From the NCBI GenBank assembly GCA_030446715.1, contig JAUJMU010000007.1:124001-188000 (forward strand): a stretch of 64,000 bases of DNA, read 5' to 3'. A model generated the notes under the pieces. It made no database searches. It worked only from the letters and a program-made list of their open reading frames with translations, and was not told where the DNA came from. Both the position numbers and the translations under genes were made by a program. Of the stretch, positions 1-64,000 are shown piece by piece. Source of the stretch: Cytophagales bacterium (GTDB lineage: Bacteria; Bacteroidota; Bacteroidia; Cytophagales; 172606-1). Within the stretch, counting starts at the first letter, position 1. Every line of letters starts with the position of its first letter.

Positions 1-614
1 ATGATGAAAAACTGCAGGATTTCGGTGGCAACTACGCTGTACATGCCGCCTTTTACGGTGTAGACCGTGGTGATCAGGCAGACGATCAGGGCGTAAGACC
101 GCTCCGACGACAGCAGGTACGACCCGATCTGCAGGCTCAGGTCCCAGGGCAGAATAGAAGTGCAGTACTTGCCGATGCCTTCAAAAAAATACGCAATGAA
201 GCCGATCACGCTGACCACGGCAAAAATTACGATGATGATGTGCGAAAGCCTCGCGCCTTTTCCTTCACCGAAGCGGAACGTAATCCACTGGGCGCCGGTC
301 ATGGCGTTGGAGCGGCGCATCCAGATGGCGAGGTACACGAAAATGAACACCTGATTCCAGACGGGCCACAGCCACGGTATCCAGGCGCTTTTGAGGCCGT
401 AAATAAATAGAATACTCACCGTCCACATGGTGCCCGAGATGTCGAACATTCCGGAGGCATTGCTGAGGCCCAGGTAATACCACTTCAGCTGGTTGCCGCC
501 CAGAAAATAGGACTGCAGGTCTTTGGAGGCTTTACGGGAAATGTAAAAACCCAGAAACAGAATCCCGGCAAGGTAAAGGAAGATAATCGTAATGTCGAGT
601 ACGCTGATGTTCAC
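1..614 (-). CDS. Sodium:solute symporter (SSS family), C-terminus outside window
   Basis: Reading the minus strand from a GTG at 614 gives about 204 residues that continue off the left edge. The sequence opens NISVLDITIIFLYLAGI and has several hydrophobic membrane segments separated by short loops, with FLGGNQLKWYYLGLSN and the glycine-rich loop VKGGMYSVVATE that are typical of the SSS/SGLT fold. These proteins couple uptake of sugars, uronates or similar solutes to sodium in the inner membrane. An in-frame stop lies just upstream and no ATG is available, so GTG is the best start. It is the last visible gene of a minus-strand operon behind SusD, which suggests it imports the product released by that system. 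The substrate cannot be read from the sequence. Confidence 0.85.
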   Translation of the reverse strand, partial: MNISVLDITIIFLYLAGILFLGFYISRKASKDLQSYFLGGNQLKWYYLGLSNASGMFDISGTMWTVSILFIYGLKSAWIPWLWPVWNQVFIFVYLAIWMRRSNAMTGAQWITFRFGEGKGARLSHIIIVIFAVVSVIGFIAYFFEGIGKYCTSILPWDLSLQIGSYLLSSERSYALIVCLITTVYTVKGGMYSVVATEILQFFI

Positions 615-734
615 CGGACCGCGGGAGTAAAAGGTAGGTTATTCGCAAAAAAGTGATTTTATTCCGCCAGGAAAAGAAACGGCAGATAATAAAAGGGCAG
701 GCAAACCTTTCCGGCTGCCTGCCCTCCTGTTTCG

Positions 735-2195
735 CTACGGTCTTCTGTCCCACCATACCTTGGTAGTCATCACGTCGGGTCCTTGCCGCGCAACGGCCGC
801 CTCGTAATTCTCCCGGTTCAGGCTCTGCTCGGCCGCCGGATAGCGTACCCGGTTGGGCACCTGTCCACCGGTTTCGCCCTGGTTGGGGATGGGCAGCAAA
901 CGGGGAAATCCGGTGCGACGATACTCCGCCCACGCCTCAAAGCCATTGGGATACAACGCCAGCCATTTCTGGGTGATGATCTGTTCAAGGGTACCGTTAT
1001 AGGCTACAGCCGGCTGGGCAAGGTAATCATTGATTGCCTGGGCGCTGGTTATACCGCGCCGGTTCATGGAAGCACGGATACCATCCTCATAGAATTTTTT
1101 TGCATCACCCGGTCCCCATCCCTTCAGCGCACCTTCTGCCTGCAGGAAGAGCACTTCGGGGTAAGTCAGGATGTCAATCGGTGCGCCTTCAGCCCTTATC
1201 GTCGCACCCATGCCCGAGAAGTTAGCCCGGGCATTTTCCGCCTGACCCAACTGCACGGCATTCAGCCCGTTCTGCAACCCCCGGTAAACCGGAGGGTCAG
1301 TTCCTGCCACCGGAGCCGCGTATACCGGCAAACGGGGATCGTTGAGGCTGGTCAGTAAATCAACCATCGTTTTGCTCACCCGGAATTCATTGAAGTTGAA
1401 CAGAATCGCCAGCGGATTCCGGTTGATGAATTGTCCGGTCGGGAACGTAACCATCCGGGCATCTTCCGCATTGCTGGAGATCAGATTGTTCTGGGTCATC
1501 ACTTCGCTGACCACCTGCCTTGCCAGCGGCGGATTGGCGTTGGAAATGCGGAGTGCCAGCCTCAGGCGCAGAGAATTAGCGAATTTGCGCCAGCGGTCCA
1601 GGTTGTCGTTGAACAGAATATCGGCAGAGCCGTACCGTACCGGCTGAGCGGGATCAAGCTGGTCCGCAGCTTCTTTCAGCTCCTTAAGCATGTCCGTGTA
1701 GATTTCCTCCTGCGGATCGTATTTTGGCCGGACGGTGCCGTTCAATGCTCTGCCGGCTTCTGAATAAGGCACGTCGCCCCAGTAATCAGTAACCCGGTGA
1801 AACAGCCACGTCCGCCAGATGCGGGCCTGAGCCACCTTATTAATTGCCTGAGGGTCCTGGCTCGCCAGCCGGATTGCTTCCTGAGTGTTTATAATAAAGT
1901 TGGAGTAGTATTCATTCCAGAAAGTAGCTATCCAGCCCGGATTTGATTCGTACCGGTCAGTTTGAAAATCGGGTGCATTGTTGGCAAAATACTGCGCGTA
2001 CATATCAGCGTGCAGGTTTTGTCCGATCTGATAAAAGGTATAGTTAAGGGTACCACTCCGCAGGGCGCCGGTGAAGAGCAGGTTCGGCCCGATGGCCGTT
2101 GCGGTCCTCGGGTCGGTGTTGATTTCCTCAAACTTATCAGTGCAGCTGGTGCCTGCCAGCAGCAGGCTCAGCGCGATATATCTGGCTATTTTCAT
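735..2195 (-). CDS. SusD/RagB-family nutrient-binding outer-membrane lipoprotein
   Basis: This 486-residue protein starts with a lipoprotein signal (MKIARYIALSLLLAGTSC, lipobox cysteine at residue 18) followed by DKFEEINTDP, a hallmark of the SusD-like group 2 proteins. SusD homologues are surface lipoproteins that cap the partner SusC channel and bind the incoming oligosaccharide or other nutrient. The length is usual for the family and the frame is intact. It lies about 90 bases downstream of the SusC gene on the same strand and is followed by a symporter, so the three genes most likely form one operon. The ligand is unknown. Confidence 0.93.
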   Translation of the reverse strand: MKIARYIALSLLLAGTSCTDKFEEINTDPRTATAIGPNLLFTGALRSGTLNYTFYQIGQNLHADMYAQYFANNAPDFQTDRYESNPGWIATFWNEYYSNFIINTQEAIRLASQDPQAINKVAQARIWRTWLFHRVTDYWGDVPYSEAGRALNGTVRPKYDPQEEIYTDMLKELKEAADQLDPAQPVRYGSADILFNDNLDRWRKFANSLRLRLALRISNANPPLARQVVSEVMTQNNLISSNAEDARMVTFPTGQFINRNPLAILFNFNEFRVSKTMVDLLTSLNDPRLPVYAAPVAGTDPPVYRGLQNGLNAVQLGQAENARANFSGMGATIRAEGAPIDILTYPEVLFLQAEGALKGWGPGDAKKFYEDGIRASMNRRGITSAQAINDYLAQPAVAYNGTLEQIITQKWLALYPNGFEAWAEYRRTGFPRLLPIPNQGETGGQVPNRVRYPAAEQSLNRENYEAAVARQGPDVMTTKVWWDRRP

Positions 2196-2286
2196 TTTTC
2201 TGATTTAAAAACCTTTTGTCAAAATTGTTTCGTCGGGATAAACCGCAGGGTATCGTTACCCTGCGGCTGATACAACTCCGTTCTGT

Positions 2287-5200
2287 TTAGAAGCTCACGT
2301 TCAGGTTCAGGCCATAGCTTCTGGTACTCGGGAAGGAAGCAGATTCAATCCCCTGCACGTTGGAGTTGTTGTAGCTGGCCACATCGGGGTCAAACCAGGC
2401 GTATGCTTCCGCAGCAACGCCAGGTTGCGGCCTACCAGCGACAAAGTCAGCGCCGATACGGGCAGCTTTTTCAACTGGGCACGGGAGAAGGTGTAGCCAA
2501 GTGAAAACTCCCGGAACTTGATAAACGTGCCGTCATAGACAAAAGCTTCGGCCACGGCCCCGTTCTGGGTAGCAATGCGGCGCCAGTAGGATTCAGGGTT
2601 CACGTAAGTACCGTTTTCACTGAAGGTTCCGTCGGCGTTCTCCATTACGCCATCCACCAGGATACCACCCGTGCCCGCATACCATTCAGCCCGGCCTGCC
2701 AAGGTTGCTTTTGCGTTGCCGTTTTCTGAAGCATAAATATTGGACAGGGACAGGATATCGCCGCCTTTGCGCATATCAAACAGGAAGTTCATCCGGAAGC
2801 CTTTGTAGGTAAGCACGTTGTTGATGCCGCCAAACCAGTCGGGCATATAATTGCCGATCACCACGTCCTGGGTAGCAATCAGCGGCAATCCCTGAGCATC
2901 CACTATAACCCGTCCTTCATCATTCCGCTGGAAACCACGTCCGCGGAAGTCGCCGAAAGGCCGGTCCGGAGAAGCAGCCACGGTTACGTTGCGGTCGTTT
3001 CCGATGAAAAAGTTATCCACCCCACTGCTGGTAGAAACGATCCGGGAACGGTTGCGCGCCCAGTTCACGGAAATGTCCCAGCGCAGACTGTTGTCCAGAC
3101 GCACCGGCGTCAGGTTCATCATTACTTCCACTCCGGAGTTCTGTACGTTTCCGGCGTTGATTACGGTGCTTGTAAAGCCGGAGGTGGCACTGATCGGGGG
3201 CGTAAAAATCTGGTTGAAGGTATTCTTTTTATACCAAGCTACGTCAAGGCCGATTTTATCTTCCAGGAAACGGATATCGCCGCCAAACTCAATTGCCTGC
3301 GTAATCTGCGGCTTCAGGCCGATCAGGGGCAGCTGGTTACGGATGACAGAGGTACCCTGGCCTGCGTGCGGCAATCCAAGCGCGTAGTTGAGGGCCAGCT
3401 GGTAGGGTTGCGCTGCACCACCCACCTGTGCCACCGAAGCCCTTAGTTTGGCAAAACTGAGCGGCGTACTTCTCAGGTTAAATGCATCAGTCAGCACAAA
3501 GCTCAGGTTGGCCGACGGATAAAAATAAGACCAGTTGTCGCGGGGCAGGGTAGACGCCCAGTCGTTCCGCGCGGTCAGATCGAGGTAAAGATAATTGCGG
3601 AAATTCGCCTGTGCCGCTGCATACAGCGAGTTGGTCTGTAATTCAAATATGCCATACAGCGGAACCGGGGCGGCTGCATTGGCGATGGTAAACAGGTCAG
3701 GAAGGTTCAGACCGGATGTCTGTGCCCCTACTTCTTCATTTTTCCGGTAGCGGATGTTGCCGCCTACACTGCCGCTGATTCCCAGAGAAGGGAATAGCTG
3801 GTGGTTGGCAGATAACAGGATATCGGCGTTGGTTTCCTGCACGGTGTGCGTGGTGAGTACATACTTGGCACGGTCCCGGGAGCTTTCAAAAAGGGTTCTC
3901 GTTGCCGTACGTTCTTCTATCCGGTGGGTATAGAAATCCGTACCTACGCGACCCTGTAGGCTCAGCCATTTCGTGAAATCGTACTTCAGCAACACAAAGC
4001 CCATCAGGCGGTTCATCACATCCTCATTGGTATTCTTGTAAACTGACCAGAAGGGGTTCTGACGGCGGCTGGTAAGGTAGCCGTTGGAAGGGTCTACGCC
4101 GGTCTGCGCCCAGGTGACGGGATTGCCGTTCAGATCCTGGTATGTACGCAGGTCGTCGAGCCGGATGCTGCGGGGCATAAAGAGAAACCCATACACCGGG
4201 TTGTCCGGATTGTCAGTGAGATTAGGCCGGTTAAAGGCACTTTGCCGGGTGTAGGTGATCTTGGCGTCCGCTGACAGCTTATCGGTAATGTTGGCTGTGG
4301 AACGCAGGTTAACAAGCAACCGGTCAAGGCTGCTGTTGGGCATGATTCCTTTGTTGTTCAGGCTTGACAGCGAGAGTCGCATGGTTGCCTTTTCATTGCC
4401 ACCGGTCACCCCTACCGTATTGGTATAGGTAGTGCCCGTGCGGTAGAAATCCCTGATGTTATCCGGCTGCGGAGAATAGGGCCGGATCTGTCCGGTCCAG
4501 TCGCGTACCGGCTGGCCCTCCATGCGGGGTCCCCAGCTGGATTCGATGTTGCGGGGGATAAACGTCACGCCATCCTGACCTTCGGGCAGCTGGCCGCCTA
4601 CGCCCTGGCCGTATTCGTTCTGAAACTCAGGCAGTACCAGCGGGTTTTCAAAGGTAACATTTGAATTGAGGGTAACGCCGAGTCCTTTCCGGACGGAACC
4701 TTTCTTGGTGGTGATCATAATTACACCCGCCGCGGCTCTTTCGCCGTACAAAGCCGCTGCATTGGGGCCTTTCAGCACGTCAATGGTCTCAATGTCGTCC
4801 GGGTTGATGGTAGAAATGCCGGAGCCGTAATCAATGCCGCCGAACCGGCCCGGGGTGCGGTTGTTGGTATCATCCATCGGAATACCGTCCACCACGATCA
4901 GGGCCCGGTTGTCGGTACCAGTCAGCGAACTGACGCCGCGCAGAATCACGCGGGACGAGCCGCCGACGCCGGTGGCCGACTGGGAAATCTGCATACCGGC
5001 CACCCGGCCCTGCAGCGAGTTGATCACGTTTACTTCGCGGGCCGTGGTAATGTCTTCGCCCTTCACTGACTGCGTCGCGTAGCCGAGGGAAGCTTTTTCC
5101 CTTTCTATGCCCAGTGAAGTAACCACCACTTCGCGCAGCGTAGTAATGTCTTCCGCCAGCACCACGTCAATCACTGACTGGTTGCCGACCACTACCTCTT

Positions 5201-5516
5201 CGGGTGTATACCCGACAAAGCTGAACACCAGCACTGCATCACTGCCGCCGTTAAAAGAGAGGCGGTATGATCCATCCGTGCCGGTGGTGGTTCCATTGGT
5301 GGTCCCTTTCACAATCACGTTTACCCCGGGCAGGCCGGTCTGGTCACTTGCCGATATTACCCGGCCGGTAATCTGCTTTTGCTGCGCCATAACTGCGTAA
5401 ACCGGTGCCAGCAATGCCAGCAACAGTAGCATCAAAAACTGCTTCTTCGAACTACGGTCCCGGTGCGCAACTGCCAGAGCCGGACGTTCTGTTCTTTTCG
5501 TAAAACTTCTTCGCAT
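2287..5516 (-). CDS. SusC/RagA-family TonB-linked outer-membrane protein, frameshifted near the C-terminus
   Basis: The protein has an N-terminal export signal, then a carboxypeptidase-like regulatory domain (KQITGRVISA to SYRLSFNGG), a plug domain (LREVVVTSLGIEREKASLGY onward) and a long beta-barrel, about 1,070 residues in all. It is the TonB-dependent channel of a SusCD nutrient uptake pair. The barrel end is out of frame: from about 2395 the original frame gives a non-family tail that ends at 2307. Restoring one G in a short G run yields FDPDVASYNNSNVQG and a normal ending GLNLNVSF with the stop at 2287-2289. This is either a sequencing error or a recent mutation that would remove the last barrel strand. 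It is preceded, 33 bases away, by the FAD oxidoreductase gene. Confidence 0.93.
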
Positions 5517-5549
5517 AACCAGACTTGTTGTTTTTAAGTGAATTGGTAA

Positions 5550-7415
5550 TCAGGGAATTGAAATAATCCGTCCTGTAAAATCAACCGGTACGGCAAAAGG
5601 ATTCAGGTAATGATCGGTCAGTACGGCCGCCATGCCGCGGCTGAGCGGAAGGTCCGGCTCCGGCGATCCGCGGAAACCGAACCCGGCCCAGGCACCGGTA
5701 ATTCCGGGCAGGGCCTCCTCCCCTTTCAGGGTTTGCAGCAGTTCTCCGAAAAATGCCAGCGTGAGCGGTTTGCCGGAGGCCGGCACCGCGGCCAGCCGGG
5801 GGTACCAGGCTTTCAGACCCGTAACCAGTTCGTATTCACTCACCGGATGACCCGGGTAAAACCAGGTCTGGTTGGCCCACTTATAAGGCACGCCGGCACC
5901 CTTCAGAATGCCGGTAGCCCCGATGCGCTGCACCGCCCTGAAATGCGGATCTTCCGGTTTTACATCAATAAAAGGCATCAGATAGACCCTGGCGTCCAGC
6001 AAAGCGCTCTGTACCTCGCGGATACTGACCTGCCGCGGCGAGACTCTGCTCCGGATGCAGATACCCGCCAGGGCACCGGCAGCCTGCCCGATCCCCAGCA
6101 CCACGGGTTGCAGGCGGGTGGCACCGTTCACGATGTTGGTCACGCTGATGCTTTTTTCGGCCACGATCAGGTTGTCTACGCCCTCCGGGATCAAAGCACC
6201 CAGGGGCACGTTGTAAGCCGGCACTTTGATCCGGATAAAATCAATGGCCGGGGCTTCGGGATTTTTGGCGTGGTGGTGGTCAATGGGATAGTCGCCCACG
6301 GCGATTCCCGTGCGGTAAAGTGCCTCGGGCTGTTCGTAAGGGCGGGCTGCGTGGTTAAGGGTAAAGGTGACCAGTCCCTTCACCCGGCGCGATTCGCGGT
6401 GATACGGGATCATCGGCAGACCGTCGCGGGTGGGGTACTCTCCCTCCGCGATGCCCAGATGCTTAAAACCCAGTTCTGTCTGCATATAGTACAGGAAGCG
6501 CAGCGTATGCAGTTTGGCTTCCCGGATCATCGCCTGCCGTTCGGCGGGTGACTTTTCAATCAGGTTCAGGTAAATATCATTGCCGCATTTGGGCCAGTTG
6601 ATCATGTATTTGCCGTTGGGCAACCGGCCGTACTGCATCATCTGGGTGCAGTTGTTGTTGGGCTTATCCGGGCCGGCGGGGTCTGATACGTCGCAGCTGC
6701 ACGCAAATACGGAAGCGTCGTAACCGGCGGGCCTCGGAATGGTTTTGTCGGCTCCCTTGCCATAATCTTTCAGCGTGACCACGTAGGTCAGGTCCTGAAC
6801 AATATCGTTGGCCTTCTCGGGGGCAAATTCCTCACCGGTATCGAGCCGGCTGTCCATCCCGATCCGGTACCTGGCCCCGGCCGCGGCCAGTACGTCGCCC
6901 AGTTCAGTGGCATCCAGCAGCAGTTTTGCCCGAATTTCGCGCTTCTTTTTGCCGCTTTGCACCGTCACCAGCCAGCCGCCATCTACCTTCTTCACTTCCT
7001 GCCACGCTGTGCTGTACCAGACGGTAAGGTTCTTTTCCCGGCCGGCCAGTTCCTTCAGCACCTTGTCCCCCACTGAAGGTTCGAACAGGGTATTGCTCAC
7101 CCAGCCGGTTTCCACGGCTTTCGGCCCGCCGTAGTGGTCGTACAGCTTCTGCCGGAACTCCGCCCATAATCCGGAAGGCAACTGGTGATTTCCGTCAATG
7201 GCCGATACACCGGCCGAAGTTAACATACCCCCCAGCCAAACGGTTTCTTCCACAATCAGCGTCTTTACGCCCATGCGGGCCGCCTGCACCCCGGCCGTGG
7301 TTCCGCTGGCCCCGCCGCCAATGATCAGCAGGTCAACCGGATGCGTCCGGACAACCGACGGAAAGACCAGTGTTCCGCTTAAAAGCAGGATCAGATATGG
7401 GATCAAACGATGCAT
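5550..7415 (-). CDS. Exported FAD-dependent oxidoreductase (FAD_oxidored family)
   Basis: About 621 residues from an ATG at 7415; a longer version from TTG at 7436 is possible but less likely. A signal-peptide-like segment (IPYLILLLSGTLVF) precedes the dinucleotide-binding motif DLLIIGGGASGTTAG, which binds the ADP part of FAD. The sequence matches the FAD_oxidored family found widely in Bacteroidota polysaccharide or nutrient loci. Residues such as ATELGDVLAAAGARY and a late EKSISVTNIVNGATRLQP block are typical of that family. It is the first gene of the SusC-SusD-symporter operon and faces the ROK regulator. It probably oxidises the imported or surface-bound substrate in the periplasm, but the reaction is not known. 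Confidence 0.85.
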   Translation of the reverse strand: MHRLIPYLILLLSGTLVFPSVVRTHPVDLLIIGGGASGTTAGVQAARMGVKTLIVEETVWLGGMLTSAGVSAIDGNHQLPSGLWAEFRQKLYDHYGGPKAVETGWVSNTLFEPSVGDKVLKELAGREKNLTVWYSTAWQEVKKVDGGWLVTVQSGKKKREIRAKLLLDATELGDVLAAAGARYRIGMDSRLDTGEEFAPEKANDIVQDLTYVVTLKDYGKGADKTIPRPAGYDASVFACSCDVSDPAGPDKPNNNCTQMMQYGRLPNGKYMINWPKCGNDIYLNLIEKSPAERQAMIREAKLHTLRFLYYMQTELGFKHLGIAEGEYPTRDGLPMIPYHRESRRVKGLVTFTLNHAARPYEQPEALYRTGIAVGDYPIDHHHAKNPEAPAIDFIRIKVPAYNVPLGALIPEGVDNLIVAEKSISVTNIVNGATRLQPVVLGIGQAAGALAGICIRSRVSPRQVSIREVQSALLDARVYLMPFIDVKPEDPHFRAVQRIGATGILKGAGVPYKWANQTWFYPGHPVSEYELVTGLKAWYPRLAAVPASGKPLTLAFFGELLQTLKGEEALPGITGAWAGFGFRGSPEPDLPLSRGMAAVLTDHYLNPFAVPVDFTGRIISIP

Positions 7416-7665
7416 CGGGTGGAGGAAAGGCACCAATTAAGATATAATTTTAAAATTGACCAAACTTTTTATAAATTTTTTATTAAGTTGTTTCACCTTT
7501 TCAATAATCGCGTGATTTACTCCTGTCTTAGATCAAAATTTCTTTGGGATGCCACCATAAATCGCCATTTTTAAATTTTGTTTCCGGTAAATGGCCAGGG
7601 GTACGGGAGTTGAATCCGGTTTACTATCTTTCCGCTCAACACACGCATTGTTTCACGTATTGTTT
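7416..7665. promoter_or_regulatory. Divergent AT-rich promoter region between uptake operon and ROK regulator
   Basis: This 250-base gap is far more AT-rich than its surroundings and separates two divergent transcription units. On the minus strand a TTTG followed after about 18 bases by TATCTT resembles the Bacteroidota promoter pattern (TTTG / TAnnTTTG) and lies close to the FAD oxidoreductase start. Operators for the ROK regulator would be expected here, but I do not see a clean palindrome I can defend. Confidence 0.4.
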
Positions 7666-8889
7666 ATGGAAAAGACTTTCCTGAAAGAACTGAATGAAGA
7701 CACCATTTCGGGGGTCGCCTACAAGAATTTCAAGCTGAAGAAATCCATCGTTTCCCGCCTCGCCAATACCGGCAATGCCACCATCGGCGACCTGTGCGAA
7801 GAGATGAAACTGAGCACCCCGAAAATCACCAACCTGCTGGGTGAACTGATGCGGGACAGTTGGGTCCAGGAATATGGAAAGGTAGATTCTACCGGGGGTC
7901 GCCGGCCCAACCAGTACGGGCTGGCCCCGGATTCGGGCTACTTCATCGGGGTGGACGTCCGCAAGTTTCACATCAACATCGGCCTGTCGGACCTGCAGAA
8001 AAATCTGGTGAAAGTGGCCGAAAGGGTACCCTACCACCTCACCAACACTCCGGATTCTCTGGAAGAACTGTGCGCCTTCATCAACGATTTCATTGCCGGC
8101 CTTCCGGTGCCCAGGCAAAAAATCCTCGGAGCAGGTATCAATCTGTCGGGCCGCATCAACTACGCCACCGGCTACAGCTACAGTTTTTTCTACTTCGACG
8201 AAGAGCCCCTGAGCCGGATCATCGAATCAAGGGTCGGCATCCCGGTCTTTCTCGAAAATGATTCGCGGGCCATGGCCTACGGCGAATACTGCGCCGGTGC
8301 CGTGAACGGCGAAAAAGACGTACTTTTCCTCAACCTCGATCACGGCATCGGACTGGGCATTGTCATGAACGGGCAGCTTTACTACGGCAAATCCGGTTTT
8401 TCCGGCGAATTCGGTCACATTCCCCTGTTCCGCAACGAAATTATCTGCCACTGCGGCAAGAAGGGCTGCCTCGAAACCGAAGCCTCGGGCTGGGCCCTTA
8501 CCCGCATGTTCCGCGAAAAAATCGGGCAGGGTTCATCGTCGGTGCTTACCGGCAATAAGTCACTGGAAGAAATTCAGTTTGAAGACATCATTGCCGCGGC
8601 CAACAGCGACGATATGCTGGCCATTGAACTGATCGGCGAAATCGGAGAAAATCTGGGCAAAGGCATAGCCCTGCTGATTAATCTGTTTAACCCGGAACTG
8701 GTCATTCTGGGCGGCAGCCTCGCCGAAACGGAAGAATACATCCGGTTGCCGGTTAAAAGTGCCATCAACAAATACTCCCTCAGCCTGGTGAGCAACGATA
8801 CGCAGCTGAAAATGTCGAAACTCGGGGAGAGAGCCGGCGTGATGGGGGCCTGTCTGCTGGTGCGCAACCGGCTGCTGACGGTGGTGTAA
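7666..8889 (+). CDS. ROK-family transcriptional regulator (NagC/XylR type)
   Basis: Starting at the ATG at 7666, the protein has about 407 residues. The first 80 form a winged helix-turn-helix (IVSRLANTGNATIGDLCEEMKLS... with STPKITNLLGELM). The rest is a ROK sugar-kinase-like domain with IGVDVRKFHINIGL near the start and the zinc motif CHCGKKGCLE followed by TEASG. ROK regulators sense sugars or sugar derivatives and repress or activate catabolic genes. A longer reading frame begins at 7591 but its extra residues do not look like the family. It is transcribed away from the FAD oxidoreductase-SusC-SusD-symporter operon and most likely controls it. Confidence 0.9.
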   Translation: MEKTFLKELNEDTISGVAYKNFKLKKSIVSRLANTGNATIGDLCEEMKLSTPKITNLLGELMRDSWVQEYGKVDSTGGRRPNQYGLAPDSGYFIGVDVRKFHINIGLSDLQKNLVKVAERVPYHLTNTPDSLEELCAFINDFIAGLPVPRQKILGAGINLSGRINYATGYSYSFFYFDEEPLSRIIESRVGIPVFLENDSRAMAYGEYCAGAVNGEKDVLFLNLDHGIGLGIVMNGQLYYGKSGFSGEFGHIPLFRNEIICHCGKKGCLETEASGWALTRMFREKIGQGSSSVLTGNKSLEEIQFEDIIAAANSDDMLAIELIGEIGENLGKGIALLINLFNPELVILGGSLAETEEYIRLPVKSAINKYSLSLVSNDTQLKMSKLGERAGVMGACLLVRNRLLTVV

Positions 8890-8906
8890 AGGGAAAAATT
8901 CAAAAA

Positions 8907-8931
8907 ACTCCTGCCGCAACGCAGCAGGAGT
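8907..8931 (-). terminator. Intrinsic terminator between convergent genes
   Basis: The inverted arms ACTCCTGC and GCAGGAGT (8907-8914 and 8924-8931) form a hairpin with a 9-base loop. On the minus strand it is followed by a run of T residues, so it fits termination of the secreted-protein gene that ends at 9010. It may also help stop the ROK gene from the other side. Confidence 0.65.
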
Positions 8932-9009
8932 CCGGTAAACACAGTCATCTCTCAAAAATTATTCTTTCCGGCAAAAATCTTCAGATACGCGTACATTTTC
9001 CGGGAACGG

Positions 9010-9741
9010 CTAAGAGTTCCGGTCATCGAGTACCTTCACCGTTTTTCCGGTTTTTCCCTCACTGATGTATACCCGGTAATACTTGCGGCTTGGTCCCTGG
9101 GTGATATAAAGCCGGTAAATGCCCGTTCTCACCCTTGATAAGTTAATGCTGCGCAGATACCTTGGCAGGGACGTGCGCTCAAAGTACAGATAAGGATTAC
9201 TCCAGAAAATTCCATCCGGATTTTCCTCCTCCAGCCGGATATACACCCTGGCCCGGCCGGGGTTGGCGATCCGGACAATCACCTTCGATTCACCTTCCGC
9301 TGCCTGTACCGCAGTGCGGTACATGAGGGGTGCTTCGGGTGCATTGTCTGCCCAGGGGATCAGGGGCGGCTTTTCTGCCACAGTTTCGTGAGACTGCCCG
9401 GCACCGGCAAACATCCGGGCGGATTTCATCTGACTGGCAACCAGGTTTCTGTCGTGTACCTGCAGGAGCCTGGCAAGGGTCCGGTTCAGCATGCGAACCG
9501 TGCGGGGCGTGACTTTAAGGTATTTCTGGGCGAGCTTCTCCTGGTAGAAAAGCCGGTGCTCCGGGTCGTAAAACTGCACCAGCGTACTCCGCGTGGCGGG
9601 ATCGGTACGCAGGTGCCAAAAGGCTTCGTCGGGTGGAGGATTGATTCCGGACTGGGCCACGGCCACAGTACCGGTAAAGAGCAGCATCAGCAGGGACAGT
9701 ACGCCCATGCAAGAGACTCTTACGGTCTGAAAGTTGAACAT
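9010..9741 (-). CDS. Exported protein of unknown function
   Basis: The 243-residue protein from the ATG at 9741 begins with a signal peptide (MGVLSLLMLLFTGTVAVAQ). A longer frame upstream lacks protein-like character. The middle is rich in basic and polar residues (LKVTPRTVRMLNRTLARLL), and the C-terminal half looks like a beta-sandwich with alternating hydrophobic residues (SKVIVRIANPGRARVYIRL, TGIYRLYITQ, KYYRVYISEG). I do not recognise a named family. It may be an extracytoplasmic adhesion or stress protein, which is a guess from its fold-like pattern only. Confidence 0.6.
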   Translation of the reverse strand: MFNFQTVRVSCMGVLSLLMLLFTGTVAVAQSGINPPPDEAFWHLRTDPATRSTLVQFYDPEHRLFYQEKLAQKYLKVTPRTVRMLNRTLARLLQVHDRNLVASQMKSARMFAGAGQSHETVAEKPPLIPWADNAPEAPLMYRTAVQAAEGESKVIVRIANPGRARVYIRLEEENPDGIFWSNPYLYFERTSLPRYLRSINLSRVRTGIYRLYITQGPSRKYYRVYISEGKTGKTVKVLDDRNS

Positions 9742-10060
9742 GATTTCAAAGGTTAAGTGTGTGTAATGGATTCTTTTATGTGTGTATTTATATCGCCGGA
9801 GCGGTCTTGCGACCCTGCGATACTGTATGAGGATGCCTGCATCCCGGAAGGAATAAATCGTATTACAAGTACAGTACCAGATTGAAAAAGGCCCCTGGTT
9901 GAGAATCTGAGGCATTTTCATTTAACAGCCCGTCCGGTTTCGGTCAAGGTGCGTTCCTTTCCGGAACACTCTTCATACCGGGTTATTATGGGTTCAGGTG
10001 ACGGTAAACCAGGCAAAACACTGCGGAACCGGTGAATCTTTCCAAAAAAGGTTGCCTTGA

Positions 10061-10306
10061 GAAAAGATTTCCCGCAGATTTTCGCAGATCAGGACGCAGA
10101 TTCACGCGGATAAGCAGCTGCGCAATTTTGAATTACAGAATTATTCAATCACTCAATGATTCAATCACTGACTGTATATGAACAACTTATATTCCATAAG
10201 TATAAATTCAAAATACCCTGTAATTCTGCTCCCATACTTAAACACGCCGGCTTACTTCTGACCGGCTATTTAAAAAATTTCTGCGAAAATCTGCGGGAAA
10301 TCTTTC
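10061..10306. repeat. 246-bp element bounded by ~24-bp inverted repeats
   Basis: The left end at 10061-10089 reads GAAAAGATTTCCCGCAGATT and then TTCGCAGAT. The right end at 10281-10306 is its reverse complement except for one base in an A/T run. The interior contains CGCAGATTCACGCGGATAAG and no open frame. The size and inverted ends suggest a MITE-like or hairpin element, but I see no clear target duplication. Confidence 0.6.
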
Positions 10307-10383
10307 AATGAACCAGACTCGTCCTCCACCTCTTTCCAAGAGAGGTTGCCGGCAGGGAAAAGGTTGCAGTCCACAGGTTTTTT

Positions 10384-10489
10384 CAGGACTTTCTCAAAAA
10401 TTGGGTATCGTTATCTTGATTCAGGCGTGGGCGCCCCTGCTGGTTCAGGCGTGGACCACTACAACAATACCTCTTTTGAGAAAGTCCTG
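10384..10489. repeat. Inverted repeat with 16-bp perfect arms
   Basis: CAGGACTTTCTCAAAA at 10384-10399 is the exact reverse complement of TTTTGAGAAAGTCCTG at 10474-10489. Between the arms the word TTCAGGCGTGG occurs twice. The structure lies about 40 bases past the end of the YdeI-like gene and could act as a hairpin terminator or be a decayed element. Confidence 0.6.
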
Positions 10490-10527
10490 TTTATAAACGT
10501 CACCGGCGACCAGCAGCAAACGAGCCT

Positions 10528-11130
10528 TTATCCTTTCGGCTGGTACTGATTTGCCCGTTGGTTCTGCGCCGCTTTGGCTACAGTCTCTCCGATTCTTTTT
10601 TGCCGGGTAGCGGGTTGACGCGCATTCAGAATCCACTCCAGGATTCCCCGGCGGGCCGAACGCGGAAAAGCTTCGAAGTTGCGCAGCGCCTCCGGCTGGT
10701 CGGAAAAAGCTGCCCGTAGGTCGTCGGGGATGACAAGGTCATCTACATCGTTGAGGGCATTCCATGTGCCGGTTTCCCTGGCCAGTTCTACCATCCGCAG
10801 GCCAGCTTCGGTCATCAGCCCCTGCGCTGTGAGGTCTTCTATTTTCCTCTTGTTTACCGCACTCCAATTGCTTTTGGGATTCCGCCTCGAAAAAAACTGG
10901 TATGAACTTTCCCCGTCCCTCTTGTTGGCTTTGCTGTCAATCCAGCCGAAACACAGGGCTTCATCCACCGCTTCGTTGTAATACACACTCGGCGTCCGGC
11001 TGCTTTTGCGGAAGATAATCAGCCAGACACTTTTTTCGGCAGCGTGGTGCTGCCGCAGCCACTCCCGCCACGCGGCGCGGTCCGGGGCGTAACAAGTTTT
11101 TACGCCGTCTTTTTCGGGTTCCATAATCAT
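10528..11130 (-). CDS. YdeI/OmpD-associated family protein
   Basis: This 200-residue cytoplasmic protein has the YdeI layout. AAWREWLRQHHAAEKSVWL and YNEAVDEALCFGWIDS near the N-terminus form the conserved core with the CFGWIDS motif. A C-terminal helical OmdA-like segment follows (FPRSARRGILEWILNARQ, then RQKRIGETVAKA). The family is common in soil bacteria and has been linked to protection against peptides and to polymyxin tolerance, but its biochemical role is not settled. It stands alone on the minus strand. Confidence 0.85.
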   Translation of the reverse strand: MIMEPEKDGVKTCYAPDRAAWREWLRQHHAAEKSVWLIIFRKSSRTPSVYYNEAVDEALCFGWIDSKANKRDGESSYQFFSRRNPKSNWSAVNKRKIEDLTAQGLMTEAGLRMVELARETGTWNALNDVDDLVIPDDLRAAFSDQPEALRNFEAFPRSARRGILEWILNARQPATRQKRIGETVAKAAQNQRANQYQPKG

Positions 11131-11229
11131 ATAAGGGAAGTAAAAGATGATCGGGATATAACTTTCATAATGGTTTACCTTTCCCGGCCAGACGGTCTAC
11201 GGTAGTAAAACTGCCCGGAAGAAATGACG

Positions 11230-11421
11230 TTATTCTGCACTTTCCTGTTCAGATAGGGCATTTAATTCATCCAGCAACATCGCTGCCTGAACCAAAACGT
11301 TTTTCTTTACAACATCCGGCCGGCCTGTCCATTTTCGTTCAAAACTTGTCCGGTTGTGAACACCAGCGGGTGGCGCAACCGGTAAAACAGCAGCAATCAG
11401 GGCAGCTTTTGACAATGGCAC
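11230..11421 (-). CDS. Small open frame of doubtful coding status
   Basis: A 63-codon frame ends in VQAAMLLDELNALSEQESAE, which looks protein-like, while the N-terminal half does not suggest any family. It occupies most of an otherwise empty 350-base gap between the YdeI-like gene and the permease gene. It could be a short real protein, the 3' remnant of a decayed gene, or chance. Confidence 0.25.
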   Translation of the reverse strand: MPLSKAALIAAVLPVAPPAGVHNRTSFERKWTGRPDVVKKNVLVQAAMLLDELNALSEQESAE

Positions 11422-11479
11422 CAGTATTGATAAAAAAAACGCAAACGCTTCCAGCCTTCCGATTTACTGACCCAAGCCT

Positions 11480-13867
11480 ATGCTCCATCACACTTTCCTC
11501 CTGATCTATCGTAATTTCCGCCGTTTCAAAGGTACATTCTTCATTAACCTGATCGGGTTATCCGCCGGACTGGCCTGTACCTTACTGATATACCTGTGGG
11601 TAAATGACGAACTCCAAGTGGATAAATATCATCAGAAAGACAGCCGGCTTTTTCAGGTGATGGAACACCGGGAAAAAGGCGGTGGTATACAAACCGGCGC
11701 CTCCGGCCTTTGGGCAGAAGCCAGTGCCCGGGAAATACCCCAGGTGGAAAGCGCCGTGACCGTTACGCCTCCCGATTTTTTTCCCAGGTTCACCTTGCGG
11801 GTAGCAGGAAAAAATGTGCGGGCAGTGGGGAAATATGTCGATACAGATTTTTTCAGCGTCTTCTCCTACAATCTGCTTGAAGGAAACGAGAATCAGGTTC
11901 TGCAGGACAAGAATGCCATTGTACTTTCTGAGGAAACTGCCATGCGGTTGTTCAACACTACCGAGAATCTGGTTGGCAAAACCGTGGAATGGCAGTTGCC
12001 CGGATTCACGAGGTCCTGTCTGGTAACGGGTATTTTTAAAGGTGTACCGGCAAATTCTACCGAACAGTTTGACTTTGTGCTGACTTTCTCTTCGTTCCGC
12101 GACTTGCTGAATATGGGACAAGAGGCCAACTGGCAAACAAACAGTCCTTTTCACGCCTTTGTGGTGCTGAAAGAAGGTATTGATCCAGGGCAGATTGACC
12201 GTACCCTGGCACGGGTGCTTAAAAGTAAAAACGAAAAGGCCAGCCATATCACGCTGTTCCTCAAACCCTTCTCGGAACGCTACCTGTACGGCACTTACGT
12301 AAACGGGCAGCAAGCCGGGGGCCGGATCGAATACGTAAAATTGTTTTCGGTCATTGCCGCATTTATCCTCCTTATTGCCTGTATCAACTTCATGAACCTG
12401 TCCACGGCAAAGGCCTCCCGGAGAGTCCGTGAGGTGGGCATTAAAAAAGTGGTAGGTGCCGGCAGGGAAACACTTATTCTTCAATACCTTGGCGAGTCGC
12501 TGCTGATGGCTTTTCTGTCGCTGCTGCTGGCCCTGCTGGTGGTGGCGCTGGTACTGCCGCAGTTCAACTCAATTACCGGCAAGGCACTTTCCTTACCGCT
12601 GGATGTAAAGCTTATTTCCGTCTTTCTGGGAATTACGGTACTGACGGGTCTGCTGGCGGGCAGTTACCCGGCCTTGTACCTTTCCGGATTTAAACCGGCC
12701 CTGATTCTCAAGGGAAGATTCAGCAGTCCGGCCGGAGAGTTGCTGGTCCGCAAGGGGCTGGTGGTTATTCAATTCGCCTTGTCGGTCATTTTCATTGTTT
12801 CGGTGCTGGTCGTGTACAAACAGATTGATTTTGTGCAGAACAAAAACCTTGGCTACGACAAAGACAATCTGATCTACTTTGAAACGGAAGGAAAAGTAGC
12901 CGACAACGCAGAAACATTTCTTGCCGGCGTAAAGAACATTCCGGGTGTGGTGAATGCCTCCAGCATGTTTGGCTACATCATCAACCCTTATAAGGCTTCC
13001 GGGGGAAATACTGCCGGTGGCGGAGGCGGTGGTGGAAGTAAATCTGGTAGCCGAAGTCAAAATGTAGAACACAGCAGCCTCGGCGTTAACTACGATATGA
13101 TTGAAACGCTGGGCATCGGGCTTAAATACGGAAGGAGCTTTTCGCGGAATTTTGCATCAGACAGCACCAAAATCGTGGTAAATGAAGCTTTTGCGGAGGC
13201 AATGGGAATGCAAAACCCCGTGGGCGAAGTAGTGAACGGCATAGAAATTCTGGGAGTGGTCAAAAACTTTCATTTCCAGTCGCTGCATCAGGAGGTTACG
13301 CCCACCGCCTTCCGGATTGACCGTCAGTTTACCTCCACGGTGGTGGTCAAGATCAGTCCCGGAATGGAAAGAGAGACGCTGGAACGACTCGGGCAATTTT
13401 ACAAAGCTTATAACCCCGGTTTCGTATTCGGTTACAAGTTTCTCGACCAGGACTACCAGGCCCTCTATACGGCAGAGAAGCGGGTGTCGGTTTTATCCCG
13501 GTATTTTGCCGGGCTCGCTATCCTGATCTCCTGCCTTGGACTCTTCGGCCTTGCCGCTTTCTCCGCCGAACGGAGACGAAAAGAAATCGGCGTCCGGAAA
13601 GTATTCGGGGCAAGCGAAAAAAGCATCATTTACCTCCTTTCGGGCGACTTTGGCAAACTTGTTTTTGGCTCCATTCTCATTGCTTTGCCGGTCAGTTATC
13701 TGCTGGCAAAGGGCTGGCTCGACAACTTCGCCTACCGCATTGAGCTGGAAGCATGGTATTTTGTAGCTGCCGGGGCAATTGCCCTGTTGATAGCCGGACT
13801 TACGGTAGGTACGCAAGCCTTCAGCGCCTCCCGGATCAGTTCCTCCCAATGCCTCAAGGAAGAGTGA
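11480..13867 (+). CDS. MacB/FtsX-type ABC transporter permease
   Basis: The 795-residue inner-membrane protein has the two-module layout seen in Bacteroidota permeases. Each half has an N-terminal membrane segment, a large periplasmic domain, and a cluster of membrane helices with the FtsX signature (FMNLSTAKASRRVREVGIKK near residue 310; AERRRKEIGVRKVFGAS near 700). Such permeases couple ATP hydrolysis by a separate ATPase to mechanical work in the envelope or to efflux. No cognate ATPase is adjacent, as is common for this group. The second periplasmic domain carries an unusual insert of eight consecutive glycines plus serines (about residues 513-530) that I do not associate with the family. 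Confidence 0.92.
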   Translation: MLHHTFLLIYRNFRRFKGTFFINLIGLSAGLACTLLIYLWVNDELQVDKYHQKDSRLFQVMEHREKGGGIQTGASGLWAEASAREIPQVESAVTVTPPDFFPRFTLRVAGKNVRAVGKYVDTDFFSVFSYNLLEGNENQVLQDKNAIVLSEETAMRLFNTTENLVGKTVEWQLPGFTRSCLVTGIFKGVPANSTEQFDFVLTFSSFRDLLNMGQEANWQTNSPFHAFVVLKEGIDPGQIDRTLARVLKSKNEKASHITLFLKPFSERYLYGTYVNGQQAGGRIEYVKLFSVIAAFILLIACINFMNLSTAKASRRVREVGIKKVVGAGRETLILQYLGESLLMAFLSLLLALLVVALVLPQFNSITGKALSLPLDVKLISVFLGITVLTGLLAGSYPALYLSGFKPALILKGRFSSPAGELLVRKGLVVIQFALSVIFIVSVLVVYKQIDFVQNKNLGYDKDNLIYFETEGKVADNAETFLAGVKNIPGVVNASSMFGYIINPYKASGGNTAGGGGGGGSKSGSRSQNVEHSSLGVNYDMIETLGIGLKYGRSFSRNFASDSTKIVVNEAFAEAMGMQNPVGEVVNGIEILGVVKNFHFQSLHQEVTPTAFRIDRQFTSTVVVKISPGMERETLERLGQFYKAYNPGFVFGYKFLDQDYQALYTAEKRVSVLSRYFAGLAILISCLGLFGLAAFSAERRRKEIGVRKVFGASEKSIIYLLSGDFGKLVFGSILIALPVSYLLAKGWLDNFAYRIELEAWYFVAAGAIALLIAGLTVGTQAFSASRISSSQCLKEE

Positions 13868-13898
13868 TCAGACCCGGGGGTTATCAGGTTAATCCTAC

Positions 13899-13942
13899 AA
13901 ACAGCACTGGTCCGGACGTCGCCCTCCGGACCAGTGCTGTTT
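13899..13942. terminator. Strong hairpin between convergent genes
   Basis: AAACAGCACTGGTCCGGA at 13899-13916 and its exact reverse complement at 13925-13942 form an 18-bp stem with an 8-base loop. A-rich and T-rich ends on each side make it a likely bidirectional terminator for the permease gene and the oxidoreductase gene that converge here. Confidence 0.8.
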
Positions 13943-13978
13943 AATCTTAATTCAAAATTCAACATTCACAATTTCCTG

Positions 13979-15286
13979 CTACACCGGCAGCGAATAGCCT
14001 TCCCGGTAATCCCGGTGCAGCATTTTGCTGGCCGCTGCGTCCTGCACAAAATCTTCATTTTGCGGATTCCATTGCAAAGGCCGCTTCAGTTCGTAAGCGA
14101 TGTTGCCCAGGTTGCAGACCGTGCAGGTGCGGTGGCCGGTCTCCACCGGCACCACCGGATCTTTGCGGGACCGCATTGCTTCGATGAAATTCATCTGGTG
14201 CGGCACCTTGCCCTGCGGAGAGTCGTCTTTAGCCATTTCCTTCATCAGCAGCATCGGGTCAGAGGCTTTCAGCCAGCCGCGCGATACTTCAACCCAACCA
14301 TCAGAACCCCAGAATTTCACACCCCGCGTTTTCTGCTCATCAAAAGGCCGCTCGGTCATGACCACGCCGTTATCGTAGCGGTAGGTCAGGTGGTCATAAT
14401 CCTGAAAGCCAGCCGGGATAATCTCCACGGGGCCGCTGTTGTCTTTGTTAAGTGCCCACTGGGCGATGTCAAACATGTGGGCACCCCAGTCGGTGGTGAG
14501 GCCGCCGCCGGTTTCCTTAAACCAGCGCCAGGCACCCCAGAGCTTCTCGTTCTCGGGCGGATTGAGGGAAACAGGCGGGTTCAGTTTGCTGTTGTAATGT
14601 ACGTAAGGATTCGGACCGAGCCACATTTCCCAGTTCAGATCGGCCGGCACCTTTTCCTCGGGCAGGTCGTAAGGCTTGGGCGGACTGCCTACGTGGGCAT
14701 TGATCCGCTGAATGCTGCCGATTTTCCCCTCCTGCACGAGGTTAATGGCGTGGATAAACGTATTGCCGCTGCGCTGCTGGCTGCCCACGCCGAGAATACG
14801 GTTATTTTGCCGTACGGCTTTCACCAGGGCCTGTCCTTCGCGGATGGTGAAGGTGAGGGGCTTTTCGAGATAGATATCTTTGCCGGCCTTGCAGGCGTCA
14901 ATGGCAATGAGGGCGTGCCAGTGATCCGGCGTGGCAATTACTACGGCATCTATGTCTTTGGCGGCAAGCAGGTCCTGGTACTTTTCAAAAGTCCGGATTT
15001 TGGGCTTCTTTTTCTCCGCAGCATAGTGGGTTGTCAGCACTTGTTCAAAACGCTTGCGTTTTACGCCGTACACATCGCAGCCGGCCATTACCCGGACGCC
15101 CGGCACCTGCAAAAAAGACCTGAGCAGACTCATGGCCTGCTGCCCGAGACCGATAAACCCCAGGTTGATCCGGTCACTGGGGGTGCCGGCAAAAGAAAGG
15201 TTTGGCAAAAGGCCGAGCCCGGCGGCTCCCATCAGGGAAGTGCCCAGAAAAGTGCGCCGTGACCAGCTATTGTGAGAGTAGGACAT
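13979..15286 (-). CDS. Tat-exported Gfo/Idh/MocA-family oxidoreductase
   Basis: The 435-residue protein starts with a twin-arginine signal (SWSRRTFLGTSLMGAAGLG), so it is exported folded with its cofactor. The Rossmann motif LGFIGLGQQAMSLL binds NAD(P), and IYLEKPLTFTIREGQALV contains the conserved EKP motif. The C-terminal half is the usual alpha/beta substrate domain (GAWRWFKETGGGLTTDWGAHMFD). Members of this exported group act on sugars or sugar derivatives in many Bacteroidota, but this substrate is unknown. The length is typical. It converges on the permease gene. Confidence 0.9.
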   Translation of the reverse strand: MSYSHNSWSRRTFLGTSLMGAAGLGLLPNLSFAGTPSDRINLGFIGLGQQAMSLLRSFLQVPGVRVMAGCDVYGVKRKRFEQVLTTHYAAEKKKPKIRTFEKYQDLLAAKDIDAVVIATPDHWHALIAIDACKAGKDIYLEKPLTFTIREGQALVKAVRQNNRILGVGSQQRSGNTFIHAINLVQEGKIGSIQRINAHVGSPPKPYDLPEEKVPADLNWEMWLGPNPYVHYNSKLNPPVSLNPPENEKLWGAWRWFKETGGGLTTDWGAHMFDIAQWALNKDNSGPVEIIPAGFQDYDHLTYRYDNGVVMTERPFDEQKTRGVKFWGSDGWVEVSRGWLKASDPMLLMKEMAKDDSPQGKVPHQMNFIEAMRSRKDPVVPVETGHRTCTVCNLGNIAYELKRPLQWNPQNEDFVQDAAASKMLHRDYREGYSLPV

Positions 15287-15404
15287 ATGGAAAGGAAGAT
15301 AAATTGTAAAACAGATTGAAACAGAAGCTAAGTTTAATCACAAAAGGTTTCCCGGGCAAGGTCATCAGGCACAAGGGTGAAAACTTCCCTGTTCCATTAT
15401 CCGG

Positions 15405-18277
15405 TCATCGGAGCAGGTGGACCCAGCCCTTGATTGTGACCTGCTCATCTTCCCTCCGGAGGCGGAAGAATCTCACCTGGGCAAGGTAGTAGTACACCCC
15501 GGAGGAAAGCTCCTCACCGGCTTCGGTGTCCGAGCCCCTGCCCGTTCTGCCGTTCCAGCGCAGGGAGATGTCAGTGGTCTCAAAGACTTTTCTGCCCCAG
15601 CGGTTGTGGACCACAAAGCTCACCGACTGCACAAAGCGGGGGCAGGGAAAGGGCGTGAACAGGTCATTTGAGCCGTCCCCGTTGGGGGTGAACACGTTGG
15701 GCAGCTCGTAGTAAGGGCAGTTGTCCTTGCAGACGGTGTTGGAGGGGGCACTCTCGTTTCCGCTTCTGTCCACGGCCGTTACGTAATAGCAGCCGGCATA
15801 GTGGGGCAGATTGCCGTGGACGTAGAAAGCAGGCGGCATGGGCGAGGCAGATACCACCGAGTCGAGCAGCACAAATTCCTCGCCCTCTCCCTGGTAGCGC
15901 GAGTAGTAGATGCGGTATTTGACCACGTCACGGTCGCACCTGACCCCGTTTGCGGATTCGGGATAGCTCCACTCCAGACGGTTGGCAAAGGAAGTCAGCG
16001 GACAGAAGGCCGCCTGATTGGGCTTCTCCAGGGAGTACAGTCCAGCGGATCAATCGTCAGTTGCGGCGGGCAGGGCCGGATCGTGTCCAGGGGCGTCGAG
16101 CAGATGATCTGCGAGAAGTTGCGCAGGGGCCGGGCAATGGGCACTGTGCCGTAGACCCCGAAGGTCTCCACCTTGTAGCAGTACTCCTCGTTTTCACTCA
16201 GATTCTGATCCACGTAGCGGAAGGAGCCGCTCCGGGTGACGGGCACGTCGGCCAGAAACTGCGGCTGCTGTTCATTGCGGTTACTGATGCGGTAGATCTT
16301 ATGAGTCTGGCCGGTGTTGTCCCAGGGCACTGCTGCCTGCCAGGTGAGCTCAATGGCCCGCGGCCGGGGGGTGGCGGAAAGCCTCACCGAGGAAGCCACC
16401 CGGGAGGAGTCTTTGAACTGGCTGCCGCTGTAGAACAGCAGCACGTAGCGGTACGGGCTGGCTTCCGTGTTCAGACCCCGGTCTGTGAAGGTGGTGTCGT
16501 TGCCGGTGGAGATGTCACTGAAAGTGCGGCTCATCACCGCAGGACCACTGAAACCAGTGCCCGTCAGCCCCGCTGCCCGGTATAATTCGTAGCGGTAGGG
16601 ACCGGGAAACTGCCGCCGGTCATTCTATCTCCAGCGGCTGGGTGAAGCGTACCAGTATCTCGCCCGCCGAAGCGTCCGTGCGCAGCACCGACACGTTGGT
16701 GATCAGCGGCGTTTCCAGTCTGAGCCTCACGCAGATGGCCTCTGAGGGGGCACTTGCCCCCCGGCCGGAGGACCGAACGTGGCCGAGATGCGGTAGGAGT
16801 ACTCCACGCCCGTCTCAAGGCCCCGCCCGCGGTTGGAGTCCACAAACGAAAAGGCACTGGCCGGCACCCGGCCAACTTCCACGTAGCCGGCCGGCGGACC
16901 TGTCTGACAGGGGTCAGTCACGTCGGCCTGGCAGCCCGTCTTCCGCCAGATGATGATCTCCGAGGCGTTCTGGCACCGGTACGGGTCCCAGCTCAGCTGC
17001 ATGGAGCGGCCCGAGGCCACGGCCCTAAGGCCCGTCGGCTTTGGACCCACCACCCGGATCAGCCACGTCTTCGTGTCCGTAAGCCGCTGACTGATCTGTG
17101 GCGGGTCGTCTTCGGCGCGGAACACGACCGCGTAGGGCTGCGCCCGCACGTGCTGGCAGTCGGTCTGCCACCGGAAGGCACTCTCGGCCGGATTGGGACG
17201 GGTTGGTTGAAAAACCGGGTTTACTATATTGGCGAAGGGGGTAAGGGTGGCCGGAGGCTGGTTGGGGAAGATGAGGCGGTTGGTGGAGAAGATGGCGCTC
17301 TCCGAACCGATGCTCACCCGGTGCCCGTCGGGATCAGTGACCCGGATAAAAGCCCTCAGATCCGTGCCGGCTACGATACAGGTGTCGTTGGGAATAATCA
17401 GTTCCGGCCGCTTGTTGGGGTTAAATTCCACCCGGATCTGCATGTCGCGGCGGACGGTGCCGACCTTTACGTACGTTCCATCCGCCCTTTTCCGGTATTC
17501 TTCGACCACAAAGGCAATATTGTACTCGGCATAGTCACCCGGTCCCTGAATGGTGCCGCCACCCCGGCGAAGCGTCCCGGGAGCATCCCAGCAGATTTCT
17601 CCGGTGACGGGATCGATGGTAAAGGTAGGTGTTCCGCTGCCGCTTTCGGGCGTGCCCAGCGGTGTAACGGCATTAGGCGCTCGGTAATCGGTTACAGTAG
17701 CGTTGTTCCTCTGCAGGGGAACTACCAGGCGGAAGGAGAGGCTGTCACCGTCAACGTCAAAAGCATCCGGGTTGTGGCAGAAACGCTGCCCCACCGTAGC
17801 CCGGTCAATGGGCGGGTTACGCATCACCACTGAATTGTTCAGACCCAGATTGGGATTTATGGTAAATTCGGTTTCAATGTGAAACGGCGTATCCACTGAC
17901 CGAAACATGTTGACTACTAAATCATTGCGGTTACGTTCCGTAAAGGATACCTTGTAGTCCCCTCCCCCCTGATACGTATGGGTGAACAGATAGGTGAGTT
18001 CCTCAGTATTGGCAAACCCGCCCAAGTCACGCCGGTTTGAAAAGCCAACCTCAGGTGAAATGGTGCCGCTTCCGAAGTCGATCTGGGCTCTGGGCTGGTC
18101 TACTCCGGTTTTATCCCGGTACAGGACCAGCGTAAACCGGTAAGTCAGCGGATTGGAGGAAGTCGGGTCCCGTTCGGCGGTGATCTGCCCACCCCTCAGG
18201 TGAGTAGCGTGCAAGCCAAGGGGCAGTAACATACTGATCAATACCAGCAGAAGGAGGCGTTGGGGAGCGGACAGCAT
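15405..18277 (-). pseudogene. CHU_C-type gliding-motility-associated surface protein, three frame breaks
   Basis: Joined across three frame changes, this gene would encode about 955 residues. It has a signal peptide and HATHLRGGQITAE, then repeated beta-rich modules of the PKD/fibronectin type, and a C-terminal CHU_C domain (LPNVFTPNGDGSNDLFTPF through VTIKGWVHLLR) that directs T9SS-dependent export. The frame breaks sit at 16746-16750 (one base missing in a G run on the plus strand), about 16620 (one extra base), and 16031-16033 (one base missing in a GGG run). Each repair yields a continuous, family-like protein. Either the base calls are wrong at three places or the gene is dead. It is alone between a Gfo/Idh/MocA gene and the molybdopterin operon. 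Confidence 0.85.
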
Positions 18278-18533
18278 GGAATCAGGATGGAGGGAGTGGA
18301 TTCTGTAATAACGCCAAAAAATGAGAAACCACTATGTGCTTCACCCAACCAACCAGAAAATATTTTTTACATTCTGTTAATCACAAATCTAAGGGTAATG
18401 CAGTGCTTCCGGAATCCGGATTGATTGACTGATGCAGTCGCAAATCCATCCGCTGTGCAATCATCCGGGATAGTGGAATTCAGCCTTTAAAACTTCGCGG
18501 CTATCTCTTTGGGATGCGGTTTGCCGCTTCTTT

Positions 18534-19445
18534 TTACTCGTGCCGGGCTCCTTCAATGATCCGGAAAATGTGCAGTACGGCCGGAAAAACGGCATCCATG
18601 GACTCGCTTGCGCCTTTGGTGGAGCCGGGCAGTGCCAGCACCAGCGTCTTGCCGATCAGGCCGGCCACGCTGCGCGAAAGCATGGAATACGGCATACGCT
18701 GCTGACCGTACCCGCGGATGGTTTCCACAATGCCGGGAATCTCCCGGTCGAGCAGCGGCCGGATGGCTTCCGGTGTCACGTCCCGCTTTGAGAGGCCCGT
18801 GCCTCCGGTGAGAATAATCATGTTGCAGCCGGCGGCCACCAGCGCCTTCACCTTTTCCCCAATGGCTTCCTTTTCATCGGGAACAACGCTGTAATCCAGA
18901 ATGGAAACGTGGTTTTTCTCCAGCTTCCCGATAATTGCCCTGCCGGCCTTGTCTTCGCCGCGGCCCGACGCGATGGTATCCGAACACACGATCACGCCGG
19001 CGGTCAGCGGCCCTTCTGCATTGCGGGCAAAGTCTGTTTTGCCGCCCTTCTTCTCCAGCAGCCGGATGTTGCGGATCTCGATTCCCTTGTCAATCGGCTT
19101 GAGCATGTCGTACATCGTGAGGGCCACCACCGAAGCACCGTGCATGGCTTCCACTTCCACGCCGGTCTTGTAAACCGTATGCGCCTCCACCTCGATCAGA
19201 ATATCCAGCCCGCTGATTTCGTATCGCACGGCCGTATATTCCACCGGTAGCGGATGGCAGTCGGGAATGGTGTCGCTGGTGCGTTTTACGGCAAAAAGTC
19301 CGGCCGTTTTAGCCATTTCAAAAACGTCTCCTTTCGGCACCTGCCGGTTGACAATGGCCTCAATGGTCAGCGGCGAACTTACGCTGACGGTGGCTTGGGC
19401 CACTGCCTGCCGGAGGGTACTGGACTTATGGGTAATGTTGACCAT
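18534..19445 (-). CDS. moaCB: Bifunctional molybdopterin protein MoaC-MoaB fusion
   Basis: The 303-residue protein fuses two enzymes. Residues about 1-150 are MoaC, which converts the rearranged GTP product to cyclic pyranopterin monophosphate; GVEVEAMHGASVVALTMYDM matches the active-site segment. Residues about 155-300 are MoaB/MogA-like with TGGTGLSKRDVTPEA, the molybdopterin adenylylation motif. MoaC-MoaB fusions are known in Bacteroidota. It is the last gene of a minus-strand cofactor operon (moeA, moaD, moeB-rhodanese, moaE, moaCB). Confidence 0.93.
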   Translation of the reverse strand: MVNITHKSSTLRQAVAQATVSVSSPLTIEAIVNRQVPKGDVFEMAKTAGLFAVKRTSDTIPDCHPLPVEYTAVRYEISGLDILIEVEAHTVYKTGVEVEAMHGASVVALTMYDMLKPIDKGIEIRNIRLLEKKGGKTDFARNAEGPLTAGVIVCSDTIASGRGEDKAGRAIIGKLEKNHVSILDYSVVPDEKEAIGEKVKALVAAGCNMIILTGGTGLSKRDVTPEAIRPLLDREIPGIVETIRGYGQQRMPYSMLSRSVAGLIGKTLVLALPGSTKGASESMDAVFPAVLHIFRIIEGARHE

Positions 19446-19507
19446 TGGGAGGATTGGTTATTCGATGTTTGATGTTCGATGTTCGGTATTTGTTATCTGT
19501 TATTTGA

Positions 19508-19951
19508 TTACCGGTTCACCTTCCATTCGTAGTCTTCGCCGTCGAAGAGTTCCTTACCCCAGACGGGCACCTCCTTTTTGATCCGCTCCACCACTTCGTT
19601 GCAGGCATCAATGGCGTCGCGGCGGTGGCGGGAGGAAGTAAACACGAACAGGCATATTTCGCCGGCCTCTACCCGGCCGATGCTGTGGTAGATGTGCATG
19701 CAGGTGAGCTGGTATTTCGCAAAAACCTCTTCCCGGATGACGTGAAAAGCTTTTTCGGCCATTTCGGTGTAGGCGGTGTACTCAATGGCCCTCACCTGGT
19801 GGTTTCCGATCAGGTCGTTGCGGACCTGGCCAAGGAAAATGCTGTGGGCCCCGATATCGGTTTTGCTGCTGTGTCTGGCGATGGACTCAGCGATAAAGGC
19901 GGGGCTGATTGGTCCCTCCCGGAATGTATTTCGTTTGTTGGCTTCTTTCAT
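19508..19951 (-). CDS. moaE: Molybdopterin synthase catalytic subunit MoaE
   Basis: The 147-residue protein has the MoaE core: HSIFLGQVRN, AIEYTAYTEMAEKAF, YHSIGRVEAGE and SSRHRRDAIDACNEVVERIKKEVPVWGKE with the catalytic lysine region near the end. MoaE transfers two sulfurs from MoaD thiocarboxylate to precursor Z. Its start overlaps the end of the moeB-like gene by four bases, which shows translational coupling. The full cofactor set in this operon lacks moaA and mobA, which must lie elsewhere. Confidence 0.95.
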   Translation of the reverse strand: MKEANKRNTFREGPISPAFIAESIARHSSKTDIGAHSIFLGQVRNDLIGNHQVRAIEYTAYTEMAEKAFHVIREEVFAKYQLTCMHIYHSIGRVEAGEICLFVFTSSRHRRDAIDACNEVVERIKKEVPVWGKELFDGEDYEWKVNR

Positions 19952-21120
19952 GGGATGGATTGTTGATTTCCCGGAAGATGATCAGTTGATTCTCCTTGAC
20001 GCCTCTGATAGTCTGCCCAGGCGTTGATGCCGCCTTTGAGGCTGCATACTGTTTTGTGGCTGTATCTCTCGCTGATGATCCTTGCCGCTTTGAGACTCCT
20101 TGCCCCTGCCTGACAGAACACCAGCAGATTTTCGGCGCCTTGCAGTTCCGGCAGGCGATTTTCCAGTCCGGAAAGGGGCACGGAAAGATAAGGCCTGCCG
20201 GCCAGCCGCGGCTGCTCGCCGGGGTTGCGCACATCAATCACCAGCCAATTTTCTTCACCCGCCAGCCTTTCAAATTCTTCCGGCAGCACCTCTTTTACCC
20301 GCCCCGTCTCCTGACCGCAGAATAAGTCATAATCCGTCTTCTTAAACGCTGCCTCATTTTCCGGAGCAGCCGATACCCCTGCCGGATCAGGGCTTAGTCT
20401 GAATTCAAAAAACGAATTATGCAACCAGTGCCAGGTGAGCAGCCGGCCGGCCAGCGGCTCTCCGAGTCCGGTCAGCAGTTTGATGGCTTCGCCTGCCTGC
20501 ATCGTGCCGATGATGCCCGGCAATACGCCCAACACACCCGCTTCGGCACAGTTGGGAACTTCTTCCGGCGCAGGGGGACGGGGAAAAAGGTCACGGTAAC
20601 TGAGGCGGGTGCCCGTAGCGGAATCCGGAAAATTGAAAACCCCTACCTGTCCTTCGTAGCGGTACACCGAGCCGTACACCAGCGGCTTGCCCAGCAGCAC
20701 GCAGGCGTCGTTGACCAAGTAGCGGGTGGGGAAATTGTCGGAGCCGTCCACCACCAGATCGTATCCGGCAATGATGCCGAGGGCATTGCCCGTGTCTATC
20801 CGGGTATTGAACACGTCCACTGCTGTATCCGGATTAGCCGCCCTGATTCTGGCCGCGGCCACTTCGGCTTTGGACAGGCCAATGTCCCCGGCGTTGTACA
20901 GGACCTGCCGGTGCAGGTTGGAGGTTTCCACCCGGTCAAAATCTACAATGCCCAGCCGGCCGACGCCGGCGGCGGCAAGGTACAGCAGAGCCGGACAACC
21001 CAATCCGCCGGCACCGATCACCAGCACGCTGCCGGCCAGCAGACGCCTTTGTTTTTCCTCTCCGAAATCCGGCAGGAGCATCTGCCGCCCGTACCGGCCC
21101 GAAAGATCAGATGAACTCAT
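19948..21120 (-). CDS. moeB: MoeB/ThiF-type adenylyltransferase with C-terminal rhodanese domain
   Basis: This 390-residue protein activates the C-terminus of MoaD as an acyl-adenylate and then supplies sulfur. The N-terminal E1-like domain has VLVIGAGGLGCPALLYLAAAG, the ATP site DGSDNFPTRYLVNDAC, and CAEAGVLGVLPG with the conserved cysteine. The C-terminal rhodanese domain has VFCQAGARSLKAARI, whose cysteine is the sulfur carrier. The paired CxxC zinc ligands usual between these parts are not visible; the segment where they should lie reads DPAGVSAAPENEAAF. It sits between moaD and moaE. Confidence 0.9.
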   Translation of the reverse strand: MSSSDLSGRYGRQMLLPDFGEEKQRRLLAGSVLVIGAGGLGCPALLYLAAAGVGRLGIVDFDRVETSNLHRQVLYNAGDIGLSKAEVAAARIRAANPDTAVDVFNTRIDTGNALGIIAGYDLVVDGSDNFPTRYLVNDACVLLGKPLVYGSVYRYEGQVGVFNFPDSATGTRLSYRDLFPRPPAPEEVPNCAEAGVLGVLPGIIGTMQAGEAIKLLTGLGEPLAGRLLTWHWLHNSFFEFRLSPDPAGVSAAPENEAAFKKTDYDLFCGQETGRVKEVLPEEFERLAGEENWLVIDVRNPGEQPRLAGRPYLSVPLSGLENRLPELQGAENLLVFCQAGARSLKAARIISERYSHKTVCSLKGGINAWADYQRRQGESTDHLPGNQQSIP

Positions 21121-21132
21121 CGTTTTATACTT

Positions 21133-21366
21133 TTACCCGCCGGAGAATGGTGGCAACAATGCAACCTCAGACTGCGGGAAAATGGGCGTATCGGTGGCGG
21201 CAATTTTCTTGTCAACGGCAATCTGGTAGGTCATGCCGCGCAGTCCCGGAAACTGGCTTTCCAGTTGCTCCCGCAACTGGGCCGTGGTGGCTGCACCTGC
21301 TACCTGCCACTCCTTGCCGGCAGTGATGTCAGCTATTTTTCCAAATGCAATGATTTTCAATTCCAT
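21133..21366 (-). CDS. moaD: Molybdopterin synthase sulfur-carrier subunit MoaD
   Basis: This 77-residue beta-grasp protein ends in PPFSGG, with the terminal Gly-Gly that MoeB adenylates and converts to a thiocarboxylate. Its length and the pattern MELKIIAFGKIADITAGK match MoaD. It lies 12 bases before the moeB-like gene on the same strand and forms the small subunit of molybdopterin synthase with MoaE. Confidence 0.95.
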   Translation of the reverse strand: MELKIIAFGKIADITAGKEWQVAGAATTAQLREQLESQFPGLRGMTYQIAVDKKIAATDTPIFPQSEVALLPPFSGG

Positions 21367-21413
21367 TTCTCAGCGCTATGGCGGGTTAAGTTCATCATCA
21401 ATTATCAATTATC

Positions 21414-22610
21414 CTACTGCCAGAACTGATTCAGGGGATACACCCGCACGGGTTCGCCCCTCCGGAATTTGTACCGGTCTTCGTCCAGTTGGATCAGGCA
21501 GTCGCTTTCTGAAAATGCGTTCATTTTATAGGATTCCTGCGCGGGCAGAACGGTTACTTCGTCGCCGGTAATCCGGCCTTTCACAAAGTGGGTCAGGCCC
21601 GGCTTTTTGGTAAAATCCCCCGCCAGTTTCCGGTATAGCTCATGGGCAAAACCCGGGTCGCGGCCGGTCATGATCCGGATGGCCGGCACCACGTACTGGT
21701 AGAAACAGGAGAGCACCGAACCAGGGTTCCCGGGAAGTCCGAATACCAGCGTATCGCCTCTGCGGCCGCAGTACAGGGGCTTGCCGGGCTTCTGCTTCAC
21801 TTTATAGAAAATGGTTTCTACGCCATTTCGGCGGAGGGCCCCGTGCACAAAATCGTAATCGCCGACGGATATGCCGCCGGTAACCAGCAGCAGCTGGCAG
21901 GAAGCCAGCCCCGAGGCAATGGCCTCAAAAGTCTGCTCCGGTTCATCGTCCACATTTGCAATCAGATGCGGCGCAATGCCGGCTTCGGAAAGGGCGGCCC
22001 TGAGGCTGAAAGAGTTGCTTTCGTACACCTGTCCGGGTTGCAGCGGGTGGCCCGGCGGCACCAGTTCCCTGCCCGTCAGGAGAATGCCGGTGCGGGGAGT
22101 GCCAAAGACGTTTATCTCCGTCAGGCCGAGTCCGGCCAGCAGACCGACGCTGCCCGGACCAAGCCGGACGCCGGCCTTTAGTACCAGATCTCCGCCGGCC
22201 GTCTGCGAGCCCCGGGGCCGCACATTGTCTCCGGGACTGATCGCAGGATCAAGAATCCGGATGGTTGTCCCTGACACCTCCACCTTTTCCTGCATCACCA
22301 CCGTATCGGCACCTTCCGGCACGGGGGCTCCGGTAAAAATCCGGACGGCTTCGCCCGGTCCGGGTGCCGGCAGGGAGGTTGCCCCGGCCTGTACTGTTCC
22401 GGTTACCGGCAGCGGCGTTCCGGCGCGGAAACCCTCCCACCGGAAGGCATATCCGTCCATGGACGATTGCCGGAAGGGCGGAATGTCGAGGGGCGAAAAA
22501 ATGTCTTCGGCCAGCACCAGCCCGGTGGCCCGTTCCAGCGGAACCCTGACGGGTACCGGCGGAGGCGTATGACTGAGGACCAGGCTTTTGGCTTCGTGGA
22601 CTGAAATCAT
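21414..22610 (-). CDS. moeA: Molybdopterin molybdenumtransferase MoeA
   Basis: The protein from the ATG at 22610 has 398 residues and the MoeA layout. ISVHEAKSLVLSHTPPP starts the domain, PPFRQSSMDGYAFRW carries the conserved SxMDGYA motif, and TGAPVPEGADTVVMQE, TGGISVGDYDFVHGAL and GLPGNPGSVLSCF follow in order. MoeA inserts molybdate into adenylylated molybdopterin. It is the first gene of the operon. The nine residues from the alternative upstream start do not match the family. Confidence 0.95.
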   Translation of the reverse strand: MISVHEAKSLVLSHTPPPVPVRVPLERATGLVLAEDIFSPLDIPPFRQSSMDGYAFRWEGFRAGTPLPVTGTVQAGATSLPAPGPGEAVRIFTGAPVPEGADTVVMQEKVEVSGTTIRILDPAISPGDNVRPRGSQTAGGDLVLKAGVRLGPGSVGLLAGLGLTEINVFGTPRTGILLTGRELVPPGHPLQPGQVYESNSFSLRAALSEAGIAPHLIANVDDEPEQTFEAIASGLASCQLLLVTGGISVGDYDFVHGALRRNGVETIFYKVKQKPGKPLYCGRRGDTLVFGLPGNPGSVLSCFYQYVVPAIRIMTGRDPGFAHELYRKLAGDFTKKPGLTHFVKGRITGDEVTVLPAQESYKMNAFSESDCLIQLDEDRYKFRRGEPVRVYPLNQFWQ

Positions 22611-22776
22611 TCGAAAGGTAGTGGTTATGTAAATCAAGCGTTAACTATGGTTGTAGGGTTACATGGTTGTATGGTTTAACTGTTAAATTGTTGGAGTTCC
22701 GGAAATGACCATACAGCCATATAACAATTCAACCATTCAACAATTTCTTCCCGCTGCACACATTACTTTATTCCCG

Positions 22777-22911
22777 CTACCTGAGCGGCCGGTGAAATGT
22801 TTCCCTGCACATTATGGCCACCACGCTTACCTGGGCCGGATCATTGTACGCGGGGTCGGGTACAATAAACCGGGCCAGCGGCGCGAAGCCGATCCGCCTG
22901 CCGGCGTAGTA
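22777..22911 (-). pseudogene. 3' part of a fibronectin-III-like sequence split by the mobile island
   Basis: Minus-strand codons from 22911 to the stop at 22777-22779 read YAGRRIGFAPLARFIVPDP and continue to FHRPLR. The missing 5' part lies at 27309-27421 on the far side of the 4.4-kb island. Joining them after removing the island and one TA restores GYDVYYAGRR in frame. The pattern fits one fibronectin type III domain. This shows that the island inserted into an existing coding stretch. Confidence 0.75.
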
Positions 22912-23010
22912 TAGCATTCCTGAATCAATTGTATTGCTGCACCCTACCGTCTTTGGCCTTCCTGTCATTTGGGGAGGATAGGGGTTTATACAAACCAAAT
23001 AGGAATGCTA
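22912..23010 (+). repeat. MITE-like repeat, left copy
   Basis: The 99-bp repeat starts TAGCATTCCT and ends AGGAATGCTA, giving 10-bp terminal inverted repeats. A TA dinucleotide lies on each side (22910-22911 and 23011-23012), as expected for TA-targeting elements. It has no coding capacity. The copy at 27210-27308 is the same element in the opposite orientation, with roughly 85-90% identity by eye. Confidence 0.85.
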
Positions 23011-23012
23011 TA

Positions 23013-23216
23013 GACTACCTCACAGCCCTGCTGGATGCACTCGAGCGTCAACTCGTGTTGCCAGCTTTTGTAGAGCCATCCATGCCCGGCCTCGTAGTAG
23101 ACCTCCAAGTGCTCAGTCCTGGTAAAGCAGTTCCTTGGCTGCTGACTGACTGTATGGCAGTCCTCGGGCAACTTCTCCCTTAGGGCAGTAGGAAGAGGAA
23201 TGCCCACCGGTTCCAA
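23013..23216 (-). pseudogene. STAS/SEC14-like protein start, truncated by left MITE
   Basis: In this frame the codons read NCFTRTEHLEVYYEAGHGW and LYKSWQHELTLECIQQGCEVV, then run straight into the repeat. The pattern (LEVYY...WLY..W) resembles the small STAS/SEC14-like proteins of Cytophagales, of which only the N-terminal part is left. The frame begins at a TTG at 23216 inside the XRE gene, so the true start is uncertain. A fusion to the XRE gene by frameshift is another possibility. Confidence 0.45.
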
Positions 23217-23613
23217 ACAAGGAGGTTTTTAACCCGTACAGCTCTTCCTGGCAGCAGGCCAGTAAGTCTTGCTGCAGTTGTAACTGAGCTTCCTGACTAC
23301 GGAGTAGTTGCTCGTAGAGCCTGCGTTCCCGCTTCCAGTGAGAGGAAAGTGAACTTAAATCGGGCTTATCATCCGATTGGTTTACCTGCCTGGAGCTGGT
23401 TGAGAGAAACTGGGGCTGTGGCTCACAGAGCAACCGGCTAACTGCTACTTCCAGCAACTGGGCTAACTGGAGCAGGGTGTCCACTTTTAGTTTTACCTCA
23501 TCAGTTTCAATCTTACGATAACCACCCTGAGTAAAGCCTAATCGCTCGGCTAGGTATTCTTGGGTATAACCCTTCTGTTGGCGTGCTTGGCGAATTCTGT
23601 TACCAATACTCAT
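23113..23613 (-). CDS. XRE-family helix-turn-helix regulator
   Basis: The 166-residue protein begins with a Cro/CI-type domain: IGNRIRQARQQKGYTQEYLA, then RLGFTQGGYRKIETDEVKL and LLQLAQLLEVAVSRLL. After a linker, a glutamine-rich coiled coil (WKRERRLYEQLLRSQEAQL) probably mediates dimerisation. It should bind the two 18-bp palindromes at 23662-23700 just upstream of its own start and so regulate itself. The last 30 residues look less ordered and overlap the STAS-like frame. It is carried within the mobile island. Confidence 0.85.
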   Translation of the reverse strand: MSIGNRIRQARQQKGYTQEYLAERLGFTQGGYRKIETDEVKLKVDTLLQLAQLLEVAVSRLLCEPQPQFLSTSSRQVNQSDDKPDLSSLSSHWKRERRLYEQLLRSQEAQLQLQQDLLACCQEELYGLKTSLFGTGGHSSSYCPKGEVARGLPYSQSAAKELLYQD

Positions 23614-23661
23614 AACCCTGAAAAGAGGAAGTGTTAATATACTACTTTTATGGTAACAAAT

Positions 23662-23700
23662 AGTATTAATTTTAATACTCCCGGTATTAAGATTAATACC
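23662..23700. promoter_or_regulatory. Paired 18-bp palindromic operators
   Basis: Two palindromes share one design, 8-bp perfect arms around a 2-base spacer: AGTATTAATTTTAATACT (23662-23679) and GGTATTAAGATTAATACC (23683-23700). Their centres are 21 bp apart, two helical turns, which suits cooperative binding of two repressor dimers on one face. They lie about 50 bases upstream of the XRE regulator gene, so autoregulation is the obvious inference; genes to the right could share the control. Confidence 0.75.
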
Positions 23701-23702
23701 TT

Positions 23703-23894
23703 TTGAATAGGAATTCCACGCTCATTCTGCCATTTTCACTCTTGCTCTTGCTCGGGACAAAGCTGCTATACGGTGTTGCAGCAGGAAGCCAAGCCTCACA
23801 CTACCATCAGAGAAAGACGACTATAGGCTTGCAACCATTTACACTTCTTGAGGGTCATTCGCACAAAGCCGGATTATCTACCAGAGTAACATAA
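23703..23894 (+). CDS. Possible small exported peptide
   Basis: A TTG-started frame of 63 codons begins three bases after the operators and opens with a good signal-peptide-like stretch (STLILPFSLLLLLGTKLLYG) followed by a polar tail. There is no family match and no room for a normal leader between the operators and the start, so it may be a remnant or chance. The remaining bases to 24135 show no gene. Confidence 0.2.
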   Translation: MNRNSTLILPFSLLLLLGTKLLYGVAAGSQASHYHQRKTTIGLQPFTLLEGHSHKAGLSTRVT

Positions 23895-24135
23895 AATAAC
23901 AATCACCAATAGGCTTGCAATACTATTGCTTTCATGCATGAATTGTGGTAGCAACCGGACCCTATTTAGAGGGGGCTTGCTTCTGCTATGACTCCTAATA
24001 CAACAGAGGTATTGATGCTATATGTTCAATTGCTAAACCACTCTGTACAGGGAGTTATAAGCACTCGCTTGCTTACACATAACCTGTTTGCAGTAGCACA
24101 AATTACATAATTTATTCCTTTAACTAATAACTACT

Positions 24136-26526
24136 ATGCTCCACACTTTTACCCATCGCCGACTTGCAACTGGTAACTTGTTGCAGAAAATTGTTCATCT
24201 GCTGCTATTGCTCCTTTGTGCATCTTCTTATGCGCAAAACAGCAAGTACACTCCTAAAGCAGCCCAGAAGGACAATAAGGACTTACAAGAAATCACGGAT
24301 GCTATTTATGGGAATGGCTGGTTAAAAATGAAAGAATCTAAGAAGTTGAATTCTAAGCTGCTATTTGCATTACACAAAAAAGCTTTTGGGCTTAGTGCGA
24401 GTGATGAGATGATACTGCAAAAGGTGGAAGAGATAGACAGTATAAGTCAGGTTCTGCACAGGTTTCAACAGTATTATAAGGGTATAAAAGTGGAAGGGGG
24501 AGAATTTGTTGTAAAAGCTAGAAATGCCTCCGCTGCTACTGCCCACGGCAAAATTATAGAGGACTTAGATTTACTAACTCAGGCAGCCCTATCCCCCGAG
24601 CAAGCCCTTCAAAAGGCTTTAACTCAGCTCAAAGCCCAGAGATACATCTGGGAGCCTTGGAGTGATACACTTTCTTCCCGAACGAAAGATTCCTTAGCCG
24701 CTTTAAAGCCAAAGGGTGAACTTATTATTACCCCTTTACTCTATAATGGGAATTTGCACAAGAGTAACTTCAAACTAGCCTATGCTTTTTCCATTGGTAT
24801 TGAGAAGCCTGCTTTTGATATACGTCGAGTATACGTAGATGCTGCAACTGGAGCAGTACTTAAAAACTTTACTCAAATTCGAAAATGCGACGGGGGTTCA
24901 GTAGATACGTATTATGATGGTTCGGACCGGGGTGTTAAGATACGCAAGCGGGGTTTCCCTAATTTCGATAGTGTGTTAGAAGACGATTGCCATAATATTA
25001 ATACGGAAAGGTGGGATAATTCAGGGTTTAATCCCGGATACAGAAGAATTAGAAACAACAATACGGATTGGGGCAATTCTATGGAAGCTACTGCTCACTG
25101 GGGCGTCCAGGTTACCCATGATTATTTTCGCTTTCGTCACAATCGGAGAGGTACTGATGGAAATAACCGTTTTATGCGGGTGGGCTTTAACCGATTAAAC
25201 ATTGCTTGTAATGCAGCTTATGTATTCGATCCTTTTTTAGGGATTGATAATGAAATTTGGATTGGGACAGGTGGTACTACATGCGGTCAGTCGTTGACTT
25301 GCAATCCAATGGTATCTTTGGATATTCTAGCCCATGAATTTACCCATGGTGTAACAACGTTTACTTCTGATTTAACTTTCTTTGGAGAATCAGGAGCTTT
25401 AAACGAATCTTTCTCAGATATATTTGGTACGGTAGTGGAGTATTATTACCACGGCTACGATTTGGGACGTTTGTTTACCATTGGTGAAGGCCCTATCGCT
25501 GGTGGACTTCGCTCCATGAGTGATCCCAACTCCATTCCCGTAACCTTTGAGGAGGACTGTACGGTAGTAGAAAACTGGGCGGGTTCCCCAACTTTTTACC
25601 AGCAGAGTGGGTTTTGGTATACTGGTTTCCGGGATAACGGAGGGGTTCACGTCAATAGCGGCGTACAAAACAACTGGTTTTACTTGCTCACGCAGGGAGG
25701 CAACCGTTTCGGGGTAACTGTTTCGCCTATTGATATCAATAGTGCAGCCAGAATCGCCTACCTTAATCTTATCACCCTTAATGCCGGTTCTCAGTATCAA
25801 GATGCTGCAAACGGTTCTGTGCAAGCGGCTATAGATTTGTTTGGTCAGTGCTCCAATGAAGCTCTGCAAACATTTAACGCCTGGAGGGCCGTAGGTATTT
25901 TTCCAAACATTGACCCCACTGCCATTGGTTGTACAGCACCCGATATGCCAGGTCCTGTTTTCGGCCCGGATTACCTTTGCGAATACCAGTACGGTGAATT
26001 CTTTGTAGATGATGTACCAAATGCTACTCAATACATATGGACAGCCGACCCGGGTTTATTCATTACGCCAAATGGTAGATTCTGCACAGTTACGGCTCAA
26101 TATACAGGTTCCTATGCACTCTCAGTGCGAGCAGAGAATGGTTATGGGTCGAGTGCGACCAATGGTATCATCGTGGGTGTATATCCCAGTAGCTTCTGCG
26201 ATGGGGAAACCTACAGGGTGAGTGCGGAAAAGAAATTAGAATTTTATTCTAACAGCCCTTTCGAAACGGGACAACTCTTAAAAGTTTTCCCAGTTCCTAC
26301 TAGGGGCAGCACTACTATTCACTATTTGGTTGATAAGCCAGGAAACGTTAAAGTAAGCTTACAGGATATTTTCGGAAGATCAGTAACTACTATTGAAGAA
26401 AACTACAAAGAGCCAGGTATTTATGAGGTTACTTTTGATGCCGCTTTATACCCGAAAGGCGTATATATGTGTATATTTGAATCCAATCGAAGAAGATTTA
26501 TTAAAAAGTTCATAATTTTAAAATAA
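24136..26526 (+). CDS. Secreted M4-family (thermolysin-like) metallopeptidase with T9SS sorting domain
   Basis: The 796-residue protein has a signal peptide (LLQKIVHLLLLLLCASSYAQ), an FTP/propeptide region to about residue 250, and an M4 catalytic domain. The zinc motif is DILAHEFTHGVT, with the third ligand in ESGALNESFSDIFG about 20 residues later; NNGGVHVNSGVQN-type sequence near residue 505 is the distal histidine segment. A PKD-like module follows, and the last 80 residues form a T9SS type A sorting domain (KVFPVPTRGSTTIHY to RRFIKKFIILK). It should be secreted to the surface or medium and cleave proteins. Its AT-rich codon use differs from genes outside the island, which argues for transfer. 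A lipoprotein gene follows by 9 bases. Confidence 0.93.
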   Translation: MLHTFTHRRLATGNLLQKIVHLLLLLLCASSYAQNSKYTPKAAQKDNKDLQEITDAIYGNGWLKMKESKKLNSKLLFALHKKAFGLSASDEMILQKVEEIDSISQVLHRFQQYYKGIKVEGGEFVVKARNASAATAHGKIIEDLDLLTQAALSPEQALQKALTQLKAQRYIWEPWSDTLSSRTKDSLAALKPKGELIITPLLYNGNLHKSNFKLAYAFSIGIEKPAFDIRRVYVDAATGAVLKNFTQIRKCDGGSVDTYYDGSDRGVKIRKRGFPNFDSVLEDDCHNINTERWDNSGFNPGYRRIRNNNTDWGNSMEATAHWGVQVTHDYFRFRHNRRGTDGNNRFMRVGFNRLNIACNAAYVFDPFLGIDNEIWIGTGGTTCGQSLTCNPMVSLDILAHEFTHGVTTFTSDLTFFGESGALNESFSDIFGTVVEYYYHGYDLGRLFTIGEGPIAGGLRSMSDPNSIPVTFEEDCTVVENWAGSPTFYQQSGFWYTGFRDNGGVHVNSGVQNNWFYLLTQGGNRFGVTVSPIDINSAARIAYLNLITLNAGSQYQDAANGSVQAAIDLFGQCSNEALQTFNAWRAVGIFPNIDPTAIGCTAPDMPGPVFGPDYLCEYQYGEFFVDDVPNATQYIWTADPGLFITPNGRFCTVTAQYTGSYALSVRAENGYGSSATNGIIVGVYPSSFCDGETYRVSAEKKLEFYSNSPFETGQLLKVFPVPTRGSTTIHYLVDKPGNVKVSLQDIFGRSVTTIEENYKEPGIYEVTFDAALYPKGVYMCIFESNRRRFIKKFIILK

Positions 26527-26535
26527 CCTATTGGT

Positions 26536-27006
26536 ATGAGAACGATTGTTTTAGGAGTAATAGGAACGTGTCTGCTGCTTAACGGCTGTAAAGATGCCAG
26601 CAGAACAGTAGTGCCCGAGTCGATCAAAGCAGTATTTGGGCAGGAAGTAGAGCTGCAATTTAAGCAGCAGGCAACCTTTGATGAGGGGGTCGGTGTACAA
26701 TTTGTTGGCTTCTATCCCGGTGCCACTGGAGTTGCTTATACGTATCCGGCCAAGATTCACCTCAAACTTACGGCTCAAAACGATACTGCGACAATTGAGA
26801 TTCCGGAAGGGTTTGTTGCAAAGAACGATAGTATAGCACCACTTTGGAACCTAACCCTTAAGCAACCCCTACGCACCTTCAATCCTGCGTTTTCACTAGG
26901 AAATATTAGTATCACTTACAAAGATACCTATCCGACCTCACTTGACTTAGTGGATGTAAAGCCAGAAGACCGAAGGGTGGTACTAGTGGCCACCCTGGGT
27001 CAGTAA
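26536..27006 (+). CDS. Lipoprotein of unknown function
   Basis: The 156-residue protein begins TIVLGVIGTCLLLNGC, a lipoprotein signal with the lipobox cysteine at residue 18. The rest is predicted beta-rich (AVFGQEVELQFKQQATF, KIHLKLTAQNDTATIEI). It follows the M4 peptidase by nine bases and probably shares its transcript, so it may be an accessory or an inhibitor of that peptidase. The length and pattern do not identify a family. Confidence 0.75.
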   Translation: MRTIVLGVIGTCLLLNGCKDASRTVVPESIKAVFGQEVELQFKQQATFDEGVGVQFVGFYPGATGVAYTYPAKIHLKLTAQNDTATIEIPEGFVAKNDSIAPLWNLTLKQPLRTFNPAFSLGNISITYKDTYPTSLDLVDVKPEDRRVVLVATLGQ

Positions 27007-27033
27007 ACTGGTTAGGAGGGATAAGCCCTGCTA

Positions 27034-27207
27034 AGAAACGTGAATTATCGAGGTAATGGATTGATGCAGGATTAATCAAAGCAAGAAGTCAACCCAGTTT
27101 TACAAAGAGCAGTTTAAGGAATTGTCAGAAACCAAGTACTCGCCACAACGAGAATTGTACCGGACAGCTTAAAGTTAGTCGAAATCTTTGTTGCCTGTGA
27201 TGACTTC
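27034..27207 (+). mobile_element. IS982-family fragment truncated at the right MITE
   Basis: The left terminus resembles the IS982 element at 33253-34284 (ACGTGAATTATCGAGGTAAT here, ACGTGAGTTATCGAGGTAAT there). The leader and first codons of the transposase follow (SLKLVEIFVACDDF). The start codon has changed from ATG to ACG. The fragment stops where the repeat at 27210 begins, so the repeat junction postdates this IS copy. Confidence 0.8.
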
Positions 27208-27209
27208 TA

Positions 27210-27308
27210 TAGCATTCCTATTTGGTTTGTATAAGCCCCTTCCCTTCACAAACGGCAGGAAGGCCAAAGACGGCAGGTAGCAGCAATACAACTGATTTAG
27301 GAATGCTA
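27210..27308 (-). repeat. MITE-like repeat, right copy (inverted)
   Basis: The repeat has the same 10-bp ends (TAGCATTCCT / AGGAATGCTA) and length as the copy at 22912-23010 but lies in opposite orientation. TA flanks both sides (27208-27209 and 27309-27310). Internal shared sequence includes the complement of CGTCTTTGGCCTTCCTG. Confidence 0.85.
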
Positions 27309-27421
27309 TAGACATCGTATCCGCGCAGATTCCGGTCATCAGTTGACCGGCTCCATTGCAGCCTAGCCCCGCCGGACCCGCTCCGGATCATGACCAGCCC
27401 GGCGGGTGCCGGCGGCGGCAT
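27309..27421 (-). pseudogene. 5' part of fibronectin-III-like sequence, in frame after the AGE gene
   Basis: Codons from 27421 read MPPPAPAGLVMIRSGSGG and continue to NLRGYDVY at the island edge. The 3' half is at 22777-22911. The stretch is in the same frame as the AGE epimerase gene upstream and is separated from it by one TAG (27431-27433) and three codons. It may therefore have been the C-terminal domain of that enzyme, or the start of a separate small gene. Confidence 0.65.
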
Positions 27422-27430
27422 CCCGTCGGG

Positions 27431-28798
27431 CTACAGGTTTTGCAGCATGTTCATCAGGGAACGTCCGTCGTGGTAAGCGGCTTTCCAGGCGTGGGCTTTG
27501 TGGTCAGTTTTGGCTCCCGGGGTCTTGTCGAGGCCCCATTCGTACCAGCCGCCGTGCTCCTTGTCAATCAGGTACCGCTGCACGTATTCCCATTGCTTCC
27601 GGAACTTTTCTCCGTACTGCATCGGGTCATCCGGGTACTTCAGCGCCATCAGCAGCAGGGTATTCAGCCCCTCGGCCTGCGCCCACCAGTTTTTGCGACT
27701 GTCAATGATGGAAATGGCTTTTGCCCCTTTGTAGTAATACCCTCTTTCGTAGAAGCCACCCGTTTTGGCATCCCAGCCGTTGCGCAGGGCGTGGTCTACC
27801 ATTTTTTTGGCAACCAGCGGGGTGCGTTTATCTTCTTCCAGCCCCAGTACGTGCGAGGCTTCCAGCATCAGGTACGCAGTTTCTACGTCGTGTCCGAACG
27901 ACACGTGGTCAATGGCGTAATGGGCTTTACGGGCGGCCTCCGAGGAGTCACGGTACGAAACCGGCTTCCAGTCAGGCGTCAGGAAAAGCGTCAGGTACCC
28001 CCGGTCGGTGGTAATCCGGTCGCGGATGAGGGTGAGCATTTCTTCGGTCCGGTCGCGGAGCAGCGGATCGGGCCACACGCGGTAGAGTTCCGTGAAGGCT
28101 TCCAGCAGGTGAATGGAACTGTTCTGGTCCTTGTAGTGCAGCGGGCCGTACATTCCCTTGCTGGTAGTTTTGGCCAGATAGGCCGGGGTACCGTCCCGCA
28201 TCAGGTTCTGGAAATAGCCTTTGTGCCTGGCATCGTGACTGAATTCTTCCAGCCAGTAAAAGGCTTTTTTGGCAAGGTCCAGAGCGGCGGTGTCGCCGGT
28301 AGTCTCGTAGTAGGCGGCAAGGGCAAACAGGCCGAAAGCGTTGCCGTAGGCGGTCTTCAGATCGTCGGGATTGCGGGGCTTGCCGGCGGCAGTGGCCCAG
28401 GTGAAAAAGCCGCCGTTGGCCTGGTCCCACAGAGCATTCTTTAAAAAACGGAAACCGTGCTCTGCCGCCTCCCCTATGTGCCGGTTGCCGGGGTAGATCC
28501 GGGCTGCCTTTGCGGGTAGCCAGGTATGACGGGCCTGGGTGACGATCATCTTATCCTGGCTGCCGGTCAGTTTCCAGTCGTGGGTAAAAGTGGTATAGAA
28601 GCCGCCGTTTTCCCGGTCAATCACCAGCGGATAGTTGGTGTTCAGCAATTGCAGAAAAGCCTGCTCTACTTCCAGGGCATACGTTCTTCGCTGGGTGGAT
28701 GTCAGCGGCTGGGCACAGAGGATTCCCCCGGTATTGAGCACAAAAGCGGCAAACAGGCATCCAAACAATCCTGTTTTCATTGCCTTAGGTAAGTTCAT
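27431..28798 (-). CDS. AGE-family epimerase/isomerase (N-acylglucosamine 2-epimerase family), exported
   Basis: The 455-residue protein has a hydrophobic leader (GLFGCLFAAFVLNTGGILCAQ) and the (alpha/alpha)6 barrel of the AGE family: NGGFYTTFTHDW, QARHTWLPAKAARIYP, SFGHDVETAYLMLEAS and KNWWAQAEGLNTLLL include the conserved histidines used in catalysis. Members interconvert N-acetylglucosamine and N-acetylmannosamine, cellobiose and glucosyl-mannose, or similar sugars; the precise substrate is not visible. An alternative start at 28780 would leave a tighter signal peptide. A fibronectin-like stretch follows in frame after the stop codon. Confidence 0.88.
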   Translation of the reverse strand: MNLPKAMKTGLFGCLFAAFVLNTGGILCAQPLTSTQRRTYALEVEQAFLQLLNTNYPLVIDRENGGFYTTFTHDWKLTGSQDKMIVTQARHTWLPAKAARIYPGNRHIGEAAEHGFRFLKNALWDQANGGFFTWATAAGKPRNPDDLKTAYGNAFGLFALAAYYETTGDTAALDLAKKAFYWLEEFSHDARHKGYFQNLMRDGTPAYLAKTTSKGMYGPLHYKDQNSSIHLLEAFTELYRVWPDPLLRDRTEEMLTLIRDRITTDRGYLTLFLTPDWKPVSYRDSSEAARKAHYAIDHVSFGHDVETAYLMLEASHVLGLEEDKRTPLVAKKMVDHALRNGWDAKTGGFYERGYYYKGAKAISIIDSRKNWWAQAEGLNTLLLMALKYPDDPMQYGEKFRKQWEYVQRYLIDKEHGGWYEWGLDKTPGAKTDHKAHAWKAAYHDGRSLMNMLQNL

Positions 28799-29121
28799 CG
28801 GGCAGCAATTAAAAAGTCTTTCAGATTTTTAAAGATAAAATCGGGGCCGATAGCCAATTTAGGAAAAAGCAGGCAGATACCCGGCTGGTCGCAGGCCGGA
28901 CTTCGGCGCCGGCTCAAATATATAAGTACGGGAGCAAAAGTATAGGGTGTTTTGTATTTAGCAGATTGCTGATTTTCAGTGTCTTATCATGCCAACCACT
29001 AACAGCTAATTGCTAACAGCTACTTAAGGGCTTGGTACAAATAGAGGAGAGTGGCAAAACCAATAAAAACGGGGTCAGGTGTGGAGTCCTGAACCCGTTT
29101 TGGAATCCAACCCACTACCCT
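28799..29121. other. Intergenic, no gene seen
   Basis: This AT-richer gap holds only an iterated string around 28998-29025 (AACAGCTAATTGCTAACAGC) and likely promoter sequence for the AGE gene. I see no coding frame or terminator I can defend. Confidence 0.5.
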
Positions 29122-29270
29122 TTACCGGATAATCACCAGCTTGCGGGTTTTCGTATAGTTACCTGCTTTGAATACGTACTGGTACATGCCGCTGGGCAGG
29201 TCTTTGCGTGGCAGGACCACGCGGCAGTTGCCCGCCTGCCGGACTTCATTTACCAGCACCCTTACTGCAG
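29122..29270 (-). pseudogene. Orphan end of a T9SS sorting domain
   Basis: The minus strand encodes VRVLVNEVRQAGNC, then LPSGMYQYVFKAGNYTKTRK and LVIIR followed by a stop at 29122-29124. This is the typical end of a type A T9SS C-terminal sorting domain (LPSGxYxYxxxxGxxxxTxKLVIxR). No start or cargo domain precedes it, so it is the 3' scar of a deleted secreted protein gene. Confidence 0.75.
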
Positions 29271-29387
29271 AATCAGGTACAGGTTTTAAATTCTGATTTC
29301 CGGGAGCTATGCCTCTGCATGGGAGATAATTATCCTTTTTCGTTTAAAATTTGGCATTTAAAATTGCGCAGCTGCTTACTTTGCCCT

Positions 29388-30299
29388 ATGAAAAGAGAAG
29401 ACATCAGAAACGTTACGGTCCTCGGGGCCGGCACCATGGGTCGGGAAATTGGTTTGCTCTCGGCCGTGTGCGGCTACCACGTGACCATGTACGACATCAG
29501 CGAGAAGAGTCTCGAAACGGCCCGCAGGCGGCAGCAGGGGCATCTGCAGATGATGAATAAAACGGGGTACCTGGCACCCGCCGAAAACGAACCGGTGCTG
29601 GCCAGAATACAATACACCACCGATCCCGCCGGGGCGGCCCGGGAGGCCGATCTGGTAAGTGAATCCGTGCCCGAAACCATTTCCGTGAAGGAAGAGACCT
29701 ACCGGCAGTTCAGCGGTTTATGGCCGGAACGCACCATCCTGACCACCAACACTTCCACCCTGCTGCCCTCCATGTTTGCCCAGGCAACGGGGCGGCCGGA
29801 GCAGTTCATGGCCCTGCATTTTCACCCGCACATCTGGATTTCCAACGTGGTGGATATCATGCCGCACCCCGGCACTGATCCCGGAGTGGTGCAGACCGTG
29901 ACCGGCTTTGCCGTCAGCATCCGGCAGATTCCGATCCCGCTGCACAAAGAATCACCCGGTTACGTGTTTAATGCCATGCTGGTGCCGCTGCTCAATTCGG
30001 CGCTCAACCTGGCGGCCAATGGGGTAGCCTCTCCGGAAGACGTGGACCGTGCTTTTATGGGGGTTTTGAAAACCAAAATGGGTCCGATGGGCATCATTGA
30101 CCTGATCGGCCTTGATACGATTTACCGCGTAACCAAAACCAATATGGAACTACAGGGCACCCACAACAAGCCGCAACTGCAAAAACTGGTGGGCTACGTC
30201 AAAGCGATGGTAGACGCAGGGCGGCTCGGGATCAAATCAGGGGGAGGCTTTTACGAGTATCCGAATCCGGCCTTCAGCGGTCCGGATTTTGTCGGTTAA
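29388..30299 (+). CDS. 3-hydroxyacyl-CoA dehydrogenase
   Basis: From the ATG at 29388 the protein has 303 residues. The N-terminal Rossmann domain begins VTVLGAGTMGREIGLLSAV and includes SESVPETISVKEETY and TNTSTLLPSMFAQ; FHPHIWISNVVDIMPHPGTD contains the catalytic histidine region. The C-terminal helical domain has GYVFNAMLVPLLNSALNLAANG. These enzymes oxidise 3-hydroxyacyl-CoA with NAD in fatty acid or ketone metabolism. A longer upstream frame lacks family character. A hairpin terminator follows. Confidence 0.92.
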   Translation: MKREDIRNVTVLGAGTMGREIGLLSAVCGYHVTMYDISEKSLETARRRQQGHLQMMNKTGYLAPAENEPVLARIQYTTDPAGAAREADLVSESVPETISVKEETYRQFSGLWPERTILTTNTSTLLPSMFAQATGRPEQFMALHFHPHIWISNVVDIMPHPGTDPGVVQTVTGFAVSIRQIPIPLHKESPGYVFNAMLVPLLNSALNLAANGVASPEDVDRAFMGVLKTKMGPMGIIDLIGLDTIYRVTKTNMELQGTHNKPQLQKLVGYVKAMVDAGRLGIKSGGGFYEYPNPAFSGPDFVG

Positions 30300-30325
30300 A
30301 AGGGAAAGGACTCTCTCAAACACTT

Positions 30326-30362
30326 CCGGACCGCCGTTTGTGAGACACAAATGGCGGTCCGG
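30326..30362 (+). terminator. Hairpin terminator after the dehydrogenase gene
   Basis: CCGGACCGCC and GGCGGTCCGG (30326-30335 and 30353-30362), extended by partly paired bases, enclose a short loop 26 bases after the stop codon. There is no T run, so it may be a weak or Rho-assisted stop. Confidence 0.6.
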
Positions 30363-30369
30363 CACTACA

Positions 30370-30408
30370 GGGCGAAAGTGGTCAGTGTGACACTGACCAC
30401 TTTCGCCC
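30370..30408. repeat. 39-bp perfect palindrome
   Basis: GGGCGAAAGTGGTCAGTGT at 30370-30388 is followed by one G and its exact reverse complement to 30408. Nineteen-base arms around a single base give a hairpin with almost no loop. It sits eight bases beyond the terminator of the dehydrogenase gene. No function is evident; it may be a terminator for either side or a protein-binding site. Confidence 0.75.
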
Positions 30409-30481
30409 GTTCCCAAGGTTGCACCTTGCGGGAACGGGGGCAAAGCATAATCTTTGCCGGGAGAGCCGCATGTGCCGGGAG

Positions 30482-30642
30482 GGCTGGCGCAGGCGTCCGC
30501 CTGTGCCTCTGTAAATGAAGTGTCTCCCTTTCGTAAAGTATACTCATTCTGCACGTACCACTTTCCGGCAGCCGTGAGGTGACAGGCGGCAGGACGCGGA
30601 AACTTCCCCGAAGGGAGGCACAGGCGGACGCCTGCGCCAGCC
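30482..30642. repeat. 161-bp element with 28-bp perfect inverted ends
   Basis: The arm at 30482-30509 (GGCTGGCGCAGGCGTCCGCC and onward) is the exact reverse complement of 30615-30642. The 105-base interior has no gene. The element resembles a miniature inverted-repeat element or a mobile hairpin. It lies in the gap between the dehydrogenase and YdcF-like genes. Confidence 0.7.
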
Positions 30643-30710
30643 TGATGACGCTGAAGCGTTTACTTATCGGACAACCAACAACTAACCACCAACAACTAAC
30701 CACCGGCCAC

Positions 30711-31349
30711 TCAGGCGGTCTGGCTCTCCCGCCGCTCCAGGTAGGCCAGCACCTCCCCGACGGATGCCAGGTCGCCCTTCTCGCTGTATTTCCGGATGCG
30801 GTCCAGTTCTCCGCCGATCAACGCGAAACGGGAGCCCCGCGTCCGGCCCTGCGAATGCACCACTGACTCCTCCCAGGGCTGCGGCGCGCCGGGCTGACTG
30901 TACAGTTTCAGCGCCGGATAGTGGCGCAGGGCGGCGGTTACGGCCGTCATGAAGGCGCGGGGCTGGTGGAAGGGAGGCGACACCACGTACAGGCCGCGGT
31001 AATTGCGGTCCCTGGCAAACTTTACCATTGCTTCGGCCTCGATCAGCGTGTGCAGGATTCCCGGGTCCACTCCCGTAACGCCCTCGATCTGCAGGTTTCC
31101 GATGCCCTGCCCGTGCAGGGCGGTCTGCCAGGCCCGGAAGCCGGGATATCCGCTCATGGGCGGGGTTTCCACGAACATCACCCGCCGCACCAGGTTGGCA
31201 TCGAGCAACTGCCCGGCCGCCACGAACACTGACTCCTGGTTATCGGGTGTCTGGGCAAACAGAAAGGCACCGTCCGCGACCCCGGCGGGCCGGGTATCGC
31301 AAAGCACCCGGATCAGCAGCCGGGCGAGAGCAGAATCAGCGTTGGTCAT
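30711..31349 (-). CDS. YdcF/SanA-like protein (DUF218 type)
   Basis: The 212-residue protein has no signal peptide. TLIEAEAMVKFARDRNYRGL and YVVSPPFHQPRAFMTAVTAAL resemble the second half of the DUF218 fold (E-x-x-x-x-x-x-A...P-x-H-x-x-R), which has an alpha/beta nucleotide-binding-like core and has been tied to envelope or S-adenosylmethionine binding. DGAFLFAQTPDNQESVF is the N-terminal strand-loop. Assignment rests on these motifs only. Confidence 0.65.
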   Translation of the reverse strand: MTNADSALARLLIRVLCDTRPAGVADGAFLFAQTPDNQESVFVAAGQLLDANLVRRVMFVETPPMSGYPGFRAWQTALHGQGIGNLQIEGVTGVDPGILHTLIEAEAMVKFARDRNYRGLYVVSPPFHQPRAFMTAVTAALRHYPALKLYSQPGAPQPWEESVVHSQGRTRGSRFALIGGELDRIRKYSEKGDLASVGEVLAYLERRESQTA

Positions 31350-31413
31350 GCCCTGAAATACGGTTTGTCACGGGTTAAGGATCAGGCTGGGCGGCAGAAG
31401 CCAGGAAAAAAAT

Positions 31414-31936
31414 TCAGCGGTGGCCGGAGCCCGCTCCCTTTGTGGTCGTTTCCAACACGATTTCCCGTACCTGACCGTGCAGGATATACGTCTTTCCGAT
31501 GTCCTCCGGATTCGGATCGGTGTTGGATAAAAGCACCATGCCCATTCCCGTGGACGGGTAATAGAAATTGCTGGCGTTGAAGCCCTTCAAGTATCCGCTG
31601 TGTCCCAGTCCGGGAAGTCCGCTTGCAGCCGGAGCCGCCCGGCATCCCGTTCCTGCAGCACCAGCACGGCCGTAAACTGCTAGCTGATGGAGCCGGGAAT
31701 AAACTGGTGATCCGGACGGATGGCCGTCTTCCGGTCAGTTCCGGCAAAGCCGCGGCTGTGGGTGTACAGGGGTTTTCCGTGCCGGGAAATCAGCACTGCG
31801 CCACTGAACTCCTTTGCGACCGGGCTCGCCATCAGGGAATCAAGCCGGGCTACCAGACGGTTTGCCCCGAAAGGACGCCACTGCCCATCAGCAGGAGCAA
31901 CGGAAAAAATAAATTGAGTCTGATCAGAGGAGACAT
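31414..31936 (-). pseudogene. Serine hydrolase (class C beta-lactamase-like) remnant
   Basis: From the ATG at 31936 a signal peptide is followed after one frame change by LVARLDSLMASPVAKEF and SRGFAGTDRKTAIRPDHQF, then PGSIS. The next codon, where the catalytic lysine of SxxK should be, is TAG. Translation past it gives QFTAVLVLQERDAGRL. After that most of the fold is missing and the frame resumes at GLPGLGHSGYLKGF, which carries the third active-site motif HSG, then runs to the stop at 31414. The gene is dead: a frameshift, a stop at the catalytic lysine and a deletion of roughly 200 residues. Confidence 0.8.
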
Positions 31937-32078
31937 TATTGATTGCAGGCTGGGTGAATTTGGATGATCGGGGCAGAGACGCCCGAACCAGATCCGGGAG
32001 GGGTTAATCTGGTGTCGGCCTTACCTGCTGATTTCGGCGTGAACGTCAGGAACAGCAGGTTTTGAATCTGAACTCATC

Positions 32079-32104
32079 TGAAACAAGCGTGGACGCTTGT
32101 TTCA
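32079..32104. terminator. Hairpin downstream of the beta-lactamase gene
   Basis: TGAAACAAGCGT and its reverse complement ACGCTTGTTTCA enclose two bases. The 12-bp perfect stem lies about 70 bases past the beta-lactamase stop on the minus strand. It could be a terminator or a small repeat. Confidence 0.5.
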
Positions 32105-32171
32105 GCCGGGGCCGCGAAGCTTGCTCCTGCCGGCCCGTCGTACCAGGATGCGTGTCCGGTAATGGGTTTTT

Positions 32172-33080
32172 CTACTGGCGTCCCGGGAAATAATCCCACG
32201 CCAGTTTGCTGATCCGGGCGATGACGCCTTCCCGCAGCTCCATGCCGCCGGCGGAATCCGAGACGAAAACGACTACCGCAACCTTTTTCCCGCTGGGCAG
32301 TGTTACAATACCGACATCGTTGGTGGCGGCGGTTATGCCTTTGGGATTAGTGCCGGAAGTACCCGTTTTGTGGGCAACTACCGCGTTTTCGGGCAGCATG
32401 CCCCTGATCCGCCGGGGGCCCGTTGGCGTTTCGGTCATAAATTTCAGCAAAAGTGCCCCACTGTCGGGAGAAAGAACTTTCCCCTGGTGAAAGAGATGCA
32501 GCAGTTGCAGCATGGCGGCTGGCTGGCACCAGTTGGTGTACTGTACTTCCCAGGCCTGGTGCATCTGGTGTTCATCGGCGGCAACCGCAATTCCTTTCAC
32601 CCCGAGCCCATGCATGTAGGTCTCCACTTTTTTTGGCCCACCCACCAGCCGGAAGAGAATATCGCAGGCGCTGTTGTCGCTCAGCGAAACGGTATAGCGG
32701 AGCAGTTTGCGTAAAGGCAGATCCACATCTCCATCCGGGTACTGGTCCCGCACCGGACTGTGGGTATCGGGCATCAGGTCGGCTCTGGTAACATGGATAT
32801 TCTCCTCCAGAGCGAGTTTGCCCTTGTCCACCTGATCCAGCACCAGCAGGGCCAGCGGAAACTTGAACACACTCTGCATCGGAAACCGTTCCCTGCCGTT
32901 GACGGTGAAGGTTTCGCGGCTCTGCAGGTCCATCACGGCCACGCCGGCCTTGCCTTTGGCCGTGCCGGCGATCCGCTCAATTTCTTTTTGGAATTGCTCC
33001 GGCTGGGCAAATGCATGAAGCGAGGACAGGCTGAGCAGCAGGAGTACTGCCGGCGGAAATGTTCTGAAGCGTAAGGTCAT
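32172..33080 (-). CDS. Class A beta-lactamase, subclass A2-like
   Basis: The 302-residue protein has a signal peptide (AVLLLLSLSSLHAFA) and the four class A motifs in order: SVFK (nucleophile serine and lysine), SDN, a Glu in AADEHQMHQ where Glu166 is expected, and KTG in AHKTGTSG. The segment EVQYTNWCQP fits the A2 group (CfxA/PER-like) that is common in Bacteroidota. It should hydrolyse beta-lactams in the periplasm. Some distant relatives have weak activity, so resistance cannot be assumed. It precedes the IS-disrupted hydrolase tail. Confidence 0.93.
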   Translation of the reverse strand: MTLRFRTFPPAVLLLLSLSSLHAFAQPEQFQKEIERIAGTAKGKAGVAVMDLQSRETFTVNGRERFPMQSVFKFPLALLVLDQVDKGKLALEENIHVTRADLMPDTHSPVRDQYPDGDVDLPLRKLLRYTVSLSDNSACDILFRLVGGPKKVETYMHGLGVKGIAVAADEHQMHQAWEVQYTNWCQPAAMLQLLHLFHQGKVLSPDSGALLLKFMTETPTGPRRIRGMLPENAVVAHKTGTSGTNPKGITAATNDVGIVTLPSGKKVAVVVFVSDSAGGMELREGVIARISKLAWDYFPGRQ

Positions 33081-33189
33081 GGATGGTGACGGAAAGGAAA
33101 TGTGGTTCAGGTAAATAATGAATTGATGTGGCTCTGCGGTAGGGCGGCGTGCCGGCCGGGCTGCTTAATGTTGGGGGGCCTTACAGAGT

Positions 33190-33252
33190 TTAATCAATTT
33201 TAAGCCATTTATTCCAGTCAACTGCTGCCCGGTCCCGGTTGAAGTTATTATA
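33190..33252 (-). pseudogene. C-terminal tail of alpha/beta hydrolase cut off by IS982
   Basis: Codons read FNRDRAAVDWNKWLKID and a stop at 33190-33192. The upstream part ends NPDGQPDYNN at the other side of the IS. Removing the IS and one 7-bp duplicate gives DYNNFNRDRA in frame. This short piece is thus the end of the gene, not a separate one. Confidence 0.8.
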
Positions 33253-34284
33253 ACGTGAGTTATATAGTAGGTTCTTAGATAACTACAATTTCGCAGGATT
33301 GGGCAATACGTTCTTTGAAAGGGGTAATGGAAGGGGTCTGATCAAAGAAGGTATAGGCAATAAGCGCCGACCAGAGGTTGATAAAAAAGTTCAAAGGGCT
33401 CCGGTGCGGGAGTGATCCAGGTCGCAGAGGTTTTTGAGACAGTCAAATACGGTTTCAATCAGTCCGCGATGGGAGAGATAGTAGTTTTTCTTGTAAGTGA
33501 TTGCTTGCAGTCCCATTGTTTTTCGGTATTTGGTTACGATTTCCAGTCCTCTTTCCCTGAGTCTGGCCGCCAGCCCGGTCAGATACCCTTTGTCTCCGTA
33601 GAGAAAGCCTTTGAGTTTTGAGTAAGCTTTTCGAGCAGATCATGGTTGTTATCGGCTACATTAGCCGTAGTGATGCGGAAGACGACTAATTGCCCTTTTT
33701 TTGGTTAATGACCGCATGAAGTTTGAAGCCAAAGAACCAGCCAGTAGAGGTTTTACCGGTTCTGGCCAGGTTTTTAAAGGTCTTGTTGCTCTGTTTTCTG
33801 CGGTTGTGGGCCACTACCAGGGGGTAGAATCAACGTAATTGGCCTCCGTAGTGGCAGCTAAACGACAAGCCGAAAGGAAAGCAAACAAGACAAAGTTGAC
33901 TCTTGGTATCTGAGCCACAAAAGCCGCATAGGCATAAGTGGTTTCAATAGCCGCGCATGGCTCTTAAAATGATCTGTTCATAGTAGTACTTGAAGCACTT
34001 GAAGCCCGAATGATGGTAAAAGATCAGGATGCTCATCATTTCACTATCGCTCATCTGTCTTTGTTTCGGCGGCTCATCGTTCTCTTGCATAGAGTACTGC
34101 TCGAATTGTTTACAAAAGTCATCGCAGGCAATGAAGATTTCAACTAACTTTAAGCTGTCCAGTATGGTTCTCATTGTAGTAGTTTCTTGGTTTGTGACAA
34201 TTCCTTAAACTACTCTTTGTGCAACTGTGTTGGACTTCTGCTTTAAGTGTTTCTCTATCAATTAATTACCTCGATAACTCACGT
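33253..34284 (-). mobile_element. IS982-family insertion sequence, 1,032 bp
   Basis: The element starts ACGTGAGTTAT and ends ATAACTCACGT (inverted ends) and is flanked by the 7-bp direct repeat TATTATA at 33246-33252 and 34285-34291. The length is normal for IS982. It interrupts the last codons of an alpha/beta hydrolase gene. A second copy of the same element survives as a fragment at 27034-27207. Confidence 0.88.
33275..34174 (-). pseudogene. IS982-family transposase, several frameshifts
   Basis: The N-terminus is intact (SLKLVEIFIACDDF, SDSEMMSILIFYHHSGFKCF). Later blocks in different frames are clear: NYVDSTPLVVAHNRR, TSTGWFFGFKLHAV, FLYGDKGYLTGLAARLRERG, SHRGLIETVFDCLKNLC and NFFINLWSALIAYTFFD; together they match the DDE transposase of IS982. 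At least five frame changes are needed, several in short homopolymers (for example 33820-33824 and 33696-33702). The protein would not be functional as read. Confidence 0.85.
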
Positions 34285-34531
34285 TATTATAGTCCGGTTG
34301 CCCATCAGGGTTAAGTCTAAAATAATTGTGTTCAAGTCCTGAACAGGACCTGAAGCTAAAGTTTCGCTTTCTCTGCCGGATCATTTCAACCCTCAGATAA
34401 TCATCGAAAGGAGCACTATGATCTTTGCCTCCGTAAGTAATCAGTAGAGGCAGGTTCAACTTTTTGAGGTTATCGGTGAGGAGTTGAAAATTTAAAAGTT
34501 GTTTTAGGGGTTTTATATTGTCCAACCGACA
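34285..34531 (-). pseudogene. Alpha/beta hydrolase 3' part fused to DUF6624 end
   Basis: Residues LPLLITYGGKDHSAPFDDYL and SGLEHNYFRLNPDGQPDYNN form the end of an alpha/beta hydrolase, with the acid residue in GGKD and the catalytic histidine in LEHN. Its N-terminal half is absent: the frame comes directly from the DUF6624 gene at about 34532. A deletion evidently joined the two. The last residues are separated by IS982. Confidence 0.7.
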
Positions 34532-35147
34532 TTTTTTCTCCAGGCGTTGTATAGTTTTTCTCTCGTTTATATCAGCGGGTGGCTCCTGGCCCTCCTCAAT
34601 CGCCTGCTGTCTAATAATCTTCGTTTGTTCTTCAAGTGAATTCAATCCTATTGATTTTCGTCTTTGATCAACTTTATTGATGCCGTACACAGGGCGGGGG
34701 CTCAATTCTCCTTTCTCGTCCCAATCAAAATTTGTCCCGTAAAACTGTGGTCTTCCTTCCAGAACGGCAATCCTGTCTGTCAAGTAGGCTAATTGTTTAG
34801 GGTCGGCTTTATTTTCATGAACAGCTTTTTCTAAAAGAACTGCACATTCTTTCATGAATGCCGGTTGCCCGATTGAATGCTGAATGACCAACCAACAAGC
34901 ATCGTTGGCTTGTTTACCCACTTTATCAATTGTTGGATAGCCTATCGTTTCAATTATCCTTTTTTAAAACCTCTGCATTTTCGTTGTGTAACTTTTCCAT
35001 TTGCTTATTGTACCCGTCAAAAAGCTGCCCGTCGCGCATGAGTTCGTCACGCAATTGCAAATCAGCATTTTGTAAAGCAATAATCTGCTCCGCAAAGTCT
35101 TTATAATTCATTTCGTTACTTGCTGTCGTATCAGTAAAAATAAACAT
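34532..35147 (-). CDS. DUF6624 protein with one frameshift, cassette gene
   Basis: The N-terminal part (NYKDFAEQIIALQNADLQLR and DGYNKQMEKLHNENAEVL) reads from 35147. One A too many in a run near 34965 shifts the frame. After it, IIETIGYPTIDKVGKQAN and LAYLTDRIAVLEGRPQFYGT show the DUF6624 family, whose function is unknown and which is often found in mobile gene cassettes. The C-terminus is lost in a fusion to a hydrolase piece. It is the first gene to the left of attC-like site A, in the same orientation as the other cassettes. Confidence 0.7.
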
Positions 35148-35199
35148 CAATGATAAGCAAGTAATCCATTTGACGGCGCGGGAATGCTAAACCCAAATT

Positions 35200-35294
35200 G
35201 CCGCTAATAGACCAATGCCACCCGCATACCGGGTGCTCATGGTGAGGCCCTGCGGTGGAGCGCACCGGTGGTCGGCGTGAGCGGGGTTAGCGGC
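35200..35294 (-). repeat. attC-like site A
   Basis: The 95-bp site has outer ends GCCGCTAA and TTAGCGGC and inner inverted segments around GCCGACCACC / GGGTGGC. It follows the stop of the DUF5615 gene by 13 bases. Its entry core is complementary to the core that starts the same cassette at site B, as expected for integron attC. Confidence 0.75.
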
Positions 35295-35307
35295 ACAGCC
35301 TTTGTTT

Positions 35308-35635
35308 TCATGATTTCTTTATTACAATTGGTCCCGGTAAAAGCTGCTTACCGAGCTTTTCTCTTATTGATGGCACAAGTTCTTTAAGTGTTGCATAAGT
35401 ATTGTCTTCCGCATCTAATACAAATACGGTAATAGGATATCTGTTGAAGTTTTGCTGAAAAGGTAAGTTCTTGTCGAAAGTCATCAGTATGTGAAAATCA
35501 GCAGCTTTCAACAAAGACATCAATTCTCCATTCTTCTTTCCATTCCACGCTTTTTTCCCGTATAGTGTAAATTTCATGGTCAGGAAAATCCTTCTTTAAC
35601 CTTTTTGGCAAGTTTTCATCCAACAATATTCTCAT
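35308..35635 (-). CDS. DUF5615 PIN-like toxin, one frameshift
   Basis: From the ATG at 35635 the protein begins MRILLDENLPKRLKKDFPDH, the signature of DUF5615/Mut7-C-like PIN nucleases, with the acidic DEN. One extra A in the run at 35551-35556 breaks the frame; the other part reads AWNGKKNGELMSLLKAADFH and MTFDKNLPFQQN, the second conserved acidic block (TFDKNL). It overlaps the DUF433 antitoxin gene by about 20 bases. As a pair they form a VapC-like toxin-antitoxin module inside an integron cassette. Confidence 0.82.
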
Positions 35636-35854
35636 AAATCTGCTTGAAATTTTTCGATGAAACTACTTTTCCCGCTATGTCCAATATTTCTACAGCTTGT
35701 TCACGGGTAACGGTAGAAAGTCTTCAAGAAATTCCTCTAACGGGATTCCTTTCTCTAAATGCATAAAAAGTGTTTCTATAGGTACTCTGGTGCCGCGGAA
35801 TACAGGTGTTCCTCCTAAAATTTCGTTATCAATATTGATTACATCTATTCTCAT
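35616..35854 (-). CDS. DUF433 antitoxin, one frameshift
   Basis: The ATG at 35854 starts MRIDVINIDNEILGGTPVFR, continuing GTRVPIETLFMHLEKG, the DUF433 core that binds DNA and the DUF5615 toxin. A missing C near 35715 shifts the frame; after it DFPTVTREQAVEIL and KNFKQIYENIVG complete the protein. The start lies about 60 bases after the cassette core at site B. The last codons overlap the toxin start, typical of coupled toxin-antitoxin genes. Confidence 0.82.
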
Positions 35855-35904
35855 TGTCGTAAATTTAGTTTTATCTAATCTATGGATTTTTTATCATTTT
35901 GCTT

Positions 35905-35987
35905 GCCGCTAACGAACCAAAGCCACCCGACGCCATGCCCTCCTGCTGTAGCTATGCGCTTTGGCCGGCCGTGGCTGGTGTTATGCG
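35905..35987 (-). repeat. attC-like site B
   Basis: The 83-bp site reads on the minus strand CGCATAACACC at one end and GTTCGTTAGCGGC at the other, with inner GCCACGGCCGG and GGCGTCGGGTGGC. It lies right after the lipoprotein stop codon. GCATAAC here pairs (one G:T) with GTTGTGC at the start of the same cassette in site C. Confidence 0.75.
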
Positions 35988-35995
35988 TTCGTCTT

Positions 35996-36436
35996 TTAAT
36001 TTTTAGCTTTAATTAAATGATATTCAATCCCACCTAATGAGTCTCGGTAAAGCCATAAATATTTTTCATCTAGTCTTCTTATTTTAAATTCTGTAACATT
36101 ATAAATGTTATTTGTGTGTTGATTGACTTCTTTAAGAAATAGGCTATTATTCTTAATCTCGAAAGGCAGGTAGAAGTATCCAGTTACCCAAGTACTATCA
36201 TTATGATTGAAATATCTTGGGTGCCACTGATTGTCTATATCTATCTCAATTCCGTGGTCATTGAGATATTTTGTTAATGAATTGTAAGGACCAGGCCAAA
36301 CATTTCCTTTTCTTACGGATTCATATGTGTTCCATTTCCCCAACAATTTTAAATATGGATTCGGCTCCTTTTCTTTCTTACAACTGAGCAATACCATGAA
36401 TGTTAGTGTAATCCAAATTATACGTTTAATTCTCAT
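35996..36436 (-). CDS. Cassette-borne lipoprotein of unknown function
   Basis: This 146-residue protein has a lipoprotein signal (RIIWITLTFMVLLSC, cysteine near residue 19) and a beta-rich body with many aromatics (YLKLLGKWNTYESVRKG, DSTWVTGYFYLPFEIKN). It resembles lipocalin-like small lipoproteins only in pattern. The ATG is 14 bases past the core of site C and the stop is a few bases before site B, which is the compact arrangement of an integron cassette. Confidence 0.75.
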   Translation of the reverse strand: MRIKRIIWITLTFMVLLSCKKEKEPNPYLKLLGKWNTYESVRKGNVWPGPYNSLTKYLNDHGIEIDIDNQWHPRYFNHNDSTWVTGYFYLPFEIKNNSLFLKEVNQHTNNIYNVTEFKIRRLDEKYLWLYRDSLGGIEYHLIKAKN

Positions 36437-36449
36437 ATCTTAATTTGAT

Positions 36450-36547
36450 GACGCACAACGCATCAAGACCACCCGACGCCGCGGCCTCATGCGTCAGACC
36501 TGCGGTGGAGCGGCCCGGTGGTCGGCGTGAGCAGTGTTATGGGTAAA
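36450..36547 (-). repeat. attC-like site C
   Basis: The minus strand carries TTTACCCATAACACTGC at one end, inner GCCGACCACCGGGCC and GGCGTCGGGTGGTC, and GTTGTGCGTCATC at the other, 98 bp in all. TTACCCATAAC matches the reverse complement of the core 240 bases upstream (36776-36786). Confidence 0.75.
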
Positions 36548-36786
36548 CCCTTTCCTTTCAATTTATAATTTTTTTGCTGACTGTCGGCTTTCGTCGTCTC
36601 TTTACAACGTTGTTCCGGGTCGCCAAACGTCTTTTTGATTCAGCTGTTGACTGCCTGCCATACTTCCTTGCGTCAGCCTTGTTTGGTTATGCAACCGTTG
36701 ATTCTGCTCTTTGGGCTAGGCACTTTTCGACTTCACCTGCCTCTTCTCGTCACGCCAAACGTGTTTCTTCTTCGGTTACCCATAAC
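36548..36786 (-). other. Short cassette without a convincing gene
   Basis: This stretch lies between the core GTTATGGGTAA (reverse complement at 36776-36786) and site C, so it has the limits of an integron cassette of about 240 bp. The minus strand has no sizeable frame. The plus strand has a 123-codon frame that starts at 36574 and runs out of the cassette, which is probably chance. It may carry a small RNA, a promoter or a decayed gene. Confidence 0.5.
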
Positions 36787-37031
36787 ATTAAAATAAACAC
36801 TATACTCGTTTACCTGTCTTACAGCGGCTCCAAACTGCACCCGGTTCCTCCCTGTCAACCCAGCAGTAACCTTGTGGAACAGGCTCTTTCACGATTCATG
36901 CGCCTCTCTACAATATCGCATAATCAAGTTGTTTTACAAGCGTAAAAATTAAAACTTATTTGCTTCTGCACTGACCTGAACATCCATCTCCGGGCCGGCT
37001 CCTCCAAGAGCAACGCTTTATCAGCCTTTGT
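36787..37031. other. Intergenic between cassette cluster and icd, no gene seen
   Basis: I see no attC-like hairpin or integrase here. The cassette cluster simply begins next to the icd terminator. Confidence 0.5.
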
Positions 37032-37067
37032 AAAAAAAAGCCCCTGAGAATTGATTTCCCAGAGGCT
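37032..37067 (-). terminator. Intrinsic terminator of icd
   Basis: On the minus strand AGCCTCTGGGAA and TTCTCAGGGGCT form a hairpin with a 4-base loop, followed by eight T residues (plus-strand A run at 37032-37039). It lies 25 bases past the icd stop codon. Confidence 0.85.
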
Positions 37068-37091
37068 CACCTATAAAAGTCAGGAATAATT

Positions 37092-38330
37092 CTAAGCCGA
37101 TACGCCCACGGGGTTCATGTTTTTGATGATCTCGGTACCAAACTCGGAACACTTCAGCAGCGTGGCACCTTCCATCAGGCGTTCAAAGTCATAAGTGACC
37201 CGCCTTGCGGCAATGGACTTTTCCAGACCACTGTAAATCAGGTCGGCGGCTTCCTGCCAGCCAAGGTATTCCAGCATCATGGCACCCGAGAGGATGACTG
37301 ATCCGGGGTTTACCTTGTCCTGACCGGCGTACTTGGGGGCCGTGCCGTGGGTGGCCTCAAAAATGGCGTGGCCGGTCATGTAGTTGATGTTGGCGCCGGG
37401 AGCAATCCCAATCCCGCCCACCTGCGCGGCAAGGGCGTCGGAAATGTAATCGCCGTTGAGGTTAAGGGTGGCAATGACTGAATACTCAGCCGGACGGAGC
37501 AGAATCTGCTGTAGGAAAGCGTCGGCAATGCTGTCTTTGATGATGGTGCCGCCGGGCAGCTTGCACCACGGACCACCGTCAATCTCCACGGCGCCGAATT
37601 CCCGCCTGGCCAGATCGTAAGCCCAGTCGCGGAAACCACCTTCGGTAAATTTCATGATGTTGCCCTTGTGCACGATGGTCATGGAGGGCTTCTTATGACG
37701 AACCGCGTACTCAATGGCCGCCCGCACCAGCCGCTCGGTGCCTTCTCTGGACACGGGCTTGATGCCGATGCTGACGCTTTCGGGGAAACGGATTTTCTTG
37801 TATGCCTGCGGGAAGGTCTCCTTCAGGAAGTTCTTGATTTTTTCGGCATCCGGGGTACCGTCGCGGAATTCAATACCGGCGTAAATATCCTCGGTATTCT
37901 CGCGGAAGATCACCATGTCGGTCAGTTCGGGCTGGCGCACCGGGGAAGGCACCCCCTGAAACCAACGCACCGGACGCAGGCAGGCGTACAGGTCAAGTTC
38001 CTGACGAAGGGCCACGTTGAGGGACCGGATACCACCGCCAACGGGGGTAGTCAGGGGACCTTTGATGCCGACCAGATACTCCCGGAAAGCAGTGAGGGTT
38101 TCATCCGGAAGCCAGTTGCCGGTCTGGTTAAAGGACTTTTCGCCGGCCATTACTTCCTGCCACTGAATCTTGCGCTTGCCACCGTAGGCTTTTTCTACGG
38201 CTGCGTCAAATACCCGCACGGATGCGGCCCAGATATCAGGACCGGTGCCGTCGCCTTCAATAAAAGGAAGTATCGGATTATCCGGCACCTGCAATTTGCC
38301 GTTGCTGATGGTGATCTTTTGTCCACTCAT
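37092..38330 (-). CDS. icd: NADP-dependent isocitrate dehydrogenase
   Basis: The 412-residue enzyme catalyses oxidative decarboxylation of isocitrate to 2-oxoglutarate in the citric acid cycle. [35 protein letters not shown] (with the serine that is phosphorylated in the E. coli enzyme), [13 protein letters not shown], and [17 protein letters not shown] are in order; [17 protein letters not shown] is the NADP-site segment. The length and frame are normal. It is a single-gene unit with its own terminator. Confidence 0.97.
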
Positions 38331-38462
38331 GATGTGTAAAAATTAGAAACAGGTTTTAGGTATAGTCACAAATATAGAAATTAAGTGGTAAGTGGTCAGT
38401 GATCAGGACCAATCGCTGAATGTCCGCTCCCACTTTACTGACCACTGACCACTTACAGCTTA

Positions 38463-38909
38463 TCACTTACCACTGATTGAAAACTCCTCAAACAGCGTCA
38501 GGCACTCCGCCTGCAGCATTCCCGGAATGATCAGCGCCTTCAGCGGACTGCGGGCTACCACTTCCGGAGAGGCGATGTCGATCTGGGGAAGGTAGTGTTT
38601 TGCCTGGGTGATGGAGGCCCCGTACACCACCGTGGAAATACCGGCATACAGAATGGCAGCCATGCACATGGGGCAGGGTTCGCAGGTGGTGTACAACACG
38701 TACCCCGACAGGTCCGTCTTTTTCTTCTGGGCGTGCAGGCGGCGCAGGGCGTTTATCTCAGCGTGGGCGGTTACGTCCTGATCCTGCGATACGGTGTTGT
38801 GCGCCGATACGACTACTGCATCTTTTTTCACGATCACACAGCCAAAGGGAGTGCTTCCTTTCCGGGCCTGCTCAATGGCAGCCCGCATATGGGGTAATGA
38901 TTCTTGCAT
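38463..38909 (-). CDS. Nucleoside deaminase (guanine/cytidine deaminase-like)
   Basis: This 148-residue zinc enzyme has the deaminase motifs HAEINALRR (zinc histidine and proton-shuttle glutamate) and PCPMCMAAILYAG (two zinc cysteines). FGCVIVKKDAVVVSAHNTV is the substrate-loop start. Overall it is closest to guanine deaminase/tRNA-adenosine-deaminase-like proteins, but the exact base is not clear. It lies 20 bases upstream of the end of the response regulator gene, both on the minus strand. Confidence 0.9.
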   Translation of the reverse strand: MQESLPHMRAAIEQARKGSTPFGCVIVKKDAVVVSAHNTVSQDQDVTAHAEINALRRLHAQKKKTDLSGYVLYTTCEPCPMCMAAILYAGISTVVYGASITQAKHYLPQIDIASPEVVARSPLKALIIPGMLQAECLTLFEEFSISGK

Positions 38910-38930
38910 GCAGTTGGGTTCAGGAAAGTG

Positions 38931-39581
38931 CTACTGGATCAGCCCCCGGAGCACTGCGTAACGGATCAGGGTAGCGGTATTGCTGGAATTGGTCTTTTCG
39001 AGCAGGTTTTGCCGGTGCGTTTCGATGGTGCGCTTGCTGGTAAACAGCATTTCGGCAATCTTCGCGTTGGTGTGCCCCTGAGCGATCAGGCCAAGTACCT
39101 CCAACTCCCGCCGCGAAAGGTTATCCAGCCGCTTGCCGCCAAACTTCGGCAATCCGGAAGCCCCGTTGTTCAGGGTACGCAGCAGGTTCAGGGTGATTTT
39201 GGAGCAAATATACGGATTCCCCCTGGCTAAAGTCCGGATGGCAAAAATCAATTCTTCGGGCTCCGTGTTCCGCAGTACGTAGCCGCTGGCGCCGGCATCG
39301 AGCAACTGCAGAACATCGCTCTCCTGTTCGGACCGCGAACAGATGAGAATCTTACCGGCAGGATGCCTTTCGCTCAGCGACCGCACCATACTCAGCGTCT
39401 GTTTGTCGGGAGCATCTGCGCCGATCAGCACTACGTCTGCCCCCCCCCGGTTCAGGATATCGGGCAGTTCCTCCAGTAAACTCACTTCGCCGGTGACCTG
39501 TACGGAAGGTTCAGCGGACAACAGCGCCTTTACGCCCTCGCGGACAATCGGAAAATTATCGGCCAGTATTAAGCTAATCAT
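38931..39581 (-). CDS. LuxR-type response regulator with degenerate receiver
   Basis: From the ATG at 39581 the protein has 216 residues: a receiver domain (1-120) and a NarL/LuxR-type HTH (LSRRELEVLGLIAQGHTNAK IAEMLFTSKRTIETH). Compared with NarL-like receivers the phospho-acceptor aspartate is glycine (VVLIGADAP, residue 54), one of the acidic pair is asparagine (LADN), and the conserved lysine is arginine (YVLRNTE). So it probably is not phosphorylated in the usual way and may work constitutively or bind another signal. No histidine kinase is adjacent. A longer upstream frame lacks domain character. Confidence 0.9.
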   Translation of the reverse strand: MISLILADNFPIVREGVKALLSAEPSVQVTGEVSLLEELPDILNRGGADVVLIGADAPDKQTLSMVRSLSERHPAGKILICSRSEQESDVLQLLDAGASGYVLRNTEPEELIFAIRTLARGNPYICSKITLNLLRTLNNGASGLPKFGGKRLDNLSRRELEVLGLIAQGHTNAKIAEMLFTSKRTIETHRQNLLEKTNSSNTATLIRYAVLRGLIQ

Positions 39582-40122
39582 GGCAGTTCTTTTTTTCTGC
39601 TTCAGATCATGTTTACGTATTTCCCGAAAATTGGCTGAAGTCTGAATAAATTTTCTTGTCCCCGGTAACACCGCCACCAACCGGTGACCCGGATGGATGC
39701 GTCCAAAAGCCTGTCTGCCAATGCACTCCACGCGGCGGCCCGGTAGTGCGCAATTTCCTTACCATCCCCCGGTGCGCTCCGTAAGGATTCAGTACTTGCC
39801 GAACCGGCCCGGATGTCCCAACCCATCCGGGGCCTTTCATACACCGGCCATGCACCTCCTTTTTGCCTCCCGGTAACCAGTATTAGTACCTAAGTATAAA
39901 GTACTAATTTTCGGGCAATTGAATGTGTGAGTGCATCTTCCGGAAGTTGATCCCGTAAACGTACCTGGCTTTGAGGCGGTTCCGGAAAATTTCCGGAATA
40001 CTCTACCCCCTGACTGATGCGGAAAGAGGAACCTGATCGCATCAGGATGAAGGAATTTACTTCAGTTAGCGGAGATGAAACCGGGCAGAAACGCTCAATG
40101 GCCATTTAAAAAGAGGACGAGG
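39582..40122. other. Intergenic 540 bases, no gene seen
   Basis: Frames in this gap are short and do not look like proteins. It separates the response regulator, transcribed leftward, from a lipoprotein gene transcribed rightward, so it must hold both promoters, but I cannot point to them with confidence. Confidence 0.5.
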
Positions 40123-40479
40123 ATGAAAACAATACGAATTCAAAAATTTTTGGCGAAGGGTACCTTCATGGGGCTGGTACTAACGGGTACATTCATGTAC
40201 TCCTGCGAAAACCGGCAGCAGGCGACCGGCGCGGATGCTGACAATACTGAGTATGAAGTTCCAGCGGTAACGCCATCAGATTCCATGAATACGGGTCTCA
40301 ACGGCAGGGAAGGCGGCAGCGACACGATCGGCAGGGTTGGCACTGCCACGCCACCAGCCGGCAGTGACACGATTTCGATCGGCACCGGGGCTACGGGCGG
40401 CAGCGGCGGCACTACCGGCGGCGGATCGGGTACGCCCCATGACCGGACAAACCCACATGTCCCTGCCAACAAACAGTAG
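40123..40479 (+). CDS. Small low-complexity lipoprotein
   Basis: The 118-residue protein starts MKTIRIQKFLAKGTFMGL and has a lipobox-like TFMYSC. The mature part is short, Gly/Thr/Ser-rich and disordered (GATGGSGGTTGGGSGTPHDR). Its signal region resembles that of the next gene and of 52517-52831. The ATG at 40123 is preceded by GAGGACGAGG; the longer frame is less likely. The role is unknown. Confidence 0.7.
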   Translation: MKTIRIQKFLAKGTFMGLVLTGTFMYSCENRQQATGADADNTEYEVPAVTPSDSMNTGLNGREGGSDTIGRVGTATPPAGSDTISIGTGATGGSGGTTGGGSGTPHDRTNPHVPANKQ

Positions 40480-40711
40480 CGCATAAGTAGTGCGTAAGTG
40501 TACTGACAAAGGAGGTTGTTACTCATCCTGAGGGCAAAAACCCACCCCTAACCCCTCCGGGGAGGGGAACCTGTTGTAACAACCTTTGTGTCAATTCACA
40601 TAAGCAGCAGCGCACGGTACGGCTGGTCCGGAAAATTGCCGGCCAGACGGTCCTGACTGGTAAAATCAAACCATTTGATCAGTACAATTTATTTTCAAAT
40701 CAACGACAATC

Positions 40712-41407
40712 ATGAATTTTGATATAAAAAAGCTCGCTTCACTGGCCGCTAAGGGCACGCTGGCAGTAGCTACTGCCGGCATGACTTTCCTGTATTCCTG
40801 TAACCAGGGTACTGCCTCACAGACCGGAGCCAGCGGCAACACCGGAACTTACAGCTCAGGCAGCCAAAGCGGTGCCACCGACAGTGACCGCTCGGGCACG
40901 ATGAATGATTCCGGCAGCAGCTCCGGCACCATGGACAACCGCAGTAACTCCGGCACTACCAACACCCAGAGCGGCTCGGGCACCATGAACGACAGCAACA
41001 CGGGTAACAACAGTGGCAGCAATATGAATGCGCCGGCTACTGTAACTGACCCGACCACTACCGGCCGGCAGTACAACACCGGTGAGCAGGATACCACCCG
41101 GAGCAAGAACCAGCAGTACGGCAATGGTGTGCACAAGGCTCCCAGCCAGACTGGAACCACCGGTACTTCCGGAACCACCGGTACTTCCGGAACCACCGGC
41201 ACTACCGGTACCTCGGGCAATAAGCAGGATACCACCTCCGGCAGCGGTACCCTGCACAATGGCAGCCAGCACAACAGCACCAGCGATAAGCGCGGCGACG
41301 CCATGGGCACTGAAACCACGCCGACCGGGACCAAAGGTACCAGCACCCAGAGCGGCTCACAGACCACTCCCAAGAAAGGAACTTCCGGTACCAGGAGCAA
41401 TCAGTAA
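40712..41407 (+). CDS. Gly/Ser/Thr-rich low-complexity lipoprotein
   Basis: The 231-residue protein begins FDIKKLASLAAKGTLAVATA and has a lipobox TFLYSC. The rest is almost wholly Gly, Ser, Thr, Asn, Gln and Asp, with GTTGTSGTTGTSGTTGTTGT as the clearest repeat. It would be disordered and exposed on the periplasmic or outer side. The three small proteins with this leader in the window (also 40123-40479 and 52517-52831) appear related by signal sequence, not by body. Confidence 0.75.
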   Translation: MNFDIKKLASLAAKGTLAVATAGMTFLYSCNQGTASQTGASGNTGTYSSGSQSGATDSDRSGTMNDSGSSSGTMDNRSNSGTTNTQSGSGTMNDSNTGNNSGSNMNAPATVTDPTTTGRQYNTGEQDTTRSKNQQYGNGVHKAPSQTGTTGTSGTTGTSGTTGTTGTSGNKQDTTSGSGTLHNGSQHNSTSDKRGDAMGTETTPTGTKGTSTQSGSQTTPKKGTSGTRSNQ

Positions 41408-41503
41408 TTAATGAGGATGGTAGTTTGAAAAGGGTGTGTGCCTGCGGGTACGTACCCTTTTTCAATAACTGCACGCCAAATCAGGATTACCTGCCACTGA
41501 CCG

Positions 41504-42553
41504 CTACTCTTCCTTTATCAGGTGCCATTTGTTCTTGGCAATATGAACTCCTGTTACCTGCCCGGGTTGCAGACTGCCCGGCGGAATCAATAAAGTAATC
41601 TGCATATCTTCCTGCAGCGCAAGGGTGGCTTCTTCAAAGGCTCCGAAGAACCGGATGCTCCGTACCTTTCCGGTCAAATGGGCCCGGCCAGGCGATGAGG
41701 CCGCCAGATCTTCTGCCCGGATGCACAAGGCACTGTCTCTGTGGGTAATCAACGCTTCGGCCAGTTGCCGGCCGGCCTCTTCTTTCTGCAGCAATGGCAG
41801 CAGATTGCTGACTTGAATGATGTTGGCCCGCCCGAAGAAATGGGCCGCGTAGGCCGTCCGCGGCTGGTGATAAATCTCTGCCGGTGAACCCTGCTGCAGT
41901 ACCCGGCCGGCCCGGAGCAGGGTAATCTGGTCGGCCATCGAAAGGGCATCGTCGGGCTCATGGGTGACAATGATCACGCCGCAGCCACTCCCGGCCAGTA
42001 TATCCCGGATCTCCCGCCGGAGGTTGCGCCTGAGTACGTGATCCAGATTGCTGAAAGGTTCATCCATCAGCAGGAGCGCCGGTTCGTCGGCGAGGGCCCG
42101 GGCCAGTGCCGCCCGCTGCTGCTCTCCTCCCGACAGCATCCGGGGCAGGCGGTTCTTCAGGCAGTCCAGCCGGGTCAGTGAAAGCATTTGCCGCAGCCGC
42201 TGCTCCCGGTAGCCCTTTTCGTACTTCCGGAGGGCGTGCCGGATGTTTTCTTCTACCGAAATATTGGGAAACAGCCTGAAGTCCTGAAACACCACCCTTA
42301 TATCCGGATGTCCGGCGATCAGTTTTTCCGAAGGACCAGCGACGGGCTCTCCATTGAGGTGAATGCTGCCGCTGTCGGGCTCTTCAAGGCCCGCAATCAG
42401 CCGGAGCAGGGTGGTTTTTCCGCTGCCGCTTTCTCCGGCAAGCGCCAGCAGCTGACCCGCTTCCAGGTGCAGGGATACCTCCTGCAGCACAGGACCTTCT
42501 TCCTTGCGGTAGGTTTTAGATATTCCGCTGACTTCCAGCAATTTTTGACTCAC
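41504..42553 (-). CDS. ABC transporter ATP-binding protein with C-terminal TOBE-like domain
   Basis: The 349-residue protein has the Walker A GESGSGKTTLLR, Q-loop VFQDFRLFPNISVEEN, signature LSGGEQQRAALARALA, Walker B LLLMDEPFSNLD and the switch histidine in IIVTHEPDDAL. About 110 residues follow after the ATPase core, with an OB/TOBE-like pattern (AHLTGKVRSIRFFGAFEEAT). It resembles ATPases for iron(III), polyamine, sulfate or molybdate importers. No permease or binding protein is adjacent, so the cargo is unknown. Confidence 0.88.
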   Translation of the reverse strand: MSQKLLEVSGISKTYRKEEGPVLQEVSLHLEAGQLLALAGESGSGKTTLLRLIAGLEEPDSGSIHLNGEPVAGPSEKLIAGHPDIRVVFQDFRLFPNISVEENIRHALRKYEKGYREQRLRQMLSLTRLDCLKNRLPRMLSGGEQQRAALARALADEPALLLMDEPFSNLDHVLRRNLRREIRDILAGSGCGVIIVTHEPDDALSMADQITLLRAGRVLQQGSPAEIYHQPRTAYAAHFFGRANIIQVSNLLPLLQKEEAGRQLAEALITHRDSALCIRAEDLAASSPGRAHLTGKVRSIRFFGAFEEATLALQEDMQITLLIPPGSLQPGQVTGVHIAKNKWHLIKEE

Positions 42554-42832
42554 AAGATCGGATTTGGTGCTTGCGGATGAGGAGCATCAGACCACCGGTG
42601 ACACACCGTTGACAGTATACTGAATCCTGAATAACTTCCTCAGATTTGCATCTTTATGATTTACTCGCTAAATTATACAGAAACCCGTGTGCCGCCCCCG
42701 GTCAGGAACCCAACTCTGTACGCTCCTGTTACCAGAATGCGGACAAACCACTGCAGTTTTTGGGAGGGCAGTAAAGTTACCGGAACACTTATCATGCATT
42801 AAACCTTTCCCCATTTTGTTGGTTATACGGTT

Positions 42833-43678
42833 ATGCTAAATCTTCAGGTAGTTATTGATTCCAGTTCCGGCTTCTGCTTTGGTGTAGTTTACGCCATTGA
42901 AATGGCCGAGGAAATTCTGGACGAGCAGGGTTATCTTTACTGCCTCGGCGATATTGTGCACAATGATGAAGAAGTAAAGCGGCTTGAGGCAAAAGGGCTG
43001 CGGGTCATTAACCACGAGGACCTGAAGCAGCTCCGCAATGAGCGGGTACTGATCAGGGCCCACGGTGAACCGCCTTCCACCTATCAGCTGGCCCTGCAAA
43101 ACAACATTGAACTGATTGACGCTTCGTGCCCGGTGGTGCTCAAGCTGCAGAACCGCATCAAGAATTCCCACGATAAGAACGAGCAGATATATATCTACGG
43201 GAAGCATGGCCATGCCGAGGTGGTGGGGTTGCTTGGCCAGACGAACAACAAGGCCGTGGTTTTTCAGGACCTGACCGAACTTGATACGGCCAGCCTGCCC
43301 GAACGGATTACCCTCTACAGCCAGACCACCAAAAGCACGGATAAATTTTACGAAATCACCCACAAGCTGGCCGGAGCCGGTGTGCAGGTAGCCGCCAATG
43401 ATACGATTTGCCGGCAGGTTTCCAACCGCGACAAAGAGCTTCGTATCTTTGCCCGGCAGTTCGACAGGGTTATTTTCGTGTCCGGCTCCAAGTCTTCCAA
43501 CGGCAAGGTACTGTACAACGTGTGCAAGGATACCAACTCCAATACATTCTTTGTATCGCGGGTTGACGACCTGCAGCCGGGCTGGTTTTCGCCCAATGAC
43601 CGGGTTGGCATCTGCGGGGCTACTTCCACCCCCATGTGGCTGATGGAAGCCGTACGCGATCATTTGCTTGAATATTAG
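42833..43678 (+). CDS. ispH: 4-hydroxy-3-methylbut-2-enyl diphosphate reductase
   Basis: This 281-residue iron-sulfur enzyme makes IPP and DMAPP in the last step of the MEP isoprenoid pathway. The three cluster cysteines are in GFCFGVVYAIEMA, DASCPVVLKLQ and DTICRQVSNR. AHGEPPSTYQLA, GKHGHAEVVGLLGQTN and GATSTPMWLMEAV are the other conserved blocks. The frame and length are intact. The carotenoid hydroxylase gene follows by 50 bases, so isoprenoid supply and carotenoid modification are neighbours. Confidence 0.96.
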   Translation: MLNLQVVIDSSSGFCFGVVYAIEMAEEILDEQGYLYCLGDIVHNDEEVKRLEAKGLRVINHEDLKQLRNERVLIRAHGEPPSTYQLALQNNIELIDASCPVVLKLQNRIKNSHDKNEQIYIYGKHGHAEVVGLLGQTNNKAVVFQDLTELDTASLPERITLYSQTTKSTDKFYEITHKLAGAGVQVAANDTICRQVSNRDKELRIFARQFDRVIFVSGSKSSNGKVLYNVCKDTNSNTFFVSRVDDLQPGWFSPNDRVGICGATSTPMWLMEAVRDHLLEY

Positions 43679-43728
43679 ATGGATAGTTGCATTGTTAACC
43701 ATATAATCATATAACCATACAATAAACA

Positions 43729-44211
43729 ATGCTTCCGCTCTGGGTGAATATCTTGATTTTTGTGGGCACTTTTTTGTTTATGGAGGGAGTTGCCTGGTTT
43801 ACGCACAAATACATCATGCACGGCTTTCTGTGGTCGTGGCATAAGTCGCACCACGCTCCCTATGATGGCATACTGGAAAAAAATGACCTGTTCGGACTGG
43901 TGTTCAGCATCCCGGCGGCGGTGTGTCTGATTTATGGTCTGGAGTATGATCACCTGCAGTTTCTGGCATGGATCGGGGCGGGTATCACTGCCTACGGGAT
44001 TTTCTACGTGCTGTTCCACGACGTGCTGGTGCACCAGCGGGTAAAAACCGGTTTCCGGGCCAGCAACAGGTACCTGAAGCGGATGATCCGGGCGCATAAA
44101 ATCCACCACAAATGTTCGGAAAAAGACGGCGCTGAAGCTTTCGGCTTCCTGTACGCTCCCAAAAAATACGAAGCAAAAGAGTTCAGGTCCAGGCCGGCAT
44201 CAAAAGCGTAG
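43729..44211 (+). CDS. crtZ: Beta-carotene hydroxylase CrtZ-type
   Basis: The 160-residue membrane protein belongs to the fatty-acid hydroxylase/sterol desaturase superfamily. Histidine motifs for the di-iron centre are HKYIMHG, WHKSHH, HDVLVHQR and HKIHHKCSEKDGAEAFGFL, in the CrtZ order. It hydroxylates beta-carotene rings to zeaxanthin, which matches the yellow-orange pigments of Cytophagales. It follows ispH on the same strand. Confidence 0.93.
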   Translation: MLPLWVNILIFVGTFLFMEGVAWFTHKYIMHGFLWSWHKSHHAPYDGILEKNDLFGLVFSIPAAVCLIYGLEYDHLQFLAWIGAGITAYGIFYVLFHDVLVHQRVKTGFRASNRYLKRMIRAHKIHHKCSEKDGAEAFGFLYAPKKYEAKEFRSRPASKA

Positions 44212-44217
44212 GCATGT

Positions 44218-44439
44218 TATGACTCTATTCACTTTGGTCCAGACTACGACTATAAAAAAGCCAAGGCAAACAACCAACTGCCCCTGAGTCTGTTGACTCT
44301 GCACGAGGTTGTATTGACTGATTCCAGGCAGGGTAAAGAGAATAAACCAGACGATAAGTATGACAAATCCGGGTGGCTGGTACTACAATCGTGGTGTCGG
44401 ATCACTTTTAAATTCAAGTCCTATAAGGGGTGCGGGTAA
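44218..44439 (+). pseudogene. Gene fragment without start, ahead of attC-like site D
   Basis: A 74-codon stretch reads DSIHFGPDYDYKKAKANNQL and later VVLTDSRQGKENKPDDKYDK, then WLVLQSWCRITFKF, ending at a TAA at 44437. It looks like real protein but has no start codon. I do not recognise the family. It ends 14 bases before site D, so it may be the remnant of a cassette gene in plus orientation. Confidence 0.45.
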
Positions 44440-44453
44440 GTTTACCCGGTTAC

Positions 44454-44545
44454 GCCGCTGACGGAACATGAGCAGCCGACGCCGTGCCTTCCTGCTTCGA
44501 CTTTACGGTGGGGCGGGCCGGTGATTGGAGTGGCTAGTGTTGCAT
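44454..44545. repeat. attC-like site D (decayed)
   Basis: GCCGCTGAC and GCCGACGCCGTGCC at the left and GGCCGGTGAT, GGCTAGTGTTGCAT at the right match the layout and words of sites A-C (for example CCGACGCCATGCCCTCCTGC in B versus CCGACGCCGTGCCTTCCTGC here). Outer ends are less complementary, so it is probably inactive. An IS110 fragment ends inside it. Confidence 0.6.
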
Positions 44546-45160
44546 GTAGTGATTGGCCGAACCGAATTTTTTAATGCCTTCCGGCCCCATTTCACTCATC
44601 AGGGCAATCACCGTTGCGTGACTGACGCCTTCGATATTCATCAGATTCACCCCCTCAAAGTATTGATACGAGAGTTGATTCAGATCCATGTTTTTGGGAG
44701 CATTCTTGTTTACCCGCTTGCGGGGCCTGGCGTCCGTGTGCAGAGACTGCTTTGTCTCATCGGCCCCAATCTGCTCTTTGAGCAGCTTTTCAATCTCCTT
44801 ATCGCAAAGCGCAATCTTCTCCTGCACTACTTTGTACAGGGCCAGTTCCTGCTCAAGGCCGAACAGGTAATCTTTCCGGCCATTGCCCTGCAGAGCCCTG
44901 GCAATCTCCTCTTCAGATTTGCGGCAGGTACCATGTCTGAGAGTAACTGGTTTTTTCGGATCGGTTTCTCGCTGACAGATGGCTTCCATGATGGACATTC
45001 CCGTCTGTCCGGTTATGTCCTTGATGAAAATGTCTAACCATAAGTTGAGCAACCGGAGATACTTCTGCATCTTCTGGGTAGTCATAGCGGCGGTCTCCAG
45101 CAAGGAGGTCCGGCGCCGGCAGCAGGTGCGCAGCTGCTCGGTGGCCAGATTCGCCCCAAT
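44534..45160 (-). mobile_element. IS110-family transposase fragment
   Basis: Minus-strand codons from about 45160 read LATEQLRTCCRRRTSLLETA, then MTTQKMQKYLRLLNLWLDIF, ITGQTGMSIMEAI, LRHGTCRKSEEEIARALQGN and LYKVVQEKIALCDKEIEKLL. This is the middle of an IS110/IS1111 transposase. The catalytic N-terminal DEDD part is missing and the C-terminus stops at GIKKFGSANHYMQH inside attC-like site D. It abuts the end of uxuA on its other side. Confidence 0.85.
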
Positions 45161-46386
45161 CTATAGATACCCACACCCTCCCCTCACCCAAATACCTAGC
45201 TCCTGCGACCCCTCCAGCATCCGCACAATGCCCAGTTCGAGGCCGCGCAGTTCAGCTAACCCCCGCAGCCGGCCGATGGCCGAATAGCCGGGGTTCGTCT
45301 TTTGTGTAGGTCGTCGAGCATCTGGTGGCCGTGGTCGGGCCGGAACGGAATCGGATTTTCCGCCCCGCGCCGCTTTTGCTCCTTTACCAGTTCCAGCATG
45401 ACGGCGTACATATCCACGTCGCCCTCCAGGTGGTTGGCTTCGTAGAAGTTGCCCAGGTGGTCGCGCTGGGTGCTGCGCAGGTGCACAAAGTGAATCCGGC
45501 CGGCCAGCCGCCGGACCATGCCGGGCAGGTCGTTGTCGGGCCGCACCCCGTAGGAGCCGGTGCAGAAGCAGATTCCGTTGGCGGGAATGTCTACCGTTTG
45601 GGTGAGCCAGCGGGCATCGGCTTCGGTGCTCACGATGCGGGGCAGGCCCAGAATCGGGTACGGCGGGTCGTCGGGATGGATGGTCAGTTTAATGCCGGCA
45701 TCCTGCGCCACGGGAGCAATATGCCGCAGGAAGTAGATCAGATTTTCGCGCAGTTCTTTTTCGCCCACGTGCCGGTAGGTATCAAGGGCTTCCTGAAACT
45801 GCTCCAGCGTGAAGCTTTCCTCTGAACCGGGCAGACCGGCAATGATATTGCGGGTCAGCCGCTTTACGTCGTCGTCCGTCAGTTGCCCGAAACAGGCTTT
45901 GGCCCGGGCAATCCGGCCGGCGGGGTAATGGGCCTCACCACCGGGTCGTTTGAGGATAAAGAGTTCAAAAGCGGCAAACTCGTCGGCGTCAAACCGCAGG
46001 GCTTTGGAGCCGTCTTCGACCACGTAAGCCAGATCCGTGCGGGTCCAGTCAAGTACGGGCATAAAGTTGTAGCAGACCGTCCGGATGCCGCAGGTGCCAA
46101 GATTCGTCAGCGATTCCTGGTAGTTGCGGATGTATTCTTCGCGGCGGCCCGAACCGGTTTTGATGTTTTCGTGCACCGGCACACTTTCTACCACCGACCA
46201 CGTCAGGCCGGCGGCTTCGATCATCTCTTTGCGCTTGCGGACCTCCTCCACCGTCCAGACTTGCCCGTTGGGAATGTGGTGGAGGGCCGAAACGACGCCG
46301 GTGGCCCCGGCCTGCCCGATGTCGGCGAGGCTGACGGGATCATTCGGACCGAACCAGCGCCAGGTTTGCTCTAACATATTCTGCAA
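45161..46386 (-). CDS. uxuA: Mannonate dehydratase UxuA, one frameshift near the C-terminus
   Basis: The enzyme dehydrates D-mannonate to 2-keto-3-deoxygluconate in glucuronate breakdown. [66 protein letters not shown] and [15 protein letters not shown], then HLRSTQRD and [12 protein letters not shown] are typical. A missing A in the run at 45300-45303 shifts the last part. Restored, it reads [20 protein letters not shown] and ends near 45161, possibly with a few non-native residues where the IS110 fragment begins. The xylanase gene is next upstream on the same strand. Confidence 0.93.
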
Positions 46387-46560
46387 ATTGAAAATTGATA
46401 ATCAACAATTGAAAATTGGGGTCGCGGCGGCAGAGGTTTAGGATAAAAATGATTTGGTTGTGTACCTGACTTCTTTTCCTGGCCTGCTTCTGCCGGCAAA
46501 AGGATAAAGGAAGAAAACAGAAAATTCTACTCTGGCCCGAAGCTTTTTTTGCGGCGGCAC

Positions 46561-47664
46561 TCAATTTCCCGTCTGGCCCCCACGGCCCGGCTTCCTTCCG
46601 GCTGCCCTCTCCCTGGAAGAGGGGTTGGGGGTAAGGCCATCCAGAAAGGCAAAATAAGCTTTCTTGGGACGGTAATTTTTGTCGAAAAGCAGCGGGTAAT
46701 CCTCCTTTTTCCGGAATTTCATCACCCAGCTGTTCGGGTCAGCCACGCCCCAGGTGGTAATCGCAAAACGCTGCGCCGGCGGCACTTCCTCTACGTACGC
46801 CCGGACTACCTGCCGCACCTTTTCGGCTTGCTTTGCAAAAAGCTCCGGGGTTTCGTTCAGCAGGCTGTCTTTTGTCGTGTTGATCCGTACGTCCAGCTCG
46901 GAAATGTGTACCAGCAATCCCCGCCGGGCAAACTCACGCAGGGCTTTCCGGATGCCCGCTTCGGGCGTACTGATGGAAATGTGCATCTGAAGCCCGATGC
47001 CGTCGAGGGGAACGTTCCGCTGCCGGAAATCGTCCACCATGCGGAGGGCAGCGGCCAGTTTCACCGAATCGTATTCCACGCCATATTCGTTGTAAAACAG
47101 CTTTGCATCCGGATCAGCCTGCCGGGCGTACCGGAAGCTGCGGGCCACGTAGCCGGGGCCCAGGTGCGTGAGCCACACCGATTTTCGCATGGCACCGGCC
47201 GAGTCTGACAAGGCCTCGTTGACCACATCCCAGCTCTTTACCTTCCCCCGGAAATGGGTTCCGACATCAAAGATGTATTCCTGAAGAATCGCTTCATAAG
47301 CCGCCGGGTCACCACTAAAAGATTTCACCCACTCCGGCACCGATTCGTGCCAGACCAGCGTGTGGCCGTGGAGTTGTTTCCGGTGTTTCCGGGCGAAATC
47401 AGCCAGTGAATCAGCGGTGGACCAGTGGTACTTGCCCCGTCCCCGGGACAGGCCGCGGGGCTTCATGGCGTTCTCGGCAGTGACCGAACTGAACTCCCGG
47501 ATGGCCACGGCGGTATATTCCGGATGCTTGTGCAGGTACCTTGGGCTGAGGGCTGCTCCTACCGGAAAAGGGCTGCTTGCGGCAAGGGCCGGCTTGGTTT
47601 TCTGCCCGAAAGCCGCGAAACTTGTCAGCACCAAAGCAAGGAAAAATTCTACCGGATACCGCAT
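46561..47664 (-). CDS. GH10 endo-1,4-beta-xylanase, exported
   Basis: From the ATG at 47664 the protein has 367 residues: a signal peptide (VEFFLALVLTSFAAFGQ) and a GH10 barrel. HGHTLVWHESVPEWV, WDVVNEALSD with the acid/base glutamate, and HISELDVRINTTKD with the nucleophile glutamate are in order, then TTWGVADPNSWV. It cleaves xylan backbones outside the cytoplasm. The last 24 residues (from LTPNPSSRERAAG) look like translated intergenic repeat, so the natural stop seems to have been lost. It lies between uxuA and the divergent uxaB, which fits use of glucuronoxylan. Confidence 0.93.
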   Translation of the reverse strand: MRYPVEFFLALVLTSFAAFGQKTKPALAASSPFPVGAALSPRYLHKHPEYTAVAIREFSSVTAENAMKPRGLSRGRGKYHWSTADSLADFARKHRKQLHGHTLVWHESVPEWVKSFSGDPAAYEAILQEYIFDVGTHFRGKVKSWDVVNEALSDSAGAMRKSVWLTHLGPGYVARSFRYARQADPDAKLFYNEYGVEYDSVKLAAALRMVDDFRQRNVPLDGIGLQMHISISTPEAGIRKALREFARRGLLVHISELDVRINTTKDSLLNETPELFAKQAEKVRQVVRAYVEEVPPAQRFAITTWGVADPNSWVMKFRKKEDYPLLFDKNYRPKKAYFAFLDGLTPNPSSRERAAGRKPGRGGQTGN

Positions 47665-47700
47665 TTTCTTTCGTAAAATAATAAAAAACCACAAGCACTC

Positions 47701-49230
47701 ATGGCAAGCAAACTTAGCAAAGGCCTCCTGGAAAACAAATCCCTATTTGCCAACCAATCTGTTGCCCTGCCCACGCCGGCCGTGCTGGCACTCCCGGAAA
47801 AAGTGCTCCAGTTCGGTACCGGCGTGCTGCTGCGCGGCCTGCAGGATTACTTCATTGACAAGGCCAACCGGCAGGGAATTTTCAACGGCCGGGTGGTGGT
47901 GGTCAAATCCACGGACGCGGGCAGCGCCGATACTTTCGGGGACCAGGACAATCTGTTTACCCACTGCGTGAGGGGCATTGAAAAAGGCAAACCGGTGGAA
48001 GAATTCATCATCAATTCGTCCATCAGCCGTACCATTTCGGCCCGCACCGGCTGGCCCGCCGTGCTGGAATGCGCCGCCAACAGTGAGTTGCGGGTCATTC
48101 TCTCCAACACCACCGAAATCGGCATTCAGTTGCAGGAGGATAATGTGTCCGGTATGCCGCCGGTATCATTTCCGGGCAAGCTGACTGCCTTTCTCTACGA
48201 GCGGTTCAAGCTTTTCGGCGGCTCTCCCGAAAGCGGCATGACCATCGTACCCTGCGAACTGGTGGTGGACAACGGTCGCCTGCTAAGGGAAATTGTGCTG
48301 GAACAAATCAGCCGGCATCAGCTCAATCCCGACTTCCGGGAGTGGGTCGAAAACCATAATACCTTCTGCAATTCGCTGGTGGACCGCATTGTGCCCGGCA
48401 GGCCCGACGAGGAAGAAACCGAAAAGATATTTGACCGCCTCGGCTACCGTGACGAATTGCTTACCGTGTCGGAAGTGTACCGGCTCTGGGCGGTTGAAGG
48501 CGATGAGAAAGTAAAAGAGACACTTTCTTTCTGCAAAGCCGACTCCGGTGTGATCATCGAACCCGACATTACGCCCTACCGCGAACGGAAGCTGCGCCTG
48601 CTCAACGGCGTCCATACGATCAGCGTCGGGCTGGGCTACCTCTGCGGACTTGACACCGTGGGCGACTGCATGAACCACCCGCAGATGAGCCTGTTTATTG
48701 CCAATGTATCGCGGCAGGAAATGGTGCCCGCCGTGCCGGTGGACGAAGCCGGTGCGTTAACGTTTGCGCAGGAAGTACTCGACCGCTTCCGGAATCCTTA
48801 CCTGGTGCATCCGCTGATCAGCATCACACTGCAGTACACCTCCAAAATGAAGAGGCGCAACGTGCAGACGCTGCTCAACTACTACCGGAAATACAACGTG
48901 CCGCCTCCCCTTTTCGCACTCGGTTTTGCGGCGTATCTGCTCTTTATGCGGGTCGTGCGGGAAGCAGATGGCAAGTATTATGGGGAACGAAACGGGAAGC
49001 CCTACCCGGTCAACGACCAGGCGGCGGAGTACTTCTACCAGAAGTGGCAGGGTTTGGGTGAGGAGAATATGGATACGTTTGTAATGGAGATTCTGAGTGA
49101 CACTGCGCTATGGGGCACCGACCTGAGCAAACTGCCCGGCTTTGCCGCTACAGTTTCCCGCCACCTGATGAACCTCCGGGGGCGCGGCGCTGTTCAGACC
49201 TTGCAGGAATACCTGCACGCGGCTTTGTAA
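47701..49230 (+). CDS. uxaB: Tagaturonate reductase (altronate oxidoreductase) UxaB
   Basis: The 509-residue enzyme reduces tagaturonate to altronate with NADH in galacturonate breakdown. LQFGTGVLLRGLQDYFIDKA is the N-terminal Rossmann start, and ILSNTTEIGI, PCELVVDNGRLLRE, FCNSLVDRIVPGRPD and LRLLNGVHTISVGLGYLCG are conserved polyol-dehydrogenase blocks. The start is 37 bases from the divergent xylanase start. With uxuA it suggests both glucuronate and galacturonate branches are encoded here or nearby. Confidence 0.93.
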   Translation: MASKLSKGLLENKSLFANQSVALPTPAVLALPEKVLQFGTGVLLRGLQDYFIDKANRQGIFNGRVVVVKSTDAGSADTFGDQDNLFTHCVRGIEKGKPVEEFIINSSISRTISARTGWPAVLECAANSELRVILSNTTEIGIQLQEDNVSGMPPVSFPGKLTAFLYERFKLFGGSPESGMTIVPCELVVDNGRLLREIVLEQISRHQLNPDFREWVENHNTFCNSLVDRIVPGRPDEEETEKIFDRLGYRDELLTVSEVYRLWAVEGDEKVKETLSFCKADSGVIIEPDITPYRERKLRLLNGVHTISVGLGYLCGLDTVGDCMNHPQMSLFIANVSRQEMVPAVPVDEAGALTFAQEVLDRFRNPYLVHPLISITLQYTSKMKRRNVQTLLNYYRKYNVPPPLFALGFAAYLLFMRVVREADGKYYGERNGKPYPVNDQAAEYFYQKWQGLGEENMDTFVMEILSDTALWGTDLSKLPGFAATVSRHLMNLRGRGAVQTLQEYLHAAL

Positions 49231-49237
49231 GTTATTT

Positions 49238-50270
49238 TTGATCAGCTATGAGAAAACAACTTCGTTTTTTATTCATCTGCCTTTCCTGCTGGTGCTGGTG
49301 GCTTTCGTGCTGTTTGTGGTCAACCAGATTTCGGGCGTGTATCTGCTGGCGCGGGAGGTTCACCCCGGTTTCGGGCTGGCAGTACTCTGGACCCTGATTC
49401 TGTTGTTCGGGGCCCTGGTTGCGATTCCGGTCGTGCTTTATTTCCGGCTGCCCAAGCCCCTGCCGGCTCCCGAAAACGATGAAGCCCGGGCAGTTTACCT
49501 GCAGGCGCTCGGCAAGCGGCTTTCAAAAACAAGTTACTGCGGGGCGAAAACTACAACTGGACCGAGGAAACCGAAATTTCCCGGGCACTTTCCGTACTCG
49601 AAAGCCGGGCCGATGTCCTGATCCAGACCACGGCCAAAAGTGTTTTCCTGACCACGGCTATTTCGCAAAACGGCAAACTCGATGCCCTGACCGTGCTGGT
49701 TACCCACACCCGGATGATCTGGCAGGTGGCGCACATTTACTACCAGCGGCCGGCGCTGAAGGACATTGTCGGGCTGTACGCCAACGTAGGCACTACTACT
49801 TTTCTGGCGTCGCAGATTGAAGACATTGACATTTCGCACCACCTGGAGCCAATCATGGGCAGCGTACTGCAAAATTCGGCAGTAAAATCGGTGCCCTTTC
49901 TCGGCCAGATCAGCAGCCTTGTGATGGATTCGGTGCTGGAAGGAACCATCAATGCCTACCTGACGCTGCGGTGGGGGTGATTGCCAAACGTTACTGCAGT
50001 TCAATGGGGCATTTTGATTCAAGGGTGGTCCGGCGGGCGGCCTACAGTGAGGCTTCGGCCATGCTGGGGCAGATCGTCCGGCAAAGTTCTGGTCAGGTGG
50101 TCCGCAGTATCGTGCAGTCAGCCCGTCAGGCAGGTGCCGACCGGATGCGTACCGGACTACAGGTGGCCAGAGATGCTTCCAATGAGGTAAGAAATGACCT
50201 TTTCGGCTGGATGAACCGCAGCCACCGTCCGCACACCGCTGGTCCGGACCCGGCGGAGACGGATTTATAG
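49238..50270 (+). CDS. DUF697-containing membrane protein, about three frameshifts
   Basis: Joined frames give about 340 residues: two membrane helices (HLPFLLVLVAFVLFVVNQIS, FGLAVLWTLILLFGALVAIP), a linker, then the DUF697 domain (VLVTHTRMIWQVAHIYYQRP, GLYANVGTTTFLASQIEDID, PFLGQISSLVMDSVLEGTIN) and a charged tail. Such proteins are usually membrane partners of small GTPases of unknown role. Frame breaks are at a T run (49265-49270, may only affect the start), an A run (49525-49529) and near 49970. It follows uxaB on the same strand. Confidence 0.75.
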
Positions 50271-50819
50271 GTAGCTGGCCGGCAAACTTCAGTGCTTTTC
50301 CCATTTAATACACTGTTAGCCAAGTAAGTTGTTACTTTTCAGCTCTGTTTCCTTACTGTCATTCCCGGAGGGAATCTCTGTACTGACAGGGAATCAATAA
50401 CTTCAACCGCAAAGATCAGCTTCGCTGCTACTTCGTGGTAGCTTCGCTGAGAGAGTTCCCTCCGGGAATGACACCGGGAGGAGGGACAGGATTTTATAAA
50501 ATTACTTCCTTAACAGTGTATTTAACTTCCCGGAAAGTGCCGGCGCTTTCCATACAGATTTCAGCAGAACGCAAAAGGCGGGTAAACCAGTAAACCGGTT
50601 AGCCCGCCTTTTTTCATCCAACCACACCCTTACTCTCCTTCCAACTTCACAACCAAATTTAACCAAACGTCAACTCCACTCTTCCACTTCACTTTTCCCC
50701 TCTTCCAACCGCACCTGCTGCACAAACCAACTTCACTATCCGGTCTTTAATTCCTTTTTCTGCTTTCCGGGATTTTTTACCTTCCGGCAAATGAAAAACA
50801 GTCAACTCCGTCCGTCTTT
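50271..50819. other. Intergenic 550 bases with inverted repeat, no gene seen
   Basis: This gap between convergent units contains the inverted repeat at 50357-50473 and a pyrimidine-rich stretch (50640-50720) but no frame that looks coding. Confidence 0.55.
50357..50473. repeat. 117-bp inverted-repeat element
   Basis: TGTCATTCCCGGAGGGAA at 50357-50374 and its exact reverse complement at 50456-50473 enclose 81 bases that hold AGCTTCGCTG twice. The element resembles a transposon-derived hairpin common in GC-rich intergenic DNA. Confidence 0.65.
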
Positions 50820-51221
50820 CTACATCCGGCTGTCAGCCATGCGGCCGCTGGTTCCGTGGGTACGGTCAGTTCCCTTGTAAGGCACCTTGTCCGTCATCAG
50901 CGAAGCACCGATTTCCATAATACCCAGGATCAGGTGCGGCAGGTACACCCGGTCGGCAAACCCGAAAATCCAGGGAGAAGCCGCCAGAAATATACCCGAA
51001 CCCAGATCAAGCATCAGGTGCATGGGCATGGAAAGTGTTTTCACCACTCCCAGCTCATAATCAGTCAGCAGACTGTATAAAAGTGCACTGACACCCAATA
51101 CCACCGGAACCCATGTTTCCGCGCCTCCTTCGGCAAAGCCTAGCCACCAGGGAGCTGCAATCAGCAGCCCCCCCACCAGATAATCCAACACCCCGTGGGC
51201 TTTAGTTGAAATGAATCGCAT
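50820..51221 (-). CDS. SPW-repeat membrane protein
   Basis: This 133-residue protein has four hydrophobic helices and two SPW-like repeats (AAPWWLGFAEG and AASPWIFGFADR). The family is of unknown function and is often found near stress or redox genes. The start is near corA on the other strand, so the two share a promoter region. Confidence 0.8.
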   Translation of the reverse strand: MRFISTKAHGVLDYLVGGLLIAAPWWLGFAEGGAETWVPVVLGVSALLYSLLTDYELGVVKTLSMPMHLMLDLGSGIFLAASPWIFGFADRVYLPHLILGIMEIGASLMTDKVPYKGTDRTHGTSGRMADSRM

Positions 51222-51488
51222 GGTTATAAAAATATTAAGTTATATATTCCCTACTTACTCAAATTCATTAATAAAGTTTCATTTTCTTATATTTTTTAAC
51301 CGTTACTTTCACAGCTTAGTGAAAGATCCCATCCGGCCTCTCAGAAGTTTTTGTCTCCCTTCTCCGGCTGTATATCTTGCTTTTGCGCTGGCAGGCAGGT
51401 ACAGCGATTTCCACTATCTTGCCGCAGTAAATTTCAGGGCTTTCCGGCCCACACTCTTCATACTACCTATACGTCCGGCAGTTACATT

Positions 51489-52394
51489 ATGGTTCAGCAG
51501 CATGCAACTACACAAGAATCCGGTTTTGAATGGCTTGACATCGTAAGCCCCCTGCCGGAAGAACTGCAGGAAATTGCCTCGCGGTACCAGTTGCACGCCA
51601 ATGCATTGAAAGATTGCCTCCAGCCGGGTCACCTGCCCAAGTACGAACTCATCGGCGATACGTCCTTTGTGATTGTCCGTCTTTACACCCCCGACACCCC
51701 AGAGGAAGAAGCCGATACCATTCAGGAACTGACCAACAAGGTTGCAATTTTCTACTCCGAAAAATTTCTGATCACCGTTCACCGCAAGCCGCTGACTTTT
51801 ATTGACGACATAAAAGCGGATATTGTGGATACGGGCCGCTGCCGGGGCGCCTTTCACCTGCTGAACCGGGTGGTGCGGGGTTCGCTGCTCACCTACGAAG
51901 CCCCGGCGGATATTCTTTCCCGTTCACTGGAATATTACGAAGACCGGATTTTCCTGAAGGAAAAAACCCAACCCGTGCTCAAGGGACTTTATTTTCAGAA
52001 ACGGAAGATTGACCTGATCCGCCGGATGCTGCTGCTGACCCGCGATGTGATTGAAAACATTGACGATCCGGCCGAAAACAATCCCAATACCCGCGACACC
52101 CGCGATCTTTACGTACGCCTCCTGACGATGTACGACACCCTCTCCGACAACACCAATCAGCTGTTCAACATTTACTTCTCCCTTGCCTCCCACCGCACCA
52201 ACGAGGTGATCCGGGTACTGACCATCTTTTCGGTTTTTTTCATGCCCCTCACCTTTATTGCCGGGATTTACGGGATGAATTTTGATCTCATGCCCGAGCT
52301 CAGGTACCGCTGGGGCTACCCCGGCGCCATTGGACTAATGGCGGTCATTACCCTTGGCATCTTCTTCTGGTTCAGGCGGAAAGGATGGCTGTAA
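51489..52394 (+). CDS. corA: CorA-type magnesium/cobalt transporter
   Basis: From the ATG at 51489 the protein has 301 residues: a cytoplasmic funnel domain, a long helix (YFQKRKIDLIRRMLLLTRDV) and two C-terminal membrane helices with the YGMNF selectivity motif (FIAGIYGMNFDLMPE). CorA proteins form pentamers that conduct Mg2+ into the cell. The extra residues of a longer upstream frame are not family-like. Confidence 0.93.
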   Translation: MVQQHATTQESGFEWLDIVSPLPEELQEIASRYQLHANALKDCLQPGHLPKYELIGDTSFVIVRLYTPDTPEEEADTIQELTNKVAIFYSEKFLITVHRKPLTFIDDIKADIVDTGRCRGAFHLLNRVVRGSLLTYEAPADILSRSLEYYEDRIFLKEKTQPVLKGLYFQKRKIDLIRRMLLLTRDVIENIDDPAENNPNTRDTRDLYVRLLTMYDTLSDNTNQLFNIYFSLASHRTNEVIRVLTIFSVFFMPLTFIAGIYGMNFDLMPELRYRWGYPGAIGLMAVITLGIFFWFRRKGWL

Positions 52395-52516
52395 AAAATG
52401 AGGAAAACTCAATCCGTATAAGTTACTGTTTTTAAAAATACGTATTTACCCCACGGGTCCTGCTTAGTCTTTTCCGTAAAAGAAACCGGCCAAGAGCCAT
52501 TCTAAACGAAAAAGAC

Positions 52517-52831
52517 ATGAGAAAAGGACTCGAAATATTTAACCAGTACTATAAAAAAGGTTCGGTGCTGGCTGTTGCTCTGGCTTGTACTGTGCTTTTT
52601 TCCTGCAACGACACCGCCCGCAACGATAGTGAAGAAGACGTCCCTGCATCGGCGGATGCAAACTCGGTTCAGGATACGATGGCCATTGACACCGGCCCGG
52701 GCGGGGGACTTGCCTACGACACCAGCGGCGTCAGAATGCAGGGCACCGGCCCCGATTCAATCACCAGCACTGTAGAACCAAGGAAGGTTAGCCCCAATGA
52801 CAGCGCCCGGAAAAATGTGTACAGCCAGTAG
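52517..52831 (+). CDS. Small low-complexity lipoprotein
   Basis: The 104-residue protein starts MRKGLEIFNQYYKKGSVL and has a lipobox TVLFSC near residue 30. The body is acidic and disordered (EEDVPASADANSVQDTMAID). The leader recalls 40123-40479 and 40712-41407. It lies between corA and another exported low-complexity protein. Confidence 0.7.
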   Translation: MRKGLEIFNQYYKKGSVLAVALACTVLFSCNDTARNDSEEDVPASADANSVQDTMAIDTGPGGGLAYDTSGVRMQGTGPDSITSTVEPRKVSPNDSARKNVYSQ

Positions 52832-52942
52832 GCCGGGTACGGGCAAACCATTCCGCCCAGCCGGTACAGGCTACGGATCATTTGGGCCCGTAGCCTTTTT
52901 GCTTTTAATCCCTGATACGTTACATCATTACAACTTTTCCTT

Positions 52943-53557
52943 ATGAAACCAATATCCAGCCTCATAAAAAAATCATTGGCAGCTTATCTGCTTTTTCAGC
53001 TGGCTACCGGCATGGCTTTCGGACAAAATGAGAACCGGAACGATTTTCCGCCTGCGGATACTACTACCGTAACTACGGATGCGCCTTCGGGCAATACCGC
53101 CTCTGGTAACCGCGAGGCGGGCCGGCGGGTCATCTACGACCGGGGCGGCGCCAGCATCGGGCAGTATGATCCCTCCGGAAATTCACTGCCGGCAGAGGTA
53201 AGCCGGTACGAATACATGGGCAATTCCCGGCCGGCCGTAAATTCTTCTCAGGTTGCAGAGAAAAGAAACAAATCTGGTTACCGTGATTCCGGCCGCTCCA
53301 GCATCGGTCAGCCCGACCCGTCACCAAATTCCCCTGCTCCTGCAGACGGAGTGGTCAAAACCGGCGATCCCTATTTCAGCAACAGTCCGGCCAAAGACCA
53401 GGGTCAGGGTGGCGTGGTCCCCGCTGCTGACAGCACCGGTACCAACAGTGAACCGGCAGGCTGGGGCAATACCGCCGAGCCGGCCGAAACCGAAGTTACT
53501 CAGCCGGGAGCCATTCGGAATGCTGAAAAGAAAGGTTCCGGCCAGAAAAAACAATAA
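52943..53557 (+). CDS. Exported disordered protein with twofold repeat
   Basis: The 204-residue protein has a signal peptide (SLAAYLLFQLATGMAFGQ) and a disordered body. A motif recurs: GGASIGQYDPSGNSLPAE and GRSSIGQPDPSPNSPAPA (about residues 67-85 and 113-131), each after a basic segment. It follows the small lipoprotein gene and may share its transcript. The function is unknown. Confidence 0.7.
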   Translation: MKPISSLIKKSLAAYLLFQLATGMAFGQNENRNDFPPADTTTVTTDAPSGNTASGNREAGRRVIYDRGGASIGQYDPSGNSLPAEVSRYEYMGNSRPAVNSSQVAEKRNKSGYRDSGRSSIGQPDPSPNSPAPADGVVKTGDPYFSNSPAKDQGQGGVVPAADSTGTNSEPAGWGNTAEPAETEVTQPGAIRNAEKKGSGQKKQ

Positions 53558-53839
53558 AGTTCAGGTCACCGTCTGCCGGTGTACCTTATCCTTTGTACAG
53601 GGTGACCATTGCTGACGGTGACTCCCTGACGCGGTTCCGCTGTATGTGGGGAAAGGACTCCTGCAGCAGTTGCCGAATCACCGGCCATCCCGGTTTCAAA
53701 ACCGGATAGTACGCCAAAGTTGCTGACCCTTTTTGCGCTAGTACACCGCGGAGCTGTGCTGAGGGCTATATACCTGGGAAAAGAGAACCCTGGCCCCCTG
53801 AAATTCCGTATCCGGATTACGAGTCATTAAAACATTTCT

Positions 53840-54079
53840 ATGAACACTCCGGATCACATTCAGAAACCCGATTCCCAGACGGACAACAGCCAGGCCACGG
53901 CCGCGGCTGAAGAACAGGGAAAGTTTGAATTTCACCCGCTGCTGGACAAAAATCAGCAGCCGGTGTATGCGGCCGACCACCATAAGCCACACGATGGCGG
54001 CCGGGAGGATGAAGAAAACCGGCATGTACACTCAAGCGGCAGTTCTGATCCGGGTTTCGGAGCCACCGACCGGGGATAA
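53840..54079 (+). CDS. Small hydrophilic cytoplasmic protein
   Basis: The 79-residue protein is rich in His, Asp, Gln and Pro (AADHHKPHDGGREDEENRHV) with no signal peptide or hydrophobic core, so it is probably disordered. Proteins of this type are often stress-induced, but there is no family evidence. Confidence 0.5.
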   Translation: MNTPDHIQKPDSQTDNSQATAAAEEQGKFEFHPLLDKNQQPVYAADHHKPHDGGREDEENRHVHSSGSSDPGFGATDRG

Positions 54080-54091
54080 CCCGGCAAATCA

Positions 54092-54395
54092 ATGATTTTC
54101 AGTTTCCGGATTTAACCGCCCGAAAGCCCTGGCGAAGGCATGGCTTCCACAGGGGTCCGGAAACTGGACTGACCTTGGCAAAACCGACCTTGACACTTCT
54201 ATTGTAAACTGCCCGGTGTATCTTTTTCTGGCCCGGAAACTGACCTTCCGGGAAACGCACCGCGAGGCGACCGAAAAACTGGAAATTATGAAAGTCCCCT
54301 ACCGGGAGGTGCTGCGGATGGTGAACGAAAGCCTGATTACCCACAGCCCGAGCTGCGTCCTGATCCTGAAGGCCCGTCAGTGGCTGGAGAAGTAA
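54092..54395 (+). CDS. Hypothetical protein, start region frameshifted
   Basis: A convincing C-terminal stretch reads CPVYLFLARKLTFRETHREA, IMKVPYREVLRMVNESLITH and ILKARQWLEK before the TAA at 54393. Going upstream it continues to GFNRPKALAKAWLPQGSG, where the frame meets a stop. Removing one C near 54107 would connect it to the ATG at 54092. About 100 residues result. I do not recognise the family. Confidence 0.5.
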
Positions 54396-54493
54396 GGGCT
54401 GGCTACTTTGTGATCTTTCAGGCTTTCAAAATCTGGCCATCGGAAACGGCTTCAGCAGGTAATCAGCGGCGTCGGGTTCAAACCTTTCCTCAT

Positions 54494-54537
54494 AAAACAG
54501 AAAGACGCCACCTGATGAGACAGCGTCTTTCTGTTTT
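54494..54537. terminator. Bidirectional hairpin terminator
   Basis: AAAACAGAAAGACGC (54494-54508) pairs exactly with GCGTCTTTCTGTTTT (54523-54537) around a 14-base loop. It lies between the hypothetical gene and the convergent SDR gene. Confidence 0.85.
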
Positions 54538-54572
54538 CCGGAATACCGGCTCATCCGGTGATTCCCGAAGGG

Positions 54573-55796
54573 TTACGGAAGGCCCATTGAACCTCCGGCA
54601 CCGGGCATATCCGGCCGTTTGGAAGTTCCGGTCCGGAGCGGTGAATCCTCGTTCAGGAAAGGCACATCGGCCGGCGGCATGGAAGTTTCAAGGGTCTGGT
54701 CCTCCACGGCCGATCCGCGGGGCCTGGATGCATTGCCCGGTCCGGCGCTGCCGGTTACGTTGGTGCCGGCATCTTCACCGGTACTGTCTCCGGCCGGAAT
54801 TTGCCGCGAAGCAACGGTGGCCAGTCCGGCGGCTACCAGCGCAAGGGTGGCGCCGGCCAGAATTTTCCCCCAGTTCCAGCCGGAGACTTTCTCCAATCCT
54901 TCAGAAATCTCGTCCATCACGCCTTCCTTGTCCGTGACGTGCCGCACGGAGTCACCATCATGCGAATGCTTCAGCTTCAGTTCGCCTTCCGGCTGCTTCT
55001 TCATGGCAGAATCGGCCATCAGCCCCTGCGGACCTTTGCCGATGGTGATACCGCCATCCACTGAATACAGGGCCCCGGTCACGTACGAGGCTTCGTCGGA
55101 TGCCAGAAACAAGTACACATTGGCTACCTCTTCAGGGGTGCCTCTGCGTCCCATCGGCGTGGCCGAAAGGAACATTTCCTGCATTTTGGTAGTCATGGGG
55201 CTGCTGGCAGCATGCGTCCAGGCGGTGTCAATCGGGCCGGGACAAACCACGTTGGCCCGTACGCCGTACTGGGCCTGCTCACCGGCCACGGCCCGGGTAA
55301 AGGCGTGATTAAACCCCTTGGTGCCGGAATAGGGAGCATTTTGCGGATCGCCGTCAATGCCCGCCTCCGAGCCGGCCGTTACGATACAGCCCTTTGACTT
55401 CTGAAGGTGAGGCACCGCAAAATGCGTCATCATCATGGTGCTGTAAATGTTGTTCCGGACCAGGTAATCGAATTTGTCAATCGGAAATTCTTCAATAAAC
55501 CCCACCGCGGGAAATACTCCCGCGTTGTTGATCAGTATGTCCAGTTTTCCGAATTGCGAAACGGCCAGTTCCACGCAGGCTTTGGCGTTGGCCGCCACCG
55601 AAATATCCCCTTTGAAGGGAATCGCCTTTCCGCCGGAAGCCTTGATTTCATTGGCTACGTTTTCCACCGGATCGTCCATAAACCCGCACACGACCACTCT
55701 GGCGCCGTGCAGCGCAAACTTCTTGCAGATTGCCTCGCCAATGCCTGCACCGCCGCCGGTCACAATGGCTACTTTGTCTTCCAGTCTTTTTTTCAT
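54573..55796 (-). CDS. Short-chain dehydrogenase with membrane-anchored disordered tail
   Basis: From the ATG at 55796 the protein has 407 residues. Residues 1-260 are a classical SDR: KVAIVTGGGAGIGEAICKKF binds NAD(P), LDILINNAGVFP follows, and YSGTKGFNHAF carries the catalytic Tyr and Lys. Beyond the usual end the chain continues about 150 residues with a hydrophobic helix (GKILAGATLALVAAGLATVA) and a Pro/Gly/Thr-rich tail (SRPRGSAVEDQTLETSMPPA). The tail would put this enzyme at the membrane, which is unusual. Its disordered tail resembles its neighbours in style. Confidence 0.88.
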   Translation of the reverse strand: MKKRLEDKVAIVTGGGAGIGEAICKKFALHGARVVVCGFMDDPVENVANEIKASGGKAIPFKGDISVAANAKACVELAVSQFGKLDILINNAGVFPAVGFIEEFPIDKFDYLVRNNIYSTMMMTHFAVPHLQKSKGCIVTAGSEAGIDGDPQNAPYSGTKGFNHAFTRAVAGEQAQYGVRANVVCPGPIDTAWTHAASSPMTTKMQEMFLSATPMGRRGTPEEVANVYLFLASDEASYVTGALYSVDGGITIGKGPQGLMADSAMKKQPEGELKLKHSHDGDSVRHVTDKEGVMDEISEGLEKVSGWNWGKILAGATLALVAAGLATVASRQIPAGDSTGEDAGTNVTGSAGPGNASRPRGSAVEDQTLETSMPPADVPFLNEDSPLRTGTSKRPDMPGAGGSMGLP

Positions 55797-55873
55797 GAGT
55801 AGTGGTTTTATGGGTAAGCCCTTCTTACTACGAAGCGCACGGGAAAGGTGTTTGGAAAATTTTTCGGCAGCCA

Positions 55874-56326
55874 CTACACCCGGTTCCTGGAATCAACCAC
55901 AATGGTTACCGGGCCGTCATTAACCAAAGCCACTTTCATGTCGGCACCAAACTCACCCGTCTGAATGGGCTTGCCCAACTCTTTCTCCAATGCCGAAATC
56001 ATCTGCCCGTAAAGCGGAACTGCTACTTCCGGACGGGCCGCTCCGATAAAAGAAGGCCGGTTGCCTTTTTTGGTGCTGGCGTGGAGGGTAAACTGACTGA
56101 TCAGCAGAATGTCGCCGCCCACATCGGACAGGGCGAGGTTCATTTTGCCCTCTGCATCACCAAAAATGCGCATTTGCACCAGCTTTTTGCTCAGCCAGGC
56201 AATGTCGTCGGCCGTATCGCTGTGCGTAATGCCCAGCAGGATAAGCAGCCCCTTCCCGATCCGGCCCTTCACCTGTTCCTCAATGGTAACCGAAGCCTCA
56301 GAAACACGTTGTAAAACGGCAAGCAT
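55874..56326 (-). CDS. dtd: D-aminoacyl-tRNA deacylase
   Basis: The 150-residue protein removes D-amino acids from t[40 protein letters not shown] (the SQFTL motif) and [13 protein letters not shown] near the end are diagnostic (here NDGPVTI in place of NxGPVT). The ATG at 56326 fits the family; the frame extends further up through repeat DNA. Confidence 0.95.
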
Positions 56327-56340
56327 AGTTGTCAGAGATG

Positions 56341-56393
56341 CCATGCGTGGCGTCTGTACTAAGGTTGATAGCAAGAAGAGACGCCACGCATGG
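56341..56393. repeat. Short hairpin repeat upstream of dtd
   Basis: CCATGCGTGGCGTCT at 56341-56355 is complementary to AGACGCCACGCATGG at 56379-56393, and the second arm is followed by CGTCTGTAC, the same word that follows the first. Similar ACGCCATGCATGGCGT hairpins are dispersed in related genomes. Confidence 0.6.
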
Positions 56394-56469
56394 CGTCTGT
56401 ACAGTGGTAAGAAGCCCGGTCAGAACCCAGGGCAACGCATCGCCTGCCTCATTGTCAATTGTTCCATTG

Positions 56470-58111
56470 TCAATTATCAATCGAATCTCCCCAATCCGCG
56501 GGGCGAACCAGCACGACTTTCTCTTTTTCCACAATGACGGCTCCTTCGGGCAGCCCTTTCTGCTTCCGCACGTATTTGCGGGGCGTGACCGTTACGGGGC
56601 AAACGGTATCATTGCGCTTTCTGGAATGCCACGCGGCAAGGGCAGCCGCCTTCCGGATCACGGGGTCCGGAAAGTTCTGCCCCGACTGGTGGCGGATGAT
56701 TACGTGCGAACCACTCACGTCTTTGGCGTGCAGCCAGAGGTCTTCCTTGCGGGCGAACTGCACGGTGAGCAGGTCATTGTTCCTGGCACTGCGTCCCATC
56801 CAGATCTGAAAGCCCATCATTTCGTACTGCCGGAAAAGCTGCTCAGGTGTATCGGCGGTTTTTTCACCCGATAAGCCGTTTTCTTTCAGGTATTTCCGCA
56901 GTTCCCTGGTGCTCTCAAAAGCATCAGTGGCAGTCAGGTGCCGGGTAATTTCCGCCAGATCGCCTTCTTTCCGGGCAATAGCCTCTTCCAGATTCCGGAT
57001 CTCAATTTTTTCATTGCGGGCTTTCCGGTAATACACTTCGGCGTTCCGTTGCGCTGACAAGTCCTTTTTAAGTTTGATGCGCACGGTCCGGTTGCGGTAA
57101 AAATCTTCCAGTTCCACCGACTCCGAGAACGGCGGAATCTGGTGCATGTTGGCCATCAGGATGTCGGCCATCTGCCCGTGCCGGGTTTCGTTTTCCAGTT
57201 CGTTGAGTTTTTCCCAGGTCTTGGCCAGGTAACTCTCCGTCTGGGCTTTACGTTTCAGCAAACTCTTCACTGCCTCCCGTTTCTCGCGGTCAAGAAAGGA
57301 AATCCGGGCGTAGCGGGAGTAAAACAGATTGGCCGCCTCCACCGGATCAGCAGTGGTTTCCTGCACATCCCCGAGCGGCAGCAGGGACAGGGTGGGCAAT
57401 TCGCCGAGAAGCGTAATATAAAACGTGGGATTTTCCAGTTTTTTGACGACGTCCTGCAGCATTATCCACTGCGCTTCGGGGGCTAAACTGCCGAAGCCGG
57501 AATCCTGCAGATAGCCGTTGACCAGCTTGCCCAGCGTAGGGTACAGGCGCATCACCTGCCGGTTCGAAGCCGGAATCCTGCAGATAGCCGTTGACCAGCT
57601 TGCCCAGCGTAGGGTACATGCGCATCACCTGCCGGTTATGCTGCAGGAAAGCCCCGTAGGTCTGCTCAAGTGGCCGGTGCAAAGTGTCAGGCTTCAGGGC
57701 CTCATCGGCGACCAGCTTCTGGTTAAAAAGCTCAATTGCCTCCTGCCCCCGGAACAGGATCAGGTTGGCCCGGCTGCCGTGCATTTTAAATAACAGGAGG
57801 TAGTCGCGGGTAAAACGGAGGGCAAAGCTCCGTTCATTTTCGTACTGCACGACGCCTGTCACTTCGAGATTGACGATTTCCTCAAACAGGTTCACGCTGT
57901 TGCGGCGGGCCCGGTTAAAATCCACTGGAAAAACCAGACAGGCCAGGTCAGGCCGCAGCACTGCTTTCAGGTAGAACTCTTCCTGCCCCCGGCAGAAACC
58001 CAGCACCACTTCATCTTTTTCCTGGCTGAAGCAGACGGCAAGTATCCAGCCGGTCAGCTTTCTTTCCAGATGTGCCGAGAGTTGCCGCAAATAGTAATAA
58101 TTGTTCTGCAC
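56470..58111 (-). pseudogene. NFACT RNA-binding protein (RqcH/FbpA-like), broken by 73-bp tandem duplication
   Basis: The N-terminal part from the ATG at 58111 is NFACT-N (YYYLRQLSAHLERKLTGWIL, SVNLFEEIVNLEVTGVVQYE). The C-terminal part has the NFACT-R domain (ARKEDLWLHAKDVSGSHVII). In between, a 73-bp segment is present twice (57493-57565, 57566-57638). Because 73 is not a multiple of three, the frame shifts after the first copy. Deleting one copy gives a continuous protein of about 520 residues. RqcH-type proteins add alanine tails on stalled ribosomes. The gene as read is non-functional. Confidence 0.88.
57493..57638. repeat. 73-bp perfect tandem duplication with one mismatch
   Basis: Units begin GAAGCCGGAATCCTGCAGAT at 57493 and again at 57566. 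They are identical except that one has GTACAGGCGC and the other GTACATGCGC. The junction reads CGGTTCGAAGCC. Confidence 0.93.
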
Positions 58112-58243
58112 CCCGCAAGTTAACCAATGAATGGGGGATGAACAGAAATACTGCCCGCTGAGGCTTGCATTTTTCCTGCAATTTTTTGTACATTTATATA
58201 AGGTCCTAATTTAACCCGTTAGCAGTCAACTCTTTCTTCTTCC

Positions 58244-58540
58244 ATGACCAGCACCCAAACCCTCAGGGACCTGCTCCATATGATTGCCCAACGGCGTGCC
58301 GGAGCCTCCTGGAGAATCAACTGTGCCTATTTTGATGGTTTCGGTGATCCGATTTACGAGATTTCCATTCATTACCCGGGTGAAGCAGGAAAGGTAAACA
58401 AGCGCCTCGTGTTCCGCTGGAATTCCGGTGAACTCGTCCCCAACGGCTGTCACCTGAACCACTCCGGCGACCCCACCCACATCGAAGACGCCCTGCTCGA
58501 TCTGCTCAATGAAGCAGGCCAACCGGCAAGGCAAAGTTGA
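58244..58540 (+). CDS. Hypothetical small protein
   Basis: The 98-residue cytoplasmic protein starts MTSTQTLRDLLHMIAQRRAG and has a mixed alpha-beta pattern (INCAYFDGFGDPIYEISIHY, LVFRWNSGELVPNGCHL, IEDALLDLLNEAG). I do not recognise the family. It is divergent from the NFACT gene, 130 bases away. Confidence 0.65.
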   Translation: MTSTQTLRDLLHMIAQRRAGASWRINCAYFDGFGDPIYEISIHYPGEAGKVNKRLVFRWNSGELVPNGCHLNHSGDPTHIEDALLDLLNEAGQPARQS

Positions 58541-58837
58541 CCGTTTGAACCCCGTCTGGAAAAGTCATAAACCAAAAAAGAGACGGCTGGCAGTTTTCCT
58601 CCTGATGGCTGCTGCTCCGTATATTTTCCGCCTGATAAACCAAGCTTTCCAAGGTATAACTCATTGCTTCTTAGGCTCTTTTTAAGGGGCATCCTTCCAA
58701 TATTTCCTGCCTTTCCGGGTGCAGCAGCTACAGTAACAAAATCCTGCCGCAGCAAAATAACGGTAAAATTACAAACCCCATTTCACCATATGCGTAATGT
58801 ATAATAGATGATATGTTTAACCAAACGCGATAATGGT

Positions 58838-59452
58838 ATGAAAAAGATTTTGATGATTGTAGCGGTAGCTTGTATGGGGAACTTTGGTTACGCCCAGACT
58901 ACCGCTGGTACTACTGCTTATGGCAACACCAACCGGGTAGTAGAAGGTGGGATGATTGTAAATTCTGACAAGGCACTGAACACAGACTTCAGTAAGTATA
59001 AAACTTTTGGCTTCGCCTCTCAGGTACAGACTAAAAACGGCTTATTCTTCCTGAATGATTATGTGCTGAAGAATCTGATCAAGCATGATGTCTGGCACGA
59101 ACTTGAAACCAGGGGGTATGACATGGCGCAGCAGAATCCGGATCTGATCGTAAACTTCCGCGTGTTTGACAAGCCCGTTGAAATCAAGGGCTTTGCCGGT
59201 GGTACCGAAACCGGCTACTGGGGCACCGAAGAGTTCCGCGATGTAGACAGCCAGCGGACTTACAAACTGGATGCCGGTAGTATAATCATTCAGATGGTAG
59301 ACCGCACAACCGGAAAAATGGTATGGCAGGGCTACGCCTCCGGTATTACGGATGGAAAGATATTTGACAAGGACCGGGAAAAAATTGCCGAGGCAGTTTC
59401 CCTTATCTTTAATGAGTATAACAACCGGGCCGACAATCTGGGCAACAGGTAG
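58838..59452 (+). CDS. DUF4136-domain periplasmic protein
   Basis: From the ATG at 58838 the protein has 204 residues with a signal peptide (KILMIVAVACMGNFGYAQ). The DUF4136 domain includes TDFSKYKTFGFASQ, LETRGYDMAQQNPDLIVNFR, GSIIIQMVDRTTGKMVWQGY and EAVSLIFNEYN. The family is usually a lipoprotein; here no lipobox is seen. It has no known biochemical role. A terminator follows. Confidence 0.9.
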   Translation: MKKILMIVAVACMGNFGYAQTTAGTTAYGNTNRVVEGGMIVNSDKALNTDFSKYKTFGFASQVQTKNGLFFLNDYVLKNLIKHDVWHELETRGYDMAQQNPDLIVNFRVFDKPVEIKGFAGGTETGYWGTEEFRDVDSQRTYKLDAGSIIIQMVDRTTGKMVWQGYASGITDGKIFDKDREKIAEAVSLIFNEYNNRADNLGNR

Positions 59453-59847
59453 TTTTTAATTGATAATTGTCAATTGAAAATGTCAGGAGGTCGGGCAGTC
59501 CGGATCAAAGGAGCGGTACGGATACCGGCAGTTTTTCTCCTGAGTATAAGTGTTTAAAAAGGCAGCCGGCCGAAACACCTTGCTGCCTTTTTTTGCATCC
59601 TCCAAAGCAGTATCCGGGCACCGGGTTGCGACAGGATTATATCGTGTCATAGCCTGCGTCACAACTTATCGGGAAAGAACGCTACCGGTAAACCTATAAG
59701 GGACGAAGCAACCCCACTCCCCGCAATGATGCCCATTACATACGGTTTTGTAAACCTTAGAGGTTTTCTCCGAAAAGATGAGACGCCTTCTATAAGCAGG
59801 ACAAAAAACAGGGATAACCTGCTATCTGTCAAGGGTCCTTAGCCGGA
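59453..59847. other. Intergenic, terminator only
   Basis: Apart from an iterated AT string at 59457-59480 and the terminator at 59558-59594, I see no gene in this region. Confidence 0.55.
59558..59594 (+). terminator. Intrinsic terminator after DUF4136 gene
   Basis: AAAGGCAG and CTGCCTTT (59558-59565, 59583-59590) form a hairpin followed by a T run to 59594, about 105 bases after the stop codon. Confidence 0.85.
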
Positions 59848-60411
59848 TTACAAATAATTTTTCACGCACTGCCCGATGGAAATAGTAAAACCGGGCAGTA
59901 ATTCAAAGGCATCGTTCCAGTCGCTGGTCGTCAGGTTCTGCCCAAACATAATGGTCTCTGACTGGGTATTCACCCACACGATTTTGTTTACCCCAAACTG
60001 TTCCAGCTTCCGGGCTTTCTTGCGGTAATAGTCGGTAGGGGAAGCAAATTCCGACAGGTCGGCTTTAATGTCTGCTTCAATTACCGTTTGGGGCGGAAAA
60101 TCGGCATAATTAAAATTCTTCACGTCTAGTTTCCCTATGCTCCGGTCAAAAATGGCAATATCTGCCGATAAATTATTTCCCGGCGGGATATGCAAACCTG
60201 GTTCATTGGTAGCAATCCAGTATTTGTGGTCATCTGCGTTACGGAACAGGTAACGTAAAATGGCCGCCACCACGAAAGACTGTGATACACTTGAACCCAC
60301 AATCTCTTCGGCAGATGCCTTGCCATGAATTACTTTGTGGAAATTTTTATACAAAATGGGAAACTCATCCATTTCCTCGTAAACCAATGTTTTAGGGATT
60401 ACAACTTCCAT
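59848..60411 (-). CDS. Uma2-family (DUF820) PD-(D/E)xK-like protein
   Basis: The 187-residue protein resembles the Uma2 endonuclease-like family. LSADIAIFDRSIGKLDV and PPQTVIEADIKADLSE supply the conserved acids of the nuclease-like core, followed by YYRKKARKLEQFGVNKIVWV and TSDWNDAFELLPGFTIS, the usual C-terminal blocks. The family is found in many copies in cyanobacteria and Bacteroidota; nuclease function is predicted from fold only. Confidence 0.88.
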   Translation of the reverse strand: MEVVIPKTLVYEEMDEFPILYKNFHKVIHGKASAEEIVGSSVSQSFVVAAILRYLFRNADDHKYWIATNEPGLHIPPGNNLSADIAIFDRSIGKLDVKNFNYADFPPQTVIEADIKADLSEFASPTDYYRKKARKLEQFGVNKIVWVNTQSETIMFGQNLTTSDWNDAFELLPGFTISIGQCVKNYL

Positions 60412-60566
60412 ATTGATCAGAGAGTAAAAGGCGTTAACCGTGCATTATACTGTAGAACATTATTCTCTTATACGTATCCTATTACTCATCCGGATAAACA
60501 CCACAATGAGGATACCCTGACCGTTTGGTCAGGGCTTTCGTATCCGTAATCTGGTTCAATAGCCTA

Positions 60567-61052
60567 TTACCCCTCCTGCTCAGCCACCACCTCGGCCAGC
60601 GGCCGGAAGTTGGAAGGAATCTTCTCTTCGGCGTAGTAGGGGAAAATCTCCATGATGTTGGTGGTATTGATGTCGGTGATGTCAAACGGCACCAGCATCG
60701 TTTTCAGGCTCTCCTCAATTCGTTCATAAGCCTGTTTCACGTTTTCCGCCGTAACCAGCATGATGTTCTGAATTTTCTTCTCCTTGCCGCTCTTCTCGTC
60801 AAGCGACACGTAACTCACCTTGCACTTGAACCACGTTTCGGCATCCTCGTAGTGGAATACGTCGGCCAGCCGCATCGGGGTTACCCCGGTCAGGGTAAAG
60901 TCCCGGACAATGCTTTCCAGTTCACGGTAGATCCGGGATTCGGCATCGGTAAATGAAACCGAATCTACTAGGTATGATTCGTTGATGGTGACTTGTTTAC
61001 CGTTTTCGGCTTCTTTCCGGTAACGGATTTTGCATAAAAACCATGAAGGCAT
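60567..61052 (-). CDS. DUF4494 protein
   Basis: The 161-residue protein from the ATG at 61052 matches DUF4494, a Bacteroidota-specific family: WFLCKIRYRKEAENGKQVTI, ESYLVDSVSFTDAESRIYRE, LADVFHYEDAETWFKCKVSY and EKKIQNIMLVTAENVKQAYE. No function is known. It is one of the clearer indicators of phylum in this window. Confidence 0.9.
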   Translation of the reverse strand: MPSWFLCKIRYRKEAENGKQVTINESYLVDSVSFTDAESRIYRELESIVRDFTLTGVTPMRLADVFHYEDAETWFKCKVSYVSLDEKSGKEKKIQNIMLVTAENVKQAYERIEESLKTMLVPFDITDINTTNIMEIFPYYAEEKIPSNFRPLAEVVAEQEG

Positions 61053-61331
61053 AATGAAATCGAAAATTGAAAATGGACAATTGGAAAAGGTTGCCGGACC
61101 AGGGAGCAGCCCGGACAAAAATACGAATACCAGCCTGCCATCCCAGTCCATCCGGGTATTCTTTTCTCCATCTTATTCCTGACCATTGACTATAAGTCTC
61201 CAAGAACCAAACAGTATCCATCAGGCCTCCGCTCTCCTTTTTTCCCGTTCTCACTACCTGCTTTCATTTCCCCTGATGTTTAACTAATTTGGGCGCATCT
61301 CATTTTTAACCCTTTCAACCCCTTTGCTGGC

Positions 61332-62890
61332 ATGATTGCAAGTACTGATTCTCCCGTTGCGGATATTTTTCCGGAAGCGGGGCAGATTCCCGAAGAGTTC
61401 CGGCTGAAGCAGCCCGTCCATCAGCGCGAATACCTGGTCAACGGCCATATGCGCCCCTGGGACGGTACGACCCACCAGGTGCTGTCGCCGGTATACGTAC
61501 GCGAAAATGGTGAACTGAAACGGAAGGAAATTGGCAGCTATCCACTCACTACCTCCGGTGAAGCCATGGAAGCACTCGATGCCGCCGTGAAAGCCTATGA
61601 CAACGGCCGCGGCGAATGGCCCACTATGTCCATTGCCGACCGGATCAGGTGCATGGAAAATTTCATTTCCCGGATGCTGGAAAAGAAAGCCGAAGTGGTA
61701 AACCTGCTGATGTGGGAAATAGGAAAGTCGCTGGCCGATTCCAACAAGGAATTTGACCGCACGGTAGAATACATCTACGATACCATTGATGCACTCAAGG
61801 ATGTGGACCGGGCCTCGTCGCGGTTCGTGATCGAGCAGGGCATCATCGGGCAGATCCGCCGTTCGCCGCTGGGCGTGGTGCTGTGCATGGGTCCGTTTAA
61901 TTACCCGCTGAACGAAACCTACACCACTCTCATTCCGGCTATTCTGATGGGCAATACCATCTTGTTTAAGCCGCCCAAACACGGTACGCTGCTGCACTAC
62001 CCGATGCTGGAGGCCTTCCGCGCCTGTTTTCCGAAAGGCGTAGTCAATACGATCTACGGCCGGGGCAATTCAGTAGTACCCGCCCTGATGGAGTCCGGCA
62101 AGATCAATGTTCTCACGCTGATCGGGTCCAGCAAGGTGGCCGATCAGCTGAAGAAGATGCACCCCAAGGTAAACCGCCTGCGGGCCGTACTCGGTCTGGA
62201 CGCTAAAAATGCCGGAATCGTGCTGGAAAACACCGATATGGAACTGGCCGTGAAGGAAAGCATTCTCGGCACGTTGTCTTTCAACGGGCAGCGCTGCACG
62301 GCCATCAAGATTCTGTTTGTGCACCGCAGCATTGCCGGCCGCTTCCTGCACCGGCTGGGCGAAGAGATCAGCAAGCTGAAGGTGGGCATGCCCTGGGAGA
62401 AAGGCGTAAACCTGACACCCCTGCCTGAACCCGGCAAACCCGACTACCTGACTGCCTGCCTGGAAGATGCCCGGACCCACGGCGCCCAGGTGACCAACCG
62501 CGACGGCGGCCAGGTGTATGAGTCTTTCTTTTACCCGGCGGTGGTGTACCCCGTAAACGAAAAAATGAAACTGTACCGCGAGGAGCAGTTCGGGCCGATC
62601 ATACCGGTGGTGCCCTTCGACAGCATCGAAGAGCCCATCCAGTACATCATTGACTCTGACCATGGGCAGCAGGTGAGCATTTTCGGGACCGATGCCGGCC
62701 AGATTGCCCGGCTGATTGATCCGCTGGTCAACCAGGTGAGCCGGGTACCCTCTCCGTGGAAGATGCCCTCCGCTCCTTCTCCATCCGTACGCTGGTAGCT
62801 ACCAAAATGACGGAGGAGAACAAGCAGATTCTCAACGATATTGTGGAAGGCCACAAGTCGAAGTTTCTTTCCACGAAGTTTATCTTCTGA
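61332..62890 (+). pseudogene. GapN-like NADP-dependent glyceraldehyde-3-phosphate dehydrogenase with internal deletion
   Basis: The first 470 residues fit the ALDH superfamily GapN branch: GPFNYPLNETYTTLIPAIL, TLIGSSKVADQL, LGTLSFNGQRCTAIKILFVH with the catalytic cysteine, and LYREEQFGPIIPVVPFDSIE. After NQVSRV the frame is lost. The end of the family, TLSVEDALRSFSIRTLVATK through FLSTKFIF, follows at once in another frame to a stop at 62888. About 24 residues, including the expected QCQRGPDxFPFTGRKDS segment, are absent, so roughly 70 bp were deleted near 62745. The usual ELGGK motif reads LGLDAK, as I believe is common in this branch. The product would be inactive. Confidence 0.88.
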
Positions 62891-62913
62891 TCAGAAGGTC
62901 CCCTTATTTTCCA

Positions 62914-62948
62914 AAAACCTTCCGGGTTTTAAAAGCCCGGAAGGTTTT
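62914..62948. terminator. Hairpin terminator after the dehydrogenase
   Basis: AAAACCTTCCGGG (62914-62926) pairs exactly with CCCGGAAGGTTTT (62936-62948) around a 9-base loop, 24 bases after the stop. Confidence 0.85.
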
Positions 62949-63167
62949 GGTCTATAATCGGTTTTTCTGCCCCGCCAATAAATAGCAGATCCCGCCTGAA
63001 TCCGTTCTGCGCCCCGCAAAACGCAAAACTCCTCTCAGGACTCTTTTTGGTCCCAACCACGGGAAGCGGATACCGTTCAAAGTATCAGCCAAAAACAATC
63101 CGTTGCCGGACACCGGCAATGGGGTCTCCGGTATACTGACGCCACCGTTTACCTTTTCAACTTATAA

Positions 63168-63767
63168 ATGATGCACTTCAGGCAATACCTGCTTTTGCTG
63201 ATTCTGCTCCCGGCGGCCGGAAATGCACTTGCCCAGGCAGTAAAAAATGAGATGGAAACCTCCATCCAGCCGCACCAGATGCCCGAAAAAGCCATGCTAC
63301 TGCTTCAGCCGGTTTTGAAGGATGCCCTCCGGGTACGTCACTACCAGGAAACCGACGGAGAGCAGATTACCTATGAAAGCAAACTTCAATGGAAAGGCGA
63401 CTTTTACAGCATTGAATTTAAGCAGGACGGTTCGTTGCTCGATATTGAAAAGCTGGTGAAATTCCGGACGCTGCCTGGGGAGATCCGCCAGCAGGTGGAA
63501 ACCCAAATGGAAACTGAATTTGACCGGCACCGCATCCGGCGAACGCAGGTTCAGTTCTCGGCGGGTAAATCTGATCAGCCGGATGCCGAAGTCATCGGCA
63601 AGTTTATCAACAATGATTTTGGTGAACTGACCGTGCGGTACGAGATTGAAGCCGACGGCCGCATCGGCTCCCAAATCGACGGCTACGAACTTTTGTTTGA
63701 TCCGGACGGGAAGCTGGTGAAAAGACGCCCCATTGTACGTCGCCCGCTGGACAATATTCTTTACTAA
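63168..63767 (+). CDS. Exported protein of unknown function, PepSY-like pattern
   Basis: The 199-residue protein has a signal peptide (YLLLLILLPAAGNALAQ) and repeated beta-alpha units with an acidic pattern (YESKLQWKGDFYSIEFKQDG, ELTVRYEIEADGRIGSQIDG, YELLFDPDGKLVKR) that recalls PepSY-like periplasmic domains. The next gene starts 12 bases after its stop and is probably co-transcribed. Confidence 0.7.
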   Translation: MMHFRQYLLLLILLPAAGNALAQAVKNEMETSIQPHQMPEKAMLLLQPVLKDALRVRHYQETDGEQITYESKLQWKGDFYSIEFKQDGSLLDIEKLVKFRTLPGEIRQQVETQMETEFDRHRIRRTQVQFSAGKSDQPDAEVIGKFINNDFGELTVRYEIEADGRIGSQIDGYELLFDPDGKLVKRRPIVRRPLDNILY

Positions 63768-63778
63768 GCCCAAAACCT

Positions 63779-64000
63779 GTGTATACCTTCCGCAATTTGG
63801 TGCGCTGTCTATGGCTGGTCTCTTTACCAGCCGCTGCTGCCGGCCAGCCACAATTTTTATGGCAGTTTGAACCTGAATTTTCCTATACCCGCAAACTCAC
63901 CGACCGCTGGAGCTTCAACGCAAAACCATCGGTGCAGCAAACCTTCAATGAACCGGCGGGCGAAGGTGCCGGAACCCGCTACCAGATCAATTATACCCAG
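63779..64000 (+). CDS. DUF2490-like outer-membrane protein, C-terminus outside window
   Basis: A GTG start at 63779 opens a frame with a signal region (LVRCLWLVSLPAAAAGQ) and QFLWQFEPEFSYTRKLTDRW and SFNAKPSVQQTFNE, the pattern of DUF2490 beta-barrel proteins (alternating residues, KLTDRWSF). It runs off the right edge. The neighbour upstream is a periplasmic protein, so the two may act together in the envelope. Confidence 0.65.
   Translation, partial: MYTFRNLVRCLWLVSLPAAAAGQPQFLWQFEPEFSYTRKLTDRWSFNAKPSVQQTFNEPAGEGAGTRYQINYTQ

Follow-up and report, generated by a model that had tools for sequence, protein, structure and literature searches.

How a block of genes that holds no transposase of its own comes to lie inside a chromosomal gene, framed by two short inverted repeats, is the question raised by a 4.4-kb island in the genome of a Cytophagales bacterium (G000, 6.43 Mb). 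Coordinates given without a contig refer to the window, which is the whole 64,000-nucleotide stretch of DNA that was analysed. We conclude that the block is foreign, that it entered the chromosome at one TA as a single unit, and that two transposase-less MITEs most likely carried it there.

One insertion at a single TA

The island is bounded by a left MITE (22912..23010, forward strand; outer end TATAGCATTCCTGAATCAATTGTAT, inner end TATAGCATTCCTATTTGGTTTGTAT) and an inverted right MITE (27210..27308, reverse strand; outer end TATAGCATTCCTAAATCAGTTGT). Both are 99 bp long, within the 50-500 bp range of MITEs, contain no complete coding gene and carry terminal inverted repeats. Each is bordered by TA on both sides (22910-22911, 23011-23012, 27208-27209 and 27309-27310), and the whole unit corresponds to a single TA in relatives. 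The two copies are 88% identical over 103 bp (E 1e-31), and the 12% difference means that they are either different copies or aged. Their outer ends read TATAGCATTCCT(A/G)AATCA(A/G)TTGTAT and their inner ends TATAGCATTCCTATTTGGTTTGTAT. The first-pass annotation had described two inverted 99-bp MITEs around an AT-rich block with TA at the outer flanks, which the coordinates, the base composition and the empty site described below bear out; the 10-bp inverted ends it had assigned to them are in fact imperfect terminal inverted repeats of about 24 bp. A search for further copies of the repeat and of the whole island, as it had proposed, found only these two MITEs of the 99-bp type in G000, and the 4-kb unit nowhere else.

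A single solo copy, 71% identical, is present in G001, a member of the same genus. G000 itself harbours sister types of MITE at about five other places (C2:44147-44247, C4:599485-599587, C8:290539-290639, C7:485951-486051 and, at a contig end, C13:117585). These are 101-104 bp long, have TATAGC ends and differ from the island MITEs in their interior.

To the right of the island lies a GlcNAc-2-epimerase-like gene (27431..28798, reverse strand; Pfam GlcNAc_2-epim, 3.1e-36) that originally ended in an FnIII domain and now ends at an in-frame TAG. Alignment with three relatives, G002, G003 and G004, places the 5' half of the FnIII tail (...LRGYDVY) at 27311..27430 and the 3' half (YYAGRRIGF..., with a 1-bp deletion near its end) at 22780..22909, both on the reverse strand. 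When 22912-27308 and one TA are excised in silico, the frame is restored (...LRGYDVYYAGRRIGF... / ...RSTDDRNLRGYDVYYAGRRIGFAPL...). The same junction, which had been predicted from the two half-frames joining at one TA, is present uninterrupted in G002 (RGYDIYRHGKRIGF), G003 (LGYDIYQNGKRIGF) and G004 (IGYDIYLGGKKIGF), where the frame of the epimerase-like gene extends through an FnIII domain at the C terminus. At the DNA level, the three relatives align with the reconstructed junction without gaps, and TA is found at the site in 3/3. This means that nothing separated the two gene halves before the insertion, and that the block entered as one unit with duplication of the TA. The outer left TA (22910..22911), conserved in all three uninterrupted genes, and the outer right TA (27309..27310) are the two copies of this target-site duplication. 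The boundaries of the island, its insertion as a single unit and the TA scar are thus directly visible. Cargo between two repeat copies at one insertion site is the arrangement of a composite transposon, and insertion at TA with TA duplication is that of the IS630/Tc1-mariner group.

The interruption of an FnIII-like frame was therefore correctly recognised at the outset, but the frame itself is the decayed C-terminal tail of the epimerase-like gene. In G000, an in-frame TAG (27431-27433) lies just before the FnIII part, and 1 bp is deleted at about 22800. In G001, the FnIII tail is wholly absent. Together with the decay in G000, this suggests that the insertion struck a part that is apparently dispensable in the genus.

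A foreign cargo between two cut genes

The cargo comprises three genes. An XRE/Cro-type HTH regulator of 166 aa (23113..23613, reverse strand; Pfam HTH_3, E 4.8e-13) is preceded upstream by two palindromes of 16-18 bp each, 21 bp apart (AGTATTAA..TTAATACT and GGTATTAA..TTAATACC; 23662..23700), which resemble operators and may function as such. To its right lies an M4 (thermolysin-type) metallopeptidase of 796 aa (24136..26526, forward strand; Pfam Peptidase_M4_C, 1.3e-37, and Por_Secre_tail, 3.8e-7; NCBIfam TIGR04183), laid out as a propeptide, a HEFTH motif, a PKD-like domain and a T9SS type A sorting tail. The third gene (26536..27006, forward strand) encodes a small putative lipoprotein of 156 aa with an LLNGC lipobox and had no family match in Pfam or NCBIfam. 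The early description of the cargo as an XRE regulator with operators and a T9SS-secreted M4 peptidase agrees with the Pfam matches and with the paired palindromes, whose operator role is predicted from their sequence.

In composition the island stands apart from its surroundings, with a GC content of 43.8% against 56.7-57.6% in the 5-kb flanks, and a GC3 of 0.39-0.52 in the cargo genes against 0.65-0.72 in four flanking genes. In the 381 genomes of the order that were searched, no relative of the M4 peptidase exceeds 41% identity. The island DNA matched nothing in plasmid and phage collections, the STAS-like (see below), XRE and lipoprotein proteins matched nothing in plasmids, and neither a second copy of the 4-kb unit nor a donor was found in the genomes, plasmids and phages searched. 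The distance of the M4 relatives and the lack of plasmid and phage matches point to a donor outside the sampled genomes. Elsewhere in the window, a second low-GC block (~43%) lies at about 32900-37300 and includes an IS982 whose 5' end is at about 34116-34285.

Both inner edges of the island fall inside genes. At the left, a 53-residue frame representing the N-terminal part of a STAS-like protein (23013..23171, reverse strand, in a frame different from that of the XRE gene) reaches the MITE and is cut there after ...QQGCEVV. Its homologues in the order, mostly from one family, share ~30-41% identity with it and extend ~80-150 residues beyond the cut. At the right, the 5' terminal fragment of an IS982 element (27037..27207, forward strand) is cut at the MITE after ...LVEIFVACDDF; over its 171 bp it is 82% identical to an IS982 copy elsewhere in G000, and IS982 of this kind also occurs in G001. 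The truncation of both inner genes is plain from these comparisons, and confirms that the inner flanks cut a STAS-like gene and an IS982, each at TA. Since the inner edges lie at TA inside cut genes, insertion of the MITEs into other genes appears to have preceded movement of the composite, and the inner left TA (23011..23012) is presumably the target site of the left MITE in the donor gene. The capture of a segment between two pre-existing MITEs, as first envisaged, is in this way supported by both edges, although the capture itself is deduced. The similar IS982 in G000 suggests that the donor shared mobile elements with this lineage. Another STAS-like gene in G000 (C9:12502) resembles the one cut by the island and is itself apparently frame-shifted.

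The ends match a cyanobacterial-type IS630 group

The paired ends of the MITEs were searched for in 84,980 species, each represented by one genome. Four contigs were recovered, namely the G001 copy, an Ardenticatenales MAG, Fischerella and Oscillatoria. The MITE ends match those of a cyanobacterial-type IS630 group in up to 23/23 bases. The Oscillatoria genome (G771) contains 144 ends of the form TATAGCANTCCTAAATNANTTGT, many of which form MITEs of 102-111 bp, and one of these ends shares an identical stretch of 23 bases with the outer end of the right island MITE. In Fischerella, too, there are ~100-bp MITEs with matching ends, and ends of the island type also flank a 1124-bp element whose IS630 transposase is split by frame changes. 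This transposase contains HTH_33 and DDE_3 domains, and both frame pieces match NCBIfam NF033545. An IS630-type transposase with matching ends, of the kind that the first-pass annotation had suggested looking for, exists in Fischerella and in plasmid-borne cyanobacterial copies. Ends shared with a transposase-bearing element, which identify a MITE as IS630-derived, are found in the Fischerella element and also in IS630 of Nostoc and Planktothrix. In ends and length, the cyanobacterial ~100-bp MITEs (TATAGCANTCCTAAAT ends, motif TATAGCANTCCT) are like the island MITEs (up to 23/23 end bases, 102-111 bp); what differs is the phylum of the host. In the Oscillatoria genome (L010, L069-L098), island-type MITEs also stand in tandem, neighbours sharing one TATA, as if they had inserted into each other's flanking TA (e.g. 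L090, 109-214 and 211-317).

All plasmid-borne relatives of the Fischerella transposase were cyanobacterial among the organisms tallied. The ends of plasmid-borne IS630 elements were of the island-MITE type in 3/4 examined, the fourth (Nostoc sp. TCL26-01) having diverged ends (TATAGGAATCATATTTGATTT). Among the 381 genomes of the order, the best matches of the transposase are in G001 (41%, E 3e-31) and G000 (37%, E 4e-16), the next one having E 4e-10, and these two genomes are also the only ones of the 381 with an island-type MITE. Both relatives are decayed. The G001 element measures 1076 bp and has TATAGCAA ends, and the G000 remnant is truncated and ends in TATAGCATTGCTACATGATTTGT. The identity of the ends with the IS630 group and the remnant of that transposase group in G000 are direct observations. 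Next to this remnant (C9, 1-1200) lies a transposase-like gene, by eye apparently ISAs1/IS4-like, which seems to have removed the 5' part of the remnant.

An intact transposase with exactly the island MITE ends was not found in G000 or its relatives, which bears on present activity and not on origin. The island MITE pattern was absent from viral contigs. Matches to a single-end pattern elsewhere in the class (L024, L025) had no partner end and were taken as chance. IS630 elements sampled via Pfam DDE_3 were rejected as the partner; they have other ends (TAAGTA..., TAGTGC..., TATAGAGGG...).

How the island may have moved, and what it means

We consider it likely, with a probability of roughly 0.8, that the island is an IS630/Tc1-type composite transposon made of two non-autonomous MITEs and captured cargo, and that it was moved by a transposase acting in trans. 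In the donor genome, two TAs would each have received a MITE, one of them in the STAS-like gene beside the XRE regulator, the other in the IS982 adjoining the pair of M4 peptidase and lipoprotein genes. Two nearby MITEs present four ends, and if the outermost pair is joined, everything between them can be mobilised. As there is no transposase inside the unit, an IS630-family enzyme would have to be supplied in trans, pair the outermost ends and cut out the whole 4397-bp unit. The excised unit would then have been joined to the epimerase-like gene at a TA within its FnIII tail, with duplication of this TA. Since the MITEs face in opposite directions, both outer ends are copies of one end, the more consensus-like of the two, and this may have made outer pairing the preferred choice. 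The cut-and-paste step is read from the scar that it would have left. In line with such a route, the transposase of ISY100, an IS630 element, and ~30 bp of each end suffice for transposition, which takes place into TA with duplication (PMC2170065). Mini-ISY100 carried 1,679 bp of cargo, with an upper limit undetermined by the authors (PMC6400869), and the 4.4-kb island exceeds the cargo tested for ISY100.

Could the two MITEs have come to frame the block in another way? If they had inserted independently and later rearrangements had placed them around it, their identity of only 88% would fit. But the outer flanks are the adjoining halves of one reading frame, united at a single TA just as in the three relatives, an outcome that independent events would not produce. 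The empty site already largely refutes this history, which we regard as highly improbable. Alternatively, a solo MITE may have occupied this TA first and the cargo may have arrived later, through homologous recombination of a circle carrying another MITE. MITEs are known recombination sites (review, PMC10969869), and solo ~100-bp MITEs of a related type reside in G000. A single crossover at a resident MITE, however, would give direct repeats, while those observed are inverted, and a double crossover would need the composite to exist already elsewhere. This makes recombination of a circle an improbable origin, if a somewhat better one than independent insertions.

A further alternative concerns the source of the cargo and not the mechanism. 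The same IS630 ends could have moved a cargo that was assembled in a near relative, from accessory DNA of low GC such as a plasmid, instead of one from a distant donor. The 82% identity of the IS982 fragment to IS982 of G000, the same IS982 in G001, the occurrence of STAS-like genes in the same order and the sister MITE families resident in G000 would all fit. Yet no close relative of the cargo is found in the order (M4 at most 41%), nor in the plasmid and phage collections. We therefore treat a nearby source as possible, but rather doubtful.

Movement of the island as a composite under IS630 ends places it in a general kind of transposon that is known, usually with other repeat families and in other bacteria. 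TIME-COMPs, formed by Tn3-derived MITEs (IMU, IS101, MITESen1, TIME244), likewise consist of cargo bound by two transposase-less MITEs; they are moved as a unit by a transposase in trans, are flanked by target duplications and may have inverted copies (PMC13367494). Their ends are of Tn3 type, they transpose replicatively with 5-bp duplications, and most of them occur on plasmids of Enterobacteriaceae. The island, by contrast, has IS630-type ends and a TA target, and its surroundings are housekeeping genes on a large contig from a member of the Cytophagales. Lacking Tn3 repeats and a 5-bp duplication, it is a functional analogue of a TIME-COMP but not one of them. With IS630/Tc1/mariner elements of the ISY100 and mini-ISY100 type it shares the TA target, its duplication and imperfect terminal repeats of ~24 bp (PMC2170065). 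In contrast to ISY100-type elements, which have a single transposase and need only their ends (PMC2170065), it has no internal transposase, each of its ends is a complete MITE, and it carries 4.2 kb of cargo. MITE-flanked integrons and blaPER-1 in Acinetobacter, as cited in a review (PMC10969869), also place cargo between two MITE copies, in their case resistance cargo and other MITE families. The literature searched, with incomplete coverage, contained no earlier natural composite of IS630-type MITEs and nothing that combined MITE, IS630, Bacteroidetes and cyanobacteria. In a 2026 paper, the authors knew of no composite bounded by non-Tn3 MITEs in Enterobacteriaceae (PMC13367494).

Most documented MITE pairs that carry genes involve Tn3-type elements and resistance genes. 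The island extends this record to another phylum and to a non-resistance cargo, a secreted protease and its possible regulator, with a clean empty site at TA and a transposase group that could be identified. If such units are general, they would account for gene blocks without a recombinase of their own. It is conceivable, if unlikely, that IS630-type MITE pairs, which share their ends with elements abundant in cyanobacteria, are a recurrent vehicle for chromosomal segments between bacterial lineages, including Bacteroidota. In that case, what is seen here would be a single instance of a general mode of gene transfer overlooked by annotation pipelines.
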